From positions 8,820,501 to 8,884,500 of the forward strand of contig NZ_CP107799.1 in the NCBI RefSeq assembly GCF_041431135.1: DNA of 64,000 bases. Direction: 5' to 3'. The translations under genes were made by a program, and so were the position numbers. The notes under the pieces are model-generated. The model was not told the DNA's origin and searched no databases. It saw only the letters and a program-made list of their open reading frames with translations. Below are positions 1 to 64,000 of this stretch, piece after piece. The stretch comes from Streptomyces sp. NBC_00554. Lineage in GTDB: Bacteria > Actinomycetota > Actinomycetes > Streptomycetales > Streptomycetaceae. Position 1 is the stretch's first letter, and each line of letters starts with the position of its first letter.

Positions 1-1460
1 GCACCACCAGTGCTCCGAGCACGCTGGATCCGGCGGCTTCCTGGGACGGCTCCTGGGAGCTGTTCCGCAACATTTACCAGACGCTGCTGAGCTACCCCAA
101 CGGCGCGGTCGAGCCCGGCCCCGACGCGGCCGAGTGCAAGTTCACGGACGCGGTGAACCGCACGTACAGCTGCCGCCTGCGCGATGACATGACGTTCTCC
201 GACGGGGACAAACTCGACGCCCAGGCCGTCAAGTACTCGATCGACCGGATCAGGAAGATCGCTGTCGCCGGCGGCCCCGCGGGACTTCTGGGAAGCCTTG
301 AGCGGGTCCAGGTGCTGAGCGACCGTGAGGTCGTCTTCCACCTCAACAAGTCCGACGCGACCTTCCCGTTCGTCCTGGCCACGCCCGCCATGTCGATCGT
401 CGACCCCGACGACTACCCCGCCGACGCCCTGCGCAAGGACGGCCGGGTCACCGGCTCCGGGCCCTACAGCCTGGGGTCCTACGAGGAGGGCAAGCAGGCC
501 CAGCTCGTCAGGAACGACCGCTACAAGGGCTTCGCCGACCGCAAGAACAAGGCGGTCACCATCCGCTACTTCCAGGACTCGGCCCAGATGGTCGACGCCC
601 TCCGGGACAAGGACATCGACGTCACCTTCCGAGGTCTCGCCGCCTCGGACATCGTCTCGCTCCAGGGCCAGGACCCCGACGAGGGCATCCAGCTCATCGA
701 AGGCGCGGGCACCGAGATCAGCTACCTGGTGTTCAACCCGAAGGACCCTTGGGCCGCGAAACCGGCCGTCCGTAAGGCGATTGCCCAGGTCATCGACCGA
801 CCGGTGATCGCGCACAAGATCTACAAGGACACCGTCGAGCCGCTGTACTCCATGGTCCCGAAGGGGCTGACCGGCCACACCGTGGGCTTCTTCGACGACT
901 ACGGAGCCCCCAGTTCGTCCAAGGCCCGGCAGATCCTCCTGGAGGCGGACATCAACGAGCGCGTCCCCCTCACCTTCTGGTACACGACCGACCGCTACGG
1001 CTCCGAGACCGCCCCCGAGTTCCGGGAGCTCAAGAGCCAGCTGGAGGACTCCGGTCTCTTCACGGTCACCCTCAAGAGCCGCCCCTGGAAGACCTACGAA
1101 GAGGGTTACCGCAAGGGCGAGTACCCGGTGTTCGGGCGTGGCTGGTTCCCCGACTTCCCGGACGCCGAGAACTTCATCGCGCCCTTCGTGGGCGAGGACA
1201 ACGCGCTCGGTACGCCCTATCCGGCCCCGTACATCACCAACAACCTGCTTCCGGAGTCGCGCCGCGAGACCGACCGCGGAGCCGTGGTGAAGCAGTTCGA
1301 GGAAGCTCAGCAGATCCTCGTCGACGACGCCCGGCTGCTGCCGCTGTGGCAGGGCAAGCAGTACGTGGCCGCGAGCGAGGACATCTCGGGTGGCGAGGTC
1401 GCCCTGGACCCGTCGACGATCATGACGATGTGGGAGCTGTACCGGAAGACCAGCTGGTAG
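1..1460 (+). CDS. ABC transporter substrate-binding protein, family 5 (5' end outside window)
   Basis: The frame is open from the window edge (first full codon at base 3) to TAG at 1460, giving 485 visible residues; the signal peptide and lipobox would lie upstream. The text fits an extracellular peptide/nickel-type solute-binding protein (SBP_bac_5): an N-terminal TLDPA segment, FSDG followed by DAQAVKYSIDR near visible residue 75, a GSGPY motif, and a C-terminal LPLWQGKQY segment. Such lipoproteins deliver oligopeptides to an Opp/Dpp-type importer. No permease or ATPase genes follow, because the next gene is ung behind its own promoter, so the transporter genes, if linked, lie upstream of the window. 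The family is clear; the substrate is not. Confidence 0.9.
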   Translation, partial: TTSAPSTLDPAASWDGSWELFRNIYQTLLSYPNGAVEPGPDAAECKFTDAVNRTYSCRLRDDMTFSDGDKLDAQAVKYSIDRIRKIAVAGGPAGLLGSLERVQVLSDREVVFHLNKSDATFPFVLATPAMSIVDPDDYPADALRKDGRVTGSGPYSLGSYEEGKQAQLVRNDRYKGFADRKNKAVTIRYFQDSAQMVDALRDKDIDVTFRGLAASDIVSLQGQDPDEGIQLIEGAGTEISYLVFNPKDPWAAKPAVRKAIAQVIDRPVIAHKIYKDTVEPLYSMVPKGLTGHTVGFFDDYGAPSSSKARQILLEADINERVPLTFWYTTDRYGSETAPEFRELKSQLEDSGLFTVTLKSRPWKTYEEGYRKGEYPVFGRGWFPDFPDAENFIAPFVGEDNALGTPYPAPYITNNLLPESRRETDRGAVVKQFEEAQQILVDDARLLPLWQGKQYVAASEDISGGEVALDPSTIMTMWELYRKTSW

Positions 1461-1479
1461 CGCGGGCCTCTGGACCCGA

Positions 1480-1502
1480 TTGTCAGTGGGCGGCGGTAGG
1501 TT
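1480..1502 (+). promoter_or_regulatory. RecA-independent DNA-damage (PafBC/RecA-NDp type) promoter of ung
   Basis: TTGTCAGTG (1480-1488), an exact 8-base spacer, then TAGGTT (1497-1502). This matches all fixed positions of the mycobacterial RecA-NDp consensus TTGTCRGTG-N8-TANNNT, which is recognised by the PafBC activator with the housekeeping sigma factor. It lies 39 bases before the ung start codon. The match is seen directly; control by PafBC is inferred. Confidence 0.8.
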
Positions 1503-1541
1503 CTGTGGTCTGGAAGTGACCGCACATCGGAGGAAGTTGAC

Positions 1542-2225
1542 GTGACCGATATCGCCATGCTGCCCGAGTCCTGGCGCGACGTCCTGGGCGAGGAGCTGCA
1601 GGAGCCCTACTTCAAGGAACTCACCGAGTTCGTCGAGGAGGAGCGCGCGAAGGGCCCGGTCTACCCTCCGCGGGACGAGGTCTTCGCCGCGCTCGACGCG
1701 ACGCCGTACGAGCGGGTGAAGGTACTGATCCTCGGTCAGGACCCCTACCACGGCGAGGGCCAGGGGCACGGTCTGTGCTTCTCCGTCCGCCCGGGCGTGA
1801 AGACCCCGCCCTCACTCCGCAACATCTACAAGGAGATGAAGGAGGAGCTGGGCACCCCGATCCCGGACAACGGCTATCTGATGCCGTGGGCCGAGCAGGG
1901 CGTGCTGCTGCTCAACGCGGTGCTGACGGTGCGCGCCGGTGAGGCCAACTCGCACAAGGGCAAGGGCTGGGAGAAGTTCACGGACGCGGTCATCCGGGCC
2001 GTCGCCGACCGGCCCGACCCGGCCGTCTTCGTCCTGTGGGGCAACTACGCCCAGAAGAAGCTGCCGCTGATCGACGAGGAGCGGCACGTGGTGGTGAAGG
2101 GGGCGCACCCCTCGCCGCTGTCCGCCAAGAAGTTCTTCGGTTCGCGACCGTTCACCCAGATCGACGAGGCTGTCGCACGGCAGGGCCACGAGGCGATCGA
2201 CTGGCGGATTCCGGACCTGGGCTGA
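1542..2225 (+). CDS. ung: uracil-DNA glycosylase, family 1
   Basis: 227 residues. Removes uracil from DNA, the first step of base excision repair. The water-activating loop GQDPYH is at residues 65-70 (catalytic Asp67) and the DNA-intercalation loop HPSPLS at 189-194 (His189), both intact. Length is typical of family 1 enzymes. The GTG start has a good ribosome site (CGGAGGAAG, 1528-1536). Transcription probably starts from the damage-type promoter at 1480-1502, which fits a repair role. The gene stands alone; the next gene has its own copy of the same promoter type. Confidence 0.97.
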   Translation: MTDIAMLPESWRDVLGEELQEPYFKELTEFVEEERAKGPVYPPRDEVFAALDATPYERVKVLILGQDPYHGEGQGHGLCFSVRPGVKTPPSLRNIYKEMKEELGTPIPDNGYLMPWAEQGVLLLNAVLTVRAGEANSHKGKGWEKFTDAVIRAVADRPDPAVFVLWGNYAQKKLPLIDEERHVVVKGAHPSPLSAKKFFGSRPFTQIDEAVARQGHEAIDWRIPDLG

Positions 2226-2321
2226 GATTCGGTCCCTCTGGCCGGGCGGGGCTCGTGAGAGCGAGCCCGGCCGGGCCGTCACCGGCCTGGCCCAGCCGTG
2301 CACGGAGGCGCCTGAGCGTGA

Positions 2322-2344
2322 TTGTCAGTGGCTGCCGTTAGCGT
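2322..2344 (+). promoter_or_regulatory. second PafBC/RecA-NDp type promoter
   Basis: TTGTCAGTG (2322-2330), 8-base spacer, TAGCGT (2339-2344): again a full match to TTGTCRGTG-N8-TANNNT, identical in its first nine bases to the ung promoter 840 bases upstream. Transcription should begin near 2351, only a few bases before GTG 2355/ATG 2358, so the mRNA would be nearly leaderless. This argues against a TTG start at 2322, which would lie inside the promoter. Confidence 0.8.
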
Positions 2345-2357
2345 CGTTGGCGTCGTG

Positions 2358-2963
2358 ATGATCAGTGACGAGCCTGTGGAGGACGCGGTGGCGGAGCAAC
2401 AGGAGCAGGCAGCGCCGGACGCCATGATGACCCGGATCGGGCAGGTCATCATGCTGCACCACGGCGGTGACCGCGAGGAGGCCCGGAGCCGCTTCCTGGA
2501 CCTGTGGGCTGAGATCGGCGAGGACGGCGACGCCCTGCACCGCTGCACGCTGGCGCACTACATGGCGGACACCCAGGACGACCCCTCGGACGAACTGGCC
2601 TGGGACCTACGGGCGTTGTCGGCGGCGGAGGAGCTCACCGACGGGAGGATCGCCGAGCACCACGAGTCGCTCGCGGTGCGCGTCTTCTACCCCTCGCTGC
2701 ATCTGAATCTCGCCGCCGACTATGTGAAGCTCGACCGCACCGAGGCCGCCCGCACGCATCTGCGCAGGGCCCGTGGTGCGGTCGGCGCTCTTGGGGACGA
2801 CAGCTACGGCGACGGTGTCCGGGCGGCGATCGGCCGTCTGGAGCTGCGGCTCGACGGGGAGGGGACACCGGGATCGGGCGAGGGGCCCGGGTCACTGGGC
2901 GGTCCTGGTTCCTCCGGCGGGCCCGGAGGGGAGACGCTGGGGCCGCCGAGACGGCGGTCCTGA
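2358..2963 (+). CDS. putative DNA-damage-inducible helical-repeat protein
   Basis: 201 residues, no family recognised with certainty. Residues about 20-165 are mostly amphipathic helices with tetratricopeptide-like spacing (GDREEARSRFLDLW, then LAADYVKLDRTEAARTHLRRA), followed by a low-complexity Gly/Pro/Ser tail. It has no signal peptide or membrane segment, so it is probably a cytosolic scaffold. The start is placed at ATG 2358 (GTG 2355 also possible) because the damage-type promoter at 2322-2344 puts the mRNA 5' end at about 2351. Sharing this promoter class with ung suggests a DNA-damage role, but nothing in the protein itself shows an enzymatic activity. Confidence 0.75.
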   Translation: MISDEPVEDAVAEQQEQAAPDAMMTRIGQVIMLHHGGDREEARSRFLDLWAEIGEDGDALHRCTLAHYMADTQDDPSDELAWDLRALSAAEELTDGRIAEHHESLAVRVFYPSLHLNLAADYVKLDRTEAARTHLRRARGAVGALGDDSYGDGVRAAIGRLELRLDGEGTPGSGEGPGSLGGPGSSGGPGGETLGPPRRRS

Positions 2964-2970
2964 TCGGGCA

Positions 2971-3020
2971 GTGCCCCAAAGGGGCGCGGGGAACTGCGCG
3001 ACCAGCCACGACGGACCCGC
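2971..3020. repeat. Streptomyces dispersed intergenic element with hairpin
   Basis: A GCCCC-AAA-GGGGC hairpin (2973-2985) is followed by the stretch GCGGGGAACTGCGCGACCAG. I recognise this hairpin-plus-tail as a sequence found in many copies between genes in Streptomyces genomes. Here it sits after the stop of the damage-type gene and before the 3' end of a convergent lipoprotein gene, so it can act as a terminator. Its wider function is unknown to me. Confidence 0.55.
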
Positions 3021-3072
3021 AGGCGACGCACCGGAATTCCGGCGGAGCGCTCAGCGGTGGGCGCCGCGTCCG

Positions 3073-3534
3073 TCAACGGCCGTACGCCCCCTCGCAGATG
3101 ACCGCTTGGGGGCTGTCCGCCGACCAGCCTCCGTACTTCCGGCCGAGGGCGCACACGTCCGCGCTCGCCGGGACATCCGGGACAACGGGTGGGACGGCGA
3201 TGCGTGGCTCGGGGCGCGACGCCTTGGGATGCGGGGCGGTGCGGGGGCGATGGGGAGCGGCCGGTGGGGCCGCGGCGGGTGGCGGAGGAGTCGCCCGGCG
3301 CGGTGCGGGCGCGCTGGGCGAGGGCCTACGGGACGGGCCGATGAGTTCCAGCGCCTCCCGCGCCGGTGCCTGCACGATCTGCGGCTCGGCCTCGCCGTCC
3401 GGACGCGGCACGGAGGGCCCCGACGGTACGGGCGGCAGGCCGGAGGAGGGCGGTCGCTGGACGGTCACACAGCCGGAGAGGGCCGTGACAGCCACGGTGA
3501 CCAGGAGCGTCGCGGTCGTCGTTGATCGATGCAC
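3073..3534 (-). CDS. proline-rich lipoprotein, function unknown
   Basis: 153 residues from a GTG start. The first 22 residues form a lipoprotein signal: a short basic N-terminus, a hydrophobic run (TATLLVTVAVTA) and the lipobox LSGC, so the protein should be attached to the outer face of the membrane. The middle third is disordered and rich in Pro, Ala and Arg. The last 30 residues, with two cysteines (ADVCALGRKYGGWSAD...VIC), look like a small folded domain. No strong ribosome site is visible, so the start could differ slightly. It is divergent from the oxidoreductase at 3751. An lnt gene that finishes lipoprotein acylation lies close by, but this may be coincidence. Confidence 0.75.
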   Translation of the reverse strand: MHRSTTTATLLVTVAVTALSGCVTVQRPPSSGLPPVPSGPSVPRPDGEAEPQIVQAPAREALELIGPSRRPSPSAPAPRRATPPPPAAAPPAAPHRPRTAPHPKASRPEPRIAVPPVVPDVPASADVCALGRKYGGWSADSPQAVICEGAYGR

Positions 3535-3750
3535 CCGCGCAACTCTGCTGTGTCCGGCTCTCTTTGGGGGAGCGGACAAGCGGAGGATGCCCCGCACGGG
3601 TGATCCTTCCGCCCCTCCGGAGGGTGCCGGCGTCGGTGAGGTGACCCGGACGCCCCGAGGTGCCCGGCGCCACCGCCGTATGCTTCCCGACGAGGTCAAA
3701 AACCCGGAACGTACCGCACAACCCGCAACACCCCCCTTGAGGAGACCCCC

Positions 3751-4662
3751 GTGAAGGTCGGCTGCATCGGACTCGGAGACATCGCGCAGAAGGCGTATCT
3801 GCCGGTGCTGAGTGTGCAGCCGGGGGTCGAGCTGCATGTGCAGACGCGCACGCCCGCGACGCTCGCCCGGGTCGCCGACAGCCTCCACCTGCCGCAGGGG
3901 CAGCGCCACGGCGACCTGTCGGAGCTGCTGGCCCAGGGACTCGACGCGGCGTTCGTGCACGCGGCCACCGTGGCGCACCCCGAGATCGTCACGCGCCTGC
4001 TCGAGGCGGGCGTACCGACGTACGTCGACAAGCCGCTCGCGTACGAACTCGCCGATTCGGAGCGGCTGGTGCGGCTCGCGGAGGAGCGCAACGTCAGTCT
4101 GGCGGTGGGCTTCAACCGGCGTTACGCGCCCGGGTACGCGCAGTGCGCCGACCACCCGAGGGAGCTGATCCTGATGCAGAAGAACCGCATCGGGCTGCCC
4201 GAGCAGACACGCGCGATGGTCCTCGACGACTTCATCCATGTCGTCGACACGCTGCGGTTCCTGGCGCCGGGGCCGATCGACGACGTGAGCGTGCGGGCGC
4301 GTGTCGAGGACGGGCTGCTGCACCATGTCGTACTGCAGCTCGCCGGGGACGGCTTCACCGCGCTCGGTGTGATGAACCGGCTGAGCGGTTCGGCGGAGGA
4401 GATCCTCGAGGTCTCGGGTCAGGACACCAAGCGGCAGGTGCTCAACCTCGCCGAGGTGATCGACCACAAGGGACAGCCCACCGTGCGGCGCCGCGGCGAC
4501 TGGGTGCCGGTGGCCAGGCAGCGCGGTATCGAGCAGGTGACGCTCGCCTTCCTCGACGCCGTGCGCGCGGGCAAGGTGCTCAGTGCCCGGGATGCGCTGG
4601 CGACTCATGAACTGTGCGAGCGGGTGGTACGGGCGGTGGAGGAGCAGGCCGCCGCAGCCTGA
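3751..4662 (+). CDS. Gfo/Idh/MocA family oxidoreductase
   Basis: 303 residues. An NAD(P)-binding Rossmann domain starts at once (GCIGLGDIAQ, residues 4-12) and is followed by the family hallmark DKP (93-95; Lys94 is the usual catalytic lysine, EKP in most members). The C-terminal half is the alpha/beta substrate domain. It is shorter than the roughly 340 residues usual for the family. The GTG start has AGGAGA at 3739-3744. The substrate cannot be read from the sequence. The 3' end overlaps the convergent lnt gene by 83 bases. Confidence 0.9.
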   Translation: MKVGCIGLGDIAQKAYLPVLSVQPGVELHVQTRTPATLARVADSLHLPQGQRHGDLSELLAQGLDAAFVHAATVAHPEIVTRLLEAGVPTYVDKPLAYELADSERLVRLAEERNVSLAVGFNRRYAPGYAQCADHPRELILMQKNRIGLPEQTRAMVLDDFIHVVDTLRFLAPGPIDDVSVRARVEDGLLHHVVLQLAGDGFTALGVMNRLSGSAEEILEVSGQDTKRQVLNLAEVIDHKGQPTVRRRGDWVPVARQRGIEQVTLAFLDAVRAGKVLSARDALATHELCERVVRAVEEQAAAA

Positions 4663-6145
4663 GCGCGCGTGCGCCCTCCGTCGCGCACAGGGCTGCCAGC
4701 ACCAGCAGGGCCGCGTGCACCGGCCATTCTCCGAACCGGACGTACGGCGTGACACCCCGTGCCAGCGGCACCTCGTACACCATCGTCTTGCTGGCGTCCG
4801 TGCCGAGCCAGGAGCCGACGCGCTCGCCGCTCGGGCCGTAGACGGCGGAGACGCCGGTCAGCGTTGCGTGCACCATCGAGCGGCCGGTCTCGGCGGCCCG
4901 CAGTGCGGCGAGTGAGGCGTGCTGTTCGGGCGCCCAGCTCTTCTGGAAGCTCGATGTCGAGGACTGCGCGAGGAGTACCTCGGCGCCGTCCTGGGCGAGA
5001 TGGCGGCTCATGTCGGGGAACGCCGACTCGAAGCAGACCATCGGGCCCACGCGCAGCCCGTTCCCGACGTTCATCACCACCTGCTCGGTGCCCTGCCTGC
5101 GGTCCTCGCCGGCTGCCTTGCCCACCGAGGTCGCCCAGCCGAGGACACTGCGCGCGGGAACGTACTCCCCGAAGGGGACCAGCCGCATCTTGTCGTAACG
5201 GTCGCCGGTCGGGCCCCCGGGTCCCACCAGGACCGAGCTCTTGTAGATGCCGGGCCGGTCGGAGCGGCGCGCGTCGACGTTCACCAGGAGGTCGGCGCCC
5301 GTGAGCCGTGACAGTGCGGCGATCCGGTTCGCCAGGTCGGGCCGGTCGGCGAGGTCGAAGCCGACGCTGCTCTCGCCCCAGACGATCAGGTCGACGTCCT
5401 GCCCGGCGAGTGTGCGGGTGAGCGCCTCCTCGCGTGCGAAACGCTGGTCGGCGCCGTCGATGACGCCGGGCTGTACGACGGCGATGCGGACCCGGCCGTC
5501 CACGTCGGGGCGCGGCGACCACACCCAGGCCGCCGAGGTGGCGGCGGCCGTGGCGACCAGGCCGGCCACGGCGGGTATTCGGGCCTGGCGTACGGAAGCG
5601 AGTACGGCGACGGCGACGTTGACCGTCACCACCAGGAAGCTGAGCAGCCACACCCCGCCGACCGAGGCGAGCCGCAGCGCGGGATCGACCTGCCACTGGC
5701 TCGACCCGAGCAGGCCCCACGGGCCGCCCAACCCCTGCCAGGACCGGACGAGTTCGACCATCAGCCAGCCGGACGGCAGCACCACGAGGGCGGCCGCGAT
5801 CTGCCCCGGCGAGGGCACACCGCCGAGGAACCGGCGCACGAGCCAGCCCCAAGGGGCCCACAGCGCGCCGAGCAACGCGGCTATGACCAGCGTGAACACA
5901 TGCAGGCTCGGCAGCAGCCAGTGGTGCACCGCCAACATGAAGCCGAGCCCGCCGAGCCAGCCGTCGTACGCGGCCCGCTTTGCCGTCGGGGCCGAGCGGA
6001 CCAGCAGGATCCAGGGCACGAGGGCGACGTACGCGAACCACCACAAGGAGGGGGCGGGGAAGGCGAACACGGGCAGCGCGCCTGCCAGGGCGACGACGAC
6101 GCCGCGGCGCCAGGGGGAGACGAGCCAGCGCTCACGCCTGTTCAT
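4580..6145 (-). CDS. lnt: apolipoprotein N-acyltransferase
   Basis: 521 residues. Adds the third acyl chain to the N-terminal cysteine of lipoproteins at the outer face of the membrane. About six N-terminal membrane segments (residues 15-205) precede a periplasmic-type nitrilase domain. The Glu-Lys-Cys triad is intact: Glu258 (VWGESS), Lys319 (YDKMRLVPFGEYVP) and Cys371 (GPMVCFESAF). Another membrane helix lies near the C-terminus (residues 480-505). The start ATG 6145 follows GGAGGGAGG. The last 83 bases overlap the oxidoreductase gene on the other strand, so the two mRNAs are complementary at their 3' ends. Confidence 0.95.
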   Translation of the reverse strand: MNRRERWLVSPWRRGVVVALAGALPVFAFPAPSLWWFAYVALVPWILLVRSAPTAKRAAYDGWLGGLGFMLAVHHWLLPSLHVFTLVIAALLGALWAPWGWLVRRFLGGVPSPGQIAAALVVLPSGWLMVELVRSWQGLGGPWGLLGSSQWQVDPALRLASVGGVWLLSFLVVTVNVAVAVLASVRQARIPAVAGLVATAAATSAAWVWSPRPDVDGRVRIAVVQPGVIDGADQRFAREEALTRTLAGQDVDLIVWGESSVGFDLADRPDLANRIAALSRLTGADLLVNVDARRSDRPGIYKSSVLVGPGGPTGDRYDKMRLVPFGEYVPARSVLGWATSVGKAAGEDRRQGTEQVVMNVGNGLRVGPMVCFESAFPDMSRHLAQDGAEVLLAQSSTSSFQKSWAPEQHASLAALRAAETGRSMVHATLTGVSAVYGPSGERVGSWLGTDASKTMVYEVPLARGVTPYVRFGEWPVHAALLVLAALCATEGARALRLRRPAPPPPVPPARTVHESPAHPGH

Positions 6146-6296
6146 CCTGAGCCTCCCTCCCCGGTGCGTGCCTCCAGTGTGCGCGTCGGGGACGATCTCC
6201 GACAGGGGGTATCGGCTCGGGTGGCGACTGTTCTCGGTCAGGGCGCTCGGGTGGCGGCTGATCACATCCTTCTGCGCCGCCGAGGGCTCAGGACCC

Positions 6297-6812
6297 TCAG
6301 GTGGCCGCGGGCTCCTGACGTTTCTGGGAGGTGCGGCGCCACTTCTCCTGGACGATCACCTCGCGCAGCCGCCAGCCGTCGTGCGTACGCACCAGCCCGA
6401 AGGCGTAACGGCCGCCGCACACGAAGTCGGGCGCGGTGGAACCGTCGTCATGTCCCGCGAACCTCATCGGATTGATGTAGTCCGCCTGGATTCGGGCGGT
6501 GTCGCCGGTGTCCTGCTCCAGCAGCCCGAACCGGACACGCCGGTTGACGATCAGATGCTGACGCATCGGGAACAGTTCCATGCTCTGGGAAAGCCAACCT
6601 GCGACCTGCACGGCGTCTCCCTCGATTCCGCCGGCCGAGCGGTAGTCCGCACGTCCGTCCGGCGCGAACAGCCCCCGGTACGCCTCCCAGTCTCCGTCGT
6701 CCACGGCCACCGCGTACTCGGTGACGAGTCCGTCCACGGCGAACCGGTCCATCACGGTCGCGAGCTCCACACGCTGCGTCATTTGATCAGTGTTGGCCAC
6801 GGGGCCTGCCAC
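6297..6812 (-). CDS. SnoaL-like / nuclear transport factor 2 family protein
   Basis: Up to 171 residues. The pattern FAVDGLVTEYAVAVDDGDWEAYRGLFAPD, then a central CGGRYAFGLVRTHDGWRL strand pair, is typical of the SnoaL_4 cone-shaped fold used by small dehydratases, cyclases and isomerases, and also by proteins with no enzyme activity. The start is uncertain: GTG 6812 gives the longest form, while ATG 6782 would drop the first ten residues; neither has a clear ribosome site. It is divergent from the ECF sigma gene with 183 bases between. The substrate is unknown. Confidence 0.85.
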   Translation of the reverse strand: MAGPVANTDQMTQRVELATVMDRFAVDGLVTEYAVAVDDGDWEAYRGLFAPDGRADYRSAGGIEGDAVQVAGWLSQSMELFPMRQHLIVNRRVRFGLLEQDTGDTARIQADYINPMRFAGHDDGSTAPDFVCGGRYAFGLVRTHDGWRLREVIVQEKWRRTSQKRQEPAAT

Positions 6813-6995
6813 GCCAAGGGGCTAAGCGGTGATATTCAGGAGCCGTCCACCTCTGTGTGCGTGAGACCGGTGGCTTCGCCGAGCGGCAGGACTCCGCTCT
6901 CCGACCGCTGTTGAGCGGCGTAGCGCGAACGCTCCGGCCGGTACTCGACAAGTACGGGGTGTGGCCGTGGTCGAGCGGCTGCGGAAGGGGACCCG

Positions 6996-7562
6996 ATGGA
7001 GTCGGACGACGAGGATCTGCTGACGCGCTCGGCGCGTGACCCGGCGGCCTTCGAGCCACTGGTCGAGCGCCACGCCGGTGTACTGCACGGCTATCTGGCC
7101 CGCCGGGCGCCCGCCGCCGCGGACGATCTGCTGGCGGAGGTCTGGTTGCAGGCCTACGCGAGCCGCTCCACCTTCGACGCCGACCGTGGCACGGCTCGTA
7201 CCTGGCTGTTCGGGGTGGCGAGGAACGTACTGGCCGCGCACTGGCGGCAGAACGGGCGGGAACAGCCGGGAACGCCCGGTGATCGTGCCGACAGCGACCC
7301 GTGGCAGGGGGTCGACGAACGGCTGGACGCCGCGGCGGTCGCGCCGTTCCTGCGGCACACGATCGCCGGACTTCCGCACGTGGAGCGCGAGTTGCTGCTC
7401 CTCGTCGCCTGGGAGCGGCTCACCCCGACCGAGGCCGCGGCCGCGGTCGGAATCCCCCCGGGCACCGCAAGATCCCGCCTGCACCGTGCCCGTGCACGGC
7501 TGCGTGCGGCACTCGCACCGACCAGTGCCGGCACCCTCAACCGGACAGGAGACCTCGCATGA
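6996..7562 (+). CDS. ECF-type RNA polymerase sigma factor
   Basis: 188 residues. Region 2 is at residues 15-85 (FEPLVERHAGVLHGYLARR ... FGVARNVLAAHWRQ) and region 4 at 120-180 (ERELLLLVAWERLTPTEAAAAVGI, then TARSRLHRARARLRAAL, a helix-turn-helix). There is no region 3, as expected of an ECF factor. ATG 6996 follows GGAAGGGGA. The stop overlaps the start of the next gene by ATGA (7559-7562), so the pair is translationally coupled. The neighbour is probably its membrane-bound partner. Confidence 0.93.
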   Translation: MESDDEDLLTRSARDPAAFEPLVERHAGVLHGYLARRAPAAADDLLAEVWLQAYASRSTFDADRGTARTWLFGVARNVLAAHWRQNGREQPGTPGDRADSDPWQGVDERLDAAAVAPFLRHTIAGLPHVERELLLLVAWERLTPTEAAAAVGIPPGTARSRLHRARARLRAALAPTSAGTLNRTGDLA

Positions 7563-8488
7563 CCACGACCGAGCCCGATGTCCTCGACTTTCCCGGCGCA
7601 GAGACCCTTGAGGCCGCCGGGCGGGTGGATCCGCCGAGCACGTCGACCGTCGCAGCCGCGCAGGCCGCGGTACGGGAGGCCGTGGCCCGTGACATGGCGG
7701 CAGTCCCCCGGCGGCGGCGTGGCGGCGTCCGGCGCCGGTCCGCAGTGGCCGCCTTGGCCGTGGCGGCGGTCACCGCCGCCGTCCTGGTGTACCCGACGGT
7801 CTCCGTCGACGGCGGCCCGCCGGCCGCGAGCGCGAACGCGGCGGCCTTCTTGCAGCACGTGGCGGACGCGGCGGCGGACGAGAGCAAGCCCGCCACCGAC
7901 GTCCCGTACTGGAAGGTGCGCGTCCGCTACACCCACCCGGGCGGGAAGGCCGACATCCAGTCGACCTGGTTCAGCCGGACCGCCGTCATCCTCGAACAGG
8001 GCCCCGGCGGGCGGGACTCGGGGGCCTGCCGCGACGGCTTCTGCTACTTCCCCGAGCCCCGGGGCATGGTCTGGACGATCGGGAAGACCAAGCTGACCTG
8101 GGACGAACTCGGCAAGCTGCCCACCGACCCGGCGGCCCTGAAAACCCGCCTTCTCGGCGACTCAGCAGGCAGCACGGCCACGACCGGGAATCTCCACAAC
8201 AGCATCGTGCAACTGCTCGCCACCGCACCGTCGAGCCCCCAGTTGCGCGCGGCCCTGTTCGAGATCCTGGCCGGGATGGACGGCGTACGGCTCGTCGGCC
8301 CGGCCAAGGACAGCGCGGGACGGCAGGGCACGGCCGTGGAATGGCAAGGCCCGGAGCTGCACCACCGCCTCATCGTCGACCCTGACACCAGTGACGTCCT
8401 GGAACACCAGGAGAAGGGCGCCGTCACGGGCGGGGCATGGCTCGGCACGACTTATCTGTCCGTGGGGCCGGCCTGGAAGCTTGGCTGA
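7559..8488 (+). CDS. CU044_5270 family membrane protein, probable partner of the ECF sigma factor
   Basis: 309 residues. A cytoplasmic N-terminus of about 55 residues ends in a basic cluster (RRRRGGVRRR), followed by one membrane helix (residues 60-80) and an external domain with a Cys pair (GACRDGFCYF). This is the architecture of the actinobacterial CU044_5270 family, which normally sits directly behind an ECF sigma gene. By analogy with anti-sigma factors the N-terminal part may hold the sigma factor at the membrane, but no zinc-binding HxxxCxxC motif is present, so that role is inferred from position only. The start codon overlaps the sigma stop by four bases. Confidence 0.82.
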   Translation: MTTTEPDVLDFPGAETLEAAGRVDPPSTSTVAAAQAAVREAVARDMAAVPRRRRGGVRRRSAVAALAVAAVTAAVLVYPTVSVDGGPPAASANAAAFLQHVADAAADESKPATDVPYWKVRVRYTHPGGKADIQSTWFSRTAVILEQGPGGRDSGACRDGFCYFPEPRGMVWTIGKTKLTWDELGKLPTDPAALKTRLLGDSAGSTATTGNLHNSIVQLLATAPSSPQLRAALFEILAGMDGVRLVGPAKDSAGRQGTAVEWQGPELHHRLIVDPDTSDVLEHQEKGAVTGGAWLGTTYLSVGPAWKLG

Positions 8489-8515
8489 CTGGTCTTCCCG
8501 GCCAGGGGCAGGGTC

Positions 8516-8559
8516 GGACAGGGCCCGGTGCACGAATCCTTGTGCACCGGGCCCTGTCC
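8516..8559 (+). terminator. strong rho-independent-type hairpin after the ECF operon
   Basis: Perfect 18-bp stem, GGACAGGGCCCGGTGCAC at 8516-8533 and its complement at 8542-8559, with an 8-base loop. It has no U-tract, as is common in Streptomyces. It lies 28 bases after the stop of the CU044_5270 gene. Confidence 0.85.
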
Positions 8560-8725
8560 GTGCCGTCACCGGTCCGGAGCAGAACACCGGCGTGCCGTCC
8601 CGAAGTTGGACAACTCGGCTGTGTGGCAGTCCAGTTGCCCGAGGAGGGGCCGTACGTCCTCTACGGGGACGTGCTCGCGCATCTGCGATCGTGGGGCGAT
8701 CCGTTCGCGCTGCGAGGAGGCACTT

Positions 8726-9466
8726 ATGGCACGTTCTGTCACGGTGGTCACGGGCGGTGGTCGGGGGATCGGTGCCGCGACCTGTACGCGCCTCGCCGCG
8801 GACGGGCACGACATCGCGTTGGGATACGTCAGCGACGGCGCCGCCGCCGAATGGACCGCCACCGCCGTCCGGGGGGCCGGGGCGCGCTGTGTCACGGTCC
8901 GTATGGACATCTCCGACGAGGCCGATGTGGAGCGGTTGTTCGACATGGCGGCGGACCGGCTGGGGCCGGTGACGGGGCTGGTGAACAACGCCGGGGTGAC
9001 CGGCCCGCCCGGCAGGCTCGCGGACGCCGACCCCGCAGATCTGCGGCGGGTGGTGGAGGTCAACCTCCTGGGCACGCTGCTGTGTTCGCGCCGCGCGGCC
9101 CGTTCGATGGCGGCCTGGGGGAGCGGAGTCATAGTGAACGTCTCGTCGGCGGCCGCCACCCTCGGGAGTCCCGGGGAGTTCGTCCACTACGCGGCCAGCA
9201 AGGCGGCTGTCGACACACTGACCATCGGCCTCGCCAAGGAACTCGGCCCCGACGGCATCCGCGTCAACGCGGTCGCGCCGGGGATGGTCGACACCGAGAT
9301 GCACGCGGCGATGGGTGACCCGGGCCGGGCCGATCGCGCCGTGTCCGCCATTCCGCTCCGCAGAGTCGGCCAGGCCGAGGAAATCGCCGCCGCCATCGCC
9401 TGGTTGATGTCACCCGATGCCTCTTACACGACGGGGGCGGTGCTGCGGGTGTCCGGAGGGCGGTGA
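8726..9466 (+). CDS. SDR family oxidoreductase (FabG-like)
   Basis: 246 residues, the classical short-chain dehydrogenase length. Cofactor loop TGGGRGIG (residues 8-15), NNAG, catalytic Ser in NVSSAA, the Tyr/Lys pair in HYAASK, and the C-terminal substrate-loop PGMVDTEM are all present, so an active NAD(P)H-dependent ketoreductase or alcohol dehydrogenase is expected. ATG 8726 follows GAGGAGG. It is a single gene behind the terminator of the ECF operon. FabG activity cannot be separated from other ketoreductase activities from sequence alone. Confidence 0.92.
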   Translation: MARSVTVVTGGGRGIGAATCTRLAADGHDIALGYVSDGAAAEWTATAVRGAGARCVTVRMDISDEADVERLFDMAADRLGPVTGLVNNAGVTGPPGRLADADPADLRRVVEVNLLGTLLCSRRAARSMAAWGSGVIVNVSSAAATLGSPGEFVHYAASKAAVDTLTIGLAKELGPDGIRVNAVAPGMVDTEMHAAMGDPGRADRAVSAIPLRRVGQAEEIAAAIAWLMSPDASYTTGAVLRVSGGR

Positions 9467-9552
9467 GGTCCGGGGTGTTGCGGCTCGGCGGTTCGAGCTT
9501 GTGGTTCGAGCGTGTTCCGCTCAGCGGTTCGAGCGCCGCCGCATCGGCGACG

Positions 9553-9732
9553 TCACGCCGCCTCGATGACCTCGCCGCGTATCGCCTTGGCCCACTCCAC
9601 GACCAACAGCTCGTACTCCGCTCGCTCCTGCGCCGAGAGGGAGCCGCCTGCGCGCATCCACAGCGCGCGAATCTGTTCGTTCACCGCGGCGGCAGACCGC
9701 ACGGAACCAGAGGGCATTAAATCGGGGGACAT
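9553..9732 (-). CDS. 59-residue conserved-looking small protein with a TTA codon
   Basis: Reads MSPDLMPSGSVRS..., then a helical part (NEQIRALWMRAGG, LSAQERAEYELLVVEWAKAI) to a stop at 9553. The pattern of third-position G/C is strong from codon 7 on. Codon 5 is TTA (genomic 9718-9720), the only TTA leucine codon I noticed in an intact gene of this window; in Streptomyces such codons need the bldA tRNA and tie expression to development. There is no ribosome site; a -10 hexamer TAGGCT ends 7 bases before the ATG, so the message is probably leaderless. The function is unknown. It is a compact, charged, soluble helical protein. Confidence 0.7.
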   Translation of the reverse strand: MSPDLMPSGSVRSAAAVNEQIRALWMRAGGSLSAQERAEYELLVVEWAKAIRGEVIEAA

Positions 9733-9739
9733 GGGTGCA

Positions 9740-9762
9740 AGCCTAAGGGCATGGACTGACAG
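9740..9762 (-). promoter_or_regulatory. variant PafBC/RecA-NDp-like promoter of the 59-residue gene
   Basis: On the minus strand CTGTCAGTC, exactly 8 bases, TAGGCT, then 7 bases to the ATG at 9732. Two of the nine upstream bases differ from TTGTCRGTG (first and last), while the spacing and TANNNT are exact. Either a weak member of the damage regulon or a chance likeness to an ordinary leaderless promoter. Confidence 0.45.
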
Positions 9763-9815
9763 TGCGCTACCAGACGGCTACTCAGGCCGTATGTGGTTGG
9801 TCACGGCCGCCGCGT

Positions 9816-10211
9816 TCACTGTCGCTCGGCCCAGCTGCGGGACCAGTCAAGGAGGGGGCCCATCGCGGTCACCAAGTCGTCGCCGAGCGGGGTGAGATGC
9901 CAGGAGGAGTGGGCGGTTGACGTGGTGATACCCGCCTCGCGGAGTTCCGTGAGGCGGGTGGACAGGACGCTGGAGGACATGTCGTCGCAGCGGCGCTGGA
10001 GGTCGCGGAAGCCGATCGGGCCCCCGCCCCGGTGGAGTTCCCAGATGACGCGCAGAGTCCAGCGCCGCCCGAGGAGGTCCAACGCCGCCATGACGGGGCG
10101 GCCGCTCGTCGAGCCGCGCACCGGGCGGCCGGGTGCCGGGGAGTCGACTGGCGGGGAGTCGGTTGTCGGGATACCGGCGGCGGAGTGCTGGGGTTCGGGT
10201 GGCGTGGTCAA
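9816..10211 (-). CDS. HxlR family winged-helix transcriptional regulator
   Basis: 131 residues from a TTG start preceded by GAGAGG. After a disordered 30-residue N-terminus comes the HxlR/DUF24 winged helix: LDLLGRRWTLRVIWEL, then GFRDLQRRC, SSSVLSTRLTELREAGI (recognition helix) and the wing. The family cysteine near the start of the domain is missing here, so a simple thiol switch is unlikely. It is divergent from the carboxymuconolactone-decarboxylase-like gene, with a perfect inverted repeat between them, the expected operator. Confidence 0.88.
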   Translation of the reverse strand: MTTPPEPQHSAAGIPTTDSPPVDSPAPGRPVRGSTSGRPVMAALDLLGRRWTLRVIWELHRGGGPIGFRDLQRRCDDMSSSVLSTRLTELREAGITTSTAHSSWHLTPLGDDLVTAMGPLLDWSRSWAERQ

Positions 10212-10228
10212 GTGGACGCCTCTCGCGG

Positions 10229-10278
10229 GGAGTTGCTCAACTCCTACCCTTGCGCTTCGATTTCAGAAGCGCAAGGGT
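10229..10278. promoter_or_regulatory. inverted repeats between hxlR and the CMD gene (probable operator)
   Basis: Two perfect inverted repeats fill the divergent gap: GGAGTTG-2-CAACTCC (10229-10244) and ACCCTTGCGCTTC-7-GAAGCGCAAGGGT (10246-10278, 13-bp arms). The second ends eight bases before the CMD start codon, so a bound dimer or a formed hairpin would block its expression. Confidence 0.6.
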
Positions 10279-10285
10279 GCTGGAC

Positions 10286-10846
10286 ATGAAGCAGCGCATC
10301 GACGGCGTCACGCCGCCCTACGAGCCCGAGACCGACCGCGCGTTGCACAGGTGGATGCCGCCCGGCGTCACCCGTGAACCCCTGATGCTCTTCAAGGTCC
10401 TGGAACGCCACCCCGAACTGGCCTCGCGCATGCGGGCGTTGGGTGCGGGCCTCCTCGTCCACGGCCGGCTCGGCGACGCCGACCGCGAACTCGTGATCGC
10501 CCGCGTCGCCGCCCGCTCCGGATGCGCGTACGAGTGGGGCGTCCATATGGCGGCGTACGCCGAAACGGCCGGACTCTGCGAGGAGCAGGTCACCCTCACC
10601 GCGACCGGCGAAGCCGACGACCCCGCGTGGTCCGCCCGGCAGACGGCCCTGCTGCGTGCCGTGGACGAACTCCACGCCACCTCGCAGGTGAGCGACGCGG
10701 CGTGGAGTGGGTTGCGGGAGCATTTCGACGAAAGCGAAGTCCTGGAGCTGCTGGTCCTCGCGGGCTGGTACCGGACGATCGCGTACGTCGCGAACGGAGT
10801 GCGGATCGAGGGGGAACCCTGGGCGCTCGCCCTGCCGGGGAGTTGA
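10286..10846 (+). CDS. carboxymuconolactone decarboxylase (CMD/AhpD-fold) family protein
   Basis: 186 residues. The CMD core is at residues about 45-100: DRELVIARVAARSGCAYEWGVH, where the Glu, the Cys of GCAYEW and the His (C-x6-H) are the conserved catalytic positions; the first Cys of an AhpD CxxC pair is absent. Such proteins act as decarboxylases or as thiol-linked peroxide/aldehyde defence proteins. ATG 10286 has GCAAGGG upstream inside the operator arm. Being divergent from an HxlR regulator fits induction by a reactive small molecule. The exact substrate is unknown. Confidence 0.85.
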   Translation: MKQRIDGVTPPYEPETDRALHRWMPPGVTREPLMLFKVLERHPELASRMRALGAGLLVHGRLGDADRELVIARVAARSGCAYEWGVHMAAYAETAGLCEEQVTLTATGEADDPAWSARQTALLRAVDELHATSQVSDAAWSGLREHFDESEVLELLVLAGWYRTIAYVANGVRIEGEPWALALPGS

Positions 10847-10961
10847 GCCGACAGCACCGCCGACTCGACGGTGACGTGCTGGAGTTGGGCGGACAGTCAG
10901 CCGACTCTGCGGTGACGTGCTCGAACCCCGGCGACGCTTGGGGCCCGCCGGAGCCGAACCG

Positions 10962-11837
10962 TCAGCCCGCCGACTCCGCCGCGTGCGGGCTGAGCGCGCC
11001 CGTCGTCACCAGCACGATGATGAGGATGCCGAGCGCGATGCGGTAGTAGACGAACGGCATGAAGCTCTTGTGCGAGATGAACTTCATGAACCAGGCGATG
11101 ACGGCGTACCCGACCGCGAAGGCGATGACCGTCGCGAAGGCCGTCGGGCCCCAGTCGACATGGCCGCCCTCGCTGGCGTCCTTGAGCTCGAAGAGTCCGG
11201 ATGCGAGTACGGCCGGCATGGCGAGGAGGAAGGAGTAACGGGCCGCCGCTTCACGGGTGTAGCCCATGAACAGGCCGCCGCTGATGGTCGCGCCGGACCG
11301 GGAGACCCCGGGGACCAGGGCCAACGCCTGGCAGAGGCCGTAGAGCAGGCCGTCCTTGGTGTTCAGGTCCTGCAGTGTCTTGCGCTCCTTGGCGGCCCGG
11401 TGCTTCCCGCCCGCCTCGTCGCGGGCCGCGAGCCGGTCGGCGATGCCGATGACGATGCCCATCACGATCAGCATCGTCGCGGTGATCCGCAGATCGCGGA
11501 ACGGCCCCTCGATCTGGTCCTTGAGCGTCACCCCGAGCACGCCGATCGGGATCGAGCCGACGATCACCAGCCAGCCCATCTGCGCGTCGTGATCGCTTCG
11601 CATCGCCTTGTTCACGAGCGAGCGGGACCACGCCGAGATGATCCGCGCGACGTCCTTGCGGAAGTAGATCAGTACCGCGGCCTCGGTGCCGAGCTGGGTG
11701 ATCGCGGTGAAGGCCGCGCCCGGGTCCTCCCAGCCTGCGAACGCCGCTGTCAGACGCAGATGCGCGCTGGAGGACACGGGAAGGAACTCGGTCAGCCCCT
11801 GGACGAGTCCGAGGATGAGGGATTCAAACCAAGACAT
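10962..11837 (-). CDS. uppP: undecaprenyl-diphosphatase
   Basis: 291 residues, polytopic. Recycles undecaprenyl diphosphate to the monophosphate carrier used for peptidoglycan and other wall polymers; confers bacitracin tolerance (BacA). Both family motifs are present: Q13xxxE17 with FLPVSSSAH (residues 18-26) and PGVSRSG (176-182, Arg180). About eight membrane helices are visible. The ATG at 11837 lacks a strong ribosome site. The basic loop at 138-160 is cytoplasmic. Confidence 0.95.
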   Translation of the reverse strand: MSWFESLILGLVQGLTEFLPVSSSAHLRLTAAFAGWEDPGAAFTAITQLGTEAAVLIYFRKDVARIISAWSRSLVNKAMRSDHDAQMGWLVIVGSIPIGVLGVTLKDQIEGPFRDLRITATMLIVMGIVIGIADRLAARDEAGGKHRAAKERKTLQDLNTKDGLLYGLCQALALVPGVSRSGATISGGLFMGYTREAAARYSFLLAMPAVLASGLFELKDASEGGHVDWGPTAFATVIAFAVGYAVIAWFMKFISHKSFMPFVYYRIALGILIIVLVTTGALSPHAAESAG

Positions 11838-12164
11838 GAAGTTACGTGGTCCCAGAACTGATCGTGGAAGGGGCGACGGGCATACCGTGCCGCTGATCGC
11901 GGTGATCACGGGTGGTGTTGAGGGCAGCGTAGCGTCCCCGTCCGACAGTCCCGGCACAGGGGTTTCGTAGCCGGACGGGGCGGGAGCGGCCCGGGGGCGT
12001 CCCGTGCCGCCGGAAGACAGGGTTCTCGGTGTTGACCGGCGGCTGGACCGGCGCATACGTTTCAGCAGGCGGGAAAGCGCTTGCTGCCTCCGGAGTCAGT
12101 CCGGGTGTCATCATGCGTTGGCCAACGTCTGACGACCGCGTCCGATGGAGTGCTGATCACGAAC
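11838..12164. promoter_or_regulatory. uppP / sugar-operon divergent control region with two palindromes
   Basis: 327 bases with no convincing gene. GGAAAGCGCTTGC (12072-12084) has a perfect AAGCGCTT core (12075-12082) and the CG-centred shape of LacI-family operators, such as those controlling sugar genes. CGTTGGCCAACG (12116-12127) is a perfect 12-bp palindrome. Both lie 38-90 bases before the oxidoreductase start, where an operator would act. No LacI-type gene is in the window. Confidence 0.5.
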
Positions 12165-13379
12165 ATGCCCACACCCAGCAACGACACCAGCCCCGAGACC
12201 TCCCCGAACCGCCCCGCGGCCCCGTTCGACGGCCGTCGTATCAGGGCTGCTGTCATCGGTACGGGCGCCATCGCGCGCGGGAGTCATGTCCCCGCGCTCG
12301 CCCGACTCGCCGAAGAAGGGGAGACGGAGATCGTCGCCGCGGTCGACATCGCCGAGGACGCGGTTCGGGAGTTCTGCGCGGAGGTGGGCATCCCGCACGC
12401 GTACACCGACCTCGACCGCATGTTGGAGGAGCAGCGGCCGGATCTGGTCGTCATCTGTACGCCGCCGACGCTGCACCGCGACCAGACCGTGGCGGCGTTG
12501 CGGGCCGGAGCGTGGGTGTGGTGCGAGAAGCCGCCGGTCCCGACACTCGCCGACTTCGACGCCGTCGAGGCGGAGGAGGGGCTCGGTGGGGGCCCGTACG
12601 CGGCGATCGTCTTCCAGCACCGTTTCGGGTCCGGCGCACGCCATGTGAAGCGCCTGATCGCCGAGCAGGCCATGGGGCGTCCGCTCGTCGCGCACTGCCA
12701 GACGACCTGGTACCGCAATGCCGCCTACTACGCCGTCCCCTGGCGCGGACGCTGGGAGACCGAGGGCGGCGGGCCCGCGATGGGGCACGGCATCCATCAG
12801 ATGGATCTGCTGCTGGATCTGATGGGGCCGTGGAGCGAGGTGCGCGCCATGGCCGGAAGGCTCGTGCACGACGTGGAGACGGAGGACGTGTCGACCGCTC
12901 TCGTCCGCTTCGAGAACGGCGCGCTGGCGACCGTCGTCAACAGTGTCCTGAGCCCGGACGAGGTCAGCCGTATCCGCATCGACTGCGAACGCGCCACCGT
13001 CGAGCTCACGCACCTGTACGGGCACAGCAACGACAACTGGCGCATCACCCCGGTTCCGGAAGCGCCGGACGCGGACGTGGCGGCCTGGCGGGACTTCGGT
13101 GCGGACGTGCCGAGTTCGCACCTTGAGCAGCTGCGGGACCTGGTGGCGAGCATGCGTGCGGGCGAGCGGCCGCGCAGCAGCGGCGCCGACGGACGCACCA
13201 GCCTGGAACTGATCACCGCGCTGTACAAGTCGGCGTTCACGGACACGACCGTCCGTGCCGGGGAGATCGGTCCGGGGGATCCGTACTACACGGCTCTGCA
13301 CGGGGGTGCGGCGGGCTGGGCGCCCGCGGGTTCCCAGGCGTCCGAGGTGTCTGAGGTGTCTCAGGGGGTGTCGGCATGA
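12165..13379 (+). CDS. Gfo/Idh/MocA family oxidoreductase, first gene of a sugar-related operon
   Basis: 404 residues from ATG 12165; GTG 12150 would add five. After about 20 disordered residues come the Rossmann loop VIGTGAIARGSH and the family lysine motif CEKPP. The C-terminal substrate domain contains GHGIHQMDLLLDL, the usual position of the catalytic His/Asp. A further disordered tail follows. The stop overlaps the next start by ATGA, so this is the first of three coupled genes (dehydrogenase, PmoA-family, cupin), a set usually linked to use of sugar derivatives. The likely LacI-type operator upstream supports control by a sugar. Confidence 0.88.
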   Translation: MPTPSNDTSPETSPNRPAAPFDGRRIRAAVIGTGAIARGSHVPALARLAEEGETEIVAAVDIAEDAVREFCAEVGIPHAYTDLDRMLEEQRPDLVVICTPPTLHRDQTVAALRAGAWVWCEKPPVPTLADFDAVEAEEGLGGGPYAAIVFQHRFGSGARHVKRLIAEQAMGRPLVAHCQTTWYRNAAYYAVPWRGRWETEGGGPAMGHGIHQMDLLLDLMGPWSEVRAMAGRLVHDVETEDVSTALVRFENGALATVVNSVLSPDEVSRIRIDCERATVELTHLYGHSNDNWRITPVPEAPDADVAAWRDFGADVPSSHLEQLRDLVASMRAGERPRSSGADGRTSLELITALYKSAFTDTTVRAGEIGPGDPYYTALHGGAAGWAPAGSQASEVSEVSQGVSA

Positions 13380-14317
13380 CCACGCCCTCGGAGGGTGGCC
13401 TGCGTATCGTCCACGCGCACGGCGAGAGCATCACCATCAGTGAAGTCGGCACCGGTGTCGAGCTGTTGAGCTACGTCTACCGTCCCGAGGCGGCGTGGGA
13501 GGCCCCGAAGCCGTATCTGCACCCGCTCAGGACGCTGGCGAACAACGTTGTCACCGACTACCGGCCCAACGACCACCGCTGGCACAAGGGCCTCCAGATG
13601 ACGGCCTCGCACCTCTCCGGCCAGAACCTGTGGGGCGGCAACACATACGTTCACGGAAACGGCTATGTCGAACTCCCAGAGCGCGTCGGGTCGATGGCGC
13701 ACGTCGCCTTCGACCGGGTGGACTCGGACGACAGTCGCGCGGTCATCGTGGAGCGGCTCACATGGCATCCGTACGACGGCGAACTGTGGGCCGACGAGGA
13801 GCGCCGGATCGAGGTGCACGACGTCGATCCGGAGTCGGGTTCCTGGGCGCTGACCTGGACCACCGCGGTCACCAACCGGCGCGACGAGCCGCTGCGCTTC
13901 GGCAGCCCGACCACCGCGGGACGTGAGATGGCGGGCTACACGGGCCTGTTCTGGCGCGGACCGCGGGCCTTCCGGGACGGGCGGATCATCGGGCCCGACT
14001 CCGAAGGGCCCGGACTGATGGGGCGGCAGGCGCCGTGGCTCGCGTTCTCGGGGGAGTACGACGGCTCCGACGGACACGCGACGATGGTCTTCGCGCACGC
14101 CCCCGAGAACGACCACTCCGGGGAGGCCGGCGCCCACCCGGCCCACTGGTTCGTACGCAACGAACCCTTCGCCGCCGTCGCCCCGTCGCTCGCCTTCTAC
14201 GACGAACTGGAGCTGGCACCCGGCGACACGCTCACCCGCCGCTACCGGGTCGTCGTGGCCGAGGGGGTTTGGGAGCGCGAGGAAGTCGCGAAGTACCTGG
14301 AGGAGCACCCGTGGTGA
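13376..14317 (+). CDS. PmoA family (DUF6807) protein
   Basis: 313 residues. Despite the family name this is not methane monooxygenase: DUF6807 proteins are beta-sandwich proteins found next to Gfo/Idh/MocA oxidoreductases and sugar transporters. Diagnostic stretches are PYLHPLRTLANNVVTDYRPND, HRWHKGLQ, GREMAGYTGLFWRG and the C-terminal LAFYDELELAPG. It has no signal peptide. The start overlaps the upstream stop (ATGA). A role in binding or modifying the same sugar derivative as the upstream oxidoreductase is inferred from the operon. Confidence 0.85.
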   Translation: MTTPSEGGLRIVHAHGESITISEVGTGVELLSYVYRPEAAWEAPKPYLHPLRTLANNVVTDYRPNDHRWHKGLQMTASHLSGQNLWGGNTYVHGNGYVELPERVGSMAHVAFDRVDSDDSRAVIVERLTWHPYDGELWADEERRIEVHDVDPESGSWALTWTTAVTNRRDEPLRFGSPTTAGREMAGYTGLFWRGPRAFRDGRIIGPDSEGPGLMGRQAPWLAFSGEYDGSDGHATMVFAHAPENDHSGEAGAHPAHWFVRNEPFAAVAPSLAFYDELELAPGDTLTRRYRVVVAEGVWEREEVAKYLEEHPW

Positions 14318-15069
14318 GCGGGCAGGAGGTACCGGGCACGGCGGCAGTCCAGGGCTTCGACGGGCTTCCGGGGGCCGTCGCCGTCTCGCACCTCCGCGTC
14401 TACGACTGGCCCGCGGCAGACGGCGTCTGTGGCGGAACTCCTCATATGCACCTGACCTGTTCGGAGGCGTACGTCGTCACCGGCGGGCGCGGCGCGGTAC
14501 AGACGCTGACGACGTCCGGGTACGAGGTGACGCCGCTCGTGCCCGGTGCCGTCGTGTGGTTCACGCCCGGCACCATCCACCGGCTGGTCAACGAGGACGA
14601 TCTGCGCATCACCGTCCTCATGCAGAACAACGGGCTGCCGGAGGCGGGGGACGCCGTCCTCACGCTGCCGCCGCGGTACCTGACCGACGCCGAGACGTAC
14701 GCGGCCGCTACGGCCATCCCGGCCGACGCGCCCGAGGAGGAGCGGGAGCGGGTCGCCCGAGCCCGGCGCGACCTCGCCGTCGAGGGCTACCGGGCGCTGC
14801 GTGACGCGGACGGACCCGAGCCGCTCGCCGAGTTCCACCGGGCCGCGGCCGCGCTGGTTCGGCCCCGGCTCGCCGAGTGGCGCGAGCGGTGGCAGCGGGG
14901 TGCCGAAGCTGCCGCCGCGGCTACGGGGCACCAGCTCGACCGTCTGGAGCGGGGCGACGCGTCCCACCTCTCGGACGCTGTCGTACGGGCTGAACAGCCG
15001 TCCGCGTACGGCCGGTTCGGGATGTGCGGACGGCTCGATGTCTACGACGTCCATAAGGGGACGCACTAG
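14311..15069 (+). CDS. cupin-domain protein
   Basis: 252 residues from GTG 14311 (GTG 14314, giving a GTGA overlap, is an equally good choice; GGAGG at 14299-14303 serves both). Residues 20-115 form a double-stranded beta-helix cupin: GGTPHMHLTCSEAYVVTGGRG supplies the HxH...E metal ligands and FTPGTIHRLVN the last His. The C-terminal half is helical (PEEERERVARARRDLAVEG...). Third gene of the oxidoreductase-PmoA operon. Sugar isomerase or sensor functions are possible. A 25-base unit that includes its last codons and stop is duplicated just downstream. Confidence 0.82.
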   Translation: MVSGQEVPGTAAVQGFDGLPGAVAVSHLRVYDWPAADGVCGGTPHMHLTCSEAYVVTGGRGAVQTLTTSGYEVTPLVPGAVVWFTPGTIHRLVNEDDLRITVLMQNNGLPEAGDAVLTLPPRYLTDAETYAAATAIPADAPEEERERVARARRDLAVEGYRALRDADGPEPLAEFHRAAAALVRPRLAEWRERWQRGAEAAAAATGHQLDRLERGDASHLSDAVVRAEQPSAYGRFGMCGRLDVYDVHKGTH

Positions 15070-15110
15070 ACCCGTGAGGTCCGCAAAGGGGACGCACTAG
15101 ACGCGTGAGG
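15055..15110 (+). repeat. 31-bp-spaced tandem duplication covering the cupin stop codon
   Basis: AAGGGGACGCACTAG followed by ACCCGTGAGG (15055-15079) is repeated at 15086-15110 with one base changed. The first copy encodes the last residues KGTH and the stop of the cupin gene; the second is a non-coding copy. Confidence 0.85.
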
Positions 15111-15135
15111 CCTGTCGGTAGGGGCACCGCTGCGT

Positions 15136-15189
15136 CGTAGTCGTAGTCGTAGTCGTAGTCGTAGTCGTAGTCGTAGCCGTAGCCGTAGC
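15136..15189. repeat. hexanucleotide microsatellite (CGTAGT)6(CGTAGC)3
   Basis: Nine uninterrupted 6-base units, the last three differing by T to C. It lies between the cupin stop and the 3' end of the convergent HxlR gene, ending six bases before the latter. Such runs are prone to slippage but here lie outside coding sequence. Confidence 0.9.
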
Positions 15190-15194
15190 GTCCG

Positions 15195-15656
15195 CTACGC
15201 CGCCGCAGGACCCGTCACGGTCCAGCCCGGGGCCTGCGGGTGCGCCATCAGGTCGTCGTGCTCGACTTCCTTGCCGCACTCCCGGCAGACGACCTGCGGG
15301 ACCAGTTCATTGCCGCACGTGTGCTCCAGGACCATGGGCCGGAAGCCGTCCTCCTGGAGATGCCGGTCGCCCCACGCCATGAGCGTGAGCAGGACGGGCT
15401 CCAGATCCAGCCCCGCCTGCGTGGGCAGGTACTCGTAGCGCTTGGGGCGATCGCTGTATTCGACCTTCTTCAGCACGCCGGCGTCGACGAGCCGTTTCAG
15501 CCGGGCGGTCAGTACGTCGCGCGGGGCACCGATGTTGCGGACCAGCTGGTCGAAGCGCGTGGCGCCGAGCGACACCTCGCGCAGCACCAGCAGGGAGTAC
15601 TTCTCGCCGACCAGGGCGAGCGTGGCGGCGATCGAGCAGGGGCGGGCGTCCTTCAT
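15195..15656 (-). CDS. HxlR family regulator with a cysteine-bearing C-terminal extension
   Basis: 153 residues. Winged helix at 7-95 (CSIAATLALVGEKYSLLVLREV, then DVLTARLKRLVDAGVLKKVEY); Cys7 is the family cysteine near the N-terminus, often redox-active. The C-terminal 45 residues add HTCGNELVPQVVCRECGKEV, a C-x10-C-x2-C arrangement that may bind zinc. It is divergent from the thiolase gene with inverted repeats between, so thiolase is the likely target. Confidence 0.87.
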   Translation of the reverse strand: MKDARPCSIAATLALVGEKYSLLVLREVSLGATRFDQLVRNIGAPRDVLTARLKRLVDAGVLKKVEYSDRPKRYEYLPTQAGLDLEPVLLTLMAWGDRHLQEDGFRPMVLEHTCGNELVPQVVCRECGKEVEHDDLMAHPQAPGWTVTGPAAA

Positions 15657-15672
15657 GCGCCCAGTCTAGTGG

Positions 15673-15736
15673 GTGGGTTGGTTGTTCCAACCCACTGAGC
15701 TACTCTTGAGTCACTTAGCGGGTTTGAAAAGCAAAC
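15673..15736. promoter_or_regulatory. two operator-like inverted repeats between hxlR and thiolase
   Basis: GTGGGTTGG-5-CCAACCCAC (15673-15695) and GTTTG-5-CAAAC (15722-15736) share the same 5-base spacer and GTT/AAC core. The first is next to the hxlR start, the second upstream of the thiolase ribosome site. This suits autoregulation plus control of the thiolase. Confidence 0.55.
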
Positions 15737-15758
15737 TCTATGGGTTTGGAGATCAGAC

Positions 15759-16927
15759 ATGCGTGACGCCGTGATCGTCGAAGCCGTACGCACCCCCGTC
15801 GGCAAGGGCAAGTCGAACGGCGCCCTCGCCCATGTCCACCCCGTGGAACTCCTCGCCCACACACTCCGCAGTCTCGTCGAGCGCTCCGGAGTGGACCCGG
15901 CGCTGATCGACGACGTCATCGGCGGCACCGTCGACCAGGTCGGCGAGCAGGCCATGAACACCACTCGGTACGCCGTGCTCTCGGCCGGCTTCCCGGACGC
16001 CGTGCCCGCGACCACGGTGGACCGTCAGTGCGGCTCGTCGCAGCAGGCCGTGCACTTCGCGGCGCAGGGCGTCATGTCCGGCGCATACGACATGGTCGTC
16101 GCCTGTGGCGTCGAGTCGATGAGCCGCGTCCCGATGTGGTCGAACGTGCCGGCGGGCAAGGACCCCTTCGGCCCGGGGTCGCCGAGCGCTACCCGGAGGG
16201 CCTGGTGCCGCAGGGCATCAGCGCCGAACTCATCGCCGCCAAGTGGGGCATCTCGCGTGAGCGTATGGACGCGTTCGCGGTCGGTTCGCACCAGAAGGCG
16301 GCCGCGGCCTGGGACGGCGGTCTGTTCGATGCCGAGGTCGCGCCTCTGGACGGGCTGACCCGCGATGAGTGCGTCCGGCCCGCCAGCACCACGGAGATAC
16401 TCGCCGGGCTCAAGCCCGCCTACTACGACCCTGGCTTCGGCGAGCGTTTCCCGCAGATCGACTGGTCGGTCACCGCGGGCAACGCGAGCCCGATCAACGA
16501 CGGCGCGTCGGCCGTGCTCATCACGTCGAGCGAGACCGCCGCCCGCCTCGGCCTGCGCCCGATCGCCCGCCTGCACAGCTTCGCCGTCACCGGCTCCGAC
16601 CCACTGCTGATGCTCACCGGCGTCATCCCGGCCACCGAGAAGGTGCTCCGAAAGGCGGGTCTGACCCTCGACGACATCGATCTCTTCGAGGTGAACGAGG
16701 CCTTCGCGAGCGTCGTCCTGGCCTGGCAGCAGGAGACGGGCGCCGATCTGGCCAAGGTCAACGTGCACGGCGGAGCGATCGCGATCGGCCACCCGCTCGG
16801 CGCGAGCGGCACGCGTCTGACGACCACCCTCGTCCACGCGATGCGCGCCCGCGGAGCCCGCTACGCGCTGCAGACGATGTGCGAGGCGGGCGGACTCGCC
16901 AACGCGATGGTCCTGGAAGCCGTGTAA
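15759..16927 (+). pseudogene. acetyl-CoA C-acetyltransferase (thiolase) with a one-base frameshift
   Basis: Two overlapping frames together make one normal 389-residue thiolase. Frame one runs from ATG 15759 through the active-site Cys91 (DRQCGSSQQ) to DPFGPG; frame two continues from 16178 with VAERYPEGLVPQG to GHPLGASG and the final CEAGG. The break is at the G-run 16175-16178 (CCGGGGTC): one extra G would restore a continuous frame. Either the genome carries a real loss-of-function mutation or a base is missing in the assembly. All catalytic elements (Cys91, NEAF, GHP His, second Cys) survive on both sides, which suggests a recent event or an error. The ribosome site GGAG is nine bases before the ATG. 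Confidence 0.88.
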
Positions 16928-17037
16928 CGCCGGGTCGGACGACCGCGGCAGTGCGCCTCGGCGGCCGCGCGTCCCACGGCAGCGCCTCAGTGACCGGCGC
17001 CGAGCAGCGTCTCAGCGGCCGGTGCCGCAGCAATGCG

Positions 17038-17856
17038 TCAGTGGCCGCGCAGGTGGTGCCGCTTGCGCCAGGCCACCACAATCCCGACGAGGGTCGGTAC
17101 GGCGATGAAGGCCATCGCGATCAGGAAGGCGGGCGAAGTCGGCGCCGAGGCCTGGGCACCTGCGACGACGTACGCGGCGGTGTTCGGGATCGTGCCGAGC
17201 GCCGTCGCGAGGAGGAACGGCAGCCAGCCCATGCGGGAGACGGCCGCGCAGTAGTTGGCGGCCCAGAACGGGATGCCGGGGAACAGCCGGGCCGCCATCA
17301 TCGAGCGGAAGCCGTGGCGGCTGAGCTGCCCGTCCGCCGCCTTGAGCCAACGGGCGCGAAGGAGCGGTCGCAGCGCGTCCTGCCCGAGCAGCCGACCGAG
17401 CCCGAAGGCCAGTCCGCCGCCGAGCACCGTGCCTCCAATGGCGGCGGCGAGGCCCAGCTGGGAGCCGAAGAGGGCGCCCGCGGCGAGGCTGAGAAGCGGC
17501 CGGGGCACGAACGCGACCGTGACAAGCCCGTACGCCGCCGCGAAGGCGACGACCGCCGCGGCACCGTTGAGCTGCGGCGGCCAGCCGTCGGAGAGCAGCC
17601 GCTGCGGTTCGAACAGCAGCACGCTGGACGCGGCCCCCGCGAGCAGCACCACGAGCAGGGAGAGCCGCGACCAGGGCGACAGCAGGGCTCGTGTGCAGCG
17701 GGCGGCAAGGCTGGTGGGCGCGACGGCCGGACCTGTTGGTGCGGCGATGGCGGTCTCCGCGGCGATGGCGAACTCCGGCGCGGCGGCGAGCTCCGAAGCG
17801 GCGGCCGGGGGAGTGGCCGTGGCGGTGCCCCCAGAGCGGTTGGTGGCATCGAGCAT
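17038..17856 (-). CDS. TVP38/TMEM64 (VTT domain) family membrane protein
   Basis: 272 residues. An Ala-rich disordered N-terminus of about 50 residues precedes five or six membrane helices. The VTT/SNARE-associated core is visible: RPLLSLAAGALFGSQLG, GLAFGLGRLLGQ, then the motif FPGIPFWAANYCAAVSRM. Related DedA/VTT proteins flip undecaprenyl phosphate or other lipids across the membrane; that function is a family expectation, not shown here. It has a basic C-terminus (RKRHHLRGH). It is divergent from the AlkD-like gene. Confidence 0.88.
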   Translation of the reverse strand: MLDATNRSGGTATATPPAAASELAAAPEFAIAAETAIAAPTGPAVAPTSLAARCTRALLSPWSRLSLLVVLLAGAASSVLLFEPQRLLSDGWPPQLNGAAAVVAFAAAYGLVTVAFVPRPLLSLAAGALFGSQLGLAAAIGGTVLGGGLAFGLGRLLGQDALRPLLRARWLKAADGQLSRHGFRSMMAARLFPGIPFWAANYCAAVSRMGWLPFLLATALGTIPNTAAYVVAGAQASAPTSPAFLIAMAFIAVPTLVGIVVAWRKRHHLRGH

Positions 17857-17905
17857 CCGGTGACACTAACCGACCGACGTGTGTGATCGCCGTATGGTTC
17901 GTCTC

Positions 17906-18640
17906 ATGGGCGTCACAGCTTCGGGAACGTCAGGTGCGCCGTTCGAGGTGCCGAACAGCGTCCTTGCGGACACCTTGTTGGAGCGGCTCACCGCCACCTA
18001 CACCGCAGCGGCCGATCCGGAACGCGCCGTGTCGATGCGCGCCTACATGAAGGACATCGCACCCTTCCTCGGCCTGACCACACCCGAGCGCCGCGCCCTG
18101 TCACGGACCGTCCTCCTGGGCACGGCGCGCCCCGACGAGGCCGACTGCACGGCGCTCGCACTGCGCTGCTGGGAGCTGCCGGAACGCGAGTACCACTACT
18201 TCGCCGTCGACTACCTGCGTCGTCATGTGAAGCGCCTTTCGTCCGGCTTCCTGCCGGTGGCACGGCACCTCGTCGCCACGGTCTCCTGGTGGGACACCGT
18301 CGACGCGCTCGCCTCCCACACAGTGGGGGGCCTGGTGGCGGCCGATCCGAAGCTGAAGGCCGACATGGACGCGTGGATCGAGGACGAGGACCTGTGGGTC
18401 GCGCGTACGGCCCTGCTCCACCAGCTCCGCTACAAGGACGCCACCGACACGGAACGCCTCTTCGGGTACTGCCTCCGCCAGTCCGGACACCCCGACTTCT
18501 TCATCCGCAAGGCGATCGGCTGGTGTCTGCGGGAGTACGCCAAGACGGACCCCGAGGCGGTACGGGACTTCCTCGCGAGGGAGCGTGGGAGGTTCGCGCC
18601 GCTGTCCGTGCGCGAGGCTCTGAAGAACATCGGCCCCTGA
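17906..18640 (+). CDS. AlkD-like DNA alkylation repair protein
   Basis: 244 residues of HEAT-like helical repeats. The DNA-binding surface signatures of AlkD enzymes are present: MRAYMKDIAPFLGL, CWELPEREYHYFAVDYL, VSWWDTVDALA and FFIRKAIGWCLREYAKTDP. AlkD excises alkylated purines such as 3-methyladenine without base flipping. ATG 17906 is preferred because TATGGT (17893-17898) ends seven bases before it and no ribosome site exists, so a leaderless mRNA is expected. A longer frame opens at GTG 17879 but would begin upstream of that promoter. Confidence 0.9.
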   Translation: MGVTASGTSGAPFEVPNSVLADTLLERLTATYTAAADPERAVSMRAYMKDIAPFLGLTTPERRALSRTVLLGTARPDEADCTALALRCWELPEREYHYFAVDYLRRHVKRLSSGFLPVARHLVATVSWWDTVDALASHTVGGLVAADPKLKADMDAWIEDEDLWVARTALLHQLRYKDATDTERLFGYCLRQSGHPDFFIRKAIGWCLREYAKTDPEAVRDFLARERGRFAPLSVREALKNIGP

Positions 18641-18985
18641 AGTCTCCTTACGCACCACCGGAAACACCTGACTCCAGGACGCCTCCACGACGCGTCCAGG
18701 ACGCGAAAAACCATTCGACGTGGGCAGACGTGTCGGCGAAGATCTCCTCATGTCCCGGTACGCCTTCTTCCTCGCAGCATCCGCAGTCGCGGATGCGCCG
18801 AAGGCTGCCGTCCCGATCCTCGTGGCCGCCGTCGACGGCGCCCGAAGCTGACCCTTCCCGGATTGTCCGGCGGACCCCGCAGGGGGAGGGTCGGCAAGTC
18901 CTTGGGGGTCCCCGTTCCGGCCCGTACATACGCGCCGGGGCCATCACTCAGCTCCGCTGACATGAAGAGGCTTCGAGGTACAGCC
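18641..18985. other. 345-base gap upstream of tuf3, no convincing gene
   Basis: A 33-codon open stretch (from ATG 18750) and an antisense frame containing two adjacent cysteines are visible, but neither has a ribosome site or a recognisable domain. The region must hold the tuf3 promoter. In Streptomyces coelicolor tuf3 is reported to be under stringent control; no element for that can be pointed to here. Confidence 0.4.
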
Positions 18986-20155
18986 ATGCCCAAGACGGCT
19001 TACGTGCGCACCAAGCCGCACCTGAACATCGGCACCATGGGTCACGTCGACCACGGCAAGACCACCCTGACCGCCGCCATCACCAAGGTTCTCGCCGAGC
19101 GCGGCTCCGGCACCTTCGTTCCGTTCGACCGGATCGACCGGGCGCCGGAGGAGGCCGCGCGCGGCATCACCATCAACATCGCGCACGTCGAGTACGAGAC
19201 CGACACCCGGCACTACGCGCACGTCGACATGCCGGGCCACGCCGACTACATCAAGAACATGGTCACGGGCGCGGCCCAGCTCGACGGGGCGATCCTCGTC
19301 GTCTCCGCGCTCGACGGGATCATGCCGCAGACTGCCGAGCACGTGCTGCTCGCCCGGCAGGTGGGCGTCGACCACATCGTCGTTGCCCTCAACAAGGCCG
19401 ACGCGGGCGACGAGGAGCTCACCGACCTCGTGGAGCTGGAGGTCCGCGAGCTGCTCTCCGCGCACGGGTACGGGGGCGACTCCGTACCGGTCGTACGGGT
19501 GTCTGGTCTCAAGGCCCTTGAGGGGGACCCCCGTTGGGCGGCGGCGATCGACGCGCTGCTCGACGCGGTGGACACGTATGTGCCCATTCCGGAGCGGTAC
19601 CTGGACGCGCCGTTCCTGCTGCCGGTCGAGAACGTGCTCACGATCACCGGGCGCGGGACGGTCGTCACCGGGGCGGTCGAGCGAGGCACGATCCGGGTCG
19701 GCGACCGTGTCGAAGTGCTCGGCGCCACCGTCGACACGGTGGTCACCGGCCTTGAGACCTTCGGCAAGCCGATGGAGGAGGCGCAGGCCGGGGACAACGT
19801 GGCGCTGCTGCTGCGTGGGGTGCCCCGCGACGCGGTTCGGCGCGGGCACATCGTCGCCGCGCCCGGCAGTGTCGTACCCAGCCGCCGGTTCTCGGCGCAG
19901 GTGTACGTCCTGTCGGCGCGGGAGGGCGGACGTACGACGCCTGTGTCCACCGGGTACCGGCCGCAGTTCTACATCCGTACCGCGGATGTGGTCGGCGACG
20001 TCGACCTCGGTGAGATCGCCGTTGCCCGGCCCGGTGACACCGTCACGATGGCGGTGGAGCTCGGGCGGGATGTTCCGCTGGAGCCCGGTCTGGGGTTCGC
20101 GATCCGTGAAGGGGGTCGGACTGTGGGGGCGGGGACGGTGACGTCGGTCGGCTGA
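18986..20155 (+). CDS. tuf3: elongation factor Tu, divergent tuf3-type copy
   Basis: 389 residues, complete three-domain EF-Tu. GTPase motifs: G1 GHVDHGKT (19-26), G2 Thr62 in RGITIN, G3 DMPGH (81-85; Met replaces the usual Cys), G4 NKAD (136-139; usual NKCD) and G5 SGLK (173-176; usual SALK). The chain lacks the r-protein operon context of the main tuf1 gene and stands alone, as tuf3 does in other streptomycetes. EF-Tu3 of S. ramocissimus is known to resist kirromycin-class and other EF-Tu inhibitors. GAGG lies eight bases before ATG 18986. A hairpin follows the stop. Confidence 0.93.
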
Positions 20156-20163
20156 CGGGGTTC

Positions 20164-20191
20164 GGGTGCCTGCCCGGGAGGGCGGGCACCC
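20164..20191 (+). terminator. tuf3 transcription terminator
   Basis: GGGTGCCTGCCC and GGGCGGGCACCC form a 12-bp stem (one U-G pair in RNA) around a GGGA tetraloop, nine bases after the tuf3 stop codon. Confidence 0.8.
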
Positions 20192-20258
20192 GCTCTCCCG
20201 TACCCGGGGGGGCGGGGCGGGGTCGTGGGTTTTCGCCCCCTCCGCCCCTGCCCGTCCC

Positions 20259-20330
20259 GTACCTGGGGGCTCCGCCCCCAGACCCCCGGTCGCCCGAAGG
20301 GCTCGTCCTCAAACGCCGGACGGGCTAAGA
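20259..20330. repeat. Streptomyces dispersed intergenic element (hairpin plus conserved tail)
   Basis: CTGGGGGC-TCC-GCCCCCAG hairpin (20263-20281) followed by a C-rich run and CCTCAAACGCCGGACGGGCT. I recognise this combination from many intergenic regions of Streptomyces genomes. It may be a second terminator between tuf3 and the next gene. Confidence 0.55.
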
Positions 20331-20377
20331 GATCTCCCCCGGCCGGAGCTGATGGGGCATGGCGGCACAATGGACCC

Positions 20378-21226
20378 GTGGACGACGAGCCGATACCCGT
20401 GACGCGGGACGTGGATCACGGGACCGCCAAGCTGATGCCGGATGTCGACCGGAAGCGGGCGTGGCTGCTGACGGTGGACGGGGCGCCGCAGTCGTACGTC
20501 GATCTGGACGCGCCCACGCATCTGGAGTTCGAGTACGCGCGGCGGCTCGGGCATGTGGTGGACACGGTCGCGGAACCGGGGCTGGCGCTGGACGTGCTGC
20601 ATCTCGGCGGAGGCGCGCTGACACTGCCCCGCTATGTGACCGCGACGCGGCCCGGGTCGAGGCAGGACGTGGTGGAGGCCGACCTCGGCCTGCTCACCCT
20701 CGTTGCCGAGCATCTGCCCGTGCCCGACGGCGCGGGAATCGCACTGCACGGTGCGGACGCCCGCACCTGGATCGAGGACGCCGTACCCGACTCCGTCGAC
20801 ATCGTGATCGCGGACGTTTTCGGCGGCTCGCGCGTCCCGGCGCATCTGACCTCCGTGGCGTACGCGCGGGCGGCCGAGCGGGTCCTTCGTGCCGACGGCG
20901 TCTACCTCGCGAACCTCGCCGACGCCGCGCCCTTCGCCTTCCTGCGCTCCCAACTCGCCACGTTCGCCGCGGTGTTCGAGGAGCTGGCCCTGATCGCCGA
21001 ACCGGGCGTGCTGCGCGGCCGCCGCTTCGGCAACGCGGTGCTCGTGGCCTCCCACCGTCCCCTCGACACGGCGACCCTCGCCCGCCGCACCGCCTCCGAC
21101 GCCTTTCCCGCGCGTGTCGAACACGGCCCCGCACTGCGGGAGTTCATCGGCAAGGCGCAGCCCGTACGGGACGAGAACGCGGTCCCCTCACCCGAGCCGC
21201 CCGACGGCGCCTTCAGCATCGGCTGA
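20378..21226 (+). CDS. spermidine synthase-like methyltransferase-fold protein
   Basis: 282 residues. A Rossmann-like aminopropyltransferase core is visible: VLHLGGGALTLPRYV (residues about 70-84), VVEADLGLLTLV, then HGADARTWIEDA and IVIADVFGG where SpeE enzymes bind decarboxylated AdoMet. The N-terminal beta domain of true SpeE is reduced, so the reaction is uncertain. The GTG at 20378 is six bases after CACAAT (20366-20371) with no ribosome site, which suggests a leaderless message. The disordered C-terminal tail is Pro-rich. Confidence 0.8.
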   Translation: MDDEPIPVTRDVDHGTAKLMPDVDRKRAWLLTVDGAPQSYVDLDAPTHLEFEYARRLGHVVDTVAEPGLALDVLHLGGGALTLPRYVTATRPGSRQDVVEADLGLLTLVAEHLPVPDGAGIALHGADARTWIEDAVPDSVDIVIADVFGGSRVPAHLTSVAYARAAERVLRADGVYLANLADAAPFAFLRSQLATFAAVFEELALIAEPGVLRGRRFGNAVLVASHRPLDTATLARRTASDAFPARVEHGPALREFIGKAQPVRDENAVPSPEPPDGAFSIG

Positions 21227-21279
21227 CCCCGGTACCTGGTTCGGCATGGGCGCCACGCGCAGTGGATGCACCGACGGAG

Positions 21280-21702
21280 TCAGCGGTCCAGCCCAAGCTC
21301 CAGCTCAACCAGCAAGCCACGAATGCGCCGTTCGATCTCGTCGCGGATCGGACGGACCGAGGCGACCCCCTGCCCGGCGGGGTCGTCGAGCTGCCAGTCG
21401 AGGTAGCGCTTACCGGGAAAGACCGGGCAGGTGTCGCCGCACCCCATGGTGATCACCACGTCGGACGCCTGCACGGCCTCGACGGTCAGGACCTTCGGAG
21501 TCTCGGCGGAGATGTCGACGCCGACTTCCTTCATCGCCTCGACGACCGCCGGGTTGACTGTGTCGGCGGGGGCGGAGCCGGCCGAGCGGACTTCGACCTT
21601 GTCTCCGGCGAGATGGGTGAGGAATGCGGCGGCCATCTGCGACCGCCCTGCGTTGTGAACGCAGACGAACAGTACGGATGGACGCGGGGCGGGAGTGCTC
21701 AT
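21280..21702 (-). CDS. arsC: arsenate reductase, low-molecular-weight phosphatase type
   Basis: 140 residues. The phosphatase loop CVHNAGRS (Cys14, Arg20), a second pair of cysteines in GCGDTCP (Cys88, Cys92) and the Asp-Pro loop (DDPAG, 106-110) are those of thioredoxin- or mycothiol-linked arsenate reductases, which turn As(V) into As(III). ATG 21702 is chosen over TTG 21732, which would overlap the aquaporin stop. Last gene of the arsR-aquaporin-arsC operon. Confidence 0.93.
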   Translation of the reverse strand: MSTPAPRPSVLFVCVHNAGRSQMAAAFLTHLAGDKVEVRSAGSAPADTVNPAVVEAMKEVGVDISAETPKVLTVEAVQASDVVITMGCGDTCPVFPGKRYLDWQLDDPAGQGVASVRPIRDEIERRIRGLLVELELGLDR

Positions 21703-21728
21703 GGCGGGTGTCTTTCTGGGTAGCGGGC

Positions 21729-22472
21729 TCAACGGGCGGAAGGGGCGGCGAGTTCGGCCTCACCGTGAGGAACGACGACGGCGGTTTCGGCTGGAGCCGG
21801 TCGGCCGAACACCGCCACCATCAGGCCCAGGCCGACCGCGGCACCGACCAGTTGGGCAGCGATGAACGGGGTGACGGAGGCCGGGGCGATCCCCGCGAAC
21901 GTGTCGCTGAAGGCCCGGCCGATCGTCACCGCCGGGTTGGCGAACGACGTGGAGGAGGTGAACCAATACGCGGCGCCGATGTAGGAGGCCACCGCGACCG
22001 GCGTGAAGGTGACGCGATCGGTCCGGGCCAGACCGAAGATCAGCAGGATCAGCCCAGCGGTCGCAACGATCTCGCCCAGCCACAGGTGGCCGGCGGAGCG
22101 GTCGTGCGCGGACCACTTCACCAACGGTTCGGCGAACATCGCATTGGCCAGCACCGCGCCGCTGATCGCCCCCGCGATCTGAGCAGGGACGTACACGGCC
22201 ACGTCCCGTGCGGTGAGGCCGTCGCCACTTCCGCGTCCGACGAACCAAGCGGCAAGCGTGACGACCGGGTTGAAATGGGCGCCGGAAACCGGCCCGAGCA
22301 GCGTGATCAGCACGCCCAGACCGAAGACGGTGGCGAGCGAGTTGGCCAGCAGCTGCACTCCGACGTCCTGTGACAGCTCGGTCGCCTGGATGCCGGAGCC
22401 GACCACCACCGCGACCAGCGCGGCCGTCCCCACCGCCTCAGCCGCGGCACGCCGTCCCAGCGAGGCACTCAC
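21729..22472 (-). CDS. aquaglyceroporin-type channel in ars operon
   Basis: 247 residues, six membrane helices plus two half-helices. The two pore motifs are NPV (68-70, a variant of NPA) and NPA (179-181) with the filter Arg186. In some ars operons such channels (AqpS) let arsenite out down its gradient in place of an ArsB/Acr3 pump, and no pump gene is present here. The GTG start overlaps the arsR stop by GTGA (22469-22472). Confidence 0.92.
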   Translation of the reverse strand: MSASLGRRAAAEAVGTAALVAVVVGSGIQATELSQDVGVQLLANSLATVFGLGVLITLLGPVSGAHFNPVVTLAAWFVGRGSGDGLTARDVAVYVPAQIAGAISGAVLANAMFAEPLVKWSAHDRSAGHLWLGEIVATAGLILLIFGLARTDRVTFTPVAVASYIGAAYWFTSSTSFANPAVTIGRAFSDTFAGIAPASVTPFIAAQLVGAAVGLGLMVAVFGRPAPAETAVVVPHGEAELAAPSAR

Positions 22473-22846
22473 GCGGACGCCCCGGCGGGCTGAGGGGCTG
22501 TCAAGAACGCACCCAAGCGGTCCAGGACACCGGGCAGCGCCCAGTAGTAGACCCAGGTCCCACGGCGCTCGCAGTCGATGATTCCGGCCTGGCGCAGCAG
22601 CTTGAGGTGATGGGAGATCGTCGGCTGAGACAGCTCGAACGCAGGCGTCAGCTCACACACGCACACCTCGCCGCCCTCCCGCGAAGCGATCATCGACAGC
22701 AGTCGCAGCCGTACGGGATCGCCCAGGGCCTTGAACACCTTCGCCAGCTCGGTGGCCTGCCCCTCATCGAGGGGCGCGGTGGCCAGCGCCTGGCAGCAGC
22801 CGCCGTCCGTGCCCTGGCCGAGCACCTCAAGTTCTTGTTTCGACAT
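22469..22846 (-). CDS. arsR: ArsR/SmtB family arsenic-responsive repressor
   Basis: 125 residues. Winged helix-turn-helix with the arsenic-binding motif CVC in EVCVCEL (Cys62, Cys64), the DNA-recognition helix LSQPTISHHLKLLRQAGI and the wing RRGTWVYY. A further Cys pair at 17-18 may complete the As(III) site. It heads the operon with aquaporin and arsC and faces arsM across two operator copies, so it should repress both directions until arsenite binds. Confidence 0.94.
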   Translation of the reverse strand: MSKQELEVLGQGTDGGCCQALATAPLDEGQATELAKVFKALGDPVRLRLLSMIASREGGEVCVCELTPAFELSQPTISHHLKLLRQAGIIDCERRGTWVYYWALPGVLDRLGAFLTAPQPAGASA

Positions 22847-22855
22847 TCCTCTATG

Positions 22856-22902
22856 TTGACGTTTTTCGATTCAAGGCGCAAGGTTGCATCGACGAACGTC
22901 AA
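22856..22902. promoter_or_regulatory. paired ArsR operators between arsR and arsM
   Basis: Two 19-base sites in inverted orientation: TTGACGTTTTTCGATTCAA (22856-22874) and, on the minus strand, TTGACGTTCGTCGATGCAA (22884-22902), 16 of 19 identical and 9 bases apart. Each has the TTGACNTTNNTCGAT look of actinobacterial ArsR sites. One site faces each gene. Confidence 0.72.
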
Positions 22903-22948
22903 TACAGGCCGTTCGGGCCCCGCCAGGCCCGTCATCCAGGAGTGAGTC

Positions 22949-23836
22949 ATGAGCGAGCAGTCCACCGATCTGCGCGAGACGGTCCGTCTGCGGTACGCCG
23001 CGGCAGCAGTGAAGGTCACCGAGGGCGGTACCGCCTGTTGCGGGCCGCAGCCGGTCGAGATCGACGAGAACCTCGGCTCCACCCTCTACGCCGCCGACGA
23101 GCGCGACGCTCTGCCCGCCGAGGCCGTTGCCGCCTCCCTGGGCTGTGGCAACCCCACGGCCGTCGCAGACCTTCACGAGGGTGAACGCGTCCTCGACCTC
23201 GGCTCGGGCGGCGGCATCGACGTGCTGCTCTCGGCCCGCCGCGTCGGCCCCACGGGCAAGGCCTACGGCCTCGACATGACCGAGGAGATGCTCGCCCTGG
23301 CCCTCACCAACGCGAAGAAGGCGGGCGCGACGAACGTCGAGTTCCTCAAGGGCACCATCGAGGCCATCCCGCTCCCCGGGAACACCATCGACGTCGTGAT
23401 CTCCAACTGCGTGATCAACCTGTCCACCGACAAGGCCTCGGTGTTCGCCGAGACCTATCGCGTCCTGGCCCCCGGCGGTCGGATCGGCGTCTCCGACGTC
23501 GTCGCCGATGACGCCCTCTCCGCTGCCCAGCGTGCGGAACGCGGCGACTACGTCGGCTGTATCGCGGGCGCCCTCTCCTTCGCCGAGTACCGCGAAGGCC
23601 TCGAAGCGGCAGGGTTCACGAACATCGAGATCGCCCCCACGCACTCCGTCGCCGACGGTATGCACTCCGCCATCGTCCGCGCCACCAAGCCGGCCGAAAC
23701 CCCCGCCGGTGCGGCGAAGTCGGCAGACGGCTGCTGCGGCGTCAGCGCCTGCTGCACCCCTGCCGAGTCCTCCGTCGATCCCACCAGCACAGTCGCCCAG
23801 GCCAAGGCCGCCTCGGGCTGCGGCTGTCAGGACTAG
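22949..23836 (+). CDS. arsM: arsenite methyltransferase
   Basis: 295 residues. AdoMet-dependent methylation of As(III). The AdoMet loop is LDLGSGGGIDVLLS; conserved ArsM cysteines appear in LGCGNP, SNCVINL and GDYVGCIAGAL. The N-terminal CCGP pair is also typical. The last 45 residues form an unusual cysteine-rich tail (DGCCGVSACC..., CGCQ at the end) that could bind extra arsenic or metal. ATG 22949 follows AGGAG. Divergent from arsR, so co-induced by arsenite. Confidence 0.93.
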   Translation: MSEQSTDLRETVRLRYAAAAVKVTEGGTACCGPQPVEIDENLGSTLYAADERDALPAEAVAASLGCGNPTAVADLHEGERVLDLGSGGGIDVLLSARRVGPTGKAYGLDMTEEMLALALTNAKKAGATNVEFLKGTIEAIPLPGNTIDVVISNCVINLSTDKASVFAETYRVLAPGGRIGVSDVVADDALSAAQRAERGDYVGCIAGALSFAEYREGLEAAGFTNIEIAPTHSVADGMHSAIVRATKPAETPAGAAKSADGCCGVSACCTPAESSVDPTSTVAQAKAASGCGCQD

Positions 23837-23889
23837 CGGACGCTACTGCCGTCCGGCAGTTGAGATCACGTCTCCGCGCGGCCCGCGAC

Positions 23890-24936
23890 TCATCCCGTCG
23901 GTTCACCGTGCAGCCGTACCGTGCCGAGGATCTTCTGCACGGTCGCGTCGGAGACCTCCTCGGACACGCCCTTGGCTCCGTAGAAGGTCCAGGACACGAA
24001 GTCGTCCGCCGAGTTCTTGAAGGCGAAGGTGGTCGCCTTGCCGTCGGAGTCGCACTTGTCCTTCTTGGGGACGCCGGACGAGTACGTCGTCACGAGGCTG
24101 CCCTTGATGCCCGAAGCCGTCGTGTAGGCCTTCGGCTCGCCGATCGTGAGCAGCTTCTTCGAAGCGTCCTTCTGGTCCGTGTAGCCGCCGAAGACCCACC
24201 AGGCCGAGTCGTTGCGCGCGACGTCGTCGGTGTTCTTGGCGCCGCTCTGCCCCTTGGTGCCCACGGCTGCCAGCGCCGAGTCCTCCTCGTAGCCGTCCTT
24301 GTCGGCGTCGGAGGTGCACCACTTCTCCTGGAGGAAGGCGGGAGCGGACATGCCGATCAGTACGGAACCGTCGCCCTTCGCGTCGTCCTCGAAGCCGATG
24401 AACGTACCGGGAGTCTGGACCTCCCACTCGGCCGGAACGTCGAACGCCGTGCCCCACTTGGGGTTGACCACGACCTTCCAGCCCGCGATCGTCGCCTTCT
24501 CCTCGTCGCCGCCGCGCGGGTTGTCGTCACCGCCGCTCGCGCTCGGCGACGTGGAGGCGGACGCCGTGGTGGTGGGGGACTTGGACGGGTCGCCACCGGC
24601 GTTGTCCTCCTTGTCGCCGCCGAGGACGAGGAAGCCGGTGACACCTGCGGCGATCACCACAGCGGACGCCGCGACTATCGCCGTGATCTTGGTTTTGTTC
24701 CCTCCACCGCCCCCGGCACCCGAACCGCCGGGCGCTTGCGGCGCCCCGAGAGGCTCCGATGGAACCCCCCACTGAGGCTGCCCCGGCTGCTGTCCGTACG
24801 GGTTGGGCTGCGGATACCCCGTCTGCTGGTATCCGGGCTGTTGGTACGGATTCGGCTGCTGGTACCCCGGCTGCTGGTACGGGTTCTGGTCCTGCGGGTT
24901 CTGCTCGCCCCCGGGCGGCTGCTGTCCTGGCCACAT
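23890..24936 (-). CDS. membrane-anchored protein with Tyr/Gln-rich N-terminus, paralogue A
   Basis: 348 residues. The cytoplasmic N-terminus (1-75) is a low-complexity repeat of QPGYQQPNPYQQ type, followed by one membrane helix (about 83-106, ITAIVAASAVVIAAGVTGFLVLGG), a Thr/Ser linker and an external domain of about 210 residues (GWKVVVNPKWGTAFDVPAEW ... TVQKILGTVRLHG). Two cysteines (WCTSDAD, DKCDSD) may pair outside the cell. It has no signal cleavage site or lipobox. The next gene upstream is a clear paralogue in the same orientation, so the pair arose by tandem duplication. No function can be assigned. Confidence 0.82.
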   Translation of the reverse strand: MWPGQQPPGGEQNPQDQNPYQQPGYQQPNPYQQPGYQQTGYPQPNPYGQQPGQPQWGVPSEPLGAPQAPGGSGAGGGGGNKTKITAIVAASAVVIAAGVTGFLVLGGDKEDNAGGDPSKSPTTTASASTSPSASGGDDNPRGGDEEKATIAGWKVVVNPKWGTAFDVPAEWEVQTPGTFIGFEDDAKGDGSVLIGMSAPAFLQEKWCTSDADKDGYEEDSALAAVGTKGQSGAKNTDDVARNDSAWWVFGGYTDQKDASKKLLTIGEPKAYTTASGIKGSLVTTYSSGVPKKDKCDSDGKATTFAFKNSADDFVSWTFYGAKGVSEEVSDATVQKILGTVRLHGEPTG

Positions 24937-25002
24937 GGGCCCTCACCTTAGTGCCGCCTGTGACTCGTTTCGGTCACTGTGTCTCGTCAGCCATGTACCG
25001 GA

Positions 25003-25995
25003 TCAGGAGTCCGACGGGGCGTCATGGAGACGTACGGTGGCGAGAATTCTCCGTACCGTCGCGTCCGGCACCTCGGCGGACACCCCCTTGGCTCCGAAGA
25101 ACTCCCACGACACGATGTCGCCGGAGGGGGCCAGGAAGGAGAACACGGCGGCCTTCCCGTCCGTGGCACACTTTTTCGATTTCTTCACACCCGCCGACGA
25201 GGCGGTGGCCAGACTGCCCGCGATACCGGACTTCGTCGTGTACGACTCCACCGCACCGGCAGTGACCAGCTTCTTGTCGGGCTGGGTGTAGGCGCCGTAG
25301 ACCCACGTCGCCGCGTCGTCGCGGGCGGCCTCCGCGGGGCTCTTCGCCCCGTTGTTGCCCTTGGTGCCGACGGCCGCGAGCGCCGAGTAGTCCTCGTGTC
25401 CGTCCTTGTTCTCGTCGGAGGCGCACCACTGCTCCTTCAGGATGGCGGGGGCCGCGACACCGATGAGGGGCTTCTCCTCGGGGTCGTCGTCCTCCGCGAC
25501 GTAGGTGACCCAACTGGTCGACTTCAGCGCCCACTCCGGGGGAACGTCGAACGCGATGCCGCGCTCGGGGTTCACCACGGTCTTCCACCCGGCGACGGTC
25601 GGCTTCTCGTCGTCGGTGCCGCGTGGATCACTCGCCGGACTCGACTGCTGGGACGGGGAGTTGGTCAGTTGGGGAGCGGCTTCGTCGTCCTTGCCGCCGC
25701 CGCCGAGTACGGCGAATCCGGTCACCCCGGACGCGACTACGACGGCTGCGGCCGCAACGATCGCGATGACCTTCGTCCGCCCGCCGTTGTCCTCCGGTGG
25801 GGGTGGGACCGGAGCGGTCGCGGGGACCGTCGGGGCGTTCCAGGGGCCCGGGGGCTGTTGGTACGGGTTGGGCTGCCCGTATCCGGGTTGGTGATACCCC
25901 GGCTGCTGATACGGATTCGGCTGCTCGCCGTGCTCGGGACTCCGCTGATTGTGCGGACCCCGCCCGCCCCCTGGCGGCTGTTCTTCTGGCCACAT
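25003..25995 (-). CDS. membrane-anchored protein with Tyr/Gln-rich N-terminus, paralogue B
   Basis: 330 residues from ATG 25995 (an upstream in-frame ATG at 26019 is less likely, since homology to paralogue A starts at MWPEEQPPGG). Same plan: low-complexity cytoplasmic tail, membrane helix (KVIAIVAAAAVVVASGVTGF), linker, external domain with matching blocks GWKTVVNPERGIAFDVPPEW, EQWCASDENKDGHE, SALAAVGTKG and TVRRILATVRLH. The two external domains look roughly half identical by eye. The genes are 66 bases apart and may share one mRNA. Confidence 0.82.
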   Translation of the reverse strand: MWPEEQPPGGGRGPHNQRSPEHGEQPNPYQQPGYHQPGYGQPNPYQQPPGPWNAPTVPATAPVPPPPEDNGGRTKVIAIVAAAAVVVASGVTGFAVLGGGGKDDEAAPQLTNSPSQQSSPASDPRGTDDEKPTVAGWKTVVNPERGIAFDVPPEWALKSTSWVTYVAEDDDPEEKPLIGVAAPAILKEQWCASDENKDGHEDYSALAAVGTKGNNGAKSPAEAARDDAATWVYGAYTQPDKKLVTAGAVESYTTKSGIAGSLATASSAGVKKSKKCATDGKAAVFSFLAPSGDIVSWEFFGAKGVSAEVPDATVRRILATVRLHDAPSDS

Positions 25996-26066
25996 GCGGC
26001 GCAACGATACGGCGATCATCGACCGGTACTGGTCAAGAATTGCTACTCGTGGGTAACATGCTGGTT

Positions 26067-26519
26067 ATGAGCGCAGACCAGATGTCGATCGGCGAGATGC
26101 TCGCCGCCACCGTGCCGATGGCCCGGACGCTGAACCTCGAGTTCGTGGAGACCACGCCGGAGAAGGCCGTGGTGGCCCTTCCGGACCAGGGCGATTACCA
26201 CAACCATGTCGGCGGGCCGCACGCCGGAGCGATGTTCACGCTGGGGGAGTCGGCGAGCGGGGCGATCGTCCTCGCCGCGTTCGGGGAGCAGCTGTCGCGC
26301 GCCGTGCCGCTCGCCGTCAGCGCCGAAATCGCGTACAAGAAGCTCGCGATGGGACCCGTCACGGCCACCGCGACGCTCGGCCGCCCCGCCGTCGACGTCA
26401 TCGCCGAACTCGACGCCGGCCAGCGTCCCGAGTTCCCCGTCGCCATCGCCATCCGGCGCGGTGACGGAGCGGTGACCGGCGAGATGACCGTCGTCTGGAC
26501 GCTGCGCCCGAACAGCTGA
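26067..26519 (+). CDS. PaaI/DUF4442-type hot-dog thioesterase
   Basis: 150 residues. The hot-dog fold motif HNHVGGPHAGAMFTLGESASG holds the usual substrate-pocket His/Asn-Gly-Gly and the Glu of the central helix. Such enzymes hydrolyse acyl-CoA thioesters. Start ATG 26067 lies seven bases after TAACAT (26054-26059), suggesting a leaderless mRNA; ATG 26058 is inside that hexamer. A strong hairpin follows the gene. Confidence 0.85.
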   Translation: MSADQMSIGEMLAATVPMARTLNLEFVETTPEKAVVALPDQGDYHNHVGGPHAGAMFTLGESASGAIVLAAFGEQLSRAVPLAVSAEIAYKKLAMGPVTATATLGRPAVDVIAELDAGQRPEFPVAIAIRRGDGAVTGEMTVVWTLRPNS

Positions 26520-26535
26520 GCCGAGCGTCATGCGT

Positions 26536-26581
26536 GGAGCCCTGGCCAGGGAGTACGGCAGTACTGCCTGGCCAGGGCTCC
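26536..26581 (+). terminator. long perfect hairpin after the thioesterase gene
   Basis: GGAGCCCTGGCCAGG (26536-26550) pairs with 26567-26581 over 15 bp, and inside the loop AGTAC-GGCA-GTACT adds five more pairs, so almost the whole 46 bases fold. Symmetric, so able to stop transcription from either side. Confidence 0.85.
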
Positions 26582-26892
26582 GGTAGTGCGGGGGTTGCAC
26601 CGGTCACTTCGCCGTCCCGCACGCGGGTCCTGTTGGGTTACGCCCTCGACAGCCGCACGAACCAGCGTGGTGACGGCTGAGGTCGCGTCTCGCCGTCGTA
26701 CGGGGCCGCGTCGAGTACACGCGTACGACGGACACCGGCACTTCGTTCGCGCCGGTCACCGAGGCCACTGGGGCAACCCCTGAGCCGTACTCCGCACGAG
26801 CCCGCCGGCGTCGCCGCGAGGCCACGGGCGGCCCACCGTCCGCCCGTCCCGTTCGCTTCTTGTCGCGCCGCCCGGCTTTTCTGTTCACTTCA
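26582..26892. other. intergenic stretch, nothing recognised
   Basis: About 310 bases between the thioesterase hairpin and the promoter of the glycosidase operon. An antisense frame is open but rich in Arg with no domain or ribosome site, so I treat it as chance. Some direct CGTACGACG-type repeats occur but show no clear plan. Confidence 0.4.
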
Positions 26893-26921
26893 TTGACACG
26901 AGTCACCTCCGGTCATAGTTT
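26893..26921 (+). promoter_or_regulatory. housekeeping-type promoter of the GH3 operon
   Basis: TTGACA (26893-26898), 17 bases, TAGTTT (26916-26921), a near-consensus HrdB promoter in an unusually A/T-rich patch. It would give a 5' leader of about 135 bases before the GH3 start. Confidence 0.6.
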
Positions 26922-27061
26922 TCGCGCCGTACCCGTGGTGCCTGACGGCGTGTCAAGTCGGCTCTGGCGCATAGTGCGTTCAAGGGCTGAACGCGAGCGC
27001 CGTTGGCACGTGTACATGCGGTCCACAACGACGTGCCCGCGCACCGAAGGAGTGACGGCTC

Positions 27062-29518
27062 ATGTCCCACACCTTTTCCCGGCGATCGGCCCTGCGGCTG
27101 CTGGGCGGCGCCATCGCGGTCGCCGCGGCGGCCACTACCGGTTCCGCCCCGCTCGCCCATGCGGAGAGCAGATCCGGCGCCGGCCCTCGCGTAGAGGGTT
27201 TGATCAGCAAACTCACACTTGACGAGAAGATCTCCCTGCTGCACGGAGCCACCGACCCCGCCTCCCTCGGCCAGGCCGGATACGTGCCCGGAGTCCCCCG
27301 CCTCGGCATCCCCCCGCTCCGCCTCGCCGACGGCCCTGCCGGTGTCCGAGTCACCCTGCACGCGACAGCCCTGCCCGCCCCCGTCCTGCTCGCCTCCGCG
27401 TTCGATCCCTCGCTCGCCCGCCGCTACGGCCAGGTCATCGGGCGCGAGGGCCGCGCCCTCGGCCAGGACGTGCTGCTCTCCCCGATGGTCAACCTCATCC
27501 GCACCCCGTACGCGGGCCGCAACTTCGAGACGTTCAGCGAGGACCCGCTGCTCTCCGGCGACCTGGTCGCGGCCGAGATCCGCGGCATCCAGGGCGAGGG
27601 ACTCATCGCCACCGTCAAGCACTTCGCGCTGAACAACCAGGAGAAGGACCGCATGTCCGTCGACGTGCGGGTCGACGAGCAGACCATGCACGAGGTCGAA
27701 CTGCGCGGCTTCGAGGCGGCCATCGGGGCCCGCTCGGGCGCGGTGATGGGCGCGTACAACAAGGTCAACGGCACCTTCGCCTGCGAGAACAAGGCGCTGC
27801 TCACCGACGTCCTGCGCGACCGGTGGGGCTTCGAGGGCTGGGTGATGACCGACTGGTTCGCCGCCCACAGCACCGCGGCAGCGATCACCGCGGGCCTCGA
27901 CATGGAGATGCCGGACGGCACCTACTTCGGGGACGCGTTGAAGAAGGCCGTGCAGAACGGCGGCGTCTCCGAGACCTACGTGGACCGGGCCGTACGCCGC
28001 GTCCTCGCGGTGATGGACCGCTTCGGGCTGCTCGACGGCAGCGTCCCGCCCCGCCCCGGCCGTGACCCGGAAGCGGGCGCGGCGGTCGCCCTGGAGGTCG
28101 CCAAGGCGGGAGCGACACTCCTGCGCAACGAGCGCCGGACCCTCCCGCTGACCGGCGGCAGCATCGCGGTGATCGGCCCCACCGGCTCCCTCCCGTTCGT
28201 CAGCGGCGGCGGCAGCGCCCATGTCGTCCCCGACCGCGCCGACAGTCCCCTCGACGCCATCAAGTCCCGCGCGGGACGCGGCGCGAAGGTGTCGTACGCG
28301 CTCGGCGAGGACCTCTTCGGCAAGGCGATTCCCGGTGGCGCGCTCACCGCGGGCGTCGACACCGAGGCGCAGGGCGTCGCCGCCGGGCAGACCTGGACGT
28401 ACGACGGGACGCTCACGGTCGCGGACGCGGACGAGTGGACCTTCGTCATCCACTACTCGGGCGAGCGGCCCAAGGTGTTCGTCGACGGCGAGGACCTCTT
28501 CCCCGTCGCGCCCGGGTACGGCGAGTTCTTCCAGGGCGGACTCGTCACCGCCGCCCCCGACGGCCTGTCCGTGCGCCGCAAGACGCTGAACCTGGCCAAG
28601 GGCGCGCACAAGATCGAGATCACCGCGAAGGGCGGGACCGGCGGGCAGCTCTTCCGGCTGCGGCGCAGCACCGGCGCGACCCGCGCGCAGGACGTCGCCG
28701 AGGCGGTCCGAGCCGCGCGCGCCGCGCACAGCGTCGTCCTCTTCGCCTACGAGGACGCCACGGAGGGCCAGGACCGTACGACCCTCGCGCTCCCGGGCCA
28801 CCAGTCCGAGCTGATCGAGGCGGTGACGGCGGTGAACCCCCGTACGACCGTCGTCCTCAACACCTCCTCCTCGACCTCCATGCCCTGGCTGCGGCGTACG
28901 GCCGCCGTGCTCCAGATGTACTACCCGGGCCAGGAGGGCGCGGCCGCCACCGCCGCCGTCCTGTTCGGCGACTGCGATCCCGGCGGACGCCTCACCCAGT
29001 CCTTCGCGGTGGACGACGACCACCACCCGGTCGCCGGCGACCCGCGCCGCTATCCGGGCGTCGACGGCACGGAGGAGTACTCGGAGGGCATCCACGCCGG
29101 CTACCGCTGGTACGACGCCGAGGGTGTGCGCCCGCTGTTCCCCTTCGGGCACGGACTGTCGTACACCTCCTTCGCATACGACGACCTGCGCGTACGCCGG
29201 TCCCGTCGCGGCCTCGAAGCGAGCTTCACCGTGCGCAACACCGGGCGGCGCGAGGGCGTCGGGGTCCCGCAGGTCTACGTCGGCCCGTCTTCGGATCTGC
29301 AACTCGACCAGGCGGTGCGGGTGTTGGGCGGATACCAGCGGCTCACGCTGCGGGCGGGGGAGCGGCGCCGGGTCACCGTGGTCGTCGAGCGGCGCACGCT
29401 CTCCTCCTGGGACACGAAGCGGCACGACTGGGTGCTCGGCACCGGGCGCCGCACCCTGTGGGTGGGGGCGTCGTCGCGGGATCTGCGGCTGCGGACGACC
29501 GCTGAGGTGAGTGCGTGA
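27062..29518 (+). CDS. secreted glycoside hydrolase family 3 beta-glucosidase with PA14 domain
   Basis: 818 residues. A twin-arginine signal (SRRSALRLL at 6-14, hydrophobic run, AHA cleavage) sends the folded enzyme outside. Order: GH3 barrel (about 45-330) with the catalytic nucleophile Asp264 in GWVMTDWF and the KHFALNNQE motif; GH3 C-terminal domain; a PA14 insertion (about 440-540, WTFVIHYSGERPKVFVDG); rest of the C-terminal domain (TLALPGHQSELI, YYPGQEGAAA); fibronectin-like end domain. This is the plan of DesR/BglX-type beta-glucosidases. AAGGAG lies 10 bases before ATG 27062. Overlaps the next gene, so an esterase acts with it. Confidence 0.94.
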   Translation: MSHTFSRRSALRLLGGAIAVAAAATTGSAPLAHAESRSGAGPRVEGLISKLTLDEKISLLHGATDPASLGQAGYVPGVPRLGIPPLRLADGPAGVRVTLHATALPAPVLLASAFDPSLARRYGQVIGREGRALGQDVLLSPMVNLIRTPYAGRNFETFSEDPLLSGDLVAAEIRGIQGEGLIATVKHFALNNQEKDRMSVDVRVDEQTMHEVELRGFEAAIGARSGAVMGAYNKVNGTFACENKALLTDVLRDRWGFEGWVMTDWFAAHSTAAAITAGLDMEMPDGTYFGDALKKAVQNGGVSETYVDRAVRRVLAVMDRFGLLDGSVPPRPGRDPEAGAAVALEVAKAGATLLRNERRTLPLTGGSIAVIGPTGSLPFVSGGGSAHVVPDRADSPLDAIKSRAGRGAKVSYALGEDLFGKAIPGGALTAGVDTEAQGVAAGQTWTYDGTLTVADADEWTFVIHYSGERPKVFVDGEDLFPVAPGYGEFFQGGLVTAAPDGLSVRRKTLNLAKGAHKIEITAKGGTGGQLFRLRRSTGATRAQDVAEAVRAARAAHSVVLFAYEDATEGQDRTTLALPGHQSELIEAVTAVNPRTTVVLNTSSSTSMPWLRRTAAVLQMYYPGQEGAAATAAVLFGDCDPGGRLTQSFAVDDDHHPVAGDPRRYPGVDGTEEYSEGIHAGYRWYDAEGVRPLFPFGHGLSYTSFAYDDLRVRRSRRGLEASFTVRNTGRREGVGVPQVYVGPSSDLQLDQAVRVLGGYQRLTLRAGERRRVTVVVERRTLSSWDTKRHDWVLGTGRRTLWVGASSRDLRLRTTAEVSA

Positions 29519-31086
29519 TGCGTCGACTGCTCGTCGGGCTCACCGCCCTCGCGGCCGTTCTCGCCGTCTCGGCGCCCGCCCAGGCCGGGGGCAGGCCGCA
29601 CGCTCTCGTGCGAACGGACGCGGGCTGGGTCCGTGGCGAAACCACCGCCGAGGGGCGGCAGTTCCTCGGAATTCCGTACGCGCAGCCGCCCGTCGGGGGC
29701 CTCCGCTGGAAGAACCCGAAGCCCGTTGAACCGTGGAAAGGTGTGCGTACCGCACGGGACTTCGGCAACCGGTGTGTCCAGACGGCGAGTTGGGACCCCG
29801 GCTACGAACAGCCCAGCCACACCGAGGACTGCCTCGACCTCAATGTGTACGTCCCCGAAGGCGCCGGACGGCGTCCGGTGATGGTCTGGCTGCACGGCGG
29901 CGGGCTCACCGCGGGCGCCGGTGAGGACATCGTGCCCGACACCTTCGCCCGGCAGACCGGCGCGGTCGTCGTCACCGTCAACTACCGCCTCGGCGCGATG
30001 GGTTTCCTCGCCACGGCAGGACTCGACGGCGAGGCGCGCGACGGGGTCTCCGGCAACTTCGGCATGCTCGACCAGCAGGCCGCGCTGCGCTGGGTTCGCT
30101 CCAACATCGGCCGCTTCGGGGGTGATCCGGGCCGCGTCACCATCGCGGGCGAGTCGGCCGGCGGCCGCTCTGTCTGTACGCAGATGGCCTCGCCGACCTC
30201 AAAGGACCTGTACCGCGCGGGAATTGTCGAGAGCGGCGCCTACGCGAACTGCGCGGCGCGCACCCACGGGCCGGCGGTCGAATCCGGGGCGGCCTTCGCG
30301 AAGAAGGTGGGCTGCGCCGATCTCTCGCTCGCGTGTCTGCGCGGCAAGTCCTCCGCCGAGATCCTCGCGGCGCAGGCCGGCTTCGACTGGGGTCCCGTGG
30401 TCGGCGGCGACTTCCTGCCCGTGCAGCCCTTCGAGGCGTACGCGAAAGGCGCGGCCTCCGGGGTTCCCGTACTGAACGGGGCGAACAAGGACGAGGGCCG
30501 GATGTTCGCCTTCGCCCAGTTCGACGCGGGCGGGACGCCTCTCACGGCCGAGCGGTATCCGGCCGTGGTGACGGACGCCTGGGGCGCTGACCTGGGTGAA
30601 CGGGTGATCCAGCGCTACCCGCTCGCCGGCTACCCCTCTCCGACCATCGCCTACGGCACCGCCTTCGGCGACTACCTGATGGCGTGCCCTGCGCTCCGGC
30701 TGAACGGCGCCCTCGCGACCCGCGGCCCGGTCTACTCGTACGAGTTCGCCGACCGCACCTCCCCGCCCTTCGCCTCCCTGCGCGAGCTGGACACGGACTT
30801 CGACTTCGGGGCGACGCATGTCAACGAGGTGCAGTACCTCTTCAAGCACTTCGGGCTCGAGACGCCGCTGAACGCCGAGCAGCGGGTGCTGTCGCGGCAG
30901 ATGGTGCAGTACTGGGGGTCCTTCATCCGCGGAGGCGTGCCGCGTGCGGACGGACAGCCCGCGATGCCCGACCGCTCCGAGCTGGTGCTCTCGCTGCGGA
31001 CCGCGTCCGGGGGCGGGAACTCCCTGAGCGCGACCGTCCATCAGGAACACCAGTGCGACCTGTGGGACGCGGCCGTACTCCGCTGA
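29518..31086 (+). CDS. secreted type-B carboxylesterase
   Basis: 522 residues. Sec signal peptide (MRRLLVGLTALAAVLAVSAPAQA). Alpha/beta hydrolase of the carboxylesterase type B family: oxyanion hole HGGG (WLHGGGLTAG), nucleophile Ser213 in GESAGG, a conserved EDCLDLNVYVP block, acid residue near NKDEGRM and His in THVNEVQYLF. Starts at ATG 29518 (or GTG 29515), overlapping the GH3 stop. Export together with a beta-glucosidase suggests joint removal of ester groups and sugars from plant or microbial glycosides. Confidence 0.92.
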   Translation: MRRLLVGLTALAAVLAVSAPAQAGGRPHALVRTDAGWVRGETTAEGRQFLGIPYAQPPVGGLRWKNPKPVEPWKGVRTARDFGNRCVQTASWDPGYEQPSHTEDCLDLNVYVPEGAGRRPVMVWLHGGGLTAGAGEDIVPDTFARQTGAVVVTVNYRLGAMGFLATAGLDGEARDGVSGNFGMLDQQAALRWVRSNIGRFGGDPGRVTIAGESAGGRSVCTQMASPTSKDLYRAGIVESGAYANCAARTHGPAVESGAAFAKKVGCADLSLACLRGKSSAEILAAQAGFDWGPVVGGDFLPVQPFEAYAKGAASGVPVLNGANKDEGRMFAFAQFDAGGTPLTAERYPAVVTDAWGADLGERVIQRYPLAGYPSPTIAYGTAFGDYLMACPALRLNGALATRGPVYSYEFADRTSPPFASLRELDTDFDFGATHVNEVQYLFKHFGLETPLNAEQRVLSRQMVQYWGSFIRGGVPRADGQPAMPDRSELVLSLRTASGGGNSLSATVHQEHQCDLWDAAVLR

Positions 31087-31100
31087 CGGGTAGGCTTCCC

Positions 31101-31132
31101 GGCGTGCGCGCGGCTCGCTTCGCGCGCACGCC
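31101..31132 (+). terminator. 12-bp hairpin between esterase and DedA genes
   Basis: GGCGTGCGCGCG and its exact complement around an 8-base loop. It follows the esterase stop by 14 bases, so it can terminate that operon. It also starts exactly where a transcript from the TAGGCT hexamer at 31091-31096 would begin, so it may instead form the 5' end of the DedA mRNA. Confidence 0.7.
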
Positions 31133-31166
31133 GGGAATGCAGGTACGCGAACGGGAGGATCCGGCG

Positions 31167-31838
31167 TTGCACGTCCAGGAATGGCTCGAGACGGTGCCCG
31201 CGGTCGCCATCTACGCACTGGTGGGGCTGGTCATCGGCCTGGAGAGCCTGGGCATCCCGTTGCCAGGCGAGATCATCCTGGTCTCCGCGGCGCTGCTCTC
31301 CTCGCAGCACGGCGGGATCAACCCGGTCATCCTCGGTGCGTGCGCCACCGTGGGCGCGATCGTCGGTGACTCCATCGGCTACGCCATCGGCCGCAAGGGC
31401 GGACGACCACTGCTCGCCTGGCTGGGCGCCAAGTTCCCCAAGCATTTCGGTGAGGCGCACATCGCGACGGCCGAGCGGTCCTTCGAGAAGTGGGGCATGT
31501 GGGCCGTCTTCTTCGGCCGCTTCGTCGCCCTGCTGCGGATCTTCGCGGGCCCGCTCGCGGGCGTGCTGAAGATGCCGTACTGGAAGTTCCTGATCGCCAA
31601 CGTCCTCGGCGGGATCATCTGGGCCGGCGGCACCACCGCGGTCATCTACTACGTGGGCGTGGTCGCCGAGGACTGGCTCAAGCGCTTCTCGTACCTCGGT
31701 CTGGTCGCCGCGGTGCTCATCGGGCTCGCCTCGATGCTGGTCGTGCGCCGCAAGGCGAAGAAGGCGGCGGCCCAGCACGAGGCGGCCGAACGCGAGGCGG
31801 CCGAGCCGGGCGCCGTCCCGGCACCCGCCGCCGACTGA
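31167..31838 (+). CDS. DedA family membrane protein
   Basis: 223 residues from TTG 31167, chosen for GGGAGG at 31153-31158 and the usual family start HVQEWLE. In-frame ATG 31137 and GTG 31104 are alternatives. DedA hallmarks: ESLGIPLPGEIILVSAALL, GDSIGYAIGRKGG and the FGRFVALLRIFAGPLAG amphipathic motif with conserved Arg residues. DedA proteins recycle undecaprenyl phosphate across the membrane and affect drug and pH tolerance. The charged C-terminus is Ala/Glu-rich. Confidence 0.9.
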   Translation: MHVQEWLETVPAVAIYALVGLVIGLESLGIPLPGEIILVSAALLSSQHGGINPVILGACATVGAIVGDSIGYAIGRKGGRPLLAWLGAKFPKHFGEAHIATAERSFEKWGMWAVFFGRFVALLRIFAGPLAGVLKMPYWKFLIANVLGGIIWAGGTTAVIYYVGVVAEDWLKRFSYLGLVAAVLIGLASMLVVRRKAKKAAAQHEAAEREAAEPGAVPAPAAD

Positions 31839-31862
31839 TTCGAACCGGACCAGACCAGCAGA

Positions 31863-31886
31863 CCGGCCCGGTTCACGCCGGGCCGG
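31863..31886. terminator. bidirectional terminator between dedA and gamma-carbonic anhydrase genes
   Basis: CCGGCCCGG-6-CCGGGCCGG, a perfect 9-bp stem, in the 54-base gap between two convergent genes. Confidence 0.8.
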
Positions 31887-31892
31887 ACCCGG

Positions 31893-32426
31893 TCACTTCT
31901 CCTCGTGCACCGCGCGGTGCGTCTTCGCCCGCTCCACGTACCAGGCGCCGTTCAGCGAGATGCCCTCGCGCTCCTCGTCGGTCAGCTCCCGCTTGACCTT
32001 GGCGGGTACACCCGCGACCAGCGAGCCAGGGGGCACCCGCATGCCCTGCGGCACCAGCGCCTGCGCGGCCACCAGTGAACCGGCGCCGATCACCGCGCCG
32101 TTGAGGACCGTCGCGCCCATCCCGATCAGGCAGTCGTCCTCGACGGTGGCGCCGTGGATCACGGCGTTGTGCCCGACGGAAACGCGCTCGCCGACCGTGA
32201 GGGGGAAGCCCGGGTCGACGTGGAGCGTGCAGTTGTCCTGGATGTTGCTGTCGGCGCCGACGACGATCGGACCACCGTCGGCGCGCAGCACCGCGCCGTA
32301 CCAGACGCTTGACCCCGCGTGCAGGGTCACCTCGCCGATCACCACGGACATCGGGGCCACGAAGGCATCCTGGTCCACCTTCGGATCCTTGCCGCCGATC
32401 CCCGCGATCAGCGCCTGCTGCGTCAT
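31893..32426 (-). CDS. gamma-class carbonic anhydrase family protein
   Basis: 177 residues of left-handed beta-helix hexapeptide repeats. Metal-binding histidines are at the expected places: CTLHVDPG and VGHNAVIHG (three His in all). YrdA/PaaY-like proteins of this family bind zinc; some hydrate CO2, others have unknown reactions. ATG 32426 has a strong GAGGAGGAG upstream. Divergent from another beta-helix protein. Confidence 0.9.
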   Translation of the reverse strand: MTQQALIAGIGGKDPKVDQDAFVAPMSVVIGEVTLHAGSSVWYGAVLRADGGPIVVGADSNIQDNCTLHVDPGFPLTVGERVSVGHNAVIHGATVEDDCLIGMGATVLNGAVIGAGSLVAAQALVPQGMRVPPGSLVAGVPAKVKRELTDEEREGISLNGAWYVERAKTHRAVHEEK

Positions 32427-32544
32427 CACCGTCTCCTCCTCGTCGGTACTCCGGCACCGTATGCCATCGGTGCCGGGCCGGGTGGGGCGAAGATCACAGC
32501 CGTACGACCTCATCGGCGCACGAGGTGCTGAGTACCGTGAGCGG

Positions 32545-33342
32545 GTGCCCACGAGCAAGAACACGTTCTCATCATGGCGGCGCCACCTCGCTCAGCGTGC
32601 CGTCCACGCGGGCTGGGCCTGGGTGCAGCGCACGGGTGCGGTGACGGCCGAACACCCGGGACGGCTCCGCTTCGGCGCGATAGGAACGAGTACCAGGCTG
32701 GCCTTCCCGCTCGGCACGGTCTTCGGCGAACCCTGGATCCACCTCGGTTCCCACTGCATCGTCGGCGAACAGGTCACACTGACCGCCGGTCTGATGCCCG
32801 ACCTCGACCTCGGACCCGACCCGATCCTGCGCATCGGCGACGGTGTGGTGCTGGGCCGCGGCAGTCACGTCATCGCCGACACGACGGTCACGATCGGCAG
32901 CGACTGCTACTTCGGGCCGTATGTGTACGTCACGTCCACGAACCACTCGTACGACGATCCGCAGGTGCCCATCGGGAAGCAGTGGCCGCGGATGGAACCG
33001 GTGGAGATCGGGCCGGGCTGCTGGATCGGGACCGGGGCGGTGATCCTGCCGGGTGCGCGGATCGGGCGGAACGTGGTGGTGGCGGCCGGTGCGGTGGTAC
33101 GAGGTGAGGTGCCGGACCACGCGGTCGTGGCGGGCGCTCCCGCACGGGTCGTACGGCGCTGGGACCCGGTGAACGGGTGGCAGCCGCCGCTGCGGACGCC
33201 GGCGCCGGTGCCGATCCCCGACGGGGTGACGCCGGAGCAGTTGTCGGCGCTGTCGGGGCTCGACGAGGAGACGGCGGCGCGTCTGGCGGAGCTGGACCTG
33301 GAGTCTCAGGGCGCGCCCGGGGACGTACGCACCGAGACCTGA
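32545..33342 (+). CDS. hexapeptide-repeat acyltransferase
   Basis: 265 residues. After a basic N-terminus the chain forms left-handed beta-helix repeats (residues 50-200) with the acetyltransferase loop YVTSTNHSYDDP (His is the usual catalytic base) and the GAPARVVRRWDP end cap. O-acetyltransferases of sugars or phospho-intermediates have this layout. The start GTG 32545 lies six bases after TACCGT (32533-32538) and lacks a ribosome site, suggesting a leaderless mRNA. The stop is one base from the stop of the convergent EamA gene. Confidence 0.82.
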   Translation: MPTSKNTFSSWRRHLAQRAVHAGWAWVQRTGAVTAEHPGRLRFGAIGTSTRLAFPLGTVFGEPWIHLGSHCIVGEQVTLTAGLMPDLDLGPDPILRIGDGVVLGRGSHVIADTTVTIGSDCYFGPYVYVTSTNHSYDDPQVPIGKQWPRMEPVEIGPGCWIGTGAVILPGARIGRNVVVAAGAVVRGEVPDHAVVAGAPARVVRRWDPVNGWQPPLRTPAPVPIPDGVTPEQLSALSGLDEETAARLAELDLESQGAPGDVRTET

Positions 33343-33343
33343 C

Positions 33344-34201
33344 TCAGCCCGTCGCCAGCAGGACCGTGCCGACCAGGGCGAGGCCCGCGCCCGCTGCCTG
33401 GACGCCGCGCAGCCGTTCGCTGAGGATGCCGCGCGCGGCCAGGGCCGTGACCACCGGATACAGCGAGGCGAGGACGGCGGCGACGGTGACCGGGCCGTGC
33501 TGGGCGGCGATGGAGTACGTGCCGTTGGCCGCGACATCGGCGAGGCCTACGAAGGCGAGCGCGGGGAGCAGGGCCCAGGGGAAACCGCCCTCGGGGAGGG
33601 CCCGGGCGCCGCGCTTCACGGAGACGAAGAGGGCGGTGCCGCCCGCCGCCACATTGGTCACGCGCTGCACGAACAGGGCGAGGAAGAGGCCGGTGAGGCT
33701 CGTCGAGGCCTCCGCGATCAGCGACATCACCGCGCCGAAGCCGAAGGCGGCGAGGAGAGTGAGCAGTACCGCCTGCCGCTGCACCGGGGCGCCCCTGAGC
33801 TGCGGACCGCCCGCCAGCAGGACGCCCACGACGGCGACCGCGATACCCGCGAACTGGAGCAGCCCCGGGCGCTCGCCGAGGACCAGGCCCACGCCGACCG
33901 GCACGGCGACGCCCAGCGAGCCGAGCGGCGAGACGACGCCCATCGGGCCGAGGGCCAGCGCTTTGTAGAAGGCGAGCATCGCGACCGGACCGACCAGGCC
34001 CGCGGCCACCGCGAACCACAGTTGCGGGCCGGCCTCGCTCCAGCCGCCGGTGGCGAGCACGACCGTGCCAAGGACGGTGGCCGCGATCGTCTGCGAGGCG
34101 ACGACCACCGTGAGGGCGGGCATACGTCGGGTCAGCAGCCCTCCGCCGAAGTCGGCCATGCCCCACAGGAGGCTGGTGGCCAGGGCGAAGAGTGCTGTCA
34201 C
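33344..34201 (-). CDS. EamA/DMT family transporter
   Basis: 285 residues, ten predicted membrane helices in two EamA halves (TSLLWGMADFGGG at the start; AANGTYSIAAQHGPVTVAAVLASLYPVVTALAA in the second half). Members export amino acids, nucleosides or other metabolites. GTG 34201 follows GAGG. Divergent from an XRE-cupin regulator, with two palindromes between; this gene pair is a common arrangement in Streptomyces. Confidence 0.9.
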   Translation of the reverse strand: MTALFALATSLLWGMADFGGGLLTRRMPALTVVVASQTIAATVLGTVVLATGGWSEAGPQLWFAVAAGLVGPVAMLAFYKALALGPMGVVSPLGSLGVAVPVGVGLVLGERPGLLQFAGIAVAVVGVLLAGGPQLRGAPVQRQAVLLTLLAAFGFGAVMSLIAEASTSLTGLFLALFVQRVTNVAAGGTALFVSVKRGARALPEGGFPWALLPALAFVGLADVAANGTYSIAAQHGPVTVAAVLASLYPVVTALAARGILSERLRGVQAAGAGLALVGTVLLATG

Positions 34202-34219
34202 GGGGTGCCTCGCAGTACA

Positions 34220-34268
34220 GTTCGGTGAACGATCCGGTGCACTACACGATAGTTCACTGTATTGAACT
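34220..34268. promoter_or_regulatory. palindromic operators between EamA and XRE genes
   Basis: GTTC-GGT-GAAC (34220-34230) and AGTTCACTGTATTGAACT (34251-34268, 6-bp arms) share the GTTCA/TGAAC half-site. Placed to cover both promoters of the divergent pair, the usual position for XRE autoregulation. Confidence 0.6.
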
Positions 34269-34294
34269 CTGTCATTCAAAATATTGGACGGAAT

Positions 34295-34867
34295 GTGTCG
34301 GACCTCGACCTCCTGACCCAGTCCCTGGCGCGCAACGTCAAGCGCTGGCGCACCGAGCGCGGCTTCACCCTGGACACGCTCGCCGCCCGCGCCGGAGTCA
34401 GCCGCGGCATGCTGATCCAGATCGAGCAGGCCAGGACCAACCCCAGCCTCGGCACCGTCGTCAAGATCGGCGACGCGCTCGGCATCAGCATCACGACCCT
34501 CCTGGACTACGAGCAGGGTCCCAAGGTCCGGATCGTCCCGGCGGACCAGGCCGTACGGCTGTGGCACACCGACGCCGGCAGCTACAACCGGCTGCTCGCG
34601 GGCACCGAGGCGCCGGGACCGCTGGAGATGTGGGACTGGCGGCTGATGCCGGGCGAGGGCAGCCCCTCCGACCCGCACCCCACCGGCACCGTCGAACTCA
34701 TCCATGTCACGGAGGGCGAGCTGACCCTCACCGTCGACGGCGCCGAACACCGCGTCCCGGCGGGCGCCAGCGCCTCGTTCGAGGCCAACACCCCTCACAC
34801 GTATGGCAATGACGGCGATGTGCCGATGGAAATGATCATGACGGTGTCGGTGCCGGGCGTGCACTGA
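34295..34867 (+). CDS. XRE family regulator with C-terminal cupin domain
   Basis: 190 residues. N-terminal helix-turn-helix at 8-65 (LARNVKRWRTERGFTLDTLA, GVSRGMLIQIEQARTNPSLGT) and a cupin effector domain at 115-185 (HPTGTVELIHVTEGELTLTV, FEANTPHTYGN). GTG 34295 is chosen because VSDLDLLTQSLARN is the usual start of this family and GGACGG precedes it. Likely senses a small molecule and controls the divergent EamA exporter. Confidence 0.9.
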   Translation: MSDLDLLTQSLARNVKRWRTERGFTLDTLAARAGVSRGMLIQIEQARTNPSLGTVVKIGDALGISITTLLDYEQGPKVRIVPADQAVRLWHTDAGSYNRLLAGTEAPGPLEMWDWRLMPGEGSPSDPHPTGTVELIHVTEGELTLTVDGAEHRVPAGASASFEANTPHTYGNDGDVPMEMIMTVSVPGVH

Positions 34868-34910
34868 GACACCCGACCGGGCGCTCGGGCACGGCTGTTA
34901 GCGTGCCGTC

Positions 34911-35468
34911 ATGCGCGCACCCATCGGAGACTTCGACCACGCCACACCCGCCCCCGACTGCCTCGGCGAACTCATCGGCCCGGTCGCCGACGCCGTACGC
35001 GACTGGCGCGGAGACATCCCCGCCGACCGGATCGTCTACGTCGACACGGACCCCGACTGGGCCGACACCGCCACCTTCGTCGAGCACTACGGCAAGGAAC
35101 TGCTCGACCAGTCCGCCAACTGCGTGGTCGTCGCCGGCAAGCGCGGCGGCGAGACCACGCTCGCCGCGTGTGTCGTCCTCTCCGCGACCCGCGTCGACGT
35201 CAACGGCGTCGTCCGCCGCCAACTCGGCGCCCGCAAAGCCTCGTTCGCACCGATGGACATCGCGACCGGGGAGACCGGCATGGAGTACGGCGGCATCACA
35301 CCCATCGGACTCCCCGGCGACTGGCCGGTGTTGGTCGACTCGGCGGTAGTCGACCTGCCGTACGTGCTGGTCGGAAGCGGACGGCGACGCGGGAAACTCC
35401 TGGTGCCGGGCAAGGCGTTCGCGGAGCTGCCCAATGTGGTGGTGCTGGATGGGCTCGGCGTCGCCTGA
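34911..35468 (+). CDS. YbaK/EbsC-like aminoacyl-tRNA deacylase-fold protein
   Basis: 185 residues. The YbaK/prolyl-tRNA-editing domain is at 45-165: SANCVVVAGKRGG (KR-loop), the conserved Lys in LGARKASFAP and EYGGITPIGLP, the GxxxP loop of the INS editing site. Such proteins hydrolyse mischarged tRNAs in trans. ATG 34911 is six bases after TAGCGT (34899-34904) with no ribosome site, suggesting a leaderless mRNA. The end of the gene lies in the first of three imperfect repeats. Confidence 0.88.
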   Translation: MRAPIGDFDHATPAPDCLGELIGPVADAVRDWRGDIPADRIVYVDTDPDWADTATFVEHYGKELLDQSANCVVVAGKRGGETTLAACVVLSATRVDVNGVVRRQLGARKASFAPMDIATGETGMEYGGITPIGLPGDWPVLVDSAVVDLPYVLVGSGRRRGKLLVPGKAFAELPNVVVLDGLGVA

Positions 35469-35740
35469 CGGTGGTGTCATGTGCCTGTGTCAGGTGGGGC
35501 CGGGCTCGTCCGGTGCAGGGCGGGCGCCTTTGTGGTGCTGCCGAATGTGGTGGTGCGGGAGGGCGTGGTGTTGCCTGACGGTGGGTCAGGCGGTGGTGTG
35601 ATGTGCCGGCGTCAGGTGAGGGTCGCCATCGCCTGGCGCGGGGCGAGGCCTTTGTCGTGCTGCTGGAGGGGCTTGGTGGCGGGTCAGGCGGTGCTGTGAT
35701 GTGCCAGCGTCAGGTGAGGGTCGCTCTCGCCCGGTGCCGG
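35410..35740. repeat. three imperfect ~110-base direct repeats joining two convergent genes
   Basis: Units at about 35410-35520, 35520-35641 and 35642-35740. Shared landmarks: GC(G/C)TT(C/T)G.GG.GCTGCC.AATGTGGTGGTG in units 1 and 2, GGCCTTTGTCGTGCTGCTG in unit 3, and ATGTGCC(G/A)GCGTCAGGTGAGGGTCGC in units 2 and 3. Unit 1 is the 3' end of the YbaK gene, unit 3 the 3' end of the CDF gene; unit 2 lies between them. A decayed local duplication of gene ends. Confidence 0.65.
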
Positions 35741-36790
35741 GGTCGGATCGGCGTGGACCAGGGCCGCGGTGAGCTTGGGTACGGCGTGCAGCAGGGCGTG
35801 TTCGGCCTCGACGGCGATGTCGTGGGCCCGGCGTACGCTCACCTCGCCGTCGACCACGACCGCGACCTCGGCGCGCAGCCGGTGCCCGATCCAGCGCAGC
35901 CGCAGCTCACCCACCCCGCGCACGCCCGGCACCTCCCGAAGCGCCTCCTCGGCTCGGTCGACCATTGCCGGATCGACCGCGTCCATCACGCGCCGGAACA
36001 CCTCGCGCGCGGCGTCGCGCAGCACCAGCAGAATCGCGGCCGTGATCGCCAACCCCACCAGCGGGTCGGCGAGTTGCCAGCCGAGCGCCGCGCCGCCCGC
36101 GCCCACCAGGACGGCCAGTGAGGTGAATCCGTCCGTACGGGCGTGGAGTCCGTCCGCCACCAACGCGGCGGAGCCGATCTCGCGGCCGACGCGGATGCGG
36201 TGGCGGGCGACCCACTCGTTGCCGAGGAAGCCGATGACCGCGGCAACGGCGACGACCGGGATGTGGTGCAGCGGCCGGGGGTTCAGCAGCCGGTCGACCG
36301 CCGTCCAGGCCGCGAAGGCGGCGGACGCGGCGATCGTCAGCACGATCACGATCCCCGCGAGGTCCTCCGCCCGGCCGTAGCCGTAAGTGAAGCGCCGCGT
36401 CGCCGCGCGGCGGCCCAGCACGAAGGCGATCCCGAGTGGTACGGCGGTGAGGGCGTCGGCGGCGTTGTGCACCGTGTCGCCGAGCAGGGCGACCGACCCC
36501 GAGAGTACGACAACGACCGCCTGCGCGGCGGCAGTTGCCCCGAGAACGATCAGCGAGACCCAGAGGGCGCGCATGCCTCGGGCCGACGACTCCAGGGCGG
36601 GGTCGAGTTTGTCGGCGGTTTCGTGGGAGTGGGGGGTGAGGAGGTGGCGCAGGCGGTGCCAGGGGCGGTGGCGGTGGGGGTGGCCGTGATCGTGCTTGTG
36701 GCCCTGCGGCGAGTTGTGGTCGTGGTCGCGACTGCGGCCGGGCGGCGAATGGTGTTCGTGGGAGTGGCCGTGGGTGTGCTCGTCGCTCAC
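35684..36790 (-). CDS. cation diffusion facilitator (zinc-type) exporter
   Basis: 368 residues. The N-terminal 65 residues are packed with histidines (HTHGHSHEHH..., HKHDHGHPHRHRPWHRLRH), a metal-collecting arm. Six membrane helices follow; metal-site patterns are GDTVHNAADAL in helix 2 and the HxxxD of LHARTD in helix 5. The C-terminal domain binds the regulatory metals. GTG 36790 follows AAGGGGA. Divergent from an ArsR/SmtB regulator, so induced by excess metal, probably Zn2+. Confidence 0.93.
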   Translation of the reverse strand: MSDEHTHGHSHEHHSPPGRSRDHDHNSPQGHKHDHGHPHRHRPWHRLRHLLTPHSHETADKLDPALESSARGMRALWVSLIVLGATAAAQAVVVVLSGSVALLGDTVHNAADALTAVPLGIAFVLGRRAATRRFTYGYGRAEDLAGIVIVLTIAASAAFAAWTAVDRLLNPRPLHHIPVVAVAAVIGFLGNEWVARHRIRVGREIGSAALVADGLHARTDGFTSLAVLVGAGGAALGWQLADPLVGLAITAAILLVLRDAAREVFRRVMDAVDPAMVDRAEEALREVPGVRGVGELRLRWIGHRLRAEVAVVVDGEVSVRRAHDIAVEAEHALLHAVPKLTAALVHADPTPAPGESDPHLTLAHHSTA

Positions 36791-36852
36791 GTGGGTCCCC
36801 TTCGGGCGCGCGGGAGTGGACGCGGCGGTGTCCACGGGACCATTATGTGCGT

Positions 36853-37212
36853 ATGAGCGCACGCATGCACCTATCACCTGCACATGATGCGCACCCGCGC
36901 ACCCCTGACGAGGACCAGTTCGCGCTCGCGGCAGAACTCCTCGCCCTCCTGGGCGACCGGACCCGCCTCGCCCTGCTCCATGCCCTGACCGGCGGAGAAG
37001 CGGACGTCACGACACTCACGGAAGCGTGTGGAGCCGCTCGGCCCGCGGTCAGCCAGCACCTGGCCCGGCTCCGTCTCGCCGGGCTCGTGAACACCCGCAA
37101 AGAAGGCCGCCGAGTGATCTACTCACTCGGCGACGGCCATCTGCGCCGGGTTGTCGACGAGGCGTTGAGCCTCGCCGACCACCGCATCAACGACCGCCCG
37201 GCTCACGACTGA
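36853..37212 (+). CDS. ArsR/SmtB family metal-responsive repressor
   Basis: 119 residues. Winged helix: LLALLGDRTRLALLHALTGG, LTEACGAARPAVSQHLARLRLAGLV, RKEGRRVIYSLGDGHL, ending with DEALSLADHRI where alpha-5 zinc ligands (Asp, His) occur in SmtB/NmtR types; an extra His-rich start (MHLSPAHDAHPR) may add ligands as in NmtR. ATG 36853 is six bases after CATTAT (36841-36846), suggesting a leaderless mRNA. A weak GTGCG-6-CGCAC repeat (36847-36862) covers the start. Expected to control the facing CDF exporter. Confidence 0.9.
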   Translation: MSARMHLSPAHDAHPRTPDEDQFALAAELLALLGDRTRLALLHALTGGEADVTTLTEACGAARPAVSQHLARLRLAGLVNTRKEGRRVIYSLGDGHLRRVVDEALSLADHRINDRPAHD

Positions 37213-37238
37213 GCGCCACGACCGGGTCGGCGTCGGCG

Positions 37239-38129
37239 TCAGAAGACGTGGGCCGTGTCGTCCTCGCCCTCCTCCAGCAGGTTCGCCGCCTCGCCCACGA
37301 CGCTCGGGTCGGGGCTGCCGACGACCTCCTCGTCCTTGTCGGTGTAGTCGAAGCGGGCGAGGACGCTGCGCATGGCCTCGACGCGGGCCCGCTTCTTGTC
37401 GTTGCTCTTCACCACGGTCCAGGGCGCCTGCTCGGTGTCCGTCTCGCGGAACATCGCGACCTTGGCGGCGGTGTAGTCGTCCCAGCGGTCCAGCGAGGCC
37501 AGGTCCATCGGGCTGAGCTTCCACTGCCGTACGGGATCCACCTGGCGGATCGTGAATCGTGTGCGCTGCTCGCCCTGCGAGACCGAGAACCAGAACTTGA
37601 TCAGGTCCACGCCGTCGTCGACCAGCATCCGCTCGAAAGCGGGCGCCTGTCGCATGAAGCGCCGGTACTCGTCGTCCGTGGCGAAGCCCATGACCCGCTC
37701 GACTCCGGCACGGTTGTACCAGGACCGGTCGAACATCACGATCTCGCCCGCGGTCGGCAGATGCTCCACGTACCGCTGGAAGTACCACTGGCCGCGCTCG
37801 CGCTCGGTCGGCTTCTCAAGGGCGACCACCCGCGCACCACGCGGATTGAGGTGCTCGGTGAACCGCTTGATCGTGCCGCCCTTGCCTGCCGCGTCCCGTC
37901 CCTCGAAGACGATGACGAGCCGTCGCCCGGACTCCTTTATCCAGCTCTGCAGCTTCAGCAGTTCTATCTGCTGGAGCCGCTTGTGCCAGTCGTACTCCTT
38001 GCGCTCCATGCGCTGCGGGTACGGGTAGTTCTCCCGCCAGGTGTCGACCGGGCTGCCGTCAGGGCGGATCAGTACGGGGTCGTCGTGGTCGCTGTAGTCG
38101 ACCCGCATCCCCGCCATCAGTGGCGTCAT
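37239..38129 (-). CDS. ppk2: polyphosphate kinase 2
   Basis: 296 residues, class I PPK2. Uses polyphosphate to phosphorylate nucleotides. Walker A GRDAAGKGG (77-85), the lid with ERERGQWYFQRYVEHLP, Walker B VMFDRSWYNRAGVERVMGF and the C-terminal KVAMFRETDTEQAPWTVVKSNDKKRARV block are complete. ATG 38129 follows GAAGGGAAGG. Same orientation as the small membrane protein and Pit phosphate permease upstream, so phosphate uptake and polyphosphate use are grouped. Confidence 0.95.
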   Translation of the reverse strand: MTPLMAGMRVDYSDHDDPVLIRPDGSPVDTWRENYPYPQRMERKEYDWHKRLQQIELLKLQSWIKESGRRLVIVFEGRDAAGKGGTIKRFTEHLNPRGARVVALEKPTERERGQWYFQRYVEHLPTAGEIVMFDRSWYNRAGVERVMGFATDDEYRRFMRQAPAFERMLVDDGVDLIKFWFSVSQGEQRTRFTIRQVDPVRQWKLSPMDLASLDRWDDYTAAKVAMFRETDTEQAPWTVVKSNDKKRARVEAMRSVLARFDYTDKDEEVVGSPDPSVVGEAANLLEEGEDDTAHVF

Positions 38130-38217
38130 GTCAGCCTTCCCTTCTCCCGGTGCGTCAGTGTCGGTGCCAGTGCCCGGCTTCAGTGCCGGGCGACAGTTCC
38201 GTGCGTCAGTTCCGGTG

Positions 38218-38451
38218 TCAGTGGAACTGCGGCACGATCAGGTAGATTCCGTACGCCACCACGGCCGCGCAGGCCAGGAAGCAGAGCCCGGCCTGGGCGA
38301 ACCCCAGGGTGTCGGTGCCGCCGTCGCCATCGCGCGCGGACTCGACCCGGGCGAGGCCCAGCACGCCGAGGGCGAAGACGACGACCACTCCGACGGTAAT
38401 TCCCGTGCTCACCGCGGCAACCTCGCCGAGTGCGCTCCAGTCGACATTCAT
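38218..38451 (-). CDS. 77-residue two-helix membrane protein between ppk2 and pit
   Basis: Two membrane helices (residues about 15-35 and 51-71) joined by a charged loop (RVESARDGDGG). Starts 18 bases after the pit stop with GGAG upstream, so probably translated from the pit mRNA. Similar short proteins follow low-affinity phosphate permeases in Streptomyces. Function unknown. Confidence 0.8.
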   Translation of the reverse strand: MNVDWSALGEVAAVSTGITVGVVVVFALGVLGLARVESARDGDGGTDTLGFAQAGLCFLACAAVVAYGIYLIVPQFH

Positions 38452-38469
38452 GTCCAGAAATCTCCGTGG

Positions 38470-39624
38470 TTAGGCGGCCGCGCCGACATCGGCCGGCGTC
38501 GCGCTGCGGATGGTGACCTCGTGGGCGTCGTTGACGTTGTTCGCGCTCACCGGGTTGCGGCGCGAGGCGATCACGATGGCGGCCGCGACGGCCAGGGCGA
38601 CGAGGGCGATCACCACGGTGCCGACGGTCCCGCCGTTCGTCACCACGCTCGCCGAGACCCCGCCGACCAGCGCCGCGGCCGGCAGGGTGACCAGCCAGGC
38701 GATCACCATGCGGCCCGCGGTGCCCCAGCGGACCTCGGCCAGGCGCCTGCCCAGACCGGCGCCGAGGATGCCGCCCGAGCAGACCTGCGTGGTGGAGAGC
38801 GCGAAACCCAGGTGGGCGGAGGTGAGGATCACAGTCGTGGAGGCCGCCTCGGCCGCGAAGCCCTGCGGCGACTGGATGTCGGTGAGCCCCTTGCCCATGG
38901 TGCGGATGATCCGCCAGCCGCCCAGGTAGGTGCCGAGCCCGATGGCCAGACCGGCCGACGCGATCACCCATACCGGGGGACCGGCGTCGTGGCCCAGCGC
39001 CCCCGCCGAGATCAGCGTCAGCGTGATCACGCCCATCGTCTTCTGGGCGTCATTGGTGCCGTGCGCCAGCGAGACCAGTGAGGCGGAGGCGATCTGGCCG
39101 AGGCGGAACCCCTTGGTCACCGACTTCTCGCGGGCTCGTGCGGTGATCCGGTAGGCGAGGTAGGTGGCCAGCAGAGCGGCGATGCCCGCCACGAGGGGCG
39201 AGGCCACGGCCGGGATCAGGATCTTCTGGACCACCATGTCGAAGTGCACGCCGTTTTCGCCCGCGCCGACCCACACCGCCCCGATCAGTCCGCCGAACAG
39301 GGCGTGCGAGGAACTGGAGGGAAGCCCGACGAGCCAGGTCATCAGATTCCACAGAATCGCTCCGACCAGCCCCGCGAAGATCATGCCCGGTGTGACCAGT
39401 GTGTCGTCGACGATGCCGCCGGAGATGGTCTTGGCGACCTCGGTGGAGAGGAAGGCCCCGACGACGTTCAGAACTCCGCTGATCAGGACCGCTGTTCTCG
39501 GTTTGAGCGCACCTGTGGCGATGGACGTGGCCATCGCGTTCGCCGTGTCGTGGAACCCATTGGTGAAGTCGAATGCCAGCGCCGTGACGATGACGACCGC
39601 CACGAGGAACGTGATGTGGTCCAT
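38470..39624 (-). CDS. pit: inorganic phosphate transporter, Pit family
   Basis: 384 residues, about ten membrane helices. Both Pit signature repeats are visible: FDFTNGFHDTANAMATSIATGAL near the start and SLAHGTNDAQKTMGVITL in the middle, each with the GxND/FHD-type sodium or proton and phosphate site. Low-affinity uptake of metal-phosphate. Start ATG 39624 has GAGGA directly in front with almost no spacing, so translation may be weak. Promoter hexamer at 39673-39678. Confidence 0.94.
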   Translation of the reverse strand: MDHITFLVAVVIVTALAFDFTNGFHDTANAMATSIATGALKPRTAVLISGVLNVVGAFLSTEVAKTISGGIVDDTLVTPGMIFAGLVGAILWNLMTWLVGLPSSSSHALFGGLIGAVWVGAGENGVHFDMVVQKILIPAVASPLVAGIAALLATYLAYRITARAREKSVTKGFRLGQIASASLVSLAHGTNDAQKTMGVITLTLISAGALGHDAGPPVWVIASAGLAIGLGTYLGGWRIIRTMGKGLTDIQSPQGFAAEAASTTVILTSAHLGFALSTTQVCSGGILGAGLGRRLAEVRWGTAGRMVIAWLVTLPAAALVGGVSASVVTNGGTVGTVVIALVALAVAAAIVIASRRNPVSANNVNDAHEVTIRSATPADVGAAA

Positions 39625-39672
39625 TCCTCGATGGAAGCAATCGCAGCTGTACACATGGCGAACCGGAGGCAA

Positions 39673-39678
39673 AGCCTA
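39673..39678 (-). promoter_or_regulatory. candidate -10 element of pit operon
   Basis: TAGGCT on the minus strand, about 49 bases before the pit ATG. Seventeen bases further upstream is CTCACC, which resembles half of a PhoP direct-repeat unit (GTTCACC) in place of a normal -35. One unit only, so phosphate control is suggested, not shown. Confidence 0.4.
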
Positions 39679-39787
39679 CGTATGGCGGTGTAAAGGTGAG
39701 CGTGTGTTTGCGGTCGGATCGGACCAGGTCACGCTGTCGCCGGCCAATCGCTTGCCGTGATCGTCAACTGGTCGTCAGGATGGGGGC

Positions 39788-40636
39788 ATGCCTGCCTTCA
39801 CCGCTCCCGACGGGACCGAACTCGCCTATCACGTCATGGGCGAGGGTGAGCCGTTGCTCTGCGTCCCCGGTGGCCCGATGCGCGCCTCCGCCTACCTCGG
39901 CGATCTCGGCGGACTGTCGAGGCACCGTCGGCTGATCGTGCTCGACCTGCGGGGCACCGGCGCCTCCGGCATCCCGGCCGACCCGGCGACGTACCGCTGC
40001 GACCGGCAGGTCACCGATGTCGAGGCCCTCCGCGCGCACCTCGGACTGGAGCGCGTCGATCTTCTCGCGCACTCGGCGGGCGGCGACCTCGCCCTTCTCT
40101 ACGCGGCCCGGTATCCGCGGCGCGTGCGCACCCTGACGCTCGTCACCGCCCGTGCGCGCGCCCTGGGTGTCGACTTCACCGAGGAGCACCGCCGGGAGGC
40201 GGCCGCGCTGCGCAAGGCCGAGCCCTGGTTCGCGGATGCGAACGAGTCGTACGAACGGATCTGGGCCGGTTCCGGGACCGACGCCGACTGGGACGCGGTC
40301 GCCCCGTTCTTCTACGGCCGTTGGGACACGGCGGCCCAGGCGCACGCGGCGAGCGACGTCGAGCAGTCCAACGAAGAGGCCGCGGAGCTGTACGCGTCCC
40401 CTGCTGCCTTCGACCCGGCCGGGGCCCGGGCCGTCGTCGCGGGGTGGGACGCGCGGGTCCTGCTCCTCGCGGGCGAACTGGACAGTGGCCCGCTTCCCCG
40501 CGTCGCGGACGCGATCGCCGAGTTGTTCCGTGCGGCCGAGACGGTCGTGCTGCCGGGCGCGGGTCACTTTCCGTGGCTCGACGACGCCGGCCGTTTCGCG
40601 GAGACCGTCAACGCGTTCCTCGACCAGGGGCACTGA
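39788..40636 (+). CDS. alpha/beta hydrolase (proline iminopeptidase-like)
   Basis: 282 residues. Catalytic triad visible: Ser96 in AHSAGG, Asp in LAGELDSGP (about 235) and His in GAGHFPW (about 262); VPGGP gives the oxyanion hole as in prolyl iminopeptidases. A helical cap lies between residues 120 and 205. ATG 39788 follows GGATGGGG. Convergent with the GNAT gene, four bases apart. The true substrate is unknown. Confidence 0.87.
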   Translation: MPAFTAPDGTELAYHVMGEGEPLLCVPGGPMRASAYLGDLGGLSRHRRLIVLDLRGTGASGIPADPATYRCDRQVTDVEALRAHLGLERVDLLAHSAGGDLALLYAARYPRRVRTLTLVTARARALGVDFTEEHRREAAALRKAEPWFADANESYERIWAGSGTDADWDAVAPFFYGRWDTAAQAHAASDVEQSNEEAAELYASPAAFDPAGARAVVAGWDARVLLLAGELDSGPLPRVADAIAELFRAAETVVLPGAGHFPWLDDAGRFAETVNAFLDQGH

Positions 40637-40640
40637 CCCC

Positions 40641-41081
40641 TCAGGTCAGCCGCAGGTCGATCCATTGGACCGTCTCGCCCGGCAGCGAGTACCGCTCGAT
40701 CTCGACGAACCCGTGCTTCTCGGCGAACCGCAGTCCGTCCTCGTTGGACGCCAGAATGCACGTCTCGATCACCTCGGCGCCCAGCTCGCGCGCCTGGCCG
40801 AGGCCGCGTGCGTAGAGCTCCTCGCCGAAGCCCTGCCCGCGGTGCTCGGCGAGCACACGGGCGATCACCGTGGCGGTGGCGGTGTCTTCCGCGGGCGGAC
40901 GCACCGTCGTACAGCCCACGAGGACATCGCCGAGATAGGCGACCTCGAGGCGGTAGCGCCCGGCGCGCTTCCGTGCGTCGTCGAGGGACATCGCGGCGGG
41001 CGGGACGATCACATTGTGGACGTACTGCCAGTCCTTGAGACGGGACTCGTCGTCCGGCTGCTCGATACGAAGAGTGGGCAC
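40641..41081 (-). CDS. GNAT family N-acetyltransferase
   Basis: 146 residues. Acetyl-CoA loop VLAEHRGQGFGEEL (R/Q-x-x-G-x-G/A type, RGQGFG) followed by the motif-B block ILASNEDGLRFAEKHGFVEIERY. The start is uncertain: GTG 41081 gives a normal domain but has no clear ribosome site. Substrate unknown. Confidence 0.85.
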   Translation of the reverse strand: MPTLRIEQPDDESRLKDWQYVHNVIVPPAAMSLDDARKRAGRYRLEVAYLGDVLVGCTTVRPPAEDTATATVIARVLAEHRGQGFGEELYARGLGQARELGAEVIETCILASNEDGLRFAEKHGFVEIERYSLPGETVQWIDLRLT

Positions 41082-41190
41082 CGGAGCAGGAGACCCGGGA
41101 GCGGCGACCGGTGTCAACTGGTTTCGCGGCTCACGGCAGTTGAGGGTCCTTGCAGTCGGAGCAGTCGTTGCATCCCGCGAGCCGGGCCGG

Positions 41191-41598
41191 TCAGCCGAGC
41201 CTCGGTATCTCGATTGCGGGGCAGCGGTCCATGACCATGTCGAGACCGGCGGCGCGGGTGCGCTCGTACGCGGCTTCGTCGATGACGTCGAGCTGGTACC
41301 AGACGGCCTTGGCGCCGATGGCGGCGGCTTCGTCGGCGACGGAACCGGCGAGTGCGCTGTTGACGAAGACGTCCACGACGTCGACTTGGAAGGGGATCGC
41401 TTCCAAAGAGGGGTATCCCTTTTCACCGAGGACCGTCTCGGCCTTCGGGTGGACGGGCACGATGCGCTTGCCGAAGCGCTGGAGGACGTCGGCGACGCCG
41501 TATGCCGCGCGCCGCTGGTTCGTGGACAGGCCCACGACCGCCCAGGTGTCGCCGAGCTCGGTGAGGATCTTGCGGATCGTTGCTGAGTCGCCGTACAC
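41191..41598 (-). CDS. CoA-binding protein (YccU-like)
   Basis: 135 residues, a single CoA_binding Rossmann domain: WAVVGLSTNQRRAAYGVADVL, IVPVHPKAETVLGEKGYPSL, VDVFVNSALAGSVADEAAAIGAKAVWYQ and the end DRCPAIEIPRL with the conserved Cys-Pro. Matches the whole family length. The GTG start has GGAGGCC. Stand-alone CoA-binding proteins of this type have no settled role. Confidence 0.9.
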   Translation of the reverse strand: MYGDSATIRKILTELGDTWAVVGLSTNQRRAAYGVADVLQRFGKRIVPVHPKAETVLGEKGYPSLEAIPFQVDVVDVFVNSALAGSVADEAAAIGAKAVWYQLDVIDEAAYERTRAAGLDMVMDRCPAIEIPRLG

Positions 41599-41723
41599 GC
41601 TTGGCCTCCGTGGGATTCATGCAAGGGCTGCTGTGCCCGACAACAGCGGGCGGAGCGCGGTGATTCCTCGGTCGCCGCTGATCACGAACTGACGCTGCGT
41701 CCTCACGTCGCCGTGCGCCTTCC

Positions 41724-42188
41724 ATGTATGCGCACTTCGCCTCCCGGGCGGAGGTCGTCGACGCGGCGATGAGCCGTGCCATCGACCGGGGCAACGAGGT
41801 ACTGGGCGCGGTCGACCTGACCGGTGACCCGCTGCTCGCCCTGGCGCGGTACGTCGAGGCCGGCTGGCACCTGGTGGACCAGGCGCGGGCGCTGCTCGTC
41901 GCTGCTCAACGGGAACTCTCCGCCGGACGCATCCGTGAACTGCATGCCGGCCCCGCCGCCCGGGTCGAGGCGCTGGTCGCCCGCGGCCGCGCCGAGGGGG
42001 CCTTCCGGACGGACCTGCCGATCGCGTGGATGATCAATGTCCTGCACGCGGTCATGCACAGTGCGGCGGACGAGATCCGCGCCGGCCGTCTCACTTCCGA
42101 GCGTGCCGCCGACCACATCACGGCCACGGTGCTCGCCGCCTTCACACCGCCGGGGAAGCCGGTACCCGAGACCGGCGGCGGAGCGTAG
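41724..42188 (+). CDS. TetR family protein lacking its DNA-binding domain
   Basis: 154 residues that begin at the last helix of the TetR helix-turn-helix (MYAHFASRAEVVDAAM, normally near residue 45-60) and continue through a complete ligand-binding domain (EVLGAVDLTGDPLLALARYVEAGW ... LHAVMHSAADEIRAG). No frame in the 125 bases upstream encodes the missing ~45 residues, so this is a deletion, not a frameshift. Probably a decaying gene, unless it works as a dimerising inhibitor. No ribosome site is visible. Confidence 0.72.
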   Translation: MYAHFASRAEVVDAAMSRAIDRGNEVLGAVDLTGDPLLALARYVEAGWHLVDQARALLVAAQRELSAGRIRELHAGPAARVEALVARGRAEGAFRTDLPIAWMINVLHAVMHSAADEIRAGRLTSERAADHITATVLAAFTPPGKPVPETGGGA

Positions 42189-42320
42189 CCCCATCGTTCC
42201 TCGCTGAGAGCCGCCCCCGGGTCCTCCGGCGGCCTGTCGGACCACCTGGAGCCGCAGGCCGCGTACGAGCGCCCCGAACTCACATGTCCGGGCGGACCGT
42301 CAGGGCATGCCCGGCGGTGC

Positions 42321-42719
42321 CTACGAGGTCGACCCGAACTCCTGCTCGTTCTCGAAGCGGTCGGCGGTCCGCTCGGTGCGCCGGGAGCGGGCGAGAGCGC
42401 GCCGGCCCAGGGCCACGCCGATCAGACCCAACGGAATGGCCGCGATGGCTCCCACCATCCCGTTGCCGGTGCCGGGGCCACCACTTGAGGTGGCCAGGTG
42501 CAGCGCCGCGAGTGACGTGCCGACCAGGCCCGCCGCCATGGCCGACATGGCGGCGGTACGTGCGTTGCCGACGCTGATACGGCCGGCGACGCGGGTCAGG
42601 GCCAGCCAACCGATGGCCACGCCGATCAGCCCCACCCCGAGGGCCAGGTTGGCCCCGGTCCGCCCGTCGCCGATGACTCCGCCCTCGGCGGCCACCGTCA
42701 GGACATCTGTTGCGCTCAC
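42321..42719 (-). CDS. small membrane protein, DUF6223-like
   Basis: 132 residues, four membrane helices with glycine-rich packing (ALGVGLIGVAIGWLAL, MAAGLVGTSLAALHLA, GMVGAIAAIPLGLIGVALG) and a charged C-terminus. GTG 42719 has a very strong AAGGAGGAG. No enzymatic motif. Function unknown; the next gene on the other strand is a sensor kinase. Confidence 0.78.
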   Translation of the reverse strand: MSATDVLTVAAEGGVIGDGRTGANLALGVGLIGVAIGWLALTRVAGRISVGNARTAAMSAMAAGLVGTSLAALHLATSSGGPGTGNGMVGAIAAIPLGLIGVALGRRALARSRRTERTADRFENEQEFGSTS

Positions 42720-42950
42720 GCCGCTCTCCTCCTTCTTGCGTGCCAAGTTCCGTGGTCTCGCTGTCCCTTGAGCGTGCCTGCCGACGGCACGGCCGGTCGT
42801 CCGGCAGGCGCGGTCTCTTCGGACTGCCGTCGACACGGCAGTCGACTACCGCGCACGCGGCAGGAGACGGGCAGGTACCGCGGGCGCGGTAGCCGGCCGC
42901 TCCTCCGCGGGCCGGACTCGCCCGCAGCGGCGTCCGGCTAGGGTGCGCGC

Positions 42951-44078
42951 ATGGACACAGGGCGATTTCGTGTCCCGGCCGGTGTCATGGACTGGGTGAT
43001 CGCCGTCGGCGTGGCGGCACTGCTGCTGGGAACCGGGTTGCCCGAGAAGCAACCGGCCGGGGAGCGCGAGCTGTTCGGCGCCGTGCTGCTGGCGGCGGGC
43101 GGTCTGGCGCTGATCGCGCGTCGCAGGGCTCCGATTGCCGTGCTGGCTGTCACCGGCCTGTGCGCGGTGGGGTACGAGGCGGCCGGTTTCGAGCTGCTCG
43201 CCGTTCCGTACCTGGTCGCGGTGTACGGCGCCGTGCGGGCCGGGCACCGTGCCCTGACGGTGGCGGCGTCCGTGTCTCTCCTCGTCGTCCTCCCTCTCAC
43301 TGCGCTGGTCTTCCGCGACGGTCCGGCGCGCGAGGCGTTCGCGCAGGCCCGGAACGTCCTGGAGATCGCCTGGCTGATCGCCGCCTTCGCCGCCGGGGAG
43401 GCGCTGCGGCAGGCCGAGCGGCGGGCGGACGAAGCCGAGCGCACTCGCGAGGAGACCGCCCGGCGCCGCGCCGACGAGGAACGGCTGCACATCGCGCGGG
43501 AGCTGCACGACTCCCTCACCCACCAGATTTCGATCATCAAGGTGCAGTCCGAGGTCGCCGTCCACGTGGCCCGCAGACGCGGCGAGCAGGTGCCCGAGGC
43601 GCTACTGGCGATCCAGACGGCCGGACGGGAGGCGACCCGGGAACTGCGCGCGACTCTGGAGGCCCTGCGCGACGACGACACCACCCCGCCGCAGAGCCTC
43701 GAGCACGTACCGATACTGGTGGAGCGCGCCCGTTCGATGGGCCTGGACGCAACGCTGACGATCGAAGGGCCCCGGCAGGACGTGCCGGCCGCCGTTGGCA
43801 GGACCGCCTACCGCATAGTCCAGGAGGCGCTGACCAACACCGCCCGGCATGCCTGTGCCACCACCGCGGCGGTCCGGATCGAGTACCGGCCCGACGGGCT
43901 GTCCGTCCAGGTGGACGACGACGGCAGGGCCGCCCCCGATGACGCCCCCGCCCACGGCCTCGGGCTGCTCGGCATGCGCGAACGCGTCACCGCCCTGGGC
44001 GGCCGGCTGCGCGCGCAGCCGCGCACCGGGCACGGGTTCACCGTCCAGGCCGAACTCCCCGTGGAACGAGCATCATGA
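42951..44078 (+). CDS. two-component sensor histidine kinase, NarL/DesK type
   Basis: 375 residues. Four or five N-terminal membrane helices (12-150), a coiled-coil linker (QAERRADEAERTREETARRR), the HisKA_3 dimerisation motif with phosphorylated His186 (ARELHDSLTHQ) and an HATPase domain (RIVQEALTNTARHA, DDDGRAAP, GLGLLGMRERVTALGG). ATG 42951 is six bases after TAGGGT (42939-42944) with no ribosome site: leaderless mRNA likely. Stop overlaps the response-regulator start (ATGA). The signal is unknown. Confidence 0.94.
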   Translation: MDTGRFRVPAGVMDWVIAVGVAALLLGTGLPEKQPAGERELFGAVLLAAGGLALIARRRAPIAVLAVTGLCAVGYEAAGFELLAVPYLVAVYGAVRAGHRALTVAASVSLLVVLPLTALVFRDGPAREAFAQARNVLEIAWLIAAFAAGEALRQAERRADEAERTREETARRRADEERLHIARELHDSLTHQISIIKVQSEVAVHVARRRGEQVPEALLAIQTAGREATRELRATLEALRDDDTTPPQSLEHVPILVERARSMGLDATLTIEGPRQDVPAAVGRTAYRIVQEALTNTARHACATTAAVRIEYRPDGLSVQVDDDGRAAPDDAPAHGLGLLGMRERVTALGGRLRAQPRTGHGFTVQAELPVERAS

Positions 44079-44734
44079 TCCGTGTCCTGCTGGTCGACGA
44101 CCAGCCGCTCATCCGCAGCGGCTTCCGCGCGCTGCTCGACCTCGAGGACGACATCGAGGTGGTGGCGGAAGCCGCCGATGGCGAGGAGGGGTTGTCGCTC
44201 ATCAAGGAGCATCTGCCCGACGTCGCGCTCATCGACATCCGGATGCCGGTCATGGACGGCATCCAGGCGACCCGGCGCATCGCCGCGGATCCGGCCCTGG
44301 CCGGCGTGCACGTCGTCATGCTGACCAACTACGGCATGGACGAGTACGTCTTCGAAGCGCTGCGCGCCGGTGCCGCCGGGTTCCTGGTCAAGGACATAGT
44401 GCCGGAGGACCTCCTGCACGCCGTACGAGTGGCCGCCCGCGGCGACGCTCTGCTCGCCCCGTCCATCACCCGCAAGCTGATCCACCGGTACGTCGCCCAG
44501 CCGCTCCCCGCCACCAGTGCCGCCCTGGAGGAGCTGACGAGCCGCGAACGCGAAGCGGTCGCCCTGGCAGCACGGGGCCTGTCCAACGGCCAGATCGCCG
44601 AGCACATGGTGATCAGCCCGATGACCGCGAAGACCCACATCAACCGGGCCATGACCAAACTCCGCACCCGCGACCGGGCCCAACTCGTGGTCCTCGCCTA
44701 CGAATCCGGGCTGGTCACCCCGCGCAACCCCTGA
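44075..44734 (+). CDS. LuxR-type response regulator
   Basis: 219 residues. Receiver domain with Asp8-Asp9, phosphorylated Asp54 (LIDIRMP) and Lys in LVKD; C-terminal LuxR helix-turn-helix (LTSREREAVALAARGLSNGQ, then MTAKTHINRAMTKL). Coupled to the kinase by ATGA. A hairpin follows directly. Confidence 0.95.
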   Translation: MIRVLLVDDQPLIRSGFRALLDLEDDIEVVAEAADGEEGLSLIKEHLPDVALIDIRMPVMDGIQATRRIAADPALAGVHVVMLTNYGMDEYVFEALRAGAAGFLVKDIVPEDLLHAVRVAARGDALLAPSITRKLIHRYVAQPLPATSAALEELTSREREAVALAARGLSNGQIAEHMVISPMTAKTHINRAMTKLRTRDRAQLVVLAYESGLVTPRNP

Positions 44735-44736
44735 AG

Positions 44737-44763
44737 GCAGGGCGCCGGCCCAGGCCGCCCTGC
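44737..44763 (+). terminator. terminator of the two-component operon
   Basis: GCAGGGCG-11-CGCCCTGC, an 8-bp stem starting three bases after the response-regulator stop. Confidence 0.65.
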
Positions 44764-44866
44764 GATTCCCGCCGGGCCCCTCGGTGCGGTGCGGCCGCGC
44801 CCCGGCGCTGTCCGGAATGGGTCCCACCTCCCTGCGTGCGACGTCCCGCACGCCTAGGCTCACGCT

Positions 44867-45562
44867 GTGCTGCGTATCACCGATGTTCGAACGGGCGAGC
44901 CCACTGATGCCGTCCGCGCCCGACGGGCCCTGGCCCGTGTACGGGTGCATGTGCCGACGGCCGACACATCCGCGCTGCGGGTGCTGCTGGTCGCCGACGT
45001 ACTGGCCCGGGCCCTGGAAATCGGCGGGACCCCCGCCGTCACCGCGGCCGACCCACCCGAGGAACTCCGGGTGCGCGCCGACGCGCTCGGCATCCGCCGC
45101 GCCGAAGCCGGTACGGCCGGCGCGGGCCCGACTCTGCACGTGGTCACGGAAGGCGACCCCGCGTTGGACGACACCGGACCGGACGACATCCGGATCGAGG
45201 TCGCCCCGGTCACCGGCACGGCCGATCCGGCACTCCTGCGCATGATCCTGCTCGCGACCCCGCGCCGGGAGCCCGTCGACCTCGCCACCGCCGATCTCGA
45301 AGGCGCCCGGGAGACTCTCGCGCGCTGGCGGAAGGCGGTCGCCACCTGGGCGACCCGTCCGTCCAAACCCGTTCCTGAAGCCGTACGGCAGGAACTGCGG
45401 GCCGCATGGGAGGACGACCTCGACGTGCCCGCCGTACTCGAGGTGCTGCGGCGCGTGGAGAGCGACGAGGGCATCCCGGACGGCGCCCGCTTCGAGACGT
45501 ACGCCTACGCGGACCGTCTCCTCGGGCTCGAACTCACCCGCGACATCGGGTCGGTGCGGTGA
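44867..45562 (+). CDS. cysteinyl-tRNA-synthetase-derived protein without catalytic motifs
   Basis: 231 residues, about half of CysRS. The first 60 residues follow the CysRS start (LRITDVRTGE..., VRVHVPTADTSALRVLLVADVLARALEIGG) where a real enzyme has VYVCGPTVYD and HIGH; here the zinc Cys and HIGH are gone. The middle is shortened and no KMSKS is present. The end (AWEDDLDVPAVLEVLRRV ... YADRLLGLEL) resembles the helical part of CysRS that ends in ADRVLGLDL. So it probably cannot activate cysteine. The GTG is six bases after TAGGCT (44855-44860), a leaderless arrangement. The stop overlaps the sixA start (GTGA). The relation is by eye, not by alignment. Confidence 0.7.
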   Translation: MLRITDVRTGEPTDAVRARRALARVRVHVPTADTSALRVLLVADVLARALEIGGTPAVTAADPPEELRVRADALGIRRAEAGTAGAGPTLHVVTEGDPALDDTGPDDIRIEVAPVTGTADPALLRMILLATPRREPVDLATADLEGARETLARWRKAVATWATRPSKPVPEAVRQELRAAWEDDLDVPAVLEVLRRVESDEGIPDGARFETYAYADRLLGLELTRDIGSVR

Positions 45563-46104
45563 TCACGCGCGCGGGAGCCGGCCCGCTGCGCAGGCTCGTC
45601 GTCCTGCGGCACGCCAAGTCCGCCTGGCCGGTGGGCGTGGCCGACCACGAGCGGCCCCTCGCACCGCGCGGCCGCCGCGACGCCCCGGCCGCCGGACGCG
45701 CCCTCGCCGAAGCGGACTGCCTGCCGGACCTCGCGCTGTGCTCCACCGCCGTACGGGCCCGGCAGACCTGGGAGTTGGCCGCCGCGCAGTGGGGCACCCC
45801 GCCGCCCGTACGACTGGACGGGCGGCTGTACGGGGCCGACGTACCGGAGTTGCTGGAAGCCGTCCGTGAAGTCCCGGATCAGGTGGCCACGTTGCTGCTG
45901 ATCGGGCACAACCCCGGCCTGGAGGAGCTGGTCCTCGAACTGGCCGGTGACAGCCTCGACGGCGCGCTGGACGACGTACGGACGAAGTTCCCGACCTCGG
46001 CCGTGGCCATCCTCGCCTGGCACGGCGCCAACTGGGAGGAACTCGCCCCAGGCGCAGCCCTGTTGACGGACATGGCCGTGCCGAGAGGCAAGAAGAAGGC
46101 CTGA
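45559..46104 (+). CDS. sixA: SixA-type phosphohistidine phosphatase
   Basis: 181 residues, histidine phosphatase superfamily. Catalytic RH at Arg17-His18 (VVLRHAKSAWP), the second Arg in STAVRARQTW and the second His in LIGHNPGLEEL. SixA removes phosphate from phosphohistidine in proteins. GTG 45559 overlaps the stop of the CysRS-derived gene, so both are made together. Converges on the APC permease gene with three bases between. Confidence 0.92.
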   Translation: MITRAGAGPLRRLVVLRHAKSAWPVGVADHERPLAPRGRRDAPAAGRALAEADCLPDLALCSTAVRARQTWELAAAQWGTPPPVRLDGRLYGADVPELLEAVREVPDQVATLLLIGHNPGLEELVLELAGDSLDGALDDVRTKFPTSAVAILAWHGANWEELAPGAALLTDMAVPRGKKKA

Positions 46105-46107
46105 GGT

Positions 46108-48099
46108 TCAGCCCACGTGGATCCGGGGCCTGCGCTCCGGATCCGGCTCGGCGCGGCGGAGCACCTCGCGGGTGACCGGGGCGACCTCGCCGTCGCCGAA
46201 GACGAGGAAGCGCACGAGGTGGCTCAACGGGTTGCCCTCGGTCCAGTTGAAGTACGCGTTGGGAACCTCGCCGGTGCGCTCGCGCAGTTGCATCAGGACG
46301 GCCGCGATGGTGTTGGGCACGGTGGCGCCCTCGACGCGCAGCCTGCGTACGCCGTGCTTCTCCTCGCCGTGCACGGTGAGGTCGGCGGTGAAGTCCGAGG
46401 AGTCCGTCACGAAGACCTCCAGGAACAGCACCGGACGCCCGTCGGGGATGTGGGTGTGCTCGCGCTGGCTGTACTCCTTGGCGCGGTACTCCCGGGTGGT
46501 GTGCTCCTGCGGCTCGTTGGCGATCAGCTGGAGCGGCCCGCTCGCCGCGGCCTCGTCGATGAAGCGGGCCGCAGCCTCGTCGAACGTGACGTCGGCGGCG
46601 CGCAGTTCGAAGGCGCGACGCACCCGGGACGCGAACGAGGTGAGCAGGATCGCGAGAATGGAGATCCCCGCGATCTTGATGCCGTCGGGCCGCTCGATGA
46701 CATTGGTGACCAGGGTGTACGCGAAGACCGCGGTGATCGCGCCGAAGCCGATCGTGGCGCCCCGGTGGCCCCGCTGGTGCACGGCGACCGTCGAGGCGAA
46801 GGACGCGGACAGCATCAGGACCAGCACACCGGTCGCGTACGCGCCGCTCTGGTCGTCGACGTTCGCGTTGAACCACAGCGTGATGAAGACCGCGGCCGCC
46901 ATGAAGACAAGGACCAGCGGGCGCACGGCCCGGCTCCACTCGGGAGCCATGCCGTAGCGCGGCAGATAGCGCGGTACGAGGTTGAGGAGCCCGGCGAGCG
47001 CGGAGGCGCCGGCGAACCAGAGGATCGCGATGGTCGAGATGTCGTAGACCGTGCCGAAGGCCTCACCGAGGTGCTCGTGCGCGAGAAACGCGAGCGCACG
47101 GCCGTTCGCCGAGCCGCCGCTCTCGAACTCGTCCTGCGGGATCAGGATGGTCGTCGCCAGGCTGGAAAGGAGCAGGAAGCCGCTCATGATCACGGCGGCC
47201 GTGGTGAGCAGCTTGCGGGTGTCGCGGATCCGGCCCGTCGGCTTCTCGTACGTGTCCGTCGGGTCACCCTTGACCTGCGGCATCACCGCCACGCCCGTCT
47301 CGAAGCCGGACATGCCGAGTGCCAGCTTCGGGAAGACGAGCAGTGCCACGCCGACCATCGCGAGCGGCGAGGAGTGCTCGGCCGTCATCATGTCCGTCCA
47401 GTCGCCGATCTTGACCGGGTTGCTCAGCACCTCCCACGCGGAGGTGGCCAGAACGACGACATTAAGTGCGAGATACGCCGTCACGAGGACCACGGCGATA
47501 CCGATGGCCTCCTTGAAGCCCTTCAGGAAGACCGCACCCAGACCGGCGACCAGGACGAGGGTGATCCAGACGTTCCCGCCGTGCATCCAGTGCGGAGCGA
47601 AAGGATTCTCCACGACGTGCGCGGAGGCGTCCGCAGCCGACAGCGTGATCGTGATCATGAAGTCGGTCGCGGCGAACCCGAGCAGCACGAGGACGAAGAT
47701 CTTCCCCGACCACCAGGGCAGCAGCCGCTCCAGCATCGCGATCGAACCCTCGCCGTGCGGGCTCTCGTGCGCGACACGGCGGTACACCGGCAGCGCGCCC
47801 AGCAGGGTCAGCGCGATCAGCACGAGCGTCGCGAGCGGCGAGAGCAGTCCGGCCGCCAGGGCGGCGATACCCGGCTGGTAGCCGAGCGTGGAGAAGTAGT
47901 CCACGCCGGTCAGACACATCACGCGCCACCAGGTGTGCCCCTGGTGCTCGGCGTCCGGCGTGGCGTGCGGGCCCGGGTGACGGGCCGACCGCTCGCTCAG
48001 GCCCTCCAGGAGCCACGCCCGCCAGCGGGGCGTGGCGGCGGAGGGCCCGGGATGGCCGGGCGCGTCCGAGTCGGAACTCTCCACCTGAGTGCCGGTCAT
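46108..48099 (-). CDS. APC family amino-acid permease with cytoplasmic C-terminal domain
   Basis: 663 residues. A hydrophilic N-terminus (1-60) precedes about twelve membrane helices ([20 protein letters not shown] in helix 1, a typical APC unwound region; [17 protein letters not shown] in a later one) and a C-terminal domain of about 180 residues. Substrate may be an amino acid or a cation, since K+ carriers of the KimA type share the [10 protein letters not shown] motif and a cytoplasmic domain. ATG 48099 follows AGGGAG. The 183-base gap to yigZ showed no convincing riboswitch. Confidence 0.87.
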
Positions 48100-48281
48100 G
48101 CTGCGATCTCCCTGCGATCGGTAGGGCCGGCGATCCGGCATCGGTCGAACCGTTCCCCGGCCTGGGCCTTGTGGGCAACGACGAGCGAGTATCCACCACC
48201 TCCTTGTGCGCACGTCGGCCGGGGCGGCCGTGCGCGGATCCGGCGTGCTCCATGCGCGCGTGCAGCACATACGCTGGCGTG

Positions 48282-48908
48282 ATGCAGGACGAGTACCGCA
48301 CAGTGGCCCGCGTGGGCGTGCACGAGACCGAGGTCAACCGCTCCCGTTTCCTGTGCGCCCTCGCCCCGGCCGCCACCGAGCGGGAGGCCCAGGACTTCAT
48401 CGCCGGCATCCGCAAGGAGCACGCCGACGCCACCCACAACTGCTTCGCGTACGTCATCGGAGCCGACGCCGCCGTCCAGCGGGCGAGCGACGACGGCGAA
48501 CCCGGCGGCACCGCGGGCGTCCCCATGCTCCAGATGCTGCTGCGCCGCGACATGCGGTACGTCGTCGCCGTCGTCACCCGCTACTACGGCGGCGTCAAGC
48601 TCGGCGCGGGCGGACTGATCAGGGCGTACGGCGGTTCGGTCGGCGAGGCCCTGGACACCCTGGGGACCCTCACGCGCCGCAGGTTCCGGCTGGCGACGGT
48701 GACCGTCGACCACCAGCGGGCGGGCAAGGTGCAGAACGATCTGCGGTCCACCGGGCGCGAGGTGCGTGACGTGCGTTACGGCGAGGCGGTCACGATGGAG
48801 ATCGGACTGCCGGACGCGGATGTCGAGTCCTTCAAGGCGTGGCTGGCCGATGTCACCGCCGGGACGGCGGGGTTCGAACTGGGCGGAGAGGCGTACGGGG
48901 ACGCGTAG
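48282..48908 (+). CDS. YigZ/IMPACT family protein
   Basis: 208 residues. UPF0029 N-terminal domain with the motifs [29 protein letters not shown] and [22 protein letters not shown], then a short EF-G domain IV-like second domain ([13 protein letters not shown]). Related to eukaryotic IMPACT, a regulator of translation stress. ATG 48282 is six bases after TACGCT (48270-48275), a leaderless arrangement. Confidence 0.93.
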
Positions 48909-49053
48909 GCGGGGCGCACGGGCCGATACGGGAGTAGCCGCCCGTGATGTCCGACGCGGCTGTTGGTGGAGCGTGTGCCGGAGAGGTCTTCTTCCCGGAC
49001 GGGGCTGTGGGCCACGCGTCACTCGAAGAGCCGTGGTCTCTGCGCGCGGGCCG

Positions 49054-50211
49054 TCAGACGGTGGCGGCCGGCGGGATCCACCGGTGGGTGCGGGGTGCAG
49101 CGCTGGAGATGCCGTAGTCCTTCTTGAGGGTTTCGGGGATCGCGTAGTGCATGACGCGTCCACGGGTGAGGGATGACAGCTCGAGGACCGTGGTGAGGTG
49201 GCCGAGGCGGTCCAGGGCCCAGGCGCCGAGCGGGGAGCGGTCCTCAATGGTCTCCAGGACGCCGAGGACGTGGGGTACGGCCCTGACGACGGTGTCCCAC
49301 GATGTGCGCGGGACGTGGAGCCAGTCGGCGCAGGTGTCGCCGATGAGGTGGCGGATGAGGGTGGAGACGATCGGGTCGAAGAAGGTGCCGGGCACCACCT
49401 CCTCGTAGAGGTCGATCAGCTGCCGGGTCAGATGCGTGCCCTCCTCGGAGGGCCCCATGTGCCGGACCATGTACAGGTCGAGGAACCCGCGCGCCTCGTC
49501 GAGAGTTCGGGGGACGGCGTCCTGGTCGACGCCCAGCATGGCGCCGACGACGCGCCACGCGTAGTAGTACGCTTCCGCGCCCTCGGCCGACATGTGAATC
49601 CCGAGGCGGTGCAGGCTGTCCAGGACGAGCAGGGAGAAGAACATCTGCCCGCCGATCATGTCCTCCTGGCAGATCGGCGTTCCGTGGGTCGCGGCGTCCC
49701 AGCGGTTTTCGCGGGTGAGGTGGTGGCGGATGGAGGCGTGCAGGAGGCGGACCTTCTGGGCGGCGGGGATGAAGCGGCTGCCGGCCTCGAAGGCGTCGGG
49801 CTGCATCAGATGGACGGTGAACTGGCCGGTCTCCGCCATCCGTTTGGACGGGTACTTCAGGCCATGGGTGGCCGACAGCAGCTTCGCCACGTGCGGGACG
49901 AGGTAGCAGGCGGGCATGGCGGCGAAGGACAGCGCGGTGGAGATGTGCACGTTGTTGTCGATGAAGAACAGCCGGGCCTTCTCCATCTCCGCCCAGTCCA
50001 CCCAGGCCGGCGGCGTGCCGGTGGCTTCCAGGTACTCGCGCGCGACATCGGGCAGTCCGTCCGGGAGGGGAGCGCCGGCGGTGGAGACGTAGCGCATCAG
50101 GGTGTTGAATTTTCCCACCTCCCCCCGTTCGAAAAGCTCGGCGACGGTGGCATCGGCGAGTTCGTCGCCGGCCTGCCGCAGGGCGTCCATCGATGCGTCG
50201 GTGTAGGTCAT
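49054..50211 (-). CDS. DUF2236 (MpaB / latex-clearing protein family) oxygenase
   Basis: 385 residues. Follows the Lcp/MpaB pattern: AEMEKARLFFIDNNVHISTAL, KVRLLHASIRHHL (His in this block or just after is the expected haem ligand, with conserved Arg), GTPICQEDMIGGQMFFSLLVL, then AYYYAWRVVGAMLGV. Lcp cleaves rubber (cis-polyisoprene) with O2; MpaB cleaves a farnesyl chain. Unlike Lcp it has no Tat signal, so it works inside the cell. GAGGA lies before ATG 50211. Third gene behind the polyprenyl synthase, which suggests a prenyl substrate. Confidence 0.83.
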   Translation of the reverse strand: MTYTDASMDALRQAGDELADATVAELFERGEVGKFNTLMRYVSTAGAPLPDGLPDVAREYLEATGTPPAWVDWAEMEKARLFFIDNNVHISTALSFAAMPACYLVPHVAKLLSATHGLKYPSKRMAETGQFTVHLMQPDAFEAGSRFIPAAQKVRLLHASIRHHLTRENRWDAATHGTPICQEDMIGGQMFFSLLVLDSLHRLGIHMSAEGAEAYYYAWRVVGAMLGVDQDAVPRTLDEARGFLDLYMVRHMGPSEEGTHLTRQLIDLYEEVVPGTFFDPIVSTLIRHLIGDTCADWLHVPRTSWDTVVRAVPHVLGVLETIEDRSPLGAWALDRLGHLTTVLELSSLTRGRVMHYAIPETLKKDYGISSAAPRTHRWIPPAATV

Positions 50212-50305
50212 GGCAGGGTTCCTCGTCTTCCTCGGGATCGTCCACGACAGGCGGGAGGGGCGGCGGACCGGAACGACACGAGCCCGTGCCACTCCGATGC
50301 GAGGG

Positions 50306-51361
50306 TCAGGACAGGCGTACCGCCGCGGAATGCGCCAGCGCGGTCAGTCCGCCGGCGGCGTGCGCCGGGAGATCCAACTCATGGAGGGCGTCAAGAGCCT
50401 CCTCGACCCGCGCTCCGATCATGTCCTCGATGCGGTCGGGCGCCCTCAGCCGGCGCATCACCTCGCGGACCGCGTCCAGCCCCTCCCCGACCAGGTCGTC
50501 CCGGCCCAGCAGGGAGTTCAACAGTTCGCGCTCCGCGTCGTCGGCGAGACGCCAAGTCTCTGCCAGCAGGGCCGTGGGTCGGCGACCGCGCACATCGTCG
50601 GCATTGGCCTTGCCGGTGTGCTCCGGGTCTCCGAACAGCCCGAGTAGATCGTCCCGGAGCTGGAACGCCTCGCCCAGTGGCAGCCCGTACGCGGAGTAGC
50701 CCTCGCGCAGCCGCGCGCCCGCCCCGGCCAGCGCACCACCGATCAACAGAGGCTGTTCGACGGTGTACTTGGCGGTCTTGTACCGGATCACCTTCAACGA
50801 CGCCTCGGTGTCCGGGCCGACTCCGGTCCGCAGGATCTCCAGACACTCGCCCGCGATGAGCTCACGGGCCATCACCGCCCACAACGGGCGGGCCCGGGCG
50901 AGATACGCGGCGGGCAGACCGCTGGTGGCGAACAACTGCCCGGCCAGCGCCATCAGCAGATCCCCCACCAGCATCGCCAACGACCGCGCGGCGGCATCGG
51001 CGTCCGGACGAGCCCCTACGGCCCCGCGCAGGGCGACGTGGGTCGTGGGTCGCCCATGCCGCAGCGGACTGTCGTCGATGAGGTCGTCGTGCACAACCGC
51101 TGCGGCGTGCACCAGCTCCATGGAGGCCGCCGCCCGCACCAGCGCGTCGCTGTCCGGTTGTCCCACCGCACGCCAGCCCCAGTAGCAGAACGCCGCCCGC
51201 AGCCGCTTGCCGTCCGCGACCGCCGCCTCCAGCCTCTCGGCCACCGTGCCGAGCATCGGATCGATTGCCGCGAACTCGTCGGCCTCCCGGGCGACGAACC
51301 GGCACAGCACCTCGTCCACGCGGGCCTTGAACGCGGCCCACTCCCACCGGTCAGACTTCAC
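50306..51361 (-). CDS. polyprenyl diphosphate synthase (GGPP-type)
   Basis: 351 residues. First Asp motif HDDLID (Asp92, Asp93, Asp96), GKRLRAAF for IPP binding (51-58), and second motif RDDLLGLFGD (Asp237, Asp238). Small residues ahead of the first motif (AAAVV) allow chains longer than C15, so geranylgeranyl or longer diphosphate is expected. The GTG at 51361 lies inside the last 11 bases of the small upstream gene, so they are coupled. Followed after 94 bases by the DUF2236 oxygenase. No terpene cyclase is present in the window. Confidence 0.92.
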   Translation of the reverse strand: MKSDRWEWAAFKARVDEVLCRFVAREADEFAAIDPMLGTVAERLEAAVADGKRLRAAFCYWGWRAVGQPDSDALVRAAASMELVHAAAVVHDDLIDDSPLRHGRPTTHVALRGAVGARPDADAAARSLAMLVGDLLMALAGQLFATSGLPAAYLARARPLWAVMARELIAGECLEILRTGVGPDTEASLKVIRYKTAKYTVEQPLLIGGALAGAGARLREGYSAYGLPLGEAFQLRDDLLGLFGDPEHTGKANADDVRGRRPTALLAETWRLADDAERELLNSLLGRDDLVGEGLDAVREVMRRLRAPDRIEDMIGARVEEALDALHELDLPAHAAGGLTALAHSAAVRLS

Positions 51362-51629
51362 CGGCGGCCTTCCGAGCCAGGGCGCGCCGGGCGAGGATCT
51401 CCAAGTGGGCCGGGGGCACGTCCGCGTACCGGTCCAGCACCAGGCGCCCACGCGCCACGAGCTCGTTCTCGGCCTCCGCCGCCAACTCCGCGGCGTCCGA
51501 CCGGCGTAGCAGCCCACGCACCGTCCCCAAGGCCGAACCCACCGTGCTCACCGCCAGATCGGCCAGCCCGACAGCCACCAACAGCGTCTGTCCGTCCAAG
51601 CCCCCGCGCCGTCCCGCTTCTTGCGTCAA
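51351..51629 (-). CDS. 92-residue helical protein coupled to the prenyl synthase
   Basis: Starts at TTG 51629 with GGGGGAGA five bases upstream. A weakly hydrophobic first half (TLLVAVGLADLAVSTVGSALGTV) may lie on the membrane; the second half is charged helix (AAELAAEAENELVARGRLVLDRY, PAHLEILARRALARKA). Overlaps the prenyl synthase start by 11 bases, and its own start overlaps the stop of a gene remnant by TTGA. Function unknown; possibly a partner of the synthase. Confidence 0.68.
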   Translation of the reverse strand: MTQEAGRRGGLDGQTLLVAVGLADLAVSTVGSALGTVRGLLRRSDAAELAAEAENELVARGRLVLDRYADVPPAHLEILARRALARKAAGEV

Positions 51630-51735
51630 GCCATCTCCCCCACCCGTCGTACATCCAAATAGCCCTGGGCACACAGCGTCCTTCCGAGCATCGCGTCCCA
51701 TCGGGTGCGAGAGCCGAAGAACTCACGATCGAGTG
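51626..51735 (-). pseudogene. 3' remnant of an upstream gene of the prenyl operon
   Basis: About 33 codons that read like real protein (REFFGSRTRWDAML, RTLCAQGYLDVRRVGEMA) end in a TGA that overlaps the TTG start of the 92-residue gene (TTGA), the usual sign of coupled genes. Upstream of about 51735 the frame stays open but loses protein character. The rest of the gene seems to have been deleted. Confidence 0.45.
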
Positions 51736-51756
51736 ATCTACCCGCTCGACCGTACG

Positions 51757-52036
51757 GATCACTGCCGGAGAGCACCCGTACGTCGTCCCGCGCGTCGTGA
51801 GCCCGCTGCTGACGCACCAACTGGGCCTGTCCCTGCCGTTCCTGGACTGCCCGCCCCGCCAGGATTACAAGCCGTATGTCCCCAAGGCCCCCTGCGCGTA
51901 CCGCAATCCGGGCCGACTGGAGTGCGCCTCGCCGATGCGGGCGTGAAGCGTCCGCCACCCGGCATGAACTCGGCGCGCCGGCGGAGCTGCTGACCGACTA
52001 CCAACTGAAGGTCGACCTGGGCGAGTTCCTCGGCTG
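51757..52036 (+). pseudogene. gene remnant with broken frames, function unknown
   Basis: One frame reads HPYVVPRVVSPLLTHQLGLS, then LPFLDCPPRQDYKPYVPKAP and CAYRNPGRLECASP to a stop at about 51946; the end of another frame reads APAELLTDYQLKVDLGEFLG to TGA at 52036. Both pieces have coding-like base use and no start codon or ribosome site. Most likely two parts of one decayed gene; I do not recognise the family. Confidence 0.45.
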
Positions 52037-52092
52037 ACGTTCGGCGATGAGGTGGGGCCCCGTGGACGATACGGTCCACCGAGGTGCGCGGA

Positions 52093-52899
52093 TCAGCTGA
52101 TGCAGACCAGCCCGAGCAGGCAGAGCCCTGACGGCGAGGAGGAGTCGGACGGTGAGGAGGTCGCCGACGAGGTGTCCGTGCTTGAGGTGCCGGTGCTGTC
52201 GGTGGCCGAGGGCGTGGGCGAGGCAGTCGTCCCGGTAGCGGTGTCCGTGGCATCGGACACCGTGGAGTCGGCCTGCGACTCGGCAGAGGACGCCGCCGTC
52301 GCCAGGGGAGTCGTGCCGCCGGCCTGTTGGGTCGTTGGCGTGGCCTGGGGCGCTGCGGCGGACTGCTCGTCCGGTGTGTTCGCCGTGGTCGCCGTGGAGG
52401 AGGGCGTGGCGGACGACGTGCGCTGGGATGGGCGCGTCTCGGTCGGCGTCGACGAGGCCGGAGTGGGCTCCGTGACCTGCTCCTCCGCGATCCCCATGGC
52501 TTCTCTGTCGGGCGCGGATGCAGCCTGCGTCCGATCCGTGGACTGCTGGTCCGTCAAGGAGACGGTCAGGCCGCCGCCGACCAGGGCGACCGCGGTGGCC
52601 ACCAGGGCCCTGCGCTGGGTCTTCCTCCAGCGCTCCCGCTGGCGACGCCGTGCCGCCCGGCCCGTCGGCGTCGGGAAGGGGGAGTCCGGGCCGTTGTACG
52701 GGTGCTCCTGCGGTGCCTCGTCGAATTCCTCGGCGTCGGGCTCCGCGTTGTGCCACAGCTGGGACGGGGCCTGCCACCCTGCTGTGACCGTCGCGGGCGT
52801 TCCGTCGGCGAGGGGAGCGATGCTCGGGGCGTAGGCGCCGCAGCCGGGGCACGCCAGGGCGCCGTTGAGGTGCCGACGGCAATCGGAGCAGTAGTCCAT
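52093..52899 (-). CDS. zinc-ribbon, single-pass membrane protein with Ser/Thr-rich exterior
   Basis: 268 residues. N-terminal zinc ribbon CSDC-x10-CPGC (residues 4-20), a disordered cytoplasmic part, a basic stop and one membrane helix (about 102-120, ALVATAVALVGGGLTV), then about 140 residues of Ser/Thr/Ala/Pro, a likely extended and perhaps glycosylated wall-spanning stalk, ending with two cysteines (GLCLLGLVC). ATG 52899 follows AGGAAG. No known function. Confidence 0.8.
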   Translation of the reverse strand: MDYCSDCRRHLNGALACPGCGAYAPSIAPLADGTPATVTAGWQAPSQLWHNAEPDAEEFDEAPQEHPYNGPDSPFPTPTGRAARRRQRERWRKTQRRALVATAVALVGGGLTVSLTDQQSTDRTQAASAPDREAMGIAEEQVTEPTPASSTPTETRPSQRTSSATPSSTATTANTPDEQSAAAPQATPTTQQAGGTTPLATAASSAESQADSTVSDATDTATGTTASPTPSATDSTGTSSTDTSSATSSPSDSSSPSGLCLLGLVCIS

Positions 52900-53096
52900 C
52901 TGCGATCTTCCTGAGTTCATTTCGCACGGGGGAGCGAGCCGCGAGTAAAGGTAACGAGGCTTCAGAAAGGGTGTGTGCAGCCTGTGTGACACTCCTGCGC
53001 AGATGTGTCCGGGGCGTGGCCGCCGGAACGACGCATCCACGCGCCATATCCGTTGGTTGCACGACTTTGGTCCGCTTCTCGGTTCGGACCGGTGCC

Positions 53097-53411
53097 GTTC
53101 GCGGCTACGTCCAGGGCCTGGATGAGGAGCTCACCGACCACGACCACGTTCTTCTCGTCCGGCACGGTCACTCGGCGCCGGAGGCCACGCAGAAGATCCT
53201 CCCGCTCACCGAGGCCCTCCTCGGCTTCGCGCAGGAAGCCGCCCGACGCCTGGGGCTTCCGCCCCTGGAGCGCTTCGTCGACCTCGGGCAGCGCGCGCCC
53301 GAGGACGTGGCCGTGATCGGCTTCGACGGGGCCCAGCACTCCTCGGACGGCTCGGCGCCCGCAGCGCCACCGTTTGCCTACGCCGGGCCCGGTTCTGTCC
53401 TGGCCACGTAG
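53097..53411 (+). pseudogene. uncertain coding remnant upstream of the convergent spermidine-synthase-like gene
   Basis: From about 53097 the frame has strong third-position G/C and reads VRGYVQGLDEELTDHDHVLL, then LTEALLGFAQEAARRLGLPP and EDVAVIGFDG. It has no start codon with a ribosome site and the upstream part is poor. Its last 34 bases overlap the 3' end of the facing gene. The EDVAVIGFDG text recalls LacI-type regulators, but too little is left to assign. The rest of the 52900-53377 gap shows nothing else. Confidence 0.35.
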
Positions 53412-54106
53412 ACGGTGTTGGTCGAGGTGCCGCCTTGCAGGGGATTGTCGAAGTCGACGACATGGGCTGCTGATTGCGGGAAGACCTCCGTGAGTGCGGA
53501 GGCGAACTGTTTGTCCGGCGGGTCGTTCGACCACAGGGCGAAGACCCCGTTGGGGTGAAGGTGCTCGGTGAGAGCGCGGAGCCCGGCAGGCTGGTAGAGC
53601 GCCGCGTGGCGCGGGTGGAGCACATGGCGCGGAGAATGGTCGACGTCCAGCAGGATGGCGTGGAAGCGGCGGCCCGGTTCACTCGGGTCCAGACCGCACG
53701 AATCGGCCGCCATCGCGAAGAAGTCGCCCTGAACCAGGCGGCAGCGGGGGTCCGAAGTCAGCCGGGCGCCGAGAGGGACCAGGCCCCGCTGATGCCAGTC
53801 GATGACTTCGGCGAGTGTGTCGATCACGGTCAGCGAGCGCACCCGTGGGTCGTCCAGCACGGCCTCGGCGGTGTACCCGAGTCCGAGTCCGCCGACGGCG
53901 ACGTCCAGTTCGGTGCCCGGCAGTTCCGCCAGTCCGAGTTCCGCAAGCGCGATCTCGCCGGCTGTGAACAGGCTGGACATCAAGAACTCGTCGCCGAGCT
54001 TCACCTCGTACACATCAGTGCCCGACGCCGGGTCGCGTCGGCGTCGCAGGCTGATGTCGCCCATCGCGGTCGGGCGCCAGTCGATCTCCTCGAAACGCGC
54101 GCTCAT
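53378..54106 (-). CDS. spermidine synthase-like protein
   Basis: 242 residues. Aminopropyltransferase-like fold: small N-terminal beta part (ISLRRRRDPASGTDVYEVKL), AdoMet-type loop VAVGGLGLGYTAEAVL, IDTLAEVIDWHQRGLVPLG, then LVQGDFFAMA and ILLDVDHSP. The catalytic Asp region is similar to SpeE but the substrate loops differ. ATG 54106 follows GAAAGG. Same orientation as RNase J but separated from it by a terminator. Confidence 0.82.
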   Translation of the reverse strand: MSARFEEIDWRPTAMGDISLRRRRDPASGTDVYEVKLGDEFLMSSLFTAGEIALAELGLAELPGTELDVAVGGLGLGYTAEAVLDDPRVRSLTVIDTLAEVIDWHQRGLVPLGARLTSDPRCRLVQGDFFAMAADSCGLDPSEPGRRFHAILLDVDHSPRHVLHPRHAALYQPAGLRALTEHLHPNGVFALWSNDPPDKQFASALTEVFPQSAAHVVDFDNPLQGGTSTNTVYVARTEPGPA

Positions 54107-54178
54107 CCGTTTACCTTTCTGACGCACCGCCGGTGCCCGAAGCCGGTGCCTCGAACGCCGCTCTGTGCAGGCGTGAAA

Positions 54179-54210
54179 CCGTTGCTGCCCTGCCGGCAGG
54201 GCAGCAACGG
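54179..54210. terminator. perfect 32-base palindrome, RNase J terminator
   Basis: Reads CCGTTGCTGCCCTGCC followed at once by its exact complement, 21 bases after the RNase J stop (minus strand). A 16-bp palindrome whose hairpin would need a small loop of the central bases. Confidence 0.8.
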
Positions 54211-54231
54211 GAGAGGGAAAGTGGCCGCCGG

Positions 54232-55917
54232 TCAGGCGTCGATGATGACGGGGATGATGAGGGGCCTGCGGCGGTGGGTACGGAAGGCCCAGTTCGCCAC
54301 GGCACGGGCGATGAGCTGTTCCAGCTGGTGTGCGTCGCCGACGCCTTCCTGGGCTGCGGTCGCCAGAGTCTTCTCGATGACAGGGATGACCGGTTCGAAC
54401 GTGGTGTCGTCGTGGACGAACCCGCGGGCCAGGAAGTCGGGGGTCTCGGCAAGGGCGCCCGTGTCGGCGTCGACGATCGCCACCACGGTGACCACGCCTT
54501 CCTCCGCGAGGGTGACGCGGTCCTTCAGGGACGCCTCGGTGGCGCCGCCGACCTCCATGCCGTCCACGTAGACGTTGCCCGCGGGCACCTTGCCGGTGAT
54601 CGACGCACGCCCGTCCACGAGGTCGACGACGACGCCGTCCTCGGCGATGACCACCCGCTCGGGATCGACCCCCGTACGGATGGCCAGGTCGGCGTTGGCC
54701 CGCAGGTGGCGCCATTCGCCGTGCACGGGCATGACATTGCGGGGCTTGACGATGTTGTAGCAGTACACGAGCTCACCGGCGCTGGCGTGCCCGGAGACGT
54801 GCACCTTGGCGTTGCCCTTGTGGACGACATGGGCTCCCCACCGGGTCAGCCCGTTGATCACCCGGTAGATGGCGTTCTCGTTGCCGGGGATCAGGGAGCT
54901 GGCGAGCAGGACGGTGTCGCCCTTGCCGATGCGGATCACATGGTCGCGGTTGGCCATCCGGGACAGCGCCGCCATCGGCTCGCCCTGGGATCCGGTGCAC
55001 ACCAGGGTGATCTTGTGGTCCGGCAGCTTCTCCATTTCCTTGGTACTCACGACCAGGCCGCTGGGAACCTTCAGATACCCGAGGTCGCGGGCGATGCCCA
55101 TGTTGCGGACCATGGAGCGGCCCACGAAGGCGACCTTGCGGCCGTGCTGGTGCGCGGCGTCCAGGACCTGCTGGATGCGGTGCACATGGCTGGCGAAACT
55201 GGAGACGATCACCCGGCGCGGGGCGGTACGCATCACCTGCTCGATCGCCGGGTTCAGGTCGCGCTCGGAGGTGGTGAAGCCAGGGACCTCGGCGTTGGTG
55301 GAGTCGGTGAGGAAGAGATCGACGCCTTCCTCGCCGAGGCGGGCGAAGGCGCGCAGGTCGGTGATGCGGTCGTCCAGCGGGAACTGGTCCATCTTGAAGT
55401 CGCCGGTGTGCAGCACCATGCCGGCCCCGGTGCGGATCGCGACCGCGAGACCGTCCGGGATGGAGTGGTTGACCGCGATGAATTCGCACTCGAAGGGGCC
55501 GAAACTGCGGCGGTCGCCCTCACGTACCCGCACCGTGCGCGGCCGGATTCCGTGCTCTTTGAGCTTGGCCTCCAGGAACGCCAGTGTCAGCTTCGAGCCC
55601 ACGACAGGGATGTCGGAGCGCTCTCGCAGCAGATATGGCACGCCACCGATGTGGTCCTCGTGGCCGTGGGTGAGCACCACGGCCACGATGTCGTCCAGGC
55701 GATCACGGATCGAGGTGAAGTCCGGCAGGATCACGTCCACGCCGGGCTGGGTCTCTTCGGGGAACAGCACGCCGCAGTCGACGATGAGCAGCTTGCCGGC
55801 ATGCTCGAAGACGGTCATGTTGCGGCCGATCTCACCCAGACCGCCCAGGGCGACGACCCTCAGCCCTCCTTCGGGCAGGGGAGGGGCGGCTTTCAGGTCG
55901 GGATGCGGATGGCTCAT
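54232..55917 (-). CDS. rnj: ribonuclease J
   Basis: 561 residues. Metallo-beta-lactamase core with HxHxDH at 84-89 (THGHEDH), further ligands in VNHSIPDGLAV and HTGDFKMDQFP, the beta-CASP domain (SSFASHVHRIQQVLDAA, CTGSQGEPMAALSR, SGHASAGEL, PVHGEWRHL) and a C-terminal domain (GEVGGATEASLKDR region onward). A 5'-to-3' exo- and endonuclease in mRNA decay and rRNA maturation. The best-known Streptomyces rnj lies next to dapA; the neighbours here differ, so this may be a second copy. ATG 55917 is preceded by a weak GTAACGTCAG. Confidence 0.93.
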   Translation of the reverse strand: MSHPHPDLKAAPPLPEGGLRVVALGGLGEIGRNMTVFEHAGKLLIVDCGVLFPEETQPGVDVILPDFTSIRDRLDDIVAVVLTHGHEDHIGGVPYLLRERSDIPVVGSKLTLAFLEAKLKEHGIRPRTVRVREGDRRSFGPFECEFIAVNHSIPDGLAVAIRTGAGMVLHTGDFKMDQFPLDDRITDLRAFARLGEEGVDLFLTDSTNAEVPGFTTSERDLNPAIEQVMRTAPRRVIVSSFASHVHRIQQVLDAAHQHGRKVAFVGRSMVRNMGIARDLGYLKVPSGLVVSTKEMEKLPDHKITLVCTGSQGEPMAALSRMANRDHVIRIGKGDTVLLASSLIPGNENAIYRVINGLTRWGAHVVHKGNAKVHVSGHASAGELVYCYNIVKPRNVMPVHGEWRHLRANADLAIRTGVDPERVVIAEDGVVVDLVDGRASITGKVPAGNVYVDGMEVGGATEASLKDRVTLAEEGVVTVVAIVDADTGALAETPDFLARGFVHDDTTFEPVIPVIEKTLATAAQEGVGDAHQLEQLIARAVANWAFRTHRRRPLIIPVIIDA

Positions 55918-56122
55918 ATTCTGACGTTACCGGAGAGTCCGCCGAGGTGATCCACTGGCTGCCCGGCGCGTGGATTGTGCTATTTGCCTGGGTGATTTGA
56001 GGTCAGTGATGGATCGGGAGGTCAAAGGCGTTAGCGTGGTGGGTGTTGGCGGCGAGCCCGGGCTGGCTTTGTGTTCGTTGTAGATGCCTGGTGGGGGTAA
56101 ACGTGCAGGTCAGAACGATTTC

Positions 56123-57286
56123 ATGAAATTGCTGCACACTTCCGACTGGCATCTCGGCCGGGCGTTCCACCGGGTGAACATGCTCGGCGCCCAGTCCGAG
56201 TTCATCGGCCACCTCGTCGCGACCGTGCGTGAGCGCGAGGTGGACGCGGTGGTCGTGTCGGGGGACGTGTACGACCGGGCGGTGCCGCCGCTGGCCGCGG
56301 TCGAACTCTTCGACGACGCCCTGCACCGGCTGGCCGACCTCGGTGTGCCCACGGTGATGATCTCCGGGAACCATGATTCGGCGCGCCGGCTGGGTGTCGG
56401 CGCGGGTCTCATCGGGCGGGCGGGCGTTCATCTGCGGACCGAGGCCTCGGCCTGCGGTACGCCCGTGGTGATCGCCGACGCGCACGGCGACGTGGCCTTC
56501 TACGGACTGCCCTATCTCGAACCGGCCCTGGTGAAGGACGAGTTCGGGGTGGAGAAGCCCGGCCACGAGGCGGTGCTCGCCGCTGCCATGGACCGGGTCC
56601 GCGCCGACCTCGGCGCGCGGGCGCCGGGCACCCGCTCCGTGGTCCTCGCCCATGCCTTCGTCACCGGGGGCGAGGCCAGCGACAGCGAGCGGGACATCAC
56701 GGTCGGCGGGGTCGCCTCCGTGCCCGCCGGGGTCTTCGACGGCGTCGACTACACCGCGCTCGGGCATCTGCACGGCAGCCAGACCATCACCGAGCGCGTG
56801 CGCTACTCCGGCTCCCCGCTGCCGTACTCCTTCTCTGAGGCCGACCACCGCAAGAGCATGTGGCTCGTGGACCTGGGCCCCGAGGGTCTGCTCGACGCCG
56901 AGCGGATCGACTGCCCCGTCCCTCGGGCGCTCGCCCGGATCCGAGGGCAACTGGAGGAGCTGCTCGCCGATCCGAAGCTGGCGCGCCACGAGGAGGCGTG
57001 GGTCGAGGCGACCCTCACCGACCCGGTGCGCCCGGCCGACCCCATGGCCCGGCTGACCGAGCGCTTCCCGCACACACTCAGCCTCGCCTTCGACCCGGAG
57101 AGAGCGCCGGAGGACCCAGACCTCTCCTATGCCCGGCGGCTCGCGGGCCGTGGCGAACAGCAGATCGCGGAGGACTTCGTCGCCCATGTGCGCGGCGCCG
57201 GACCCGACGCACGCGAACAGGCGGTGCTACGGGACGCGTTCGACGCGGTCCGCGCCGACGAGGCTGTACGGGAGGTGGCCCGGTGA
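56123..57286 (+). CDS. sbcD: exonuclease SbcCD subunit D
   Basis: 387 residues. Calcineurin-like nuclease domain with all five Mre11 motifs: HTSDWHLGR (residues 4-12), VVVSGDVYDRA, ISGNHDS, VVLAHAF and LGHLHG. Works with SbcC to open DNA hairpins and protein-blocked ends. ATG 56123 is chosen because MKLLHTSDWHLG is the universal start. Divergent from RNase J. Its TGA overlaps the GTG of a 19-codon ORF. Confidence 0.95.
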   Translation: MKLLHTSDWHLGRAFHRVNMLGAQSEFIGHLVATVREREVDAVVVSGDVYDRAVPPLAAVELFDDALHRLADLGVPTVMISGNHDSARRLGVGAGLIGRAGVHLRTEASACGTPVVIADAHGDVAFYGLPYLEPALVKDEFGVEKPGHEAVLAAAMDRVRADLGARAPGTRSVVLAHAFVTGGEASDSERDITVGGVASVPAGVFDGVDYTALGHLHGSQTITERVRYSGSPLPYSFSEADHRKSMWLVDLGPEGLLDAERIDCPVPRALARIRGQLEELLADPKLARHEEAWVEATLTDPVRPADPMARLTERFPHTLSLAFDPERAPEDPDLSYARRLAGRGEQQIAEDFVAHVRGAGPDAREQAVLRDAFDAVRADEAVREVAR

Positions 57287-57342
57287 CATCACTTCCACCG
57301 GACAACGTACGGCCGCTGGACTTCACGGAGGGCGCCCGATGA
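57283..57342 (+). CDS. 19-codon ORF linking sbcD and sbcC
   Basis: GTG 57283 overlaps the sbcD stop (GTGA) and the ORF (VTSLPPDNVRPLDFTEGAR) ends in a TGA that overlaps the sbcC start (ATGA at 57339-57342). It exactly fills the gap, so ribosomes ending sbcD could pass through it to sbcC. It may be only a coupling device; the sbcC start has its own GGAGGG inside this ORF. Confidence 0.4.
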   Translation: MTSLPPDNVRPLDFTEGAR

Positions 57343-60326
57343 GGCTGCACCGCCTGGACATCACCGCGTTCGGGCCCTTCGGCGACGCCCAGCGGGTTGA
57401 CTTCGACGAGCTGTCGGCCGCCGGGCTCTTCCTGCTGCACGGGCCGACGGGCGCGGGCAAGACATCCGTGCTCGACGCCGTCTGCTTCGCACTGTACGGA
57501 GCGGTGCCGGGCGCCCGCCAGGGCGGTTCGCTGCGCAGCGATCACGCGACACCCGCGACCCGCACGGAGGTGAGCCTCGAACTCACCGTCGCCGGACGGC
57601 GGTTGGAGATCACCCGGCAGCCGCCCTTCGAGCGGGCCAAGAGACGCGGCACGGGCACCACGACCGAGAAGGCGCAGAGCTGGCTGCGCGAGTACGACGC
57701 GTCGGCGGGCTCCTGGAAGGACCTCAGCCGCTCCCACCAGGAGATCGGCGAGGAGATCACCCAGCTGCTCGGCATGAGCCGCGAGCAGTTCTGCCAGGTC
57801 GTGCTGCTGCCCCAGGGCGACTTCGCACGCTTCCTACGGGCGGACGCCGAGGCCCGCGGCAAGCTGCTCGGCCGCCTCTTCGACACCCACCGCTTCGCCG
57901 AGGTCGAGAAGCGTCTTGCCGAGCGGCGGCGCGCGGCCGAGACCGAAGTACGCGACGGGGACACGGCGTTGCTCGCCGACGCCCACCGTATGCAGCAGGC
58001 CGCGGGCGACGCCATGGAGCTGCCCGGCCTCGCGCCGGGAGACCCCGGTCTCGCCGACGCCATCCTGAGCGCCGCCGCCATCGCCCGCAGCACCGCCCGC
58101 GAACGGCTCACCATCGCCCACTGCGCCCGGACGGCCGCCGAATCAGCGCAGGCCGCGGCCGATCGCGTACTCGACGACGTGCGTGAAGTGGCCCGGCTGC
58201 AGCGCCGGTTCGCGGAGGCGAGAGAGCGAGCCGCCCGCCTGGAGGAGCGCGCCGACGCCCACCGCGAGGCCCAGACGCGTATGGAGCGTGCCCGCAAGGC
58301 CGAGGCGGTGGCCCCCGCACTCGACCTGCGCGACGCCGCCGAGGCCGAGCACCGGAGCGCGTCGGCCGAGGAAGCACGCGCGCGTGCCGCCCTGCCTGAG
58401 ACATTCGCCGGAGCCGGCGCGCCCGGGCTCGCCTCCGCCGCACGCAAGGCGGCGGAGGAGCTGGGCGGACTGGAGTCGGCACGCCGCGCCGAACGGAAAC
58501 TGGCCGAACTCGCCGCCGAGAGCGCCGACTTGGACAGCCAGGAGCGTGCCGACGAGGAAGTGCTCCAGGACGCCGAGAACTGGCTCGCCACCTGGGAGGC
58601 GACCCGCACGGCCGACGAGGCACGCATCGAGTCCGCGCAGGAAGCGGCGACACATGCCGAGCAGCTCGCCGTGCAGCGCGACCCCGCGCAGGCCCGGCTC
58701 AGGGCCGCCCGCCAGCGCGACGCGTTCGCCCGCGACACGGACGACACCCAGGCGCGCGCCCTCGCCTCCCGCGAACGCGCCACGAACGCGCGCGCCCACT
58801 GGCTCGACCTGAAGGAACAGCGCCTCCAGGGCATCGCCGCGGAACTCGCCGCGGGCCTTGTCGACGGCGAACCCTGCGCCGTGTGCGGCGGCACCGAACA
58901 CCCCGCGCCCGCACGGAAGATCGCCGGGCATGTCGACCGGGAGGCAGAGGAGCACGCCCTCGCCGCCTACCAGCGCGCCGACGAGGAGCGCGCCGAGGCC
59001 GAGCGGCGACTCGGCGTCGTACGGGAGGCACTGGCCGCCGCCACCGCGGAGGCGGGGGACGCGCCCACCGAGCAACTCGCTGAGCAGGCCGAGGAGTTGG
59101 AGCGGGAGTACGCCGAGGCGCGCGCCGCCGCATCCGGGCTGCACACCGCGCGTGAGCGACTCGCACAGGCCGGGCTCGAGCACGAACGGCGGGTGGCCGC
59201 CCAGCAGCAGGCCGCACTCCGCGCCGCCGCCCGGGTCTCGCACCGCGACCGGAACGACCTGGAAAGAGCATCCCTGGAGGAGGAGTTGGAACAGGCGCGG
59301 GGCGCGGCCGGCAGCGTAGCCGCGCGGGCCGCGCAACTGGAGCGGCAGGTCGCGCTGCTCACCGAGGCCGCGGACGCCGTGCGCGCGGCCGACGACACCG
59401 CGCAGCGGCTCAAGGACGCCGACGCGCGACTCTCCGACGCTGCCTTCCGCGCAGGCTTCGACACACCGCGGGCAGCCGCTGCCGCACTGCTCGACGACGC
59501 GGCCCACCGGGAGCTCCAACGGCGGCTCGACACCTGGCAGTCGGAGGAAGCGGCAGTGCGGGCCGTCCTCGCCGAGACCGACACGGCGGCCGCCGCCCAG
59601 CAGCCGCCCGCCGACCTGTGGACCGCCGAACAGGCCGCCGAGTCCGCCGCCCGCCGGCTGCGGGACACCGCCTCCGCGCAGGACGCCGCCGCCCGGCGCT
59701 GCGGTGAGCTCGACCGGCTGTCCGCGCACGCCACCGCGTCCGCACGCCGCCTGGCGCCACTGCGTGAGGCGTACGACCGGGTGGCCCGCATGGCCGGTCT
59801 CGCGGCCGGCACGTCGGCGGACAACGAACGCAAGATGCGCCTGGAGTCCTACGTCCTCGCCGCCCGCCTGGAACAGGTCGCCGCCGCCGCGACCGTCCGG
59901 CTGCGGCGCATGTCCTCGGGGCGCTACACCCTCGTCCACTCCGACGACCGCGCCGGGCGTGGGCGCAGCGGGCTCGGACTGCATGTCGTGGACGCCTGGA
60001 CCGGCCGCGAGCGCGACACGGCGACACTCTCCGGCGGCGAGACGTTCTTCGCCTCCCTCGCACTCGCCCTCGGCCTCGCGGACGTCGTCACCGACGAGGC
60101 CGGCGGGGTGCGGCTCGACACGCTCTTCATCGACGAGGGCTTCGGCAGCCTCGACGACCAGACCCTCGACGAGGTCCTCGACGTACTCGACTCACTGCGC
60201 GAGCGGGACCGCAGCGTCGGCATCGTCAGCCATGTCGCAGACCTGCGGCGCCGCATCCACGCCCAACTGGAGGTCGTGAAGGGGAGAACGGGCTCGGTCG
60301 TAAGGCAGCGGGGCGACCAGATGTGA
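57339..60326 (+). CDS. sbcC: exonuclease SbcCD ATPase subunit C
   Basis: 995 residues, a Rad50/SMC-type ATPase. N-terminal Walker A GPTGAGKT (35-42) and Q-loop (LLPQGDFARFL), two long Glu/Ala/Arg-rich coiled-coil arms around the zinc hook CAVC (Cys513, Cys516), C-terminal signature LSGGE, Walker B LFIDEGFGSLD and the switch His in IVSHVADL. Complete and of normal length. ATG 57339 follows ACGGAGGG. Ends one base from the convergent Lrp gene. Confidence 0.96.
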   Translation: MRLHRLDITAFGPFGDAQRVDFDELSAAGLFLLHGPTGAGKTSVLDAVCFALYGAVPGARQGGSLRSDHATPATRTEVSLELTVAGRRLEITRQPPFERAKRRGTGTTTEKAQSWLREYDASAGSWKDLSRSHQEIGEEITQLLGMSREQFCQVVLLPQGDFARFLRADAEARGKLLGRLFDTHRFAEVEKRLAERRRAAETEVRDGDTALLADAHRMQQAAGDAMELPGLAPGDPGLADAILSAAAIARSTARERLTIAHCARTAAESAQAAADRVLDDVREVARLQRRFAEARERAARLEERADAHREAQTRMERARKAEAVAPALDLRDAAEAEHRSASAEEARARAALPETFAGAGAPGLASAARKAAEELGGLESARRAERKLAELAAESADLDSQERADEEVLQDAENWLATWEATRTADEARIESAQEAATHAEQLAVQRDPAQARLRAARQRDAFARDTDDTQARALASRERATNARAHWLDLKEQRLQGIAAELAAGLVDGEPCAVCGGTEHPAPARKIAGHVDREAEEHALAAYQRADEERAEAERRLGVVREALAAATAEAGDAPTEQLAEQAEELEREYAEARAAASGLHTARERLAQAGLEHERRVAAQQQAALRAAARVSHRDRNDLERASLEEELEQARGAAGSVAARAAQLERQVALLTEAADAVRAADDTAQRLKDADARLSDAAFRAGFDTPRAAAAALLDDAAHRELQRRLDTWQSEEAAVRAVLAETDTAAAAQQPPADLWTAEQAAESAARRLRDTASAQDAAARRCGELDRLSAHATASARRLAPLREAYDRVARMAGLAAGTSADNERKMRLESYVLAARLEQVAAAATVRLRRMSSGRYTLVHSDDRAGRGRSGLGLHVVDAWTGRERDTATLSGGETFFASLALALGLADVVTDEAGGVRLDTLFIDEGFGSLDDQTLDEVLDVLDSLRERDRSVGIVSHVADLRRRIHAQLEVVKGRTGSVVRQRGDQM

Positions 60327-60327
60327 G

Positions 60328-60774
60328 TCAGTGGCCCAGCGGGCGGCGGGGGAGCGGCGAGGAGTAGACGACGCTCGTGGTCACGGAGCCCAGGGTGCCG
60401 ATCTTGCCGGACACCTCCTCCAGGTGGCTCATGGAGCGCGCCGTGACCTTGATGACGAAGCAGTCGTCGCCCGTGACGTGGTGCGCCTCCAGGATCTCGG
60501 GCGTCACCTCGACCAGGTCGTGGAAGGGTTTGTAGTTGCCGTTCGGGTACCTGAGCCGCACGAACGCCAGGATCGGCAGGCCCAGGCTCTCCGGGTCGAC
60601 GACGGCCGCATAACCCTGGATCACACCCGCCTCCTCCAGTCGGCGGACCCGTTCGGTGACCGCGCTCGCGGACATGGAGACGGCACGGGCCAGGTCGGTG
60701 AAACTGGCCCTGCCCTCGCGCTGCAGGACATCGAGGATGCGCCAGTCGGTGGCGTCCGGGGAATACGCGGTCAT
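60328..60774 (-). CDS. Lrp/AsnC family transcriptional regulator
   Basis: 148 residues. Helix-turn-helix at 10-55 (ILDVLQREGRASFTDLARAV, MSASAVTERVRRLEEAGVIQGY) and RAM ligand domain at 65-145 (LPILAFVRLRYPNGNY, TGDDCFVIKVTARSMSHLEEV). TATCCA ends six bases before ATG 60774, perhaps a leaderless start. Divergent from the rhodanese gene, a likely target. Confidence 0.92.
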   Translation of the reverse strand: MTAYSPDATDWRILDVLQREGRASFTDLARAVSMSASAVTERVRRLEEAGVIQGYAAVVDPESLGLPILAFVRLRYPNGNYKPFHDLVEVTPEILEAHHVTGDDCFVIKVTARSMSHLEEVSGKIGTLGSVTTSVVYSSPLPRRPLGH

Positions 60775-60955
60775 GTGTGATGGATAGCAGGAAAATCCCC
60801 GGCCGATCAAGAGTGATGCCGTGGATCGCCACTTCAAGGTCGCGGTCACCGGACATAGATTTCTGGCCAGGAAGTCCCGCGGGCGGGTGCAGGTCCCCGC
60901 GCGGCCGGTGCGCAGAAGCCACTGGTCAGGCGGGACAGGGAGGGAAGGCCACACC

Positions 60956-61462
60956 ATGACAGCGACCACCGAGGCCGGCGTGACCGGCACCTCGACCGCC
61001 GTGAACCCCGTTCTGGGCGTCGCGCCCGCGTCTCCGGCAGCTGCCGCCGCCTACTTCGGCGCGAGCCTCGCCTTCCACGCCGACGTGTCCGACGTCGCCG
61101 CCGCCCTCGGCGCCGACGGCGACCCCGGTTTCGTCGTCCTCGACTCCCGCTCGACCGAGTCCTGGGACCAGGGCCATGTCCCCGGCGCGATCCACCTGCC
61201 GACCGCGCTCATCCCCGAGCAGGCCGAACAGCTCCTCGACAAGTCGGTGCCGGTCGTCACGTACTGCTGGGGACCCGGCTGCAACGGCGCGACCCGCGCC
61301 GCCCTCGCCCTCGCCGAACTCGGCTTCCAGGTCAAGGAGATGCTCGGCGGCTTCGAGTACTGGGCGCGCGAGGGCTTCGAGTTCGAGACCTGGGAGGGGC
61401 GCCAGCAGCGCACCGCGGACCCGCTGACGGCACCGCTGGACGCGGCGGACTGCGGCTGCTGA
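60956..61462 (+). CDS. rhodanese-domain sulfurtransferase
   Basis: 168 residues. Single rhodanese domain: VVLDSRSTESWDQGHVPGAIHLP, active loop with Cys104 in TYCWGPGCNGAT, then GFQVKEMLGGFEYWAREGFEFE. The Cys-Gly-Cys end is unusual and could bind metal or take part in sulfur relay. ATG 60956 follows CAGGGAGGG. The pairing with an Lrp-type regulator suggests control by an amino acid, perhaps cysteine. Confidence 0.9.
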   Translation: MTATTEAGVTGTSTAVNPVLGVAPASPAAAAAYFGASLAFHADVSDVAAALGADGDPGFVVLDSRSTESWDQGHVPGAIHLPTALIPEQAEQLLDKSVPVVTYCWGPGCNGATRAALALAELGFQVKEMLGGFEYWAREGFEFETWEGRQQRTADPLTAPLDAADCGC

Positions 61463-61608
61463 GCCGGGCCCGTCCTGTCCTGTGCTGTCGCGGTAACGCA
61501 TGCGGAGGGAAAGGGAGTTCGGGTGGTCATGGGTGTCGAGGGTGGCGTATCGGACAGCGGAGGGGACACCGGATCTCCACCGGGTCCCCGCCGTGTAGCT
61601 TCTGCCGC

Positions 61609-62124
61609 ATGGCGAGATACGCGGAACCAGGTGCGGTCGAGTGGGTGGAGTCGGGCGGCGGGCCGCTCATAGTGATTCCGGAGGTCGTGCTGCCGTTCTG
61701 GTCGGGCGCGGACGGCGACGAGACGTCCTCCGACTACGACCGGGCGTGCGACGTGGACGGCTACATAGGTCTCGTGCCCGTCGGCGACACCAGGGCCCTG
61801 GTCCTCGGCGACGAACCCGCCTCGACCGCCTTCCTCCCCGAGCACGGCACCTTCGTACGGTGGTGTGCAGCCGACTCCGAGGACGAACTGCTCTCCATCG
61901 TCCCCGCGGCACTCGAAGCGGCGGTCTGGGAGCCGGAGGTGCACTGGAACGTGCCCGGCCCCGTGGTCCTGTTCGACGCGGCCTGGCCGGGGAGCGAATC
62001 GAAGCGGACGGATCACCTCAAGCTCGCGCTGGAGCCGGGCCGGTACGCGGTGCGCGCGACGTACGCGGAGCCGGGACCCGAGACGTGGGTGGGCCTCGTA
62101 CAGCTCCGGCGGCTGCCGAACTGA
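61609..62124 (+). CDS. Imm21 family immunity-type protein
   Basis: 171 residues. Matches the Imm21 pattern: WVESGGGPLIVIPEVVLPFW, DYDRACDVDGYIGLVPVGD, ALVLGDEPASTAFLPEHGTFVRW, and the end WVGLVQLRRLP. Imm21 proteins guard against polymorphic toxins, but no toxin gene is adjacent, so this copy is an orphan or has another role. ATG 61609 is seven bases after TAGCTT (61596-61601), a leaderless arrangement. Confidence 0.83.
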   Translation: MARYAEPGAVEWVESGGGPLIVIPEVVLPFWSGADGDETSSDYDRACDVDGYIGLVPVGDTRALVLGDEPASTAFLPEHGTFVRWCAADSEDELLSIVPAALEAAVWEPEVHWNVPGPVVLFDAAWPGSESKRTDHLKLALEPGRYAVRATYAEPGPETWVGLVQLRRLPN

Positions 62125-62237
62125 GCGACGACCCACGGGACTTCACGTTCCCCGCGGGCACCTGCCGCGCGGGGCGCGGATGCCGACGTCGGCCGGACTC
62201 GTGTCGCCGGTCCGAGCCCGGCCGCCGTCGGTGAGCG

Positions 62238-63929
62238 TCAGAGCTGGGACAGTTCGTCCACCAGGTCGTCCAGGCCCAGCGAGCCCTGAGACAGGGCCGC
62301 CATGTGCCAAGCCTTCGCGTCGAAGGCGTCTCCGTGGCGCTTCTTCGCGTTCTCGCGGCCCAGCAGCCAGGCGCGCTCGCCGAGCTTGTAGCCGATGGCC
62401 TGTCCGGGGATCGAGAGGTAGCGGGTCAGCTCGCTCTCCACGAAGTCGGCGGGACGGCTGCTGTGCGCCCCGAAGAACTCCTCCGCCAGCTCGGGCGTCC
62501 AGCGCTCACCCGGGTGGAACGGTGAATCGGCCGGAATCTCCAGTTCCAGATGCATGCCGATGTCGACGATGACGCGGGCCGCACGCATCATCTGCGCGTC
62601 GAGATAGCCGAGGCGCTGCTCCGCGTCGGTGAGGAAGCCGAGTTCGTCCATGAGCCGCTCCGCGTACAGCGCCCAGCCCTCGGCGTTGGCGCTGACTCCG
62701 CCGACGGTGGCCTGGTAGCGGGAGAGGTCTCCCGCGACGTGCGCCCACTGCGCGAGCTGGAGGTGGTGGCCCGGGACGCCCTCGTGGTACCAGGTCGAGA
62801 CGAGGTCGTACACGGGGAAGCGGGTCTGGCCCATCGTCGGCAGCCACGTACGGCCGGGGCGTGAGAAGTCCTCGGACGGTGCCGTGTAGTACGGGGCCGC
62901 CGCGCTGCCGGGCGGCGCGATGTGCGACTCCACCTTCCGTACCCGCTCGGCGAGCTCGAAGTGTGTCCCGTCCAGCGCCTCGATCGCTTGGTCCATCAGA
63001 TTCTGCAGCCAGGCCTGCACCTCGTCGACGCCGTCGATGTGCGTGCCGTGCTCGTCGAGGTGCGCGAGCGCCACCCAGGGGGTCTCGGCGCCGGGCAGGA
63101 CCTTCTCGGCCTCGCTCTTCATCTCGGTGAGGAGGCGGTGGTACTCCGCCCAGCCGTACGCGTACGCCTCGTCGAGGTCGAGATCCGTACCGTTGAAGTA
63201 GCGCGACCAGCGGGCGTACCGCTCGCGGCCGACCGTGTTCGGCGCGCCTTCGATGGCGGGCGCGTACACCTCGCGCATCCAGTCCCGCAGGGAGACCAGG
63301 GCCTCGGTCGCGGTACGGGCGGCGGTGTCCAGCTCCGCGCGCAGCGTCTCGGGGCCAGGCGCCACGAAGTCCTCGAACCAGCCGCGGCCCTGCCCGTCGG
63401 TGTCGGACCACTCGGTGAGCTGCCCGATGAACGTCGCGGTGGGGCGGGGGCCCGCGTACAGCTTGCGATCCAGGCCGAGGGCGAGGGACTCGCGGTAGCC
63501 CTCCAGCGCGCCCGGAACCGCGCGCAACCGCTCCGCGACCGCCGCCCAGTCCTCGTCCGTCTCCGTGGGAGTGAGTGTGAAGACCTCGCGCACCGAGTGC
63601 GCGGGCGAATGCATGTTGCCGACCATGCGCAGATGGTCGTCGGCGTCGTGGACGGCGAGCTCGGCGGTGAGCCGCTCGCGCAGCAGCCGACCGCAGCGAC
63701 GCTCGATGTCACTGTCCGCGCCCGGCTGCCGTTCCGCCTCGTCGAGCCGCTCCAGGGTCCTGCGCGCCAGGTCGGCCAGGGCGGCCTGACCTGCGGGCGA
63801 GGCATCCGGCAGCTTGCCGGCACTCGCCTTGTCGCCGAGGTAGGTACCAGTGACCGGGTCGAGGGCGATGAGGTCGTCGACATACGCGTCGGCGACCTCG
63901 CGGGGCAGCGGGATCTTCGTCTCAGGCAT
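62238..63929 (-). CDS. DUF885 family metal-dependent hydrolase
   Basis: 563 residues, almost wholly helical. The metal-site motif HEGVPGHHLQ (an HExxxxHH variant of the zincin HExxH) and the downstream EGWALYAERLMDELGFL (third ligand Glu) are conserved in DUF885, a family related to M2/M3-like peptidases. There is no signal peptide. ATG 63929 follows GAGGA at seven bases; an upstream in-frame ATG at 63968 is less likely. Substrate unknown. Confidence 0.9.
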   Translation of the reverse strand: MPETKIPLPREVADAYVDDLIALDPVTGTYLGDKASAGKLPDASPAGQAALADLARRTLERLDEAERQPGADSDIERRCGRLLRERLTAELAVHDADDHLRMVGNMHSPAHSVREVFTLTPTETDEDWAAVAERLRAVPGALEGYRESLALGLDRKLYAGPRPTATFIGQLTEWSDTDGQGRGWFEDFVAPGPETLRAELDTAARTATEALVSLRDWMREVYAPAIEGAPNTVGRERYARWSRYFNGTDLDLDEAYAYGWAEYHRLLTEMKSEAEKVLPGAETPWVALAHLDEHGTHIDGVDEVQAWLQNLMDQAIEALDGTHFELAERVRKVESHIAPPGSAAAPYYTAPSEDFSRPGRTWLPTMGQTRFPVYDLVSTWYHEGVPGHHLQLAQWAHVAGDLSRYQATVGGVSANAEGWALYAERLMDELGFLTDAEQRLGYLDAQMMRAARVIVDIGMHLELEIPADSPFHPGERWTPELAEEFFGAHSSRPADFVESELTRYLSIPGQAIGYKLGERAWLLGRENAKKRHGDAFDAKAWHMAALSQGSLGLDDLVDELSQL

Positions 63930-64000
63930 GCGGACATCCTCGTACGGGGACGCGGTCCCCGTCAGCAAGATTTGCTCAGGGCGTGACCCTTCCGTCAGCC

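Follow-up and report, generated by a model that had tools for sequence, protein, structure and literature searches.

A recurrent Streptomyces gene trio encoding a polyprenyl diphosphate synthase, a small partner protein and a leaderless Lcp/MpaB-type haem-oxygenase-like protein

We analysed a window of 64,000 nucleotides from Streptomyces sp. NBC_00554 (contig NZ_CP107799.1, positions 8,820,501 to 8,884,500). Three consecutive genes occupy its minus strand, the small-protein gene first, the synthase gene second and the oxygenase gene last:

51351..51629, minus strand: gene for a 92-residue small protein of no known family (TTG start, stop included)
50306..51361, minus strand: gene for a trans-polyprenyl diphosphate synthase (351 residues from a GTG start; PF00348)
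49054..50211, minus strand: gene for a leaderless Lcp/MpaB-type haem-oxygenase-like protein (385 residues; PF09995, the former DUF2236)

Open reading frames and Pfam matches place the genes where the initial annotation had them. The synthase matches PF00348 with E=6e-40 (137 bits against a cut-off of 27) and the oxygenase matches PF09995 (MPAB_Lcp_cat) with E=1.4e-17 (65 bits against a curated cut-off of 23), with no NCBIfam family for the latter. The small protein matches no Pfam or NCBIfam family, and the GTG start of the synthase gene (51361) lies 11 nt within its gene, in line with the earlier description of a coupled protein of no known kind. Translation of the small gene begins at a TTG (51629); the starts that our script chose for its orthologues lie nearby and are ATG or GTG. 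By script estimate, the small gene and the synthase gene overlap by up to 23 nt or are separated by no more than 2 nt across 34 trio loci, and this overlap or near-abutment suggests translational coupling. The oxygenase gene starts 94 nt downstream of the synthase gene, at an ATG which agrees with the starts of its orthologues; an alternative GTG lies at 50292. The trio is thus laid out as a predicted operon, whose genes would be co-transcribed. A promoter scan, which is uninformative here, returned no sigma-70-type site.

Purifying selection appears to act on each of the three genes: median dN/dS, from 150 of 262 close pairs, is 0.15 for the oxygenase, 0.22 for the synthase and 0.32 for the small protein. 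The genes also agree in their pairwise distances, with correlations of 0.90-0.94, a level reached in none of 500 permutations and partly reflecting common descent.

The initial annotation had proposed counting the trio in other genomes. Among 150 related genomes we found 35 full-length orthologues of the oxygenase with at least 63% identity, the window's own included, and one extra C-terminal fragment (genome G051). The surroundings of the 34 non-window orthologues and of the fragment were fetched. The complete trio, in the same order and on the same strand, is present at 34 of the 35 full-length loci, window included; at the sole exception (L104), the contig starts about 55 bases before the match. 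The small protein was detected in 33 of the 150 genomes (E up to 1e-4), every one of which has an oxygenase orthologue. This pattern extends to the GTDB contig collection, where 282 stretches encode a relative: the best 80 of these 282, all titled Streptomyces except one titled [Kitasatospora] papulosa, include 79 with the trio. Among the 80, L130 shows 100% identity and could stem from the window's own genome. The single locus lacking the trio (L152) contains two N bases; its downstream stretch matches trio loci and its upstream stretch matches none of the other 79. Recurrence at 34 of 35 and 79 of 80 loci, amid varied flanks, rules out both a chance adjacency and a gene order unique to this strain.

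The oxygenase has an orthologue in 98 of 394 Streptomycetaceae genomes, with one match each, spread over 6 of 17 genera (E up to 1e-100, a search for the oxygenase alone). Across the phylum, a profile of the small protein matched 6 of 396 genomes, all of the window's genus and including the window's own, and the six close oxygenase matches of that draw come from exactly these genomes. Within this sampling, the trio appears confined to two families of one order. None of 16 fetched loci with distant homologues encodes the small protein, and a synthase match turned up at only two, at distances of about 4 and 6 kb and in different gene arrangements, one of them with a degenerate haem site. The partnership therefore appears confined to this subfamily; on these two loci, an older association of synthase and oxygenase would be tentative.

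We compared the flanking genes of 113 loci: 33 from related genomes, 79 from the database (L152 included) and the window, with four duplicates by identical oxygenase DNA. The most widespread flanking family occurs in 9 of the 113 (in a smaller set of 36 loci, the widest occurs in 8). Linking loci by two shared flanking genes gives 67 contexts; linking them by one gives 23, the largest holding 73 loci. The gene caller, a simple codon-position scorer, recovered the synthase family in 110 of the 113 loci and the small gene in no more than 70, so that short genes in the flanks may also have escaped it. A larger conserved cluster was considered on account of a six-gene block downstream of the trio in seven loci of a second family, and was dropped: the complete block did not turn up in the other loci. 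With no flanking family in more than 9 of the 113 loci, the "apocarotenoid-like" route of the initial annotation is an analogy only. Its statement that there is no cyclase is borne out for class I terpene synthases, the cyclase family searched for in the window's genome: none lies near the trio, and the nearest PF19086 match in that genome is about 616 kb away.

In PLSDB the oxygenase is encoded on five Streptomyces plasmids, with identities of 75-87%. The trio is present in three of them, being annotated in the two that were opened and found in a third (L187). This patchy distribution is best read as that of a putatively mobile biosynthetic cassette.

The synthase carries the motifs of its family: a first Asp motif, DDLID, whose Asp residues and following Arg are present in 108 of 108 copies, and a second, DDLLG, whose D237 and D238 are invariant in 20 aligned synthases. 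Its nearest PDB chains are a geranylgeranyl diphosphate synthase (3lk5, E=4.5e-46) and a (2E,6E)-farnesyl diphosphate synthase (8f8f, E=2.8e-44), which we take to be from Corynebacterium and Mycobacterium, respectively. Both differ from the trio synthase at the fifth residue before the first Asp motif, which is Cys in the aligned geranylgeranyl chain and Trp in the farnesyl chain, whereas the trio synthases have Ala at both -5 and -4 in 108 of 108 copies. Small residues at these chain-length-controlling positions permit products of C20 or longer, and so the enzyme most likely makes an all-trans prenyl diphosphate of C20 or longer, as predicted from its sequence. The earlier label of a GGPP-type synthase is supported to the extent that this synthase type would suit GGPP or a longer product.

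The product is a prediction, since the synthase reaches the cut-off of no NCBIfam model; the GGPP equivalogs fall short of theirs (NF041003, 89.8 of 500 bits; NF045685, 58.5 of 460; NF045549, 63.8 of 475). The second-best NCBIfam score, 185.6 bits, is to the family 2 encapsulin cargo polyprenyl transferase (NF041169), an assignment that we rejected because the score lies far below the cut-off of 450 bits; the aligned part of the profile starts at position 45. In the window's genome PF00348 gives eight rows at seven places, that is, six besides the trio, so the trio synthase is probably dispensable for primary metabolism.

The small protein diverges fastest of the three (median 0.33, against 0.23 for the synthase and 0.14 for the oxygenase). 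AF2 predicts three helices with low confidence (pLDDT 70.4, pTM 0.31). The first helix is hydrophobic: in the window's protein the 19-residue Kyte-Doolittle mean reaches 1.92 at residues 16-34, and the best value over the orthologues has a median of 1.79 and a range of -0.12 to 2.08, the low end including starts that were cut short. The protein's probable role is to dock the synthase, or what the synthase makes, at a membrane or to the oxygenase, or to act as a subunit. RefSeq labels it "polyprenyl synthetase" in two plasmids, a label which no Pfam or NCBIfam model backs.

The oxygenase resembles the rubber oxygenase LcpK30. This is its only PDB match by phmmer at E up to 1 (about 1e-28; 3e-37 in a profile search) and the best structural match of its AF2 model (mean pLDDT 73.8, pTM 0.78), with TM 0.69-0.74 to 5o1l/5o1m, of which 5o1m is the closest at 0.71-0.74. 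The next structural match, a t-anethole oxygenase from Stenotrophomonas (8s1j), has probability 1.00, but an E of 0.006 and TM 0.44-0.54. R124, T128, R155, H158 and R162 of the trio oxygenase align with LcpK30 R164, T168, R195, H198 and R202, while V108, E127 and G188 occupy the positions of E148, K167 and T230. The model falls below pLDDT 50 at residues 120-129, so that the assignments of R124, E127 and T128 rest on alignments.

The initial annotation made its proposal depend on haem-binding His and Arg residues aligning with those of Lcp and MpaB. In the alignment with LcpK30, all 108 unique copies retain the equivalents of the haem-site residues R164, T168 and H198, which rules out a lost haem ligand, and all 108 likewise retain those of the structural R195 and R202. 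Among 495 Lcp homologues, conservation is reported as 98.8% for R164, 99.6% for T168 and 100% for H198 (PMC6311187). We infer that the trio oxygenase binds haem.

Three further LcpK30 positions have changed throughout. Glu148 is replaced by Val (104 copies), Leu (2), Met (1) or Ile (1), and Lys167 by Glu (93), Ala (9) or Asn (6), with the original residue in none of the 108; at Thr230 all 108 have Gly. By eye, the N-termini of the trio oxygenases lack a Tat leader, in agreement with the earlier remark that the enzyme has no export signal. For comparison we read 19 distant homologues from 16 loci, with leaders again judged by eye; a paralogue from the window's own genome (L129, with Ile, Arg, Asp, Thr and His at 148, 164, 167, 168 and 198) was left out, and for two more such paralogues, L126 and L127, the automatically chosen ORF was in a wrong frame. 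The Tat-bearing homologues keep Glu148, Lys167 and Thr230 in 12 of 12 cases, which sets the trio oxygenase outside the signature of secreted rubber oxygenases. The seven leaderless-looking ones have Gly, Pro, Ala or Leu at 148, and five of them keep Thr230. Judged in this way from sequence, the trio oxygenase is a leaderless branch with the haem site and without the secreted-oxygenase signature.

We put the probability at about one half that the trio is a mobile and self-contained unit for the biosynthesis of a linear isoprenoid in oxidised form. The proposal builds on gene spacing, recurrence, synthase motifs, aligned haem-site residues and a predicted Lcp-like fold. The synthase would make the all-trans prenyl diphosphate. 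The leaderless Lcp-clade b-haem enzyme would bind this chain, or a prenyl group derived from it, whether free or transferred, in an Lcp-like hydrophobic channel and oxidise it with O2, while the small helical protein would tether the synthase or its product as outlined above. Cleavage of a C=C bond to an aldehyde and a ketone would be the likeliest single reaction, because the related enzymes described in print cleave such bonds (LcpK30, MpaB, Nro1 as proposed, and the class cited as Purwani et al. 2024). It could occur at the chain end, as in MpaB, which is described as attacking the terminal dimethylallyl double bond with release of acetone (PMC12724181) and so provides a concrete prediction for the trio. 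Chain length, substrate and reaction all belong to the predicted part of this pathway. The main doubts about it are the lost Glu148 and the fact that no metabolite is on record.

The strongest alternative, though an unlikely one, is that the synthase feeds GGPP to an unlinked prenyltransferase or terpene synthase, whose product the oxygenase then trims or oxidises, much as MpaB follows MpaA in fungi. The substrate of MpaB is a farnesylated aromatic and not free FPP, as reported (PMC11934065, PMC12724181), and the window's genome could supply partners, with five PF19086 matches in four ORFs, all elsewhere, besides the six further PF00348 places. The flanks, where each gene family is limited to 9 of the 113 loci at most, weigh against it: such a partner would need to be unlinked and yet available in many different hosts, also for the plasmid copies.

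We also considered, and find about as unlikely, that the Lcp-like protein oxidises the linear chain without cleaving it, by hydroxylation, epoxidation or desaturation; apart from the reaction, this overlaps with the biosynthetic unit that we favour. The reason to consider it is the loss of the residue that is proposed to act as the base initiating cleavage: this proposed catalytic base of LcpK30 is Glu148, for which a hydrogen bond to T230 is reported (PMC5522427), and the substitutions at 148, 167 and 230 extend to all 108 copies. The seven leaderless distant homologues also lack Glu148, though five of them retain Thr230. However, the other haem-site residues are invariant, and the reported LcpK30 variants show that the glutamate is not strictly needed: E148A keeps about 20% activity with the same products as wild type, E148Q 5% and E148H 2% (PMC5522427). 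Loss of Glu148 thus does not exclude cleavage. Lys167, the distal ligand, is likewise not strictly defining, being present in 59% of the 495 Lcps, and K167A has 20% activity (PMC5522427). With the proposed base replaced in 108 of 108 copies, cleavage by the trio oxygenase remains predicted.

It is very improbable that the haem protein, instead of being an enzyme, senses gases or redox state, or binds lipids, and so regulates the synthase: the fold of LcpK30 is a globin fold (PMC5522427) and residues important in LcpK30 have been lost, but the equivalents of R164 and T168, needed for LcpK30 activity (no detectable activity in R164A and 2% in T168A; PMC5522427), are invariant in 108 of 108. Least probable of all is a breakdown or salvage unit for imported oligo-isoprenoids tied to rubber use, which the Lcp fold and haem site would suit but which is opposed by the synthase gene at 34 of 35 and 79 of 80 loci, the leaderless oxygenase and the want of a widely recurring flanking family (flanks were compared as gene families).

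Within the biosynthetic reading, the initial annotation had gone as far as synthesis and oxidative cutting of a prenyl chain inside the cell. The recurrent unit, the haem site and the Lcp-like fold favour this, and the replacement of the proposed base in every copy counts against the cutting; the earlier interpretation is partly supported, plausible but one step too specific. Its boldest form, which we regard as less likely than not, is a minimal, mobile, cyclase-free terpenoid pathway, in which the synthase and its small partner would hand a linear chain straight to a cytosolic oxygenase that cuts by a Glu148-independent mechanism. Were this so, the product would be an apo-isoprenoid, and a chain-end cut of a geranylgeranyl group would give a C17 omega-aldehyde and acetone. 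To our knowledge, a bacterial apo-isoprenoid route that bypasses carotenoids has not been described so far, and among the matches listed in the open-licence literature we found no paper on a pairing of synthase and oxygenase.

The trio's oxygenase occurs in 98 of 394 sampled Streptomycetaceae species, or one in four. If our reading is correct, three genes suffice for Streptomyces to produce a so far unrecognised type of oxidised linear isoprenoid, and Lcp-type haem enzymes would have a biosynthetic role in bacteria besides their attack on polymers. The trio is also a natural test of Lcp-type catalysis without the proposed base glutamate of LcpK30, in a system small enough for heterologous expression.

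Of the known systems, LcpK30 is like the trio oxygenase in predicted fold, in sequence, and in the haem-site Arg, Thr and His together with R195 and R202. It differs in that the trio enzyme has no Tat leader by eye, has replaced Glu148, Lys167 and Thr230, and is encoded next to the synthase and small-protein genes. The t-anethole oxygenase 8s1j, an alkene-cleaving haem oxygenase which we infer to belong to the class cited as Purwani et al. 2024, is structurally further from the trio oxygenase than LcpK30 is. More distant than LcpK30, too, is the nitrile rubber oxygenase Nro1, reported as an MpaB-family protein with an LcpK30-like predicted structure and proposed C=C cleavage (PMC12724181). Its membership in this family makes the earlier generalisation, that DUF2236 enzymes with known activity cut isoprenoid chains, too narrow. 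Nro1 itself is described as membrane bound, with Asp at the position of LcpK30 Glu148 and Lys at that of K167, and the abstract states no similarity to Lcps (PMC12724181). The daptide "MpaB" (PMC10036551) was set aside as another DUF2236 activity: it is described as an RRE-containing protein, and nothing in that description ties it to DUF2236. The fungal MpaB, namesake of the Pfam family PF09995 to which the trio oxygenase belongs, provides a case of a prenyl chain oxidatively cleaved inside a biosynthetic route (PMC11934065, PMC12724181). By its description it is set apart from the role proposed for the trio, since its substrate is a chain-bearing aromatic and the enzyme is bound to the ER (PMC11934065).

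In seven loci of the second family of the order (L093, L095-L099 and L104), the trio of small protein, polyprenyl diphosphate synthase and oxygenase genes is followed downstream by a conserved block, which, by functions assigned by eye, encodes a 1000-aa sensor-like protein and two proteins of 145 and 195 aa, and also includes a set of genes for a branched-chain-type ABC transporter.

The small protein is named "polyprenyl synthetase" in RefSeq in two Streptomyces plasmids which encode the trio:

L256, 10538-10822: small protein
L257, 10615-10899: small protein

No Pfam or NCBIfam model backs this name, which was perhaps transferred from the neighbouring gene.

One of the 150 related genomes, G051, contains a C-terminal stretch of the oxygenase:

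L103, 9425-9664: C-terminal oxygenase stretch

No synthase or small-gene match was found near it, and the stretch is probably a decayed copy.

Several loci encode distant PF09995 homologues:

L249, 8151-10460: two tandem Lcp-type genes
L251, 8019-10233: two tandem Lcp-type genes
L255, 4012-9316 (G029): PF09995 protein and polyprenyl synthase region
L248, 7758-8891 (G019): PF09995 protein

The Lcp-type pairs come from two Streptomyces genomes, one pair in each; the genes of a pair adjoin one another and are both Tat-bearing. The L255 protein appears leaderless, and a polyprenyl synthase gene lies ~3.5 kb from its gene, with an amine-oxidase-family gene in between; this locus is possibly a second synthase-oxygenase pairing. 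The L248 protein has a terpene synthase (PF19086) ~4 kb away, a polyprenyl synthase ~6 kb away and a phage-type integrase ~7 kb away. Compared with the latex clearing protein LcpK30, the L255 protein carries G, Q and S at the sites of E148, K167 and T168, and the L248 protein has Gly and Ala at the positions of R164 and T168.
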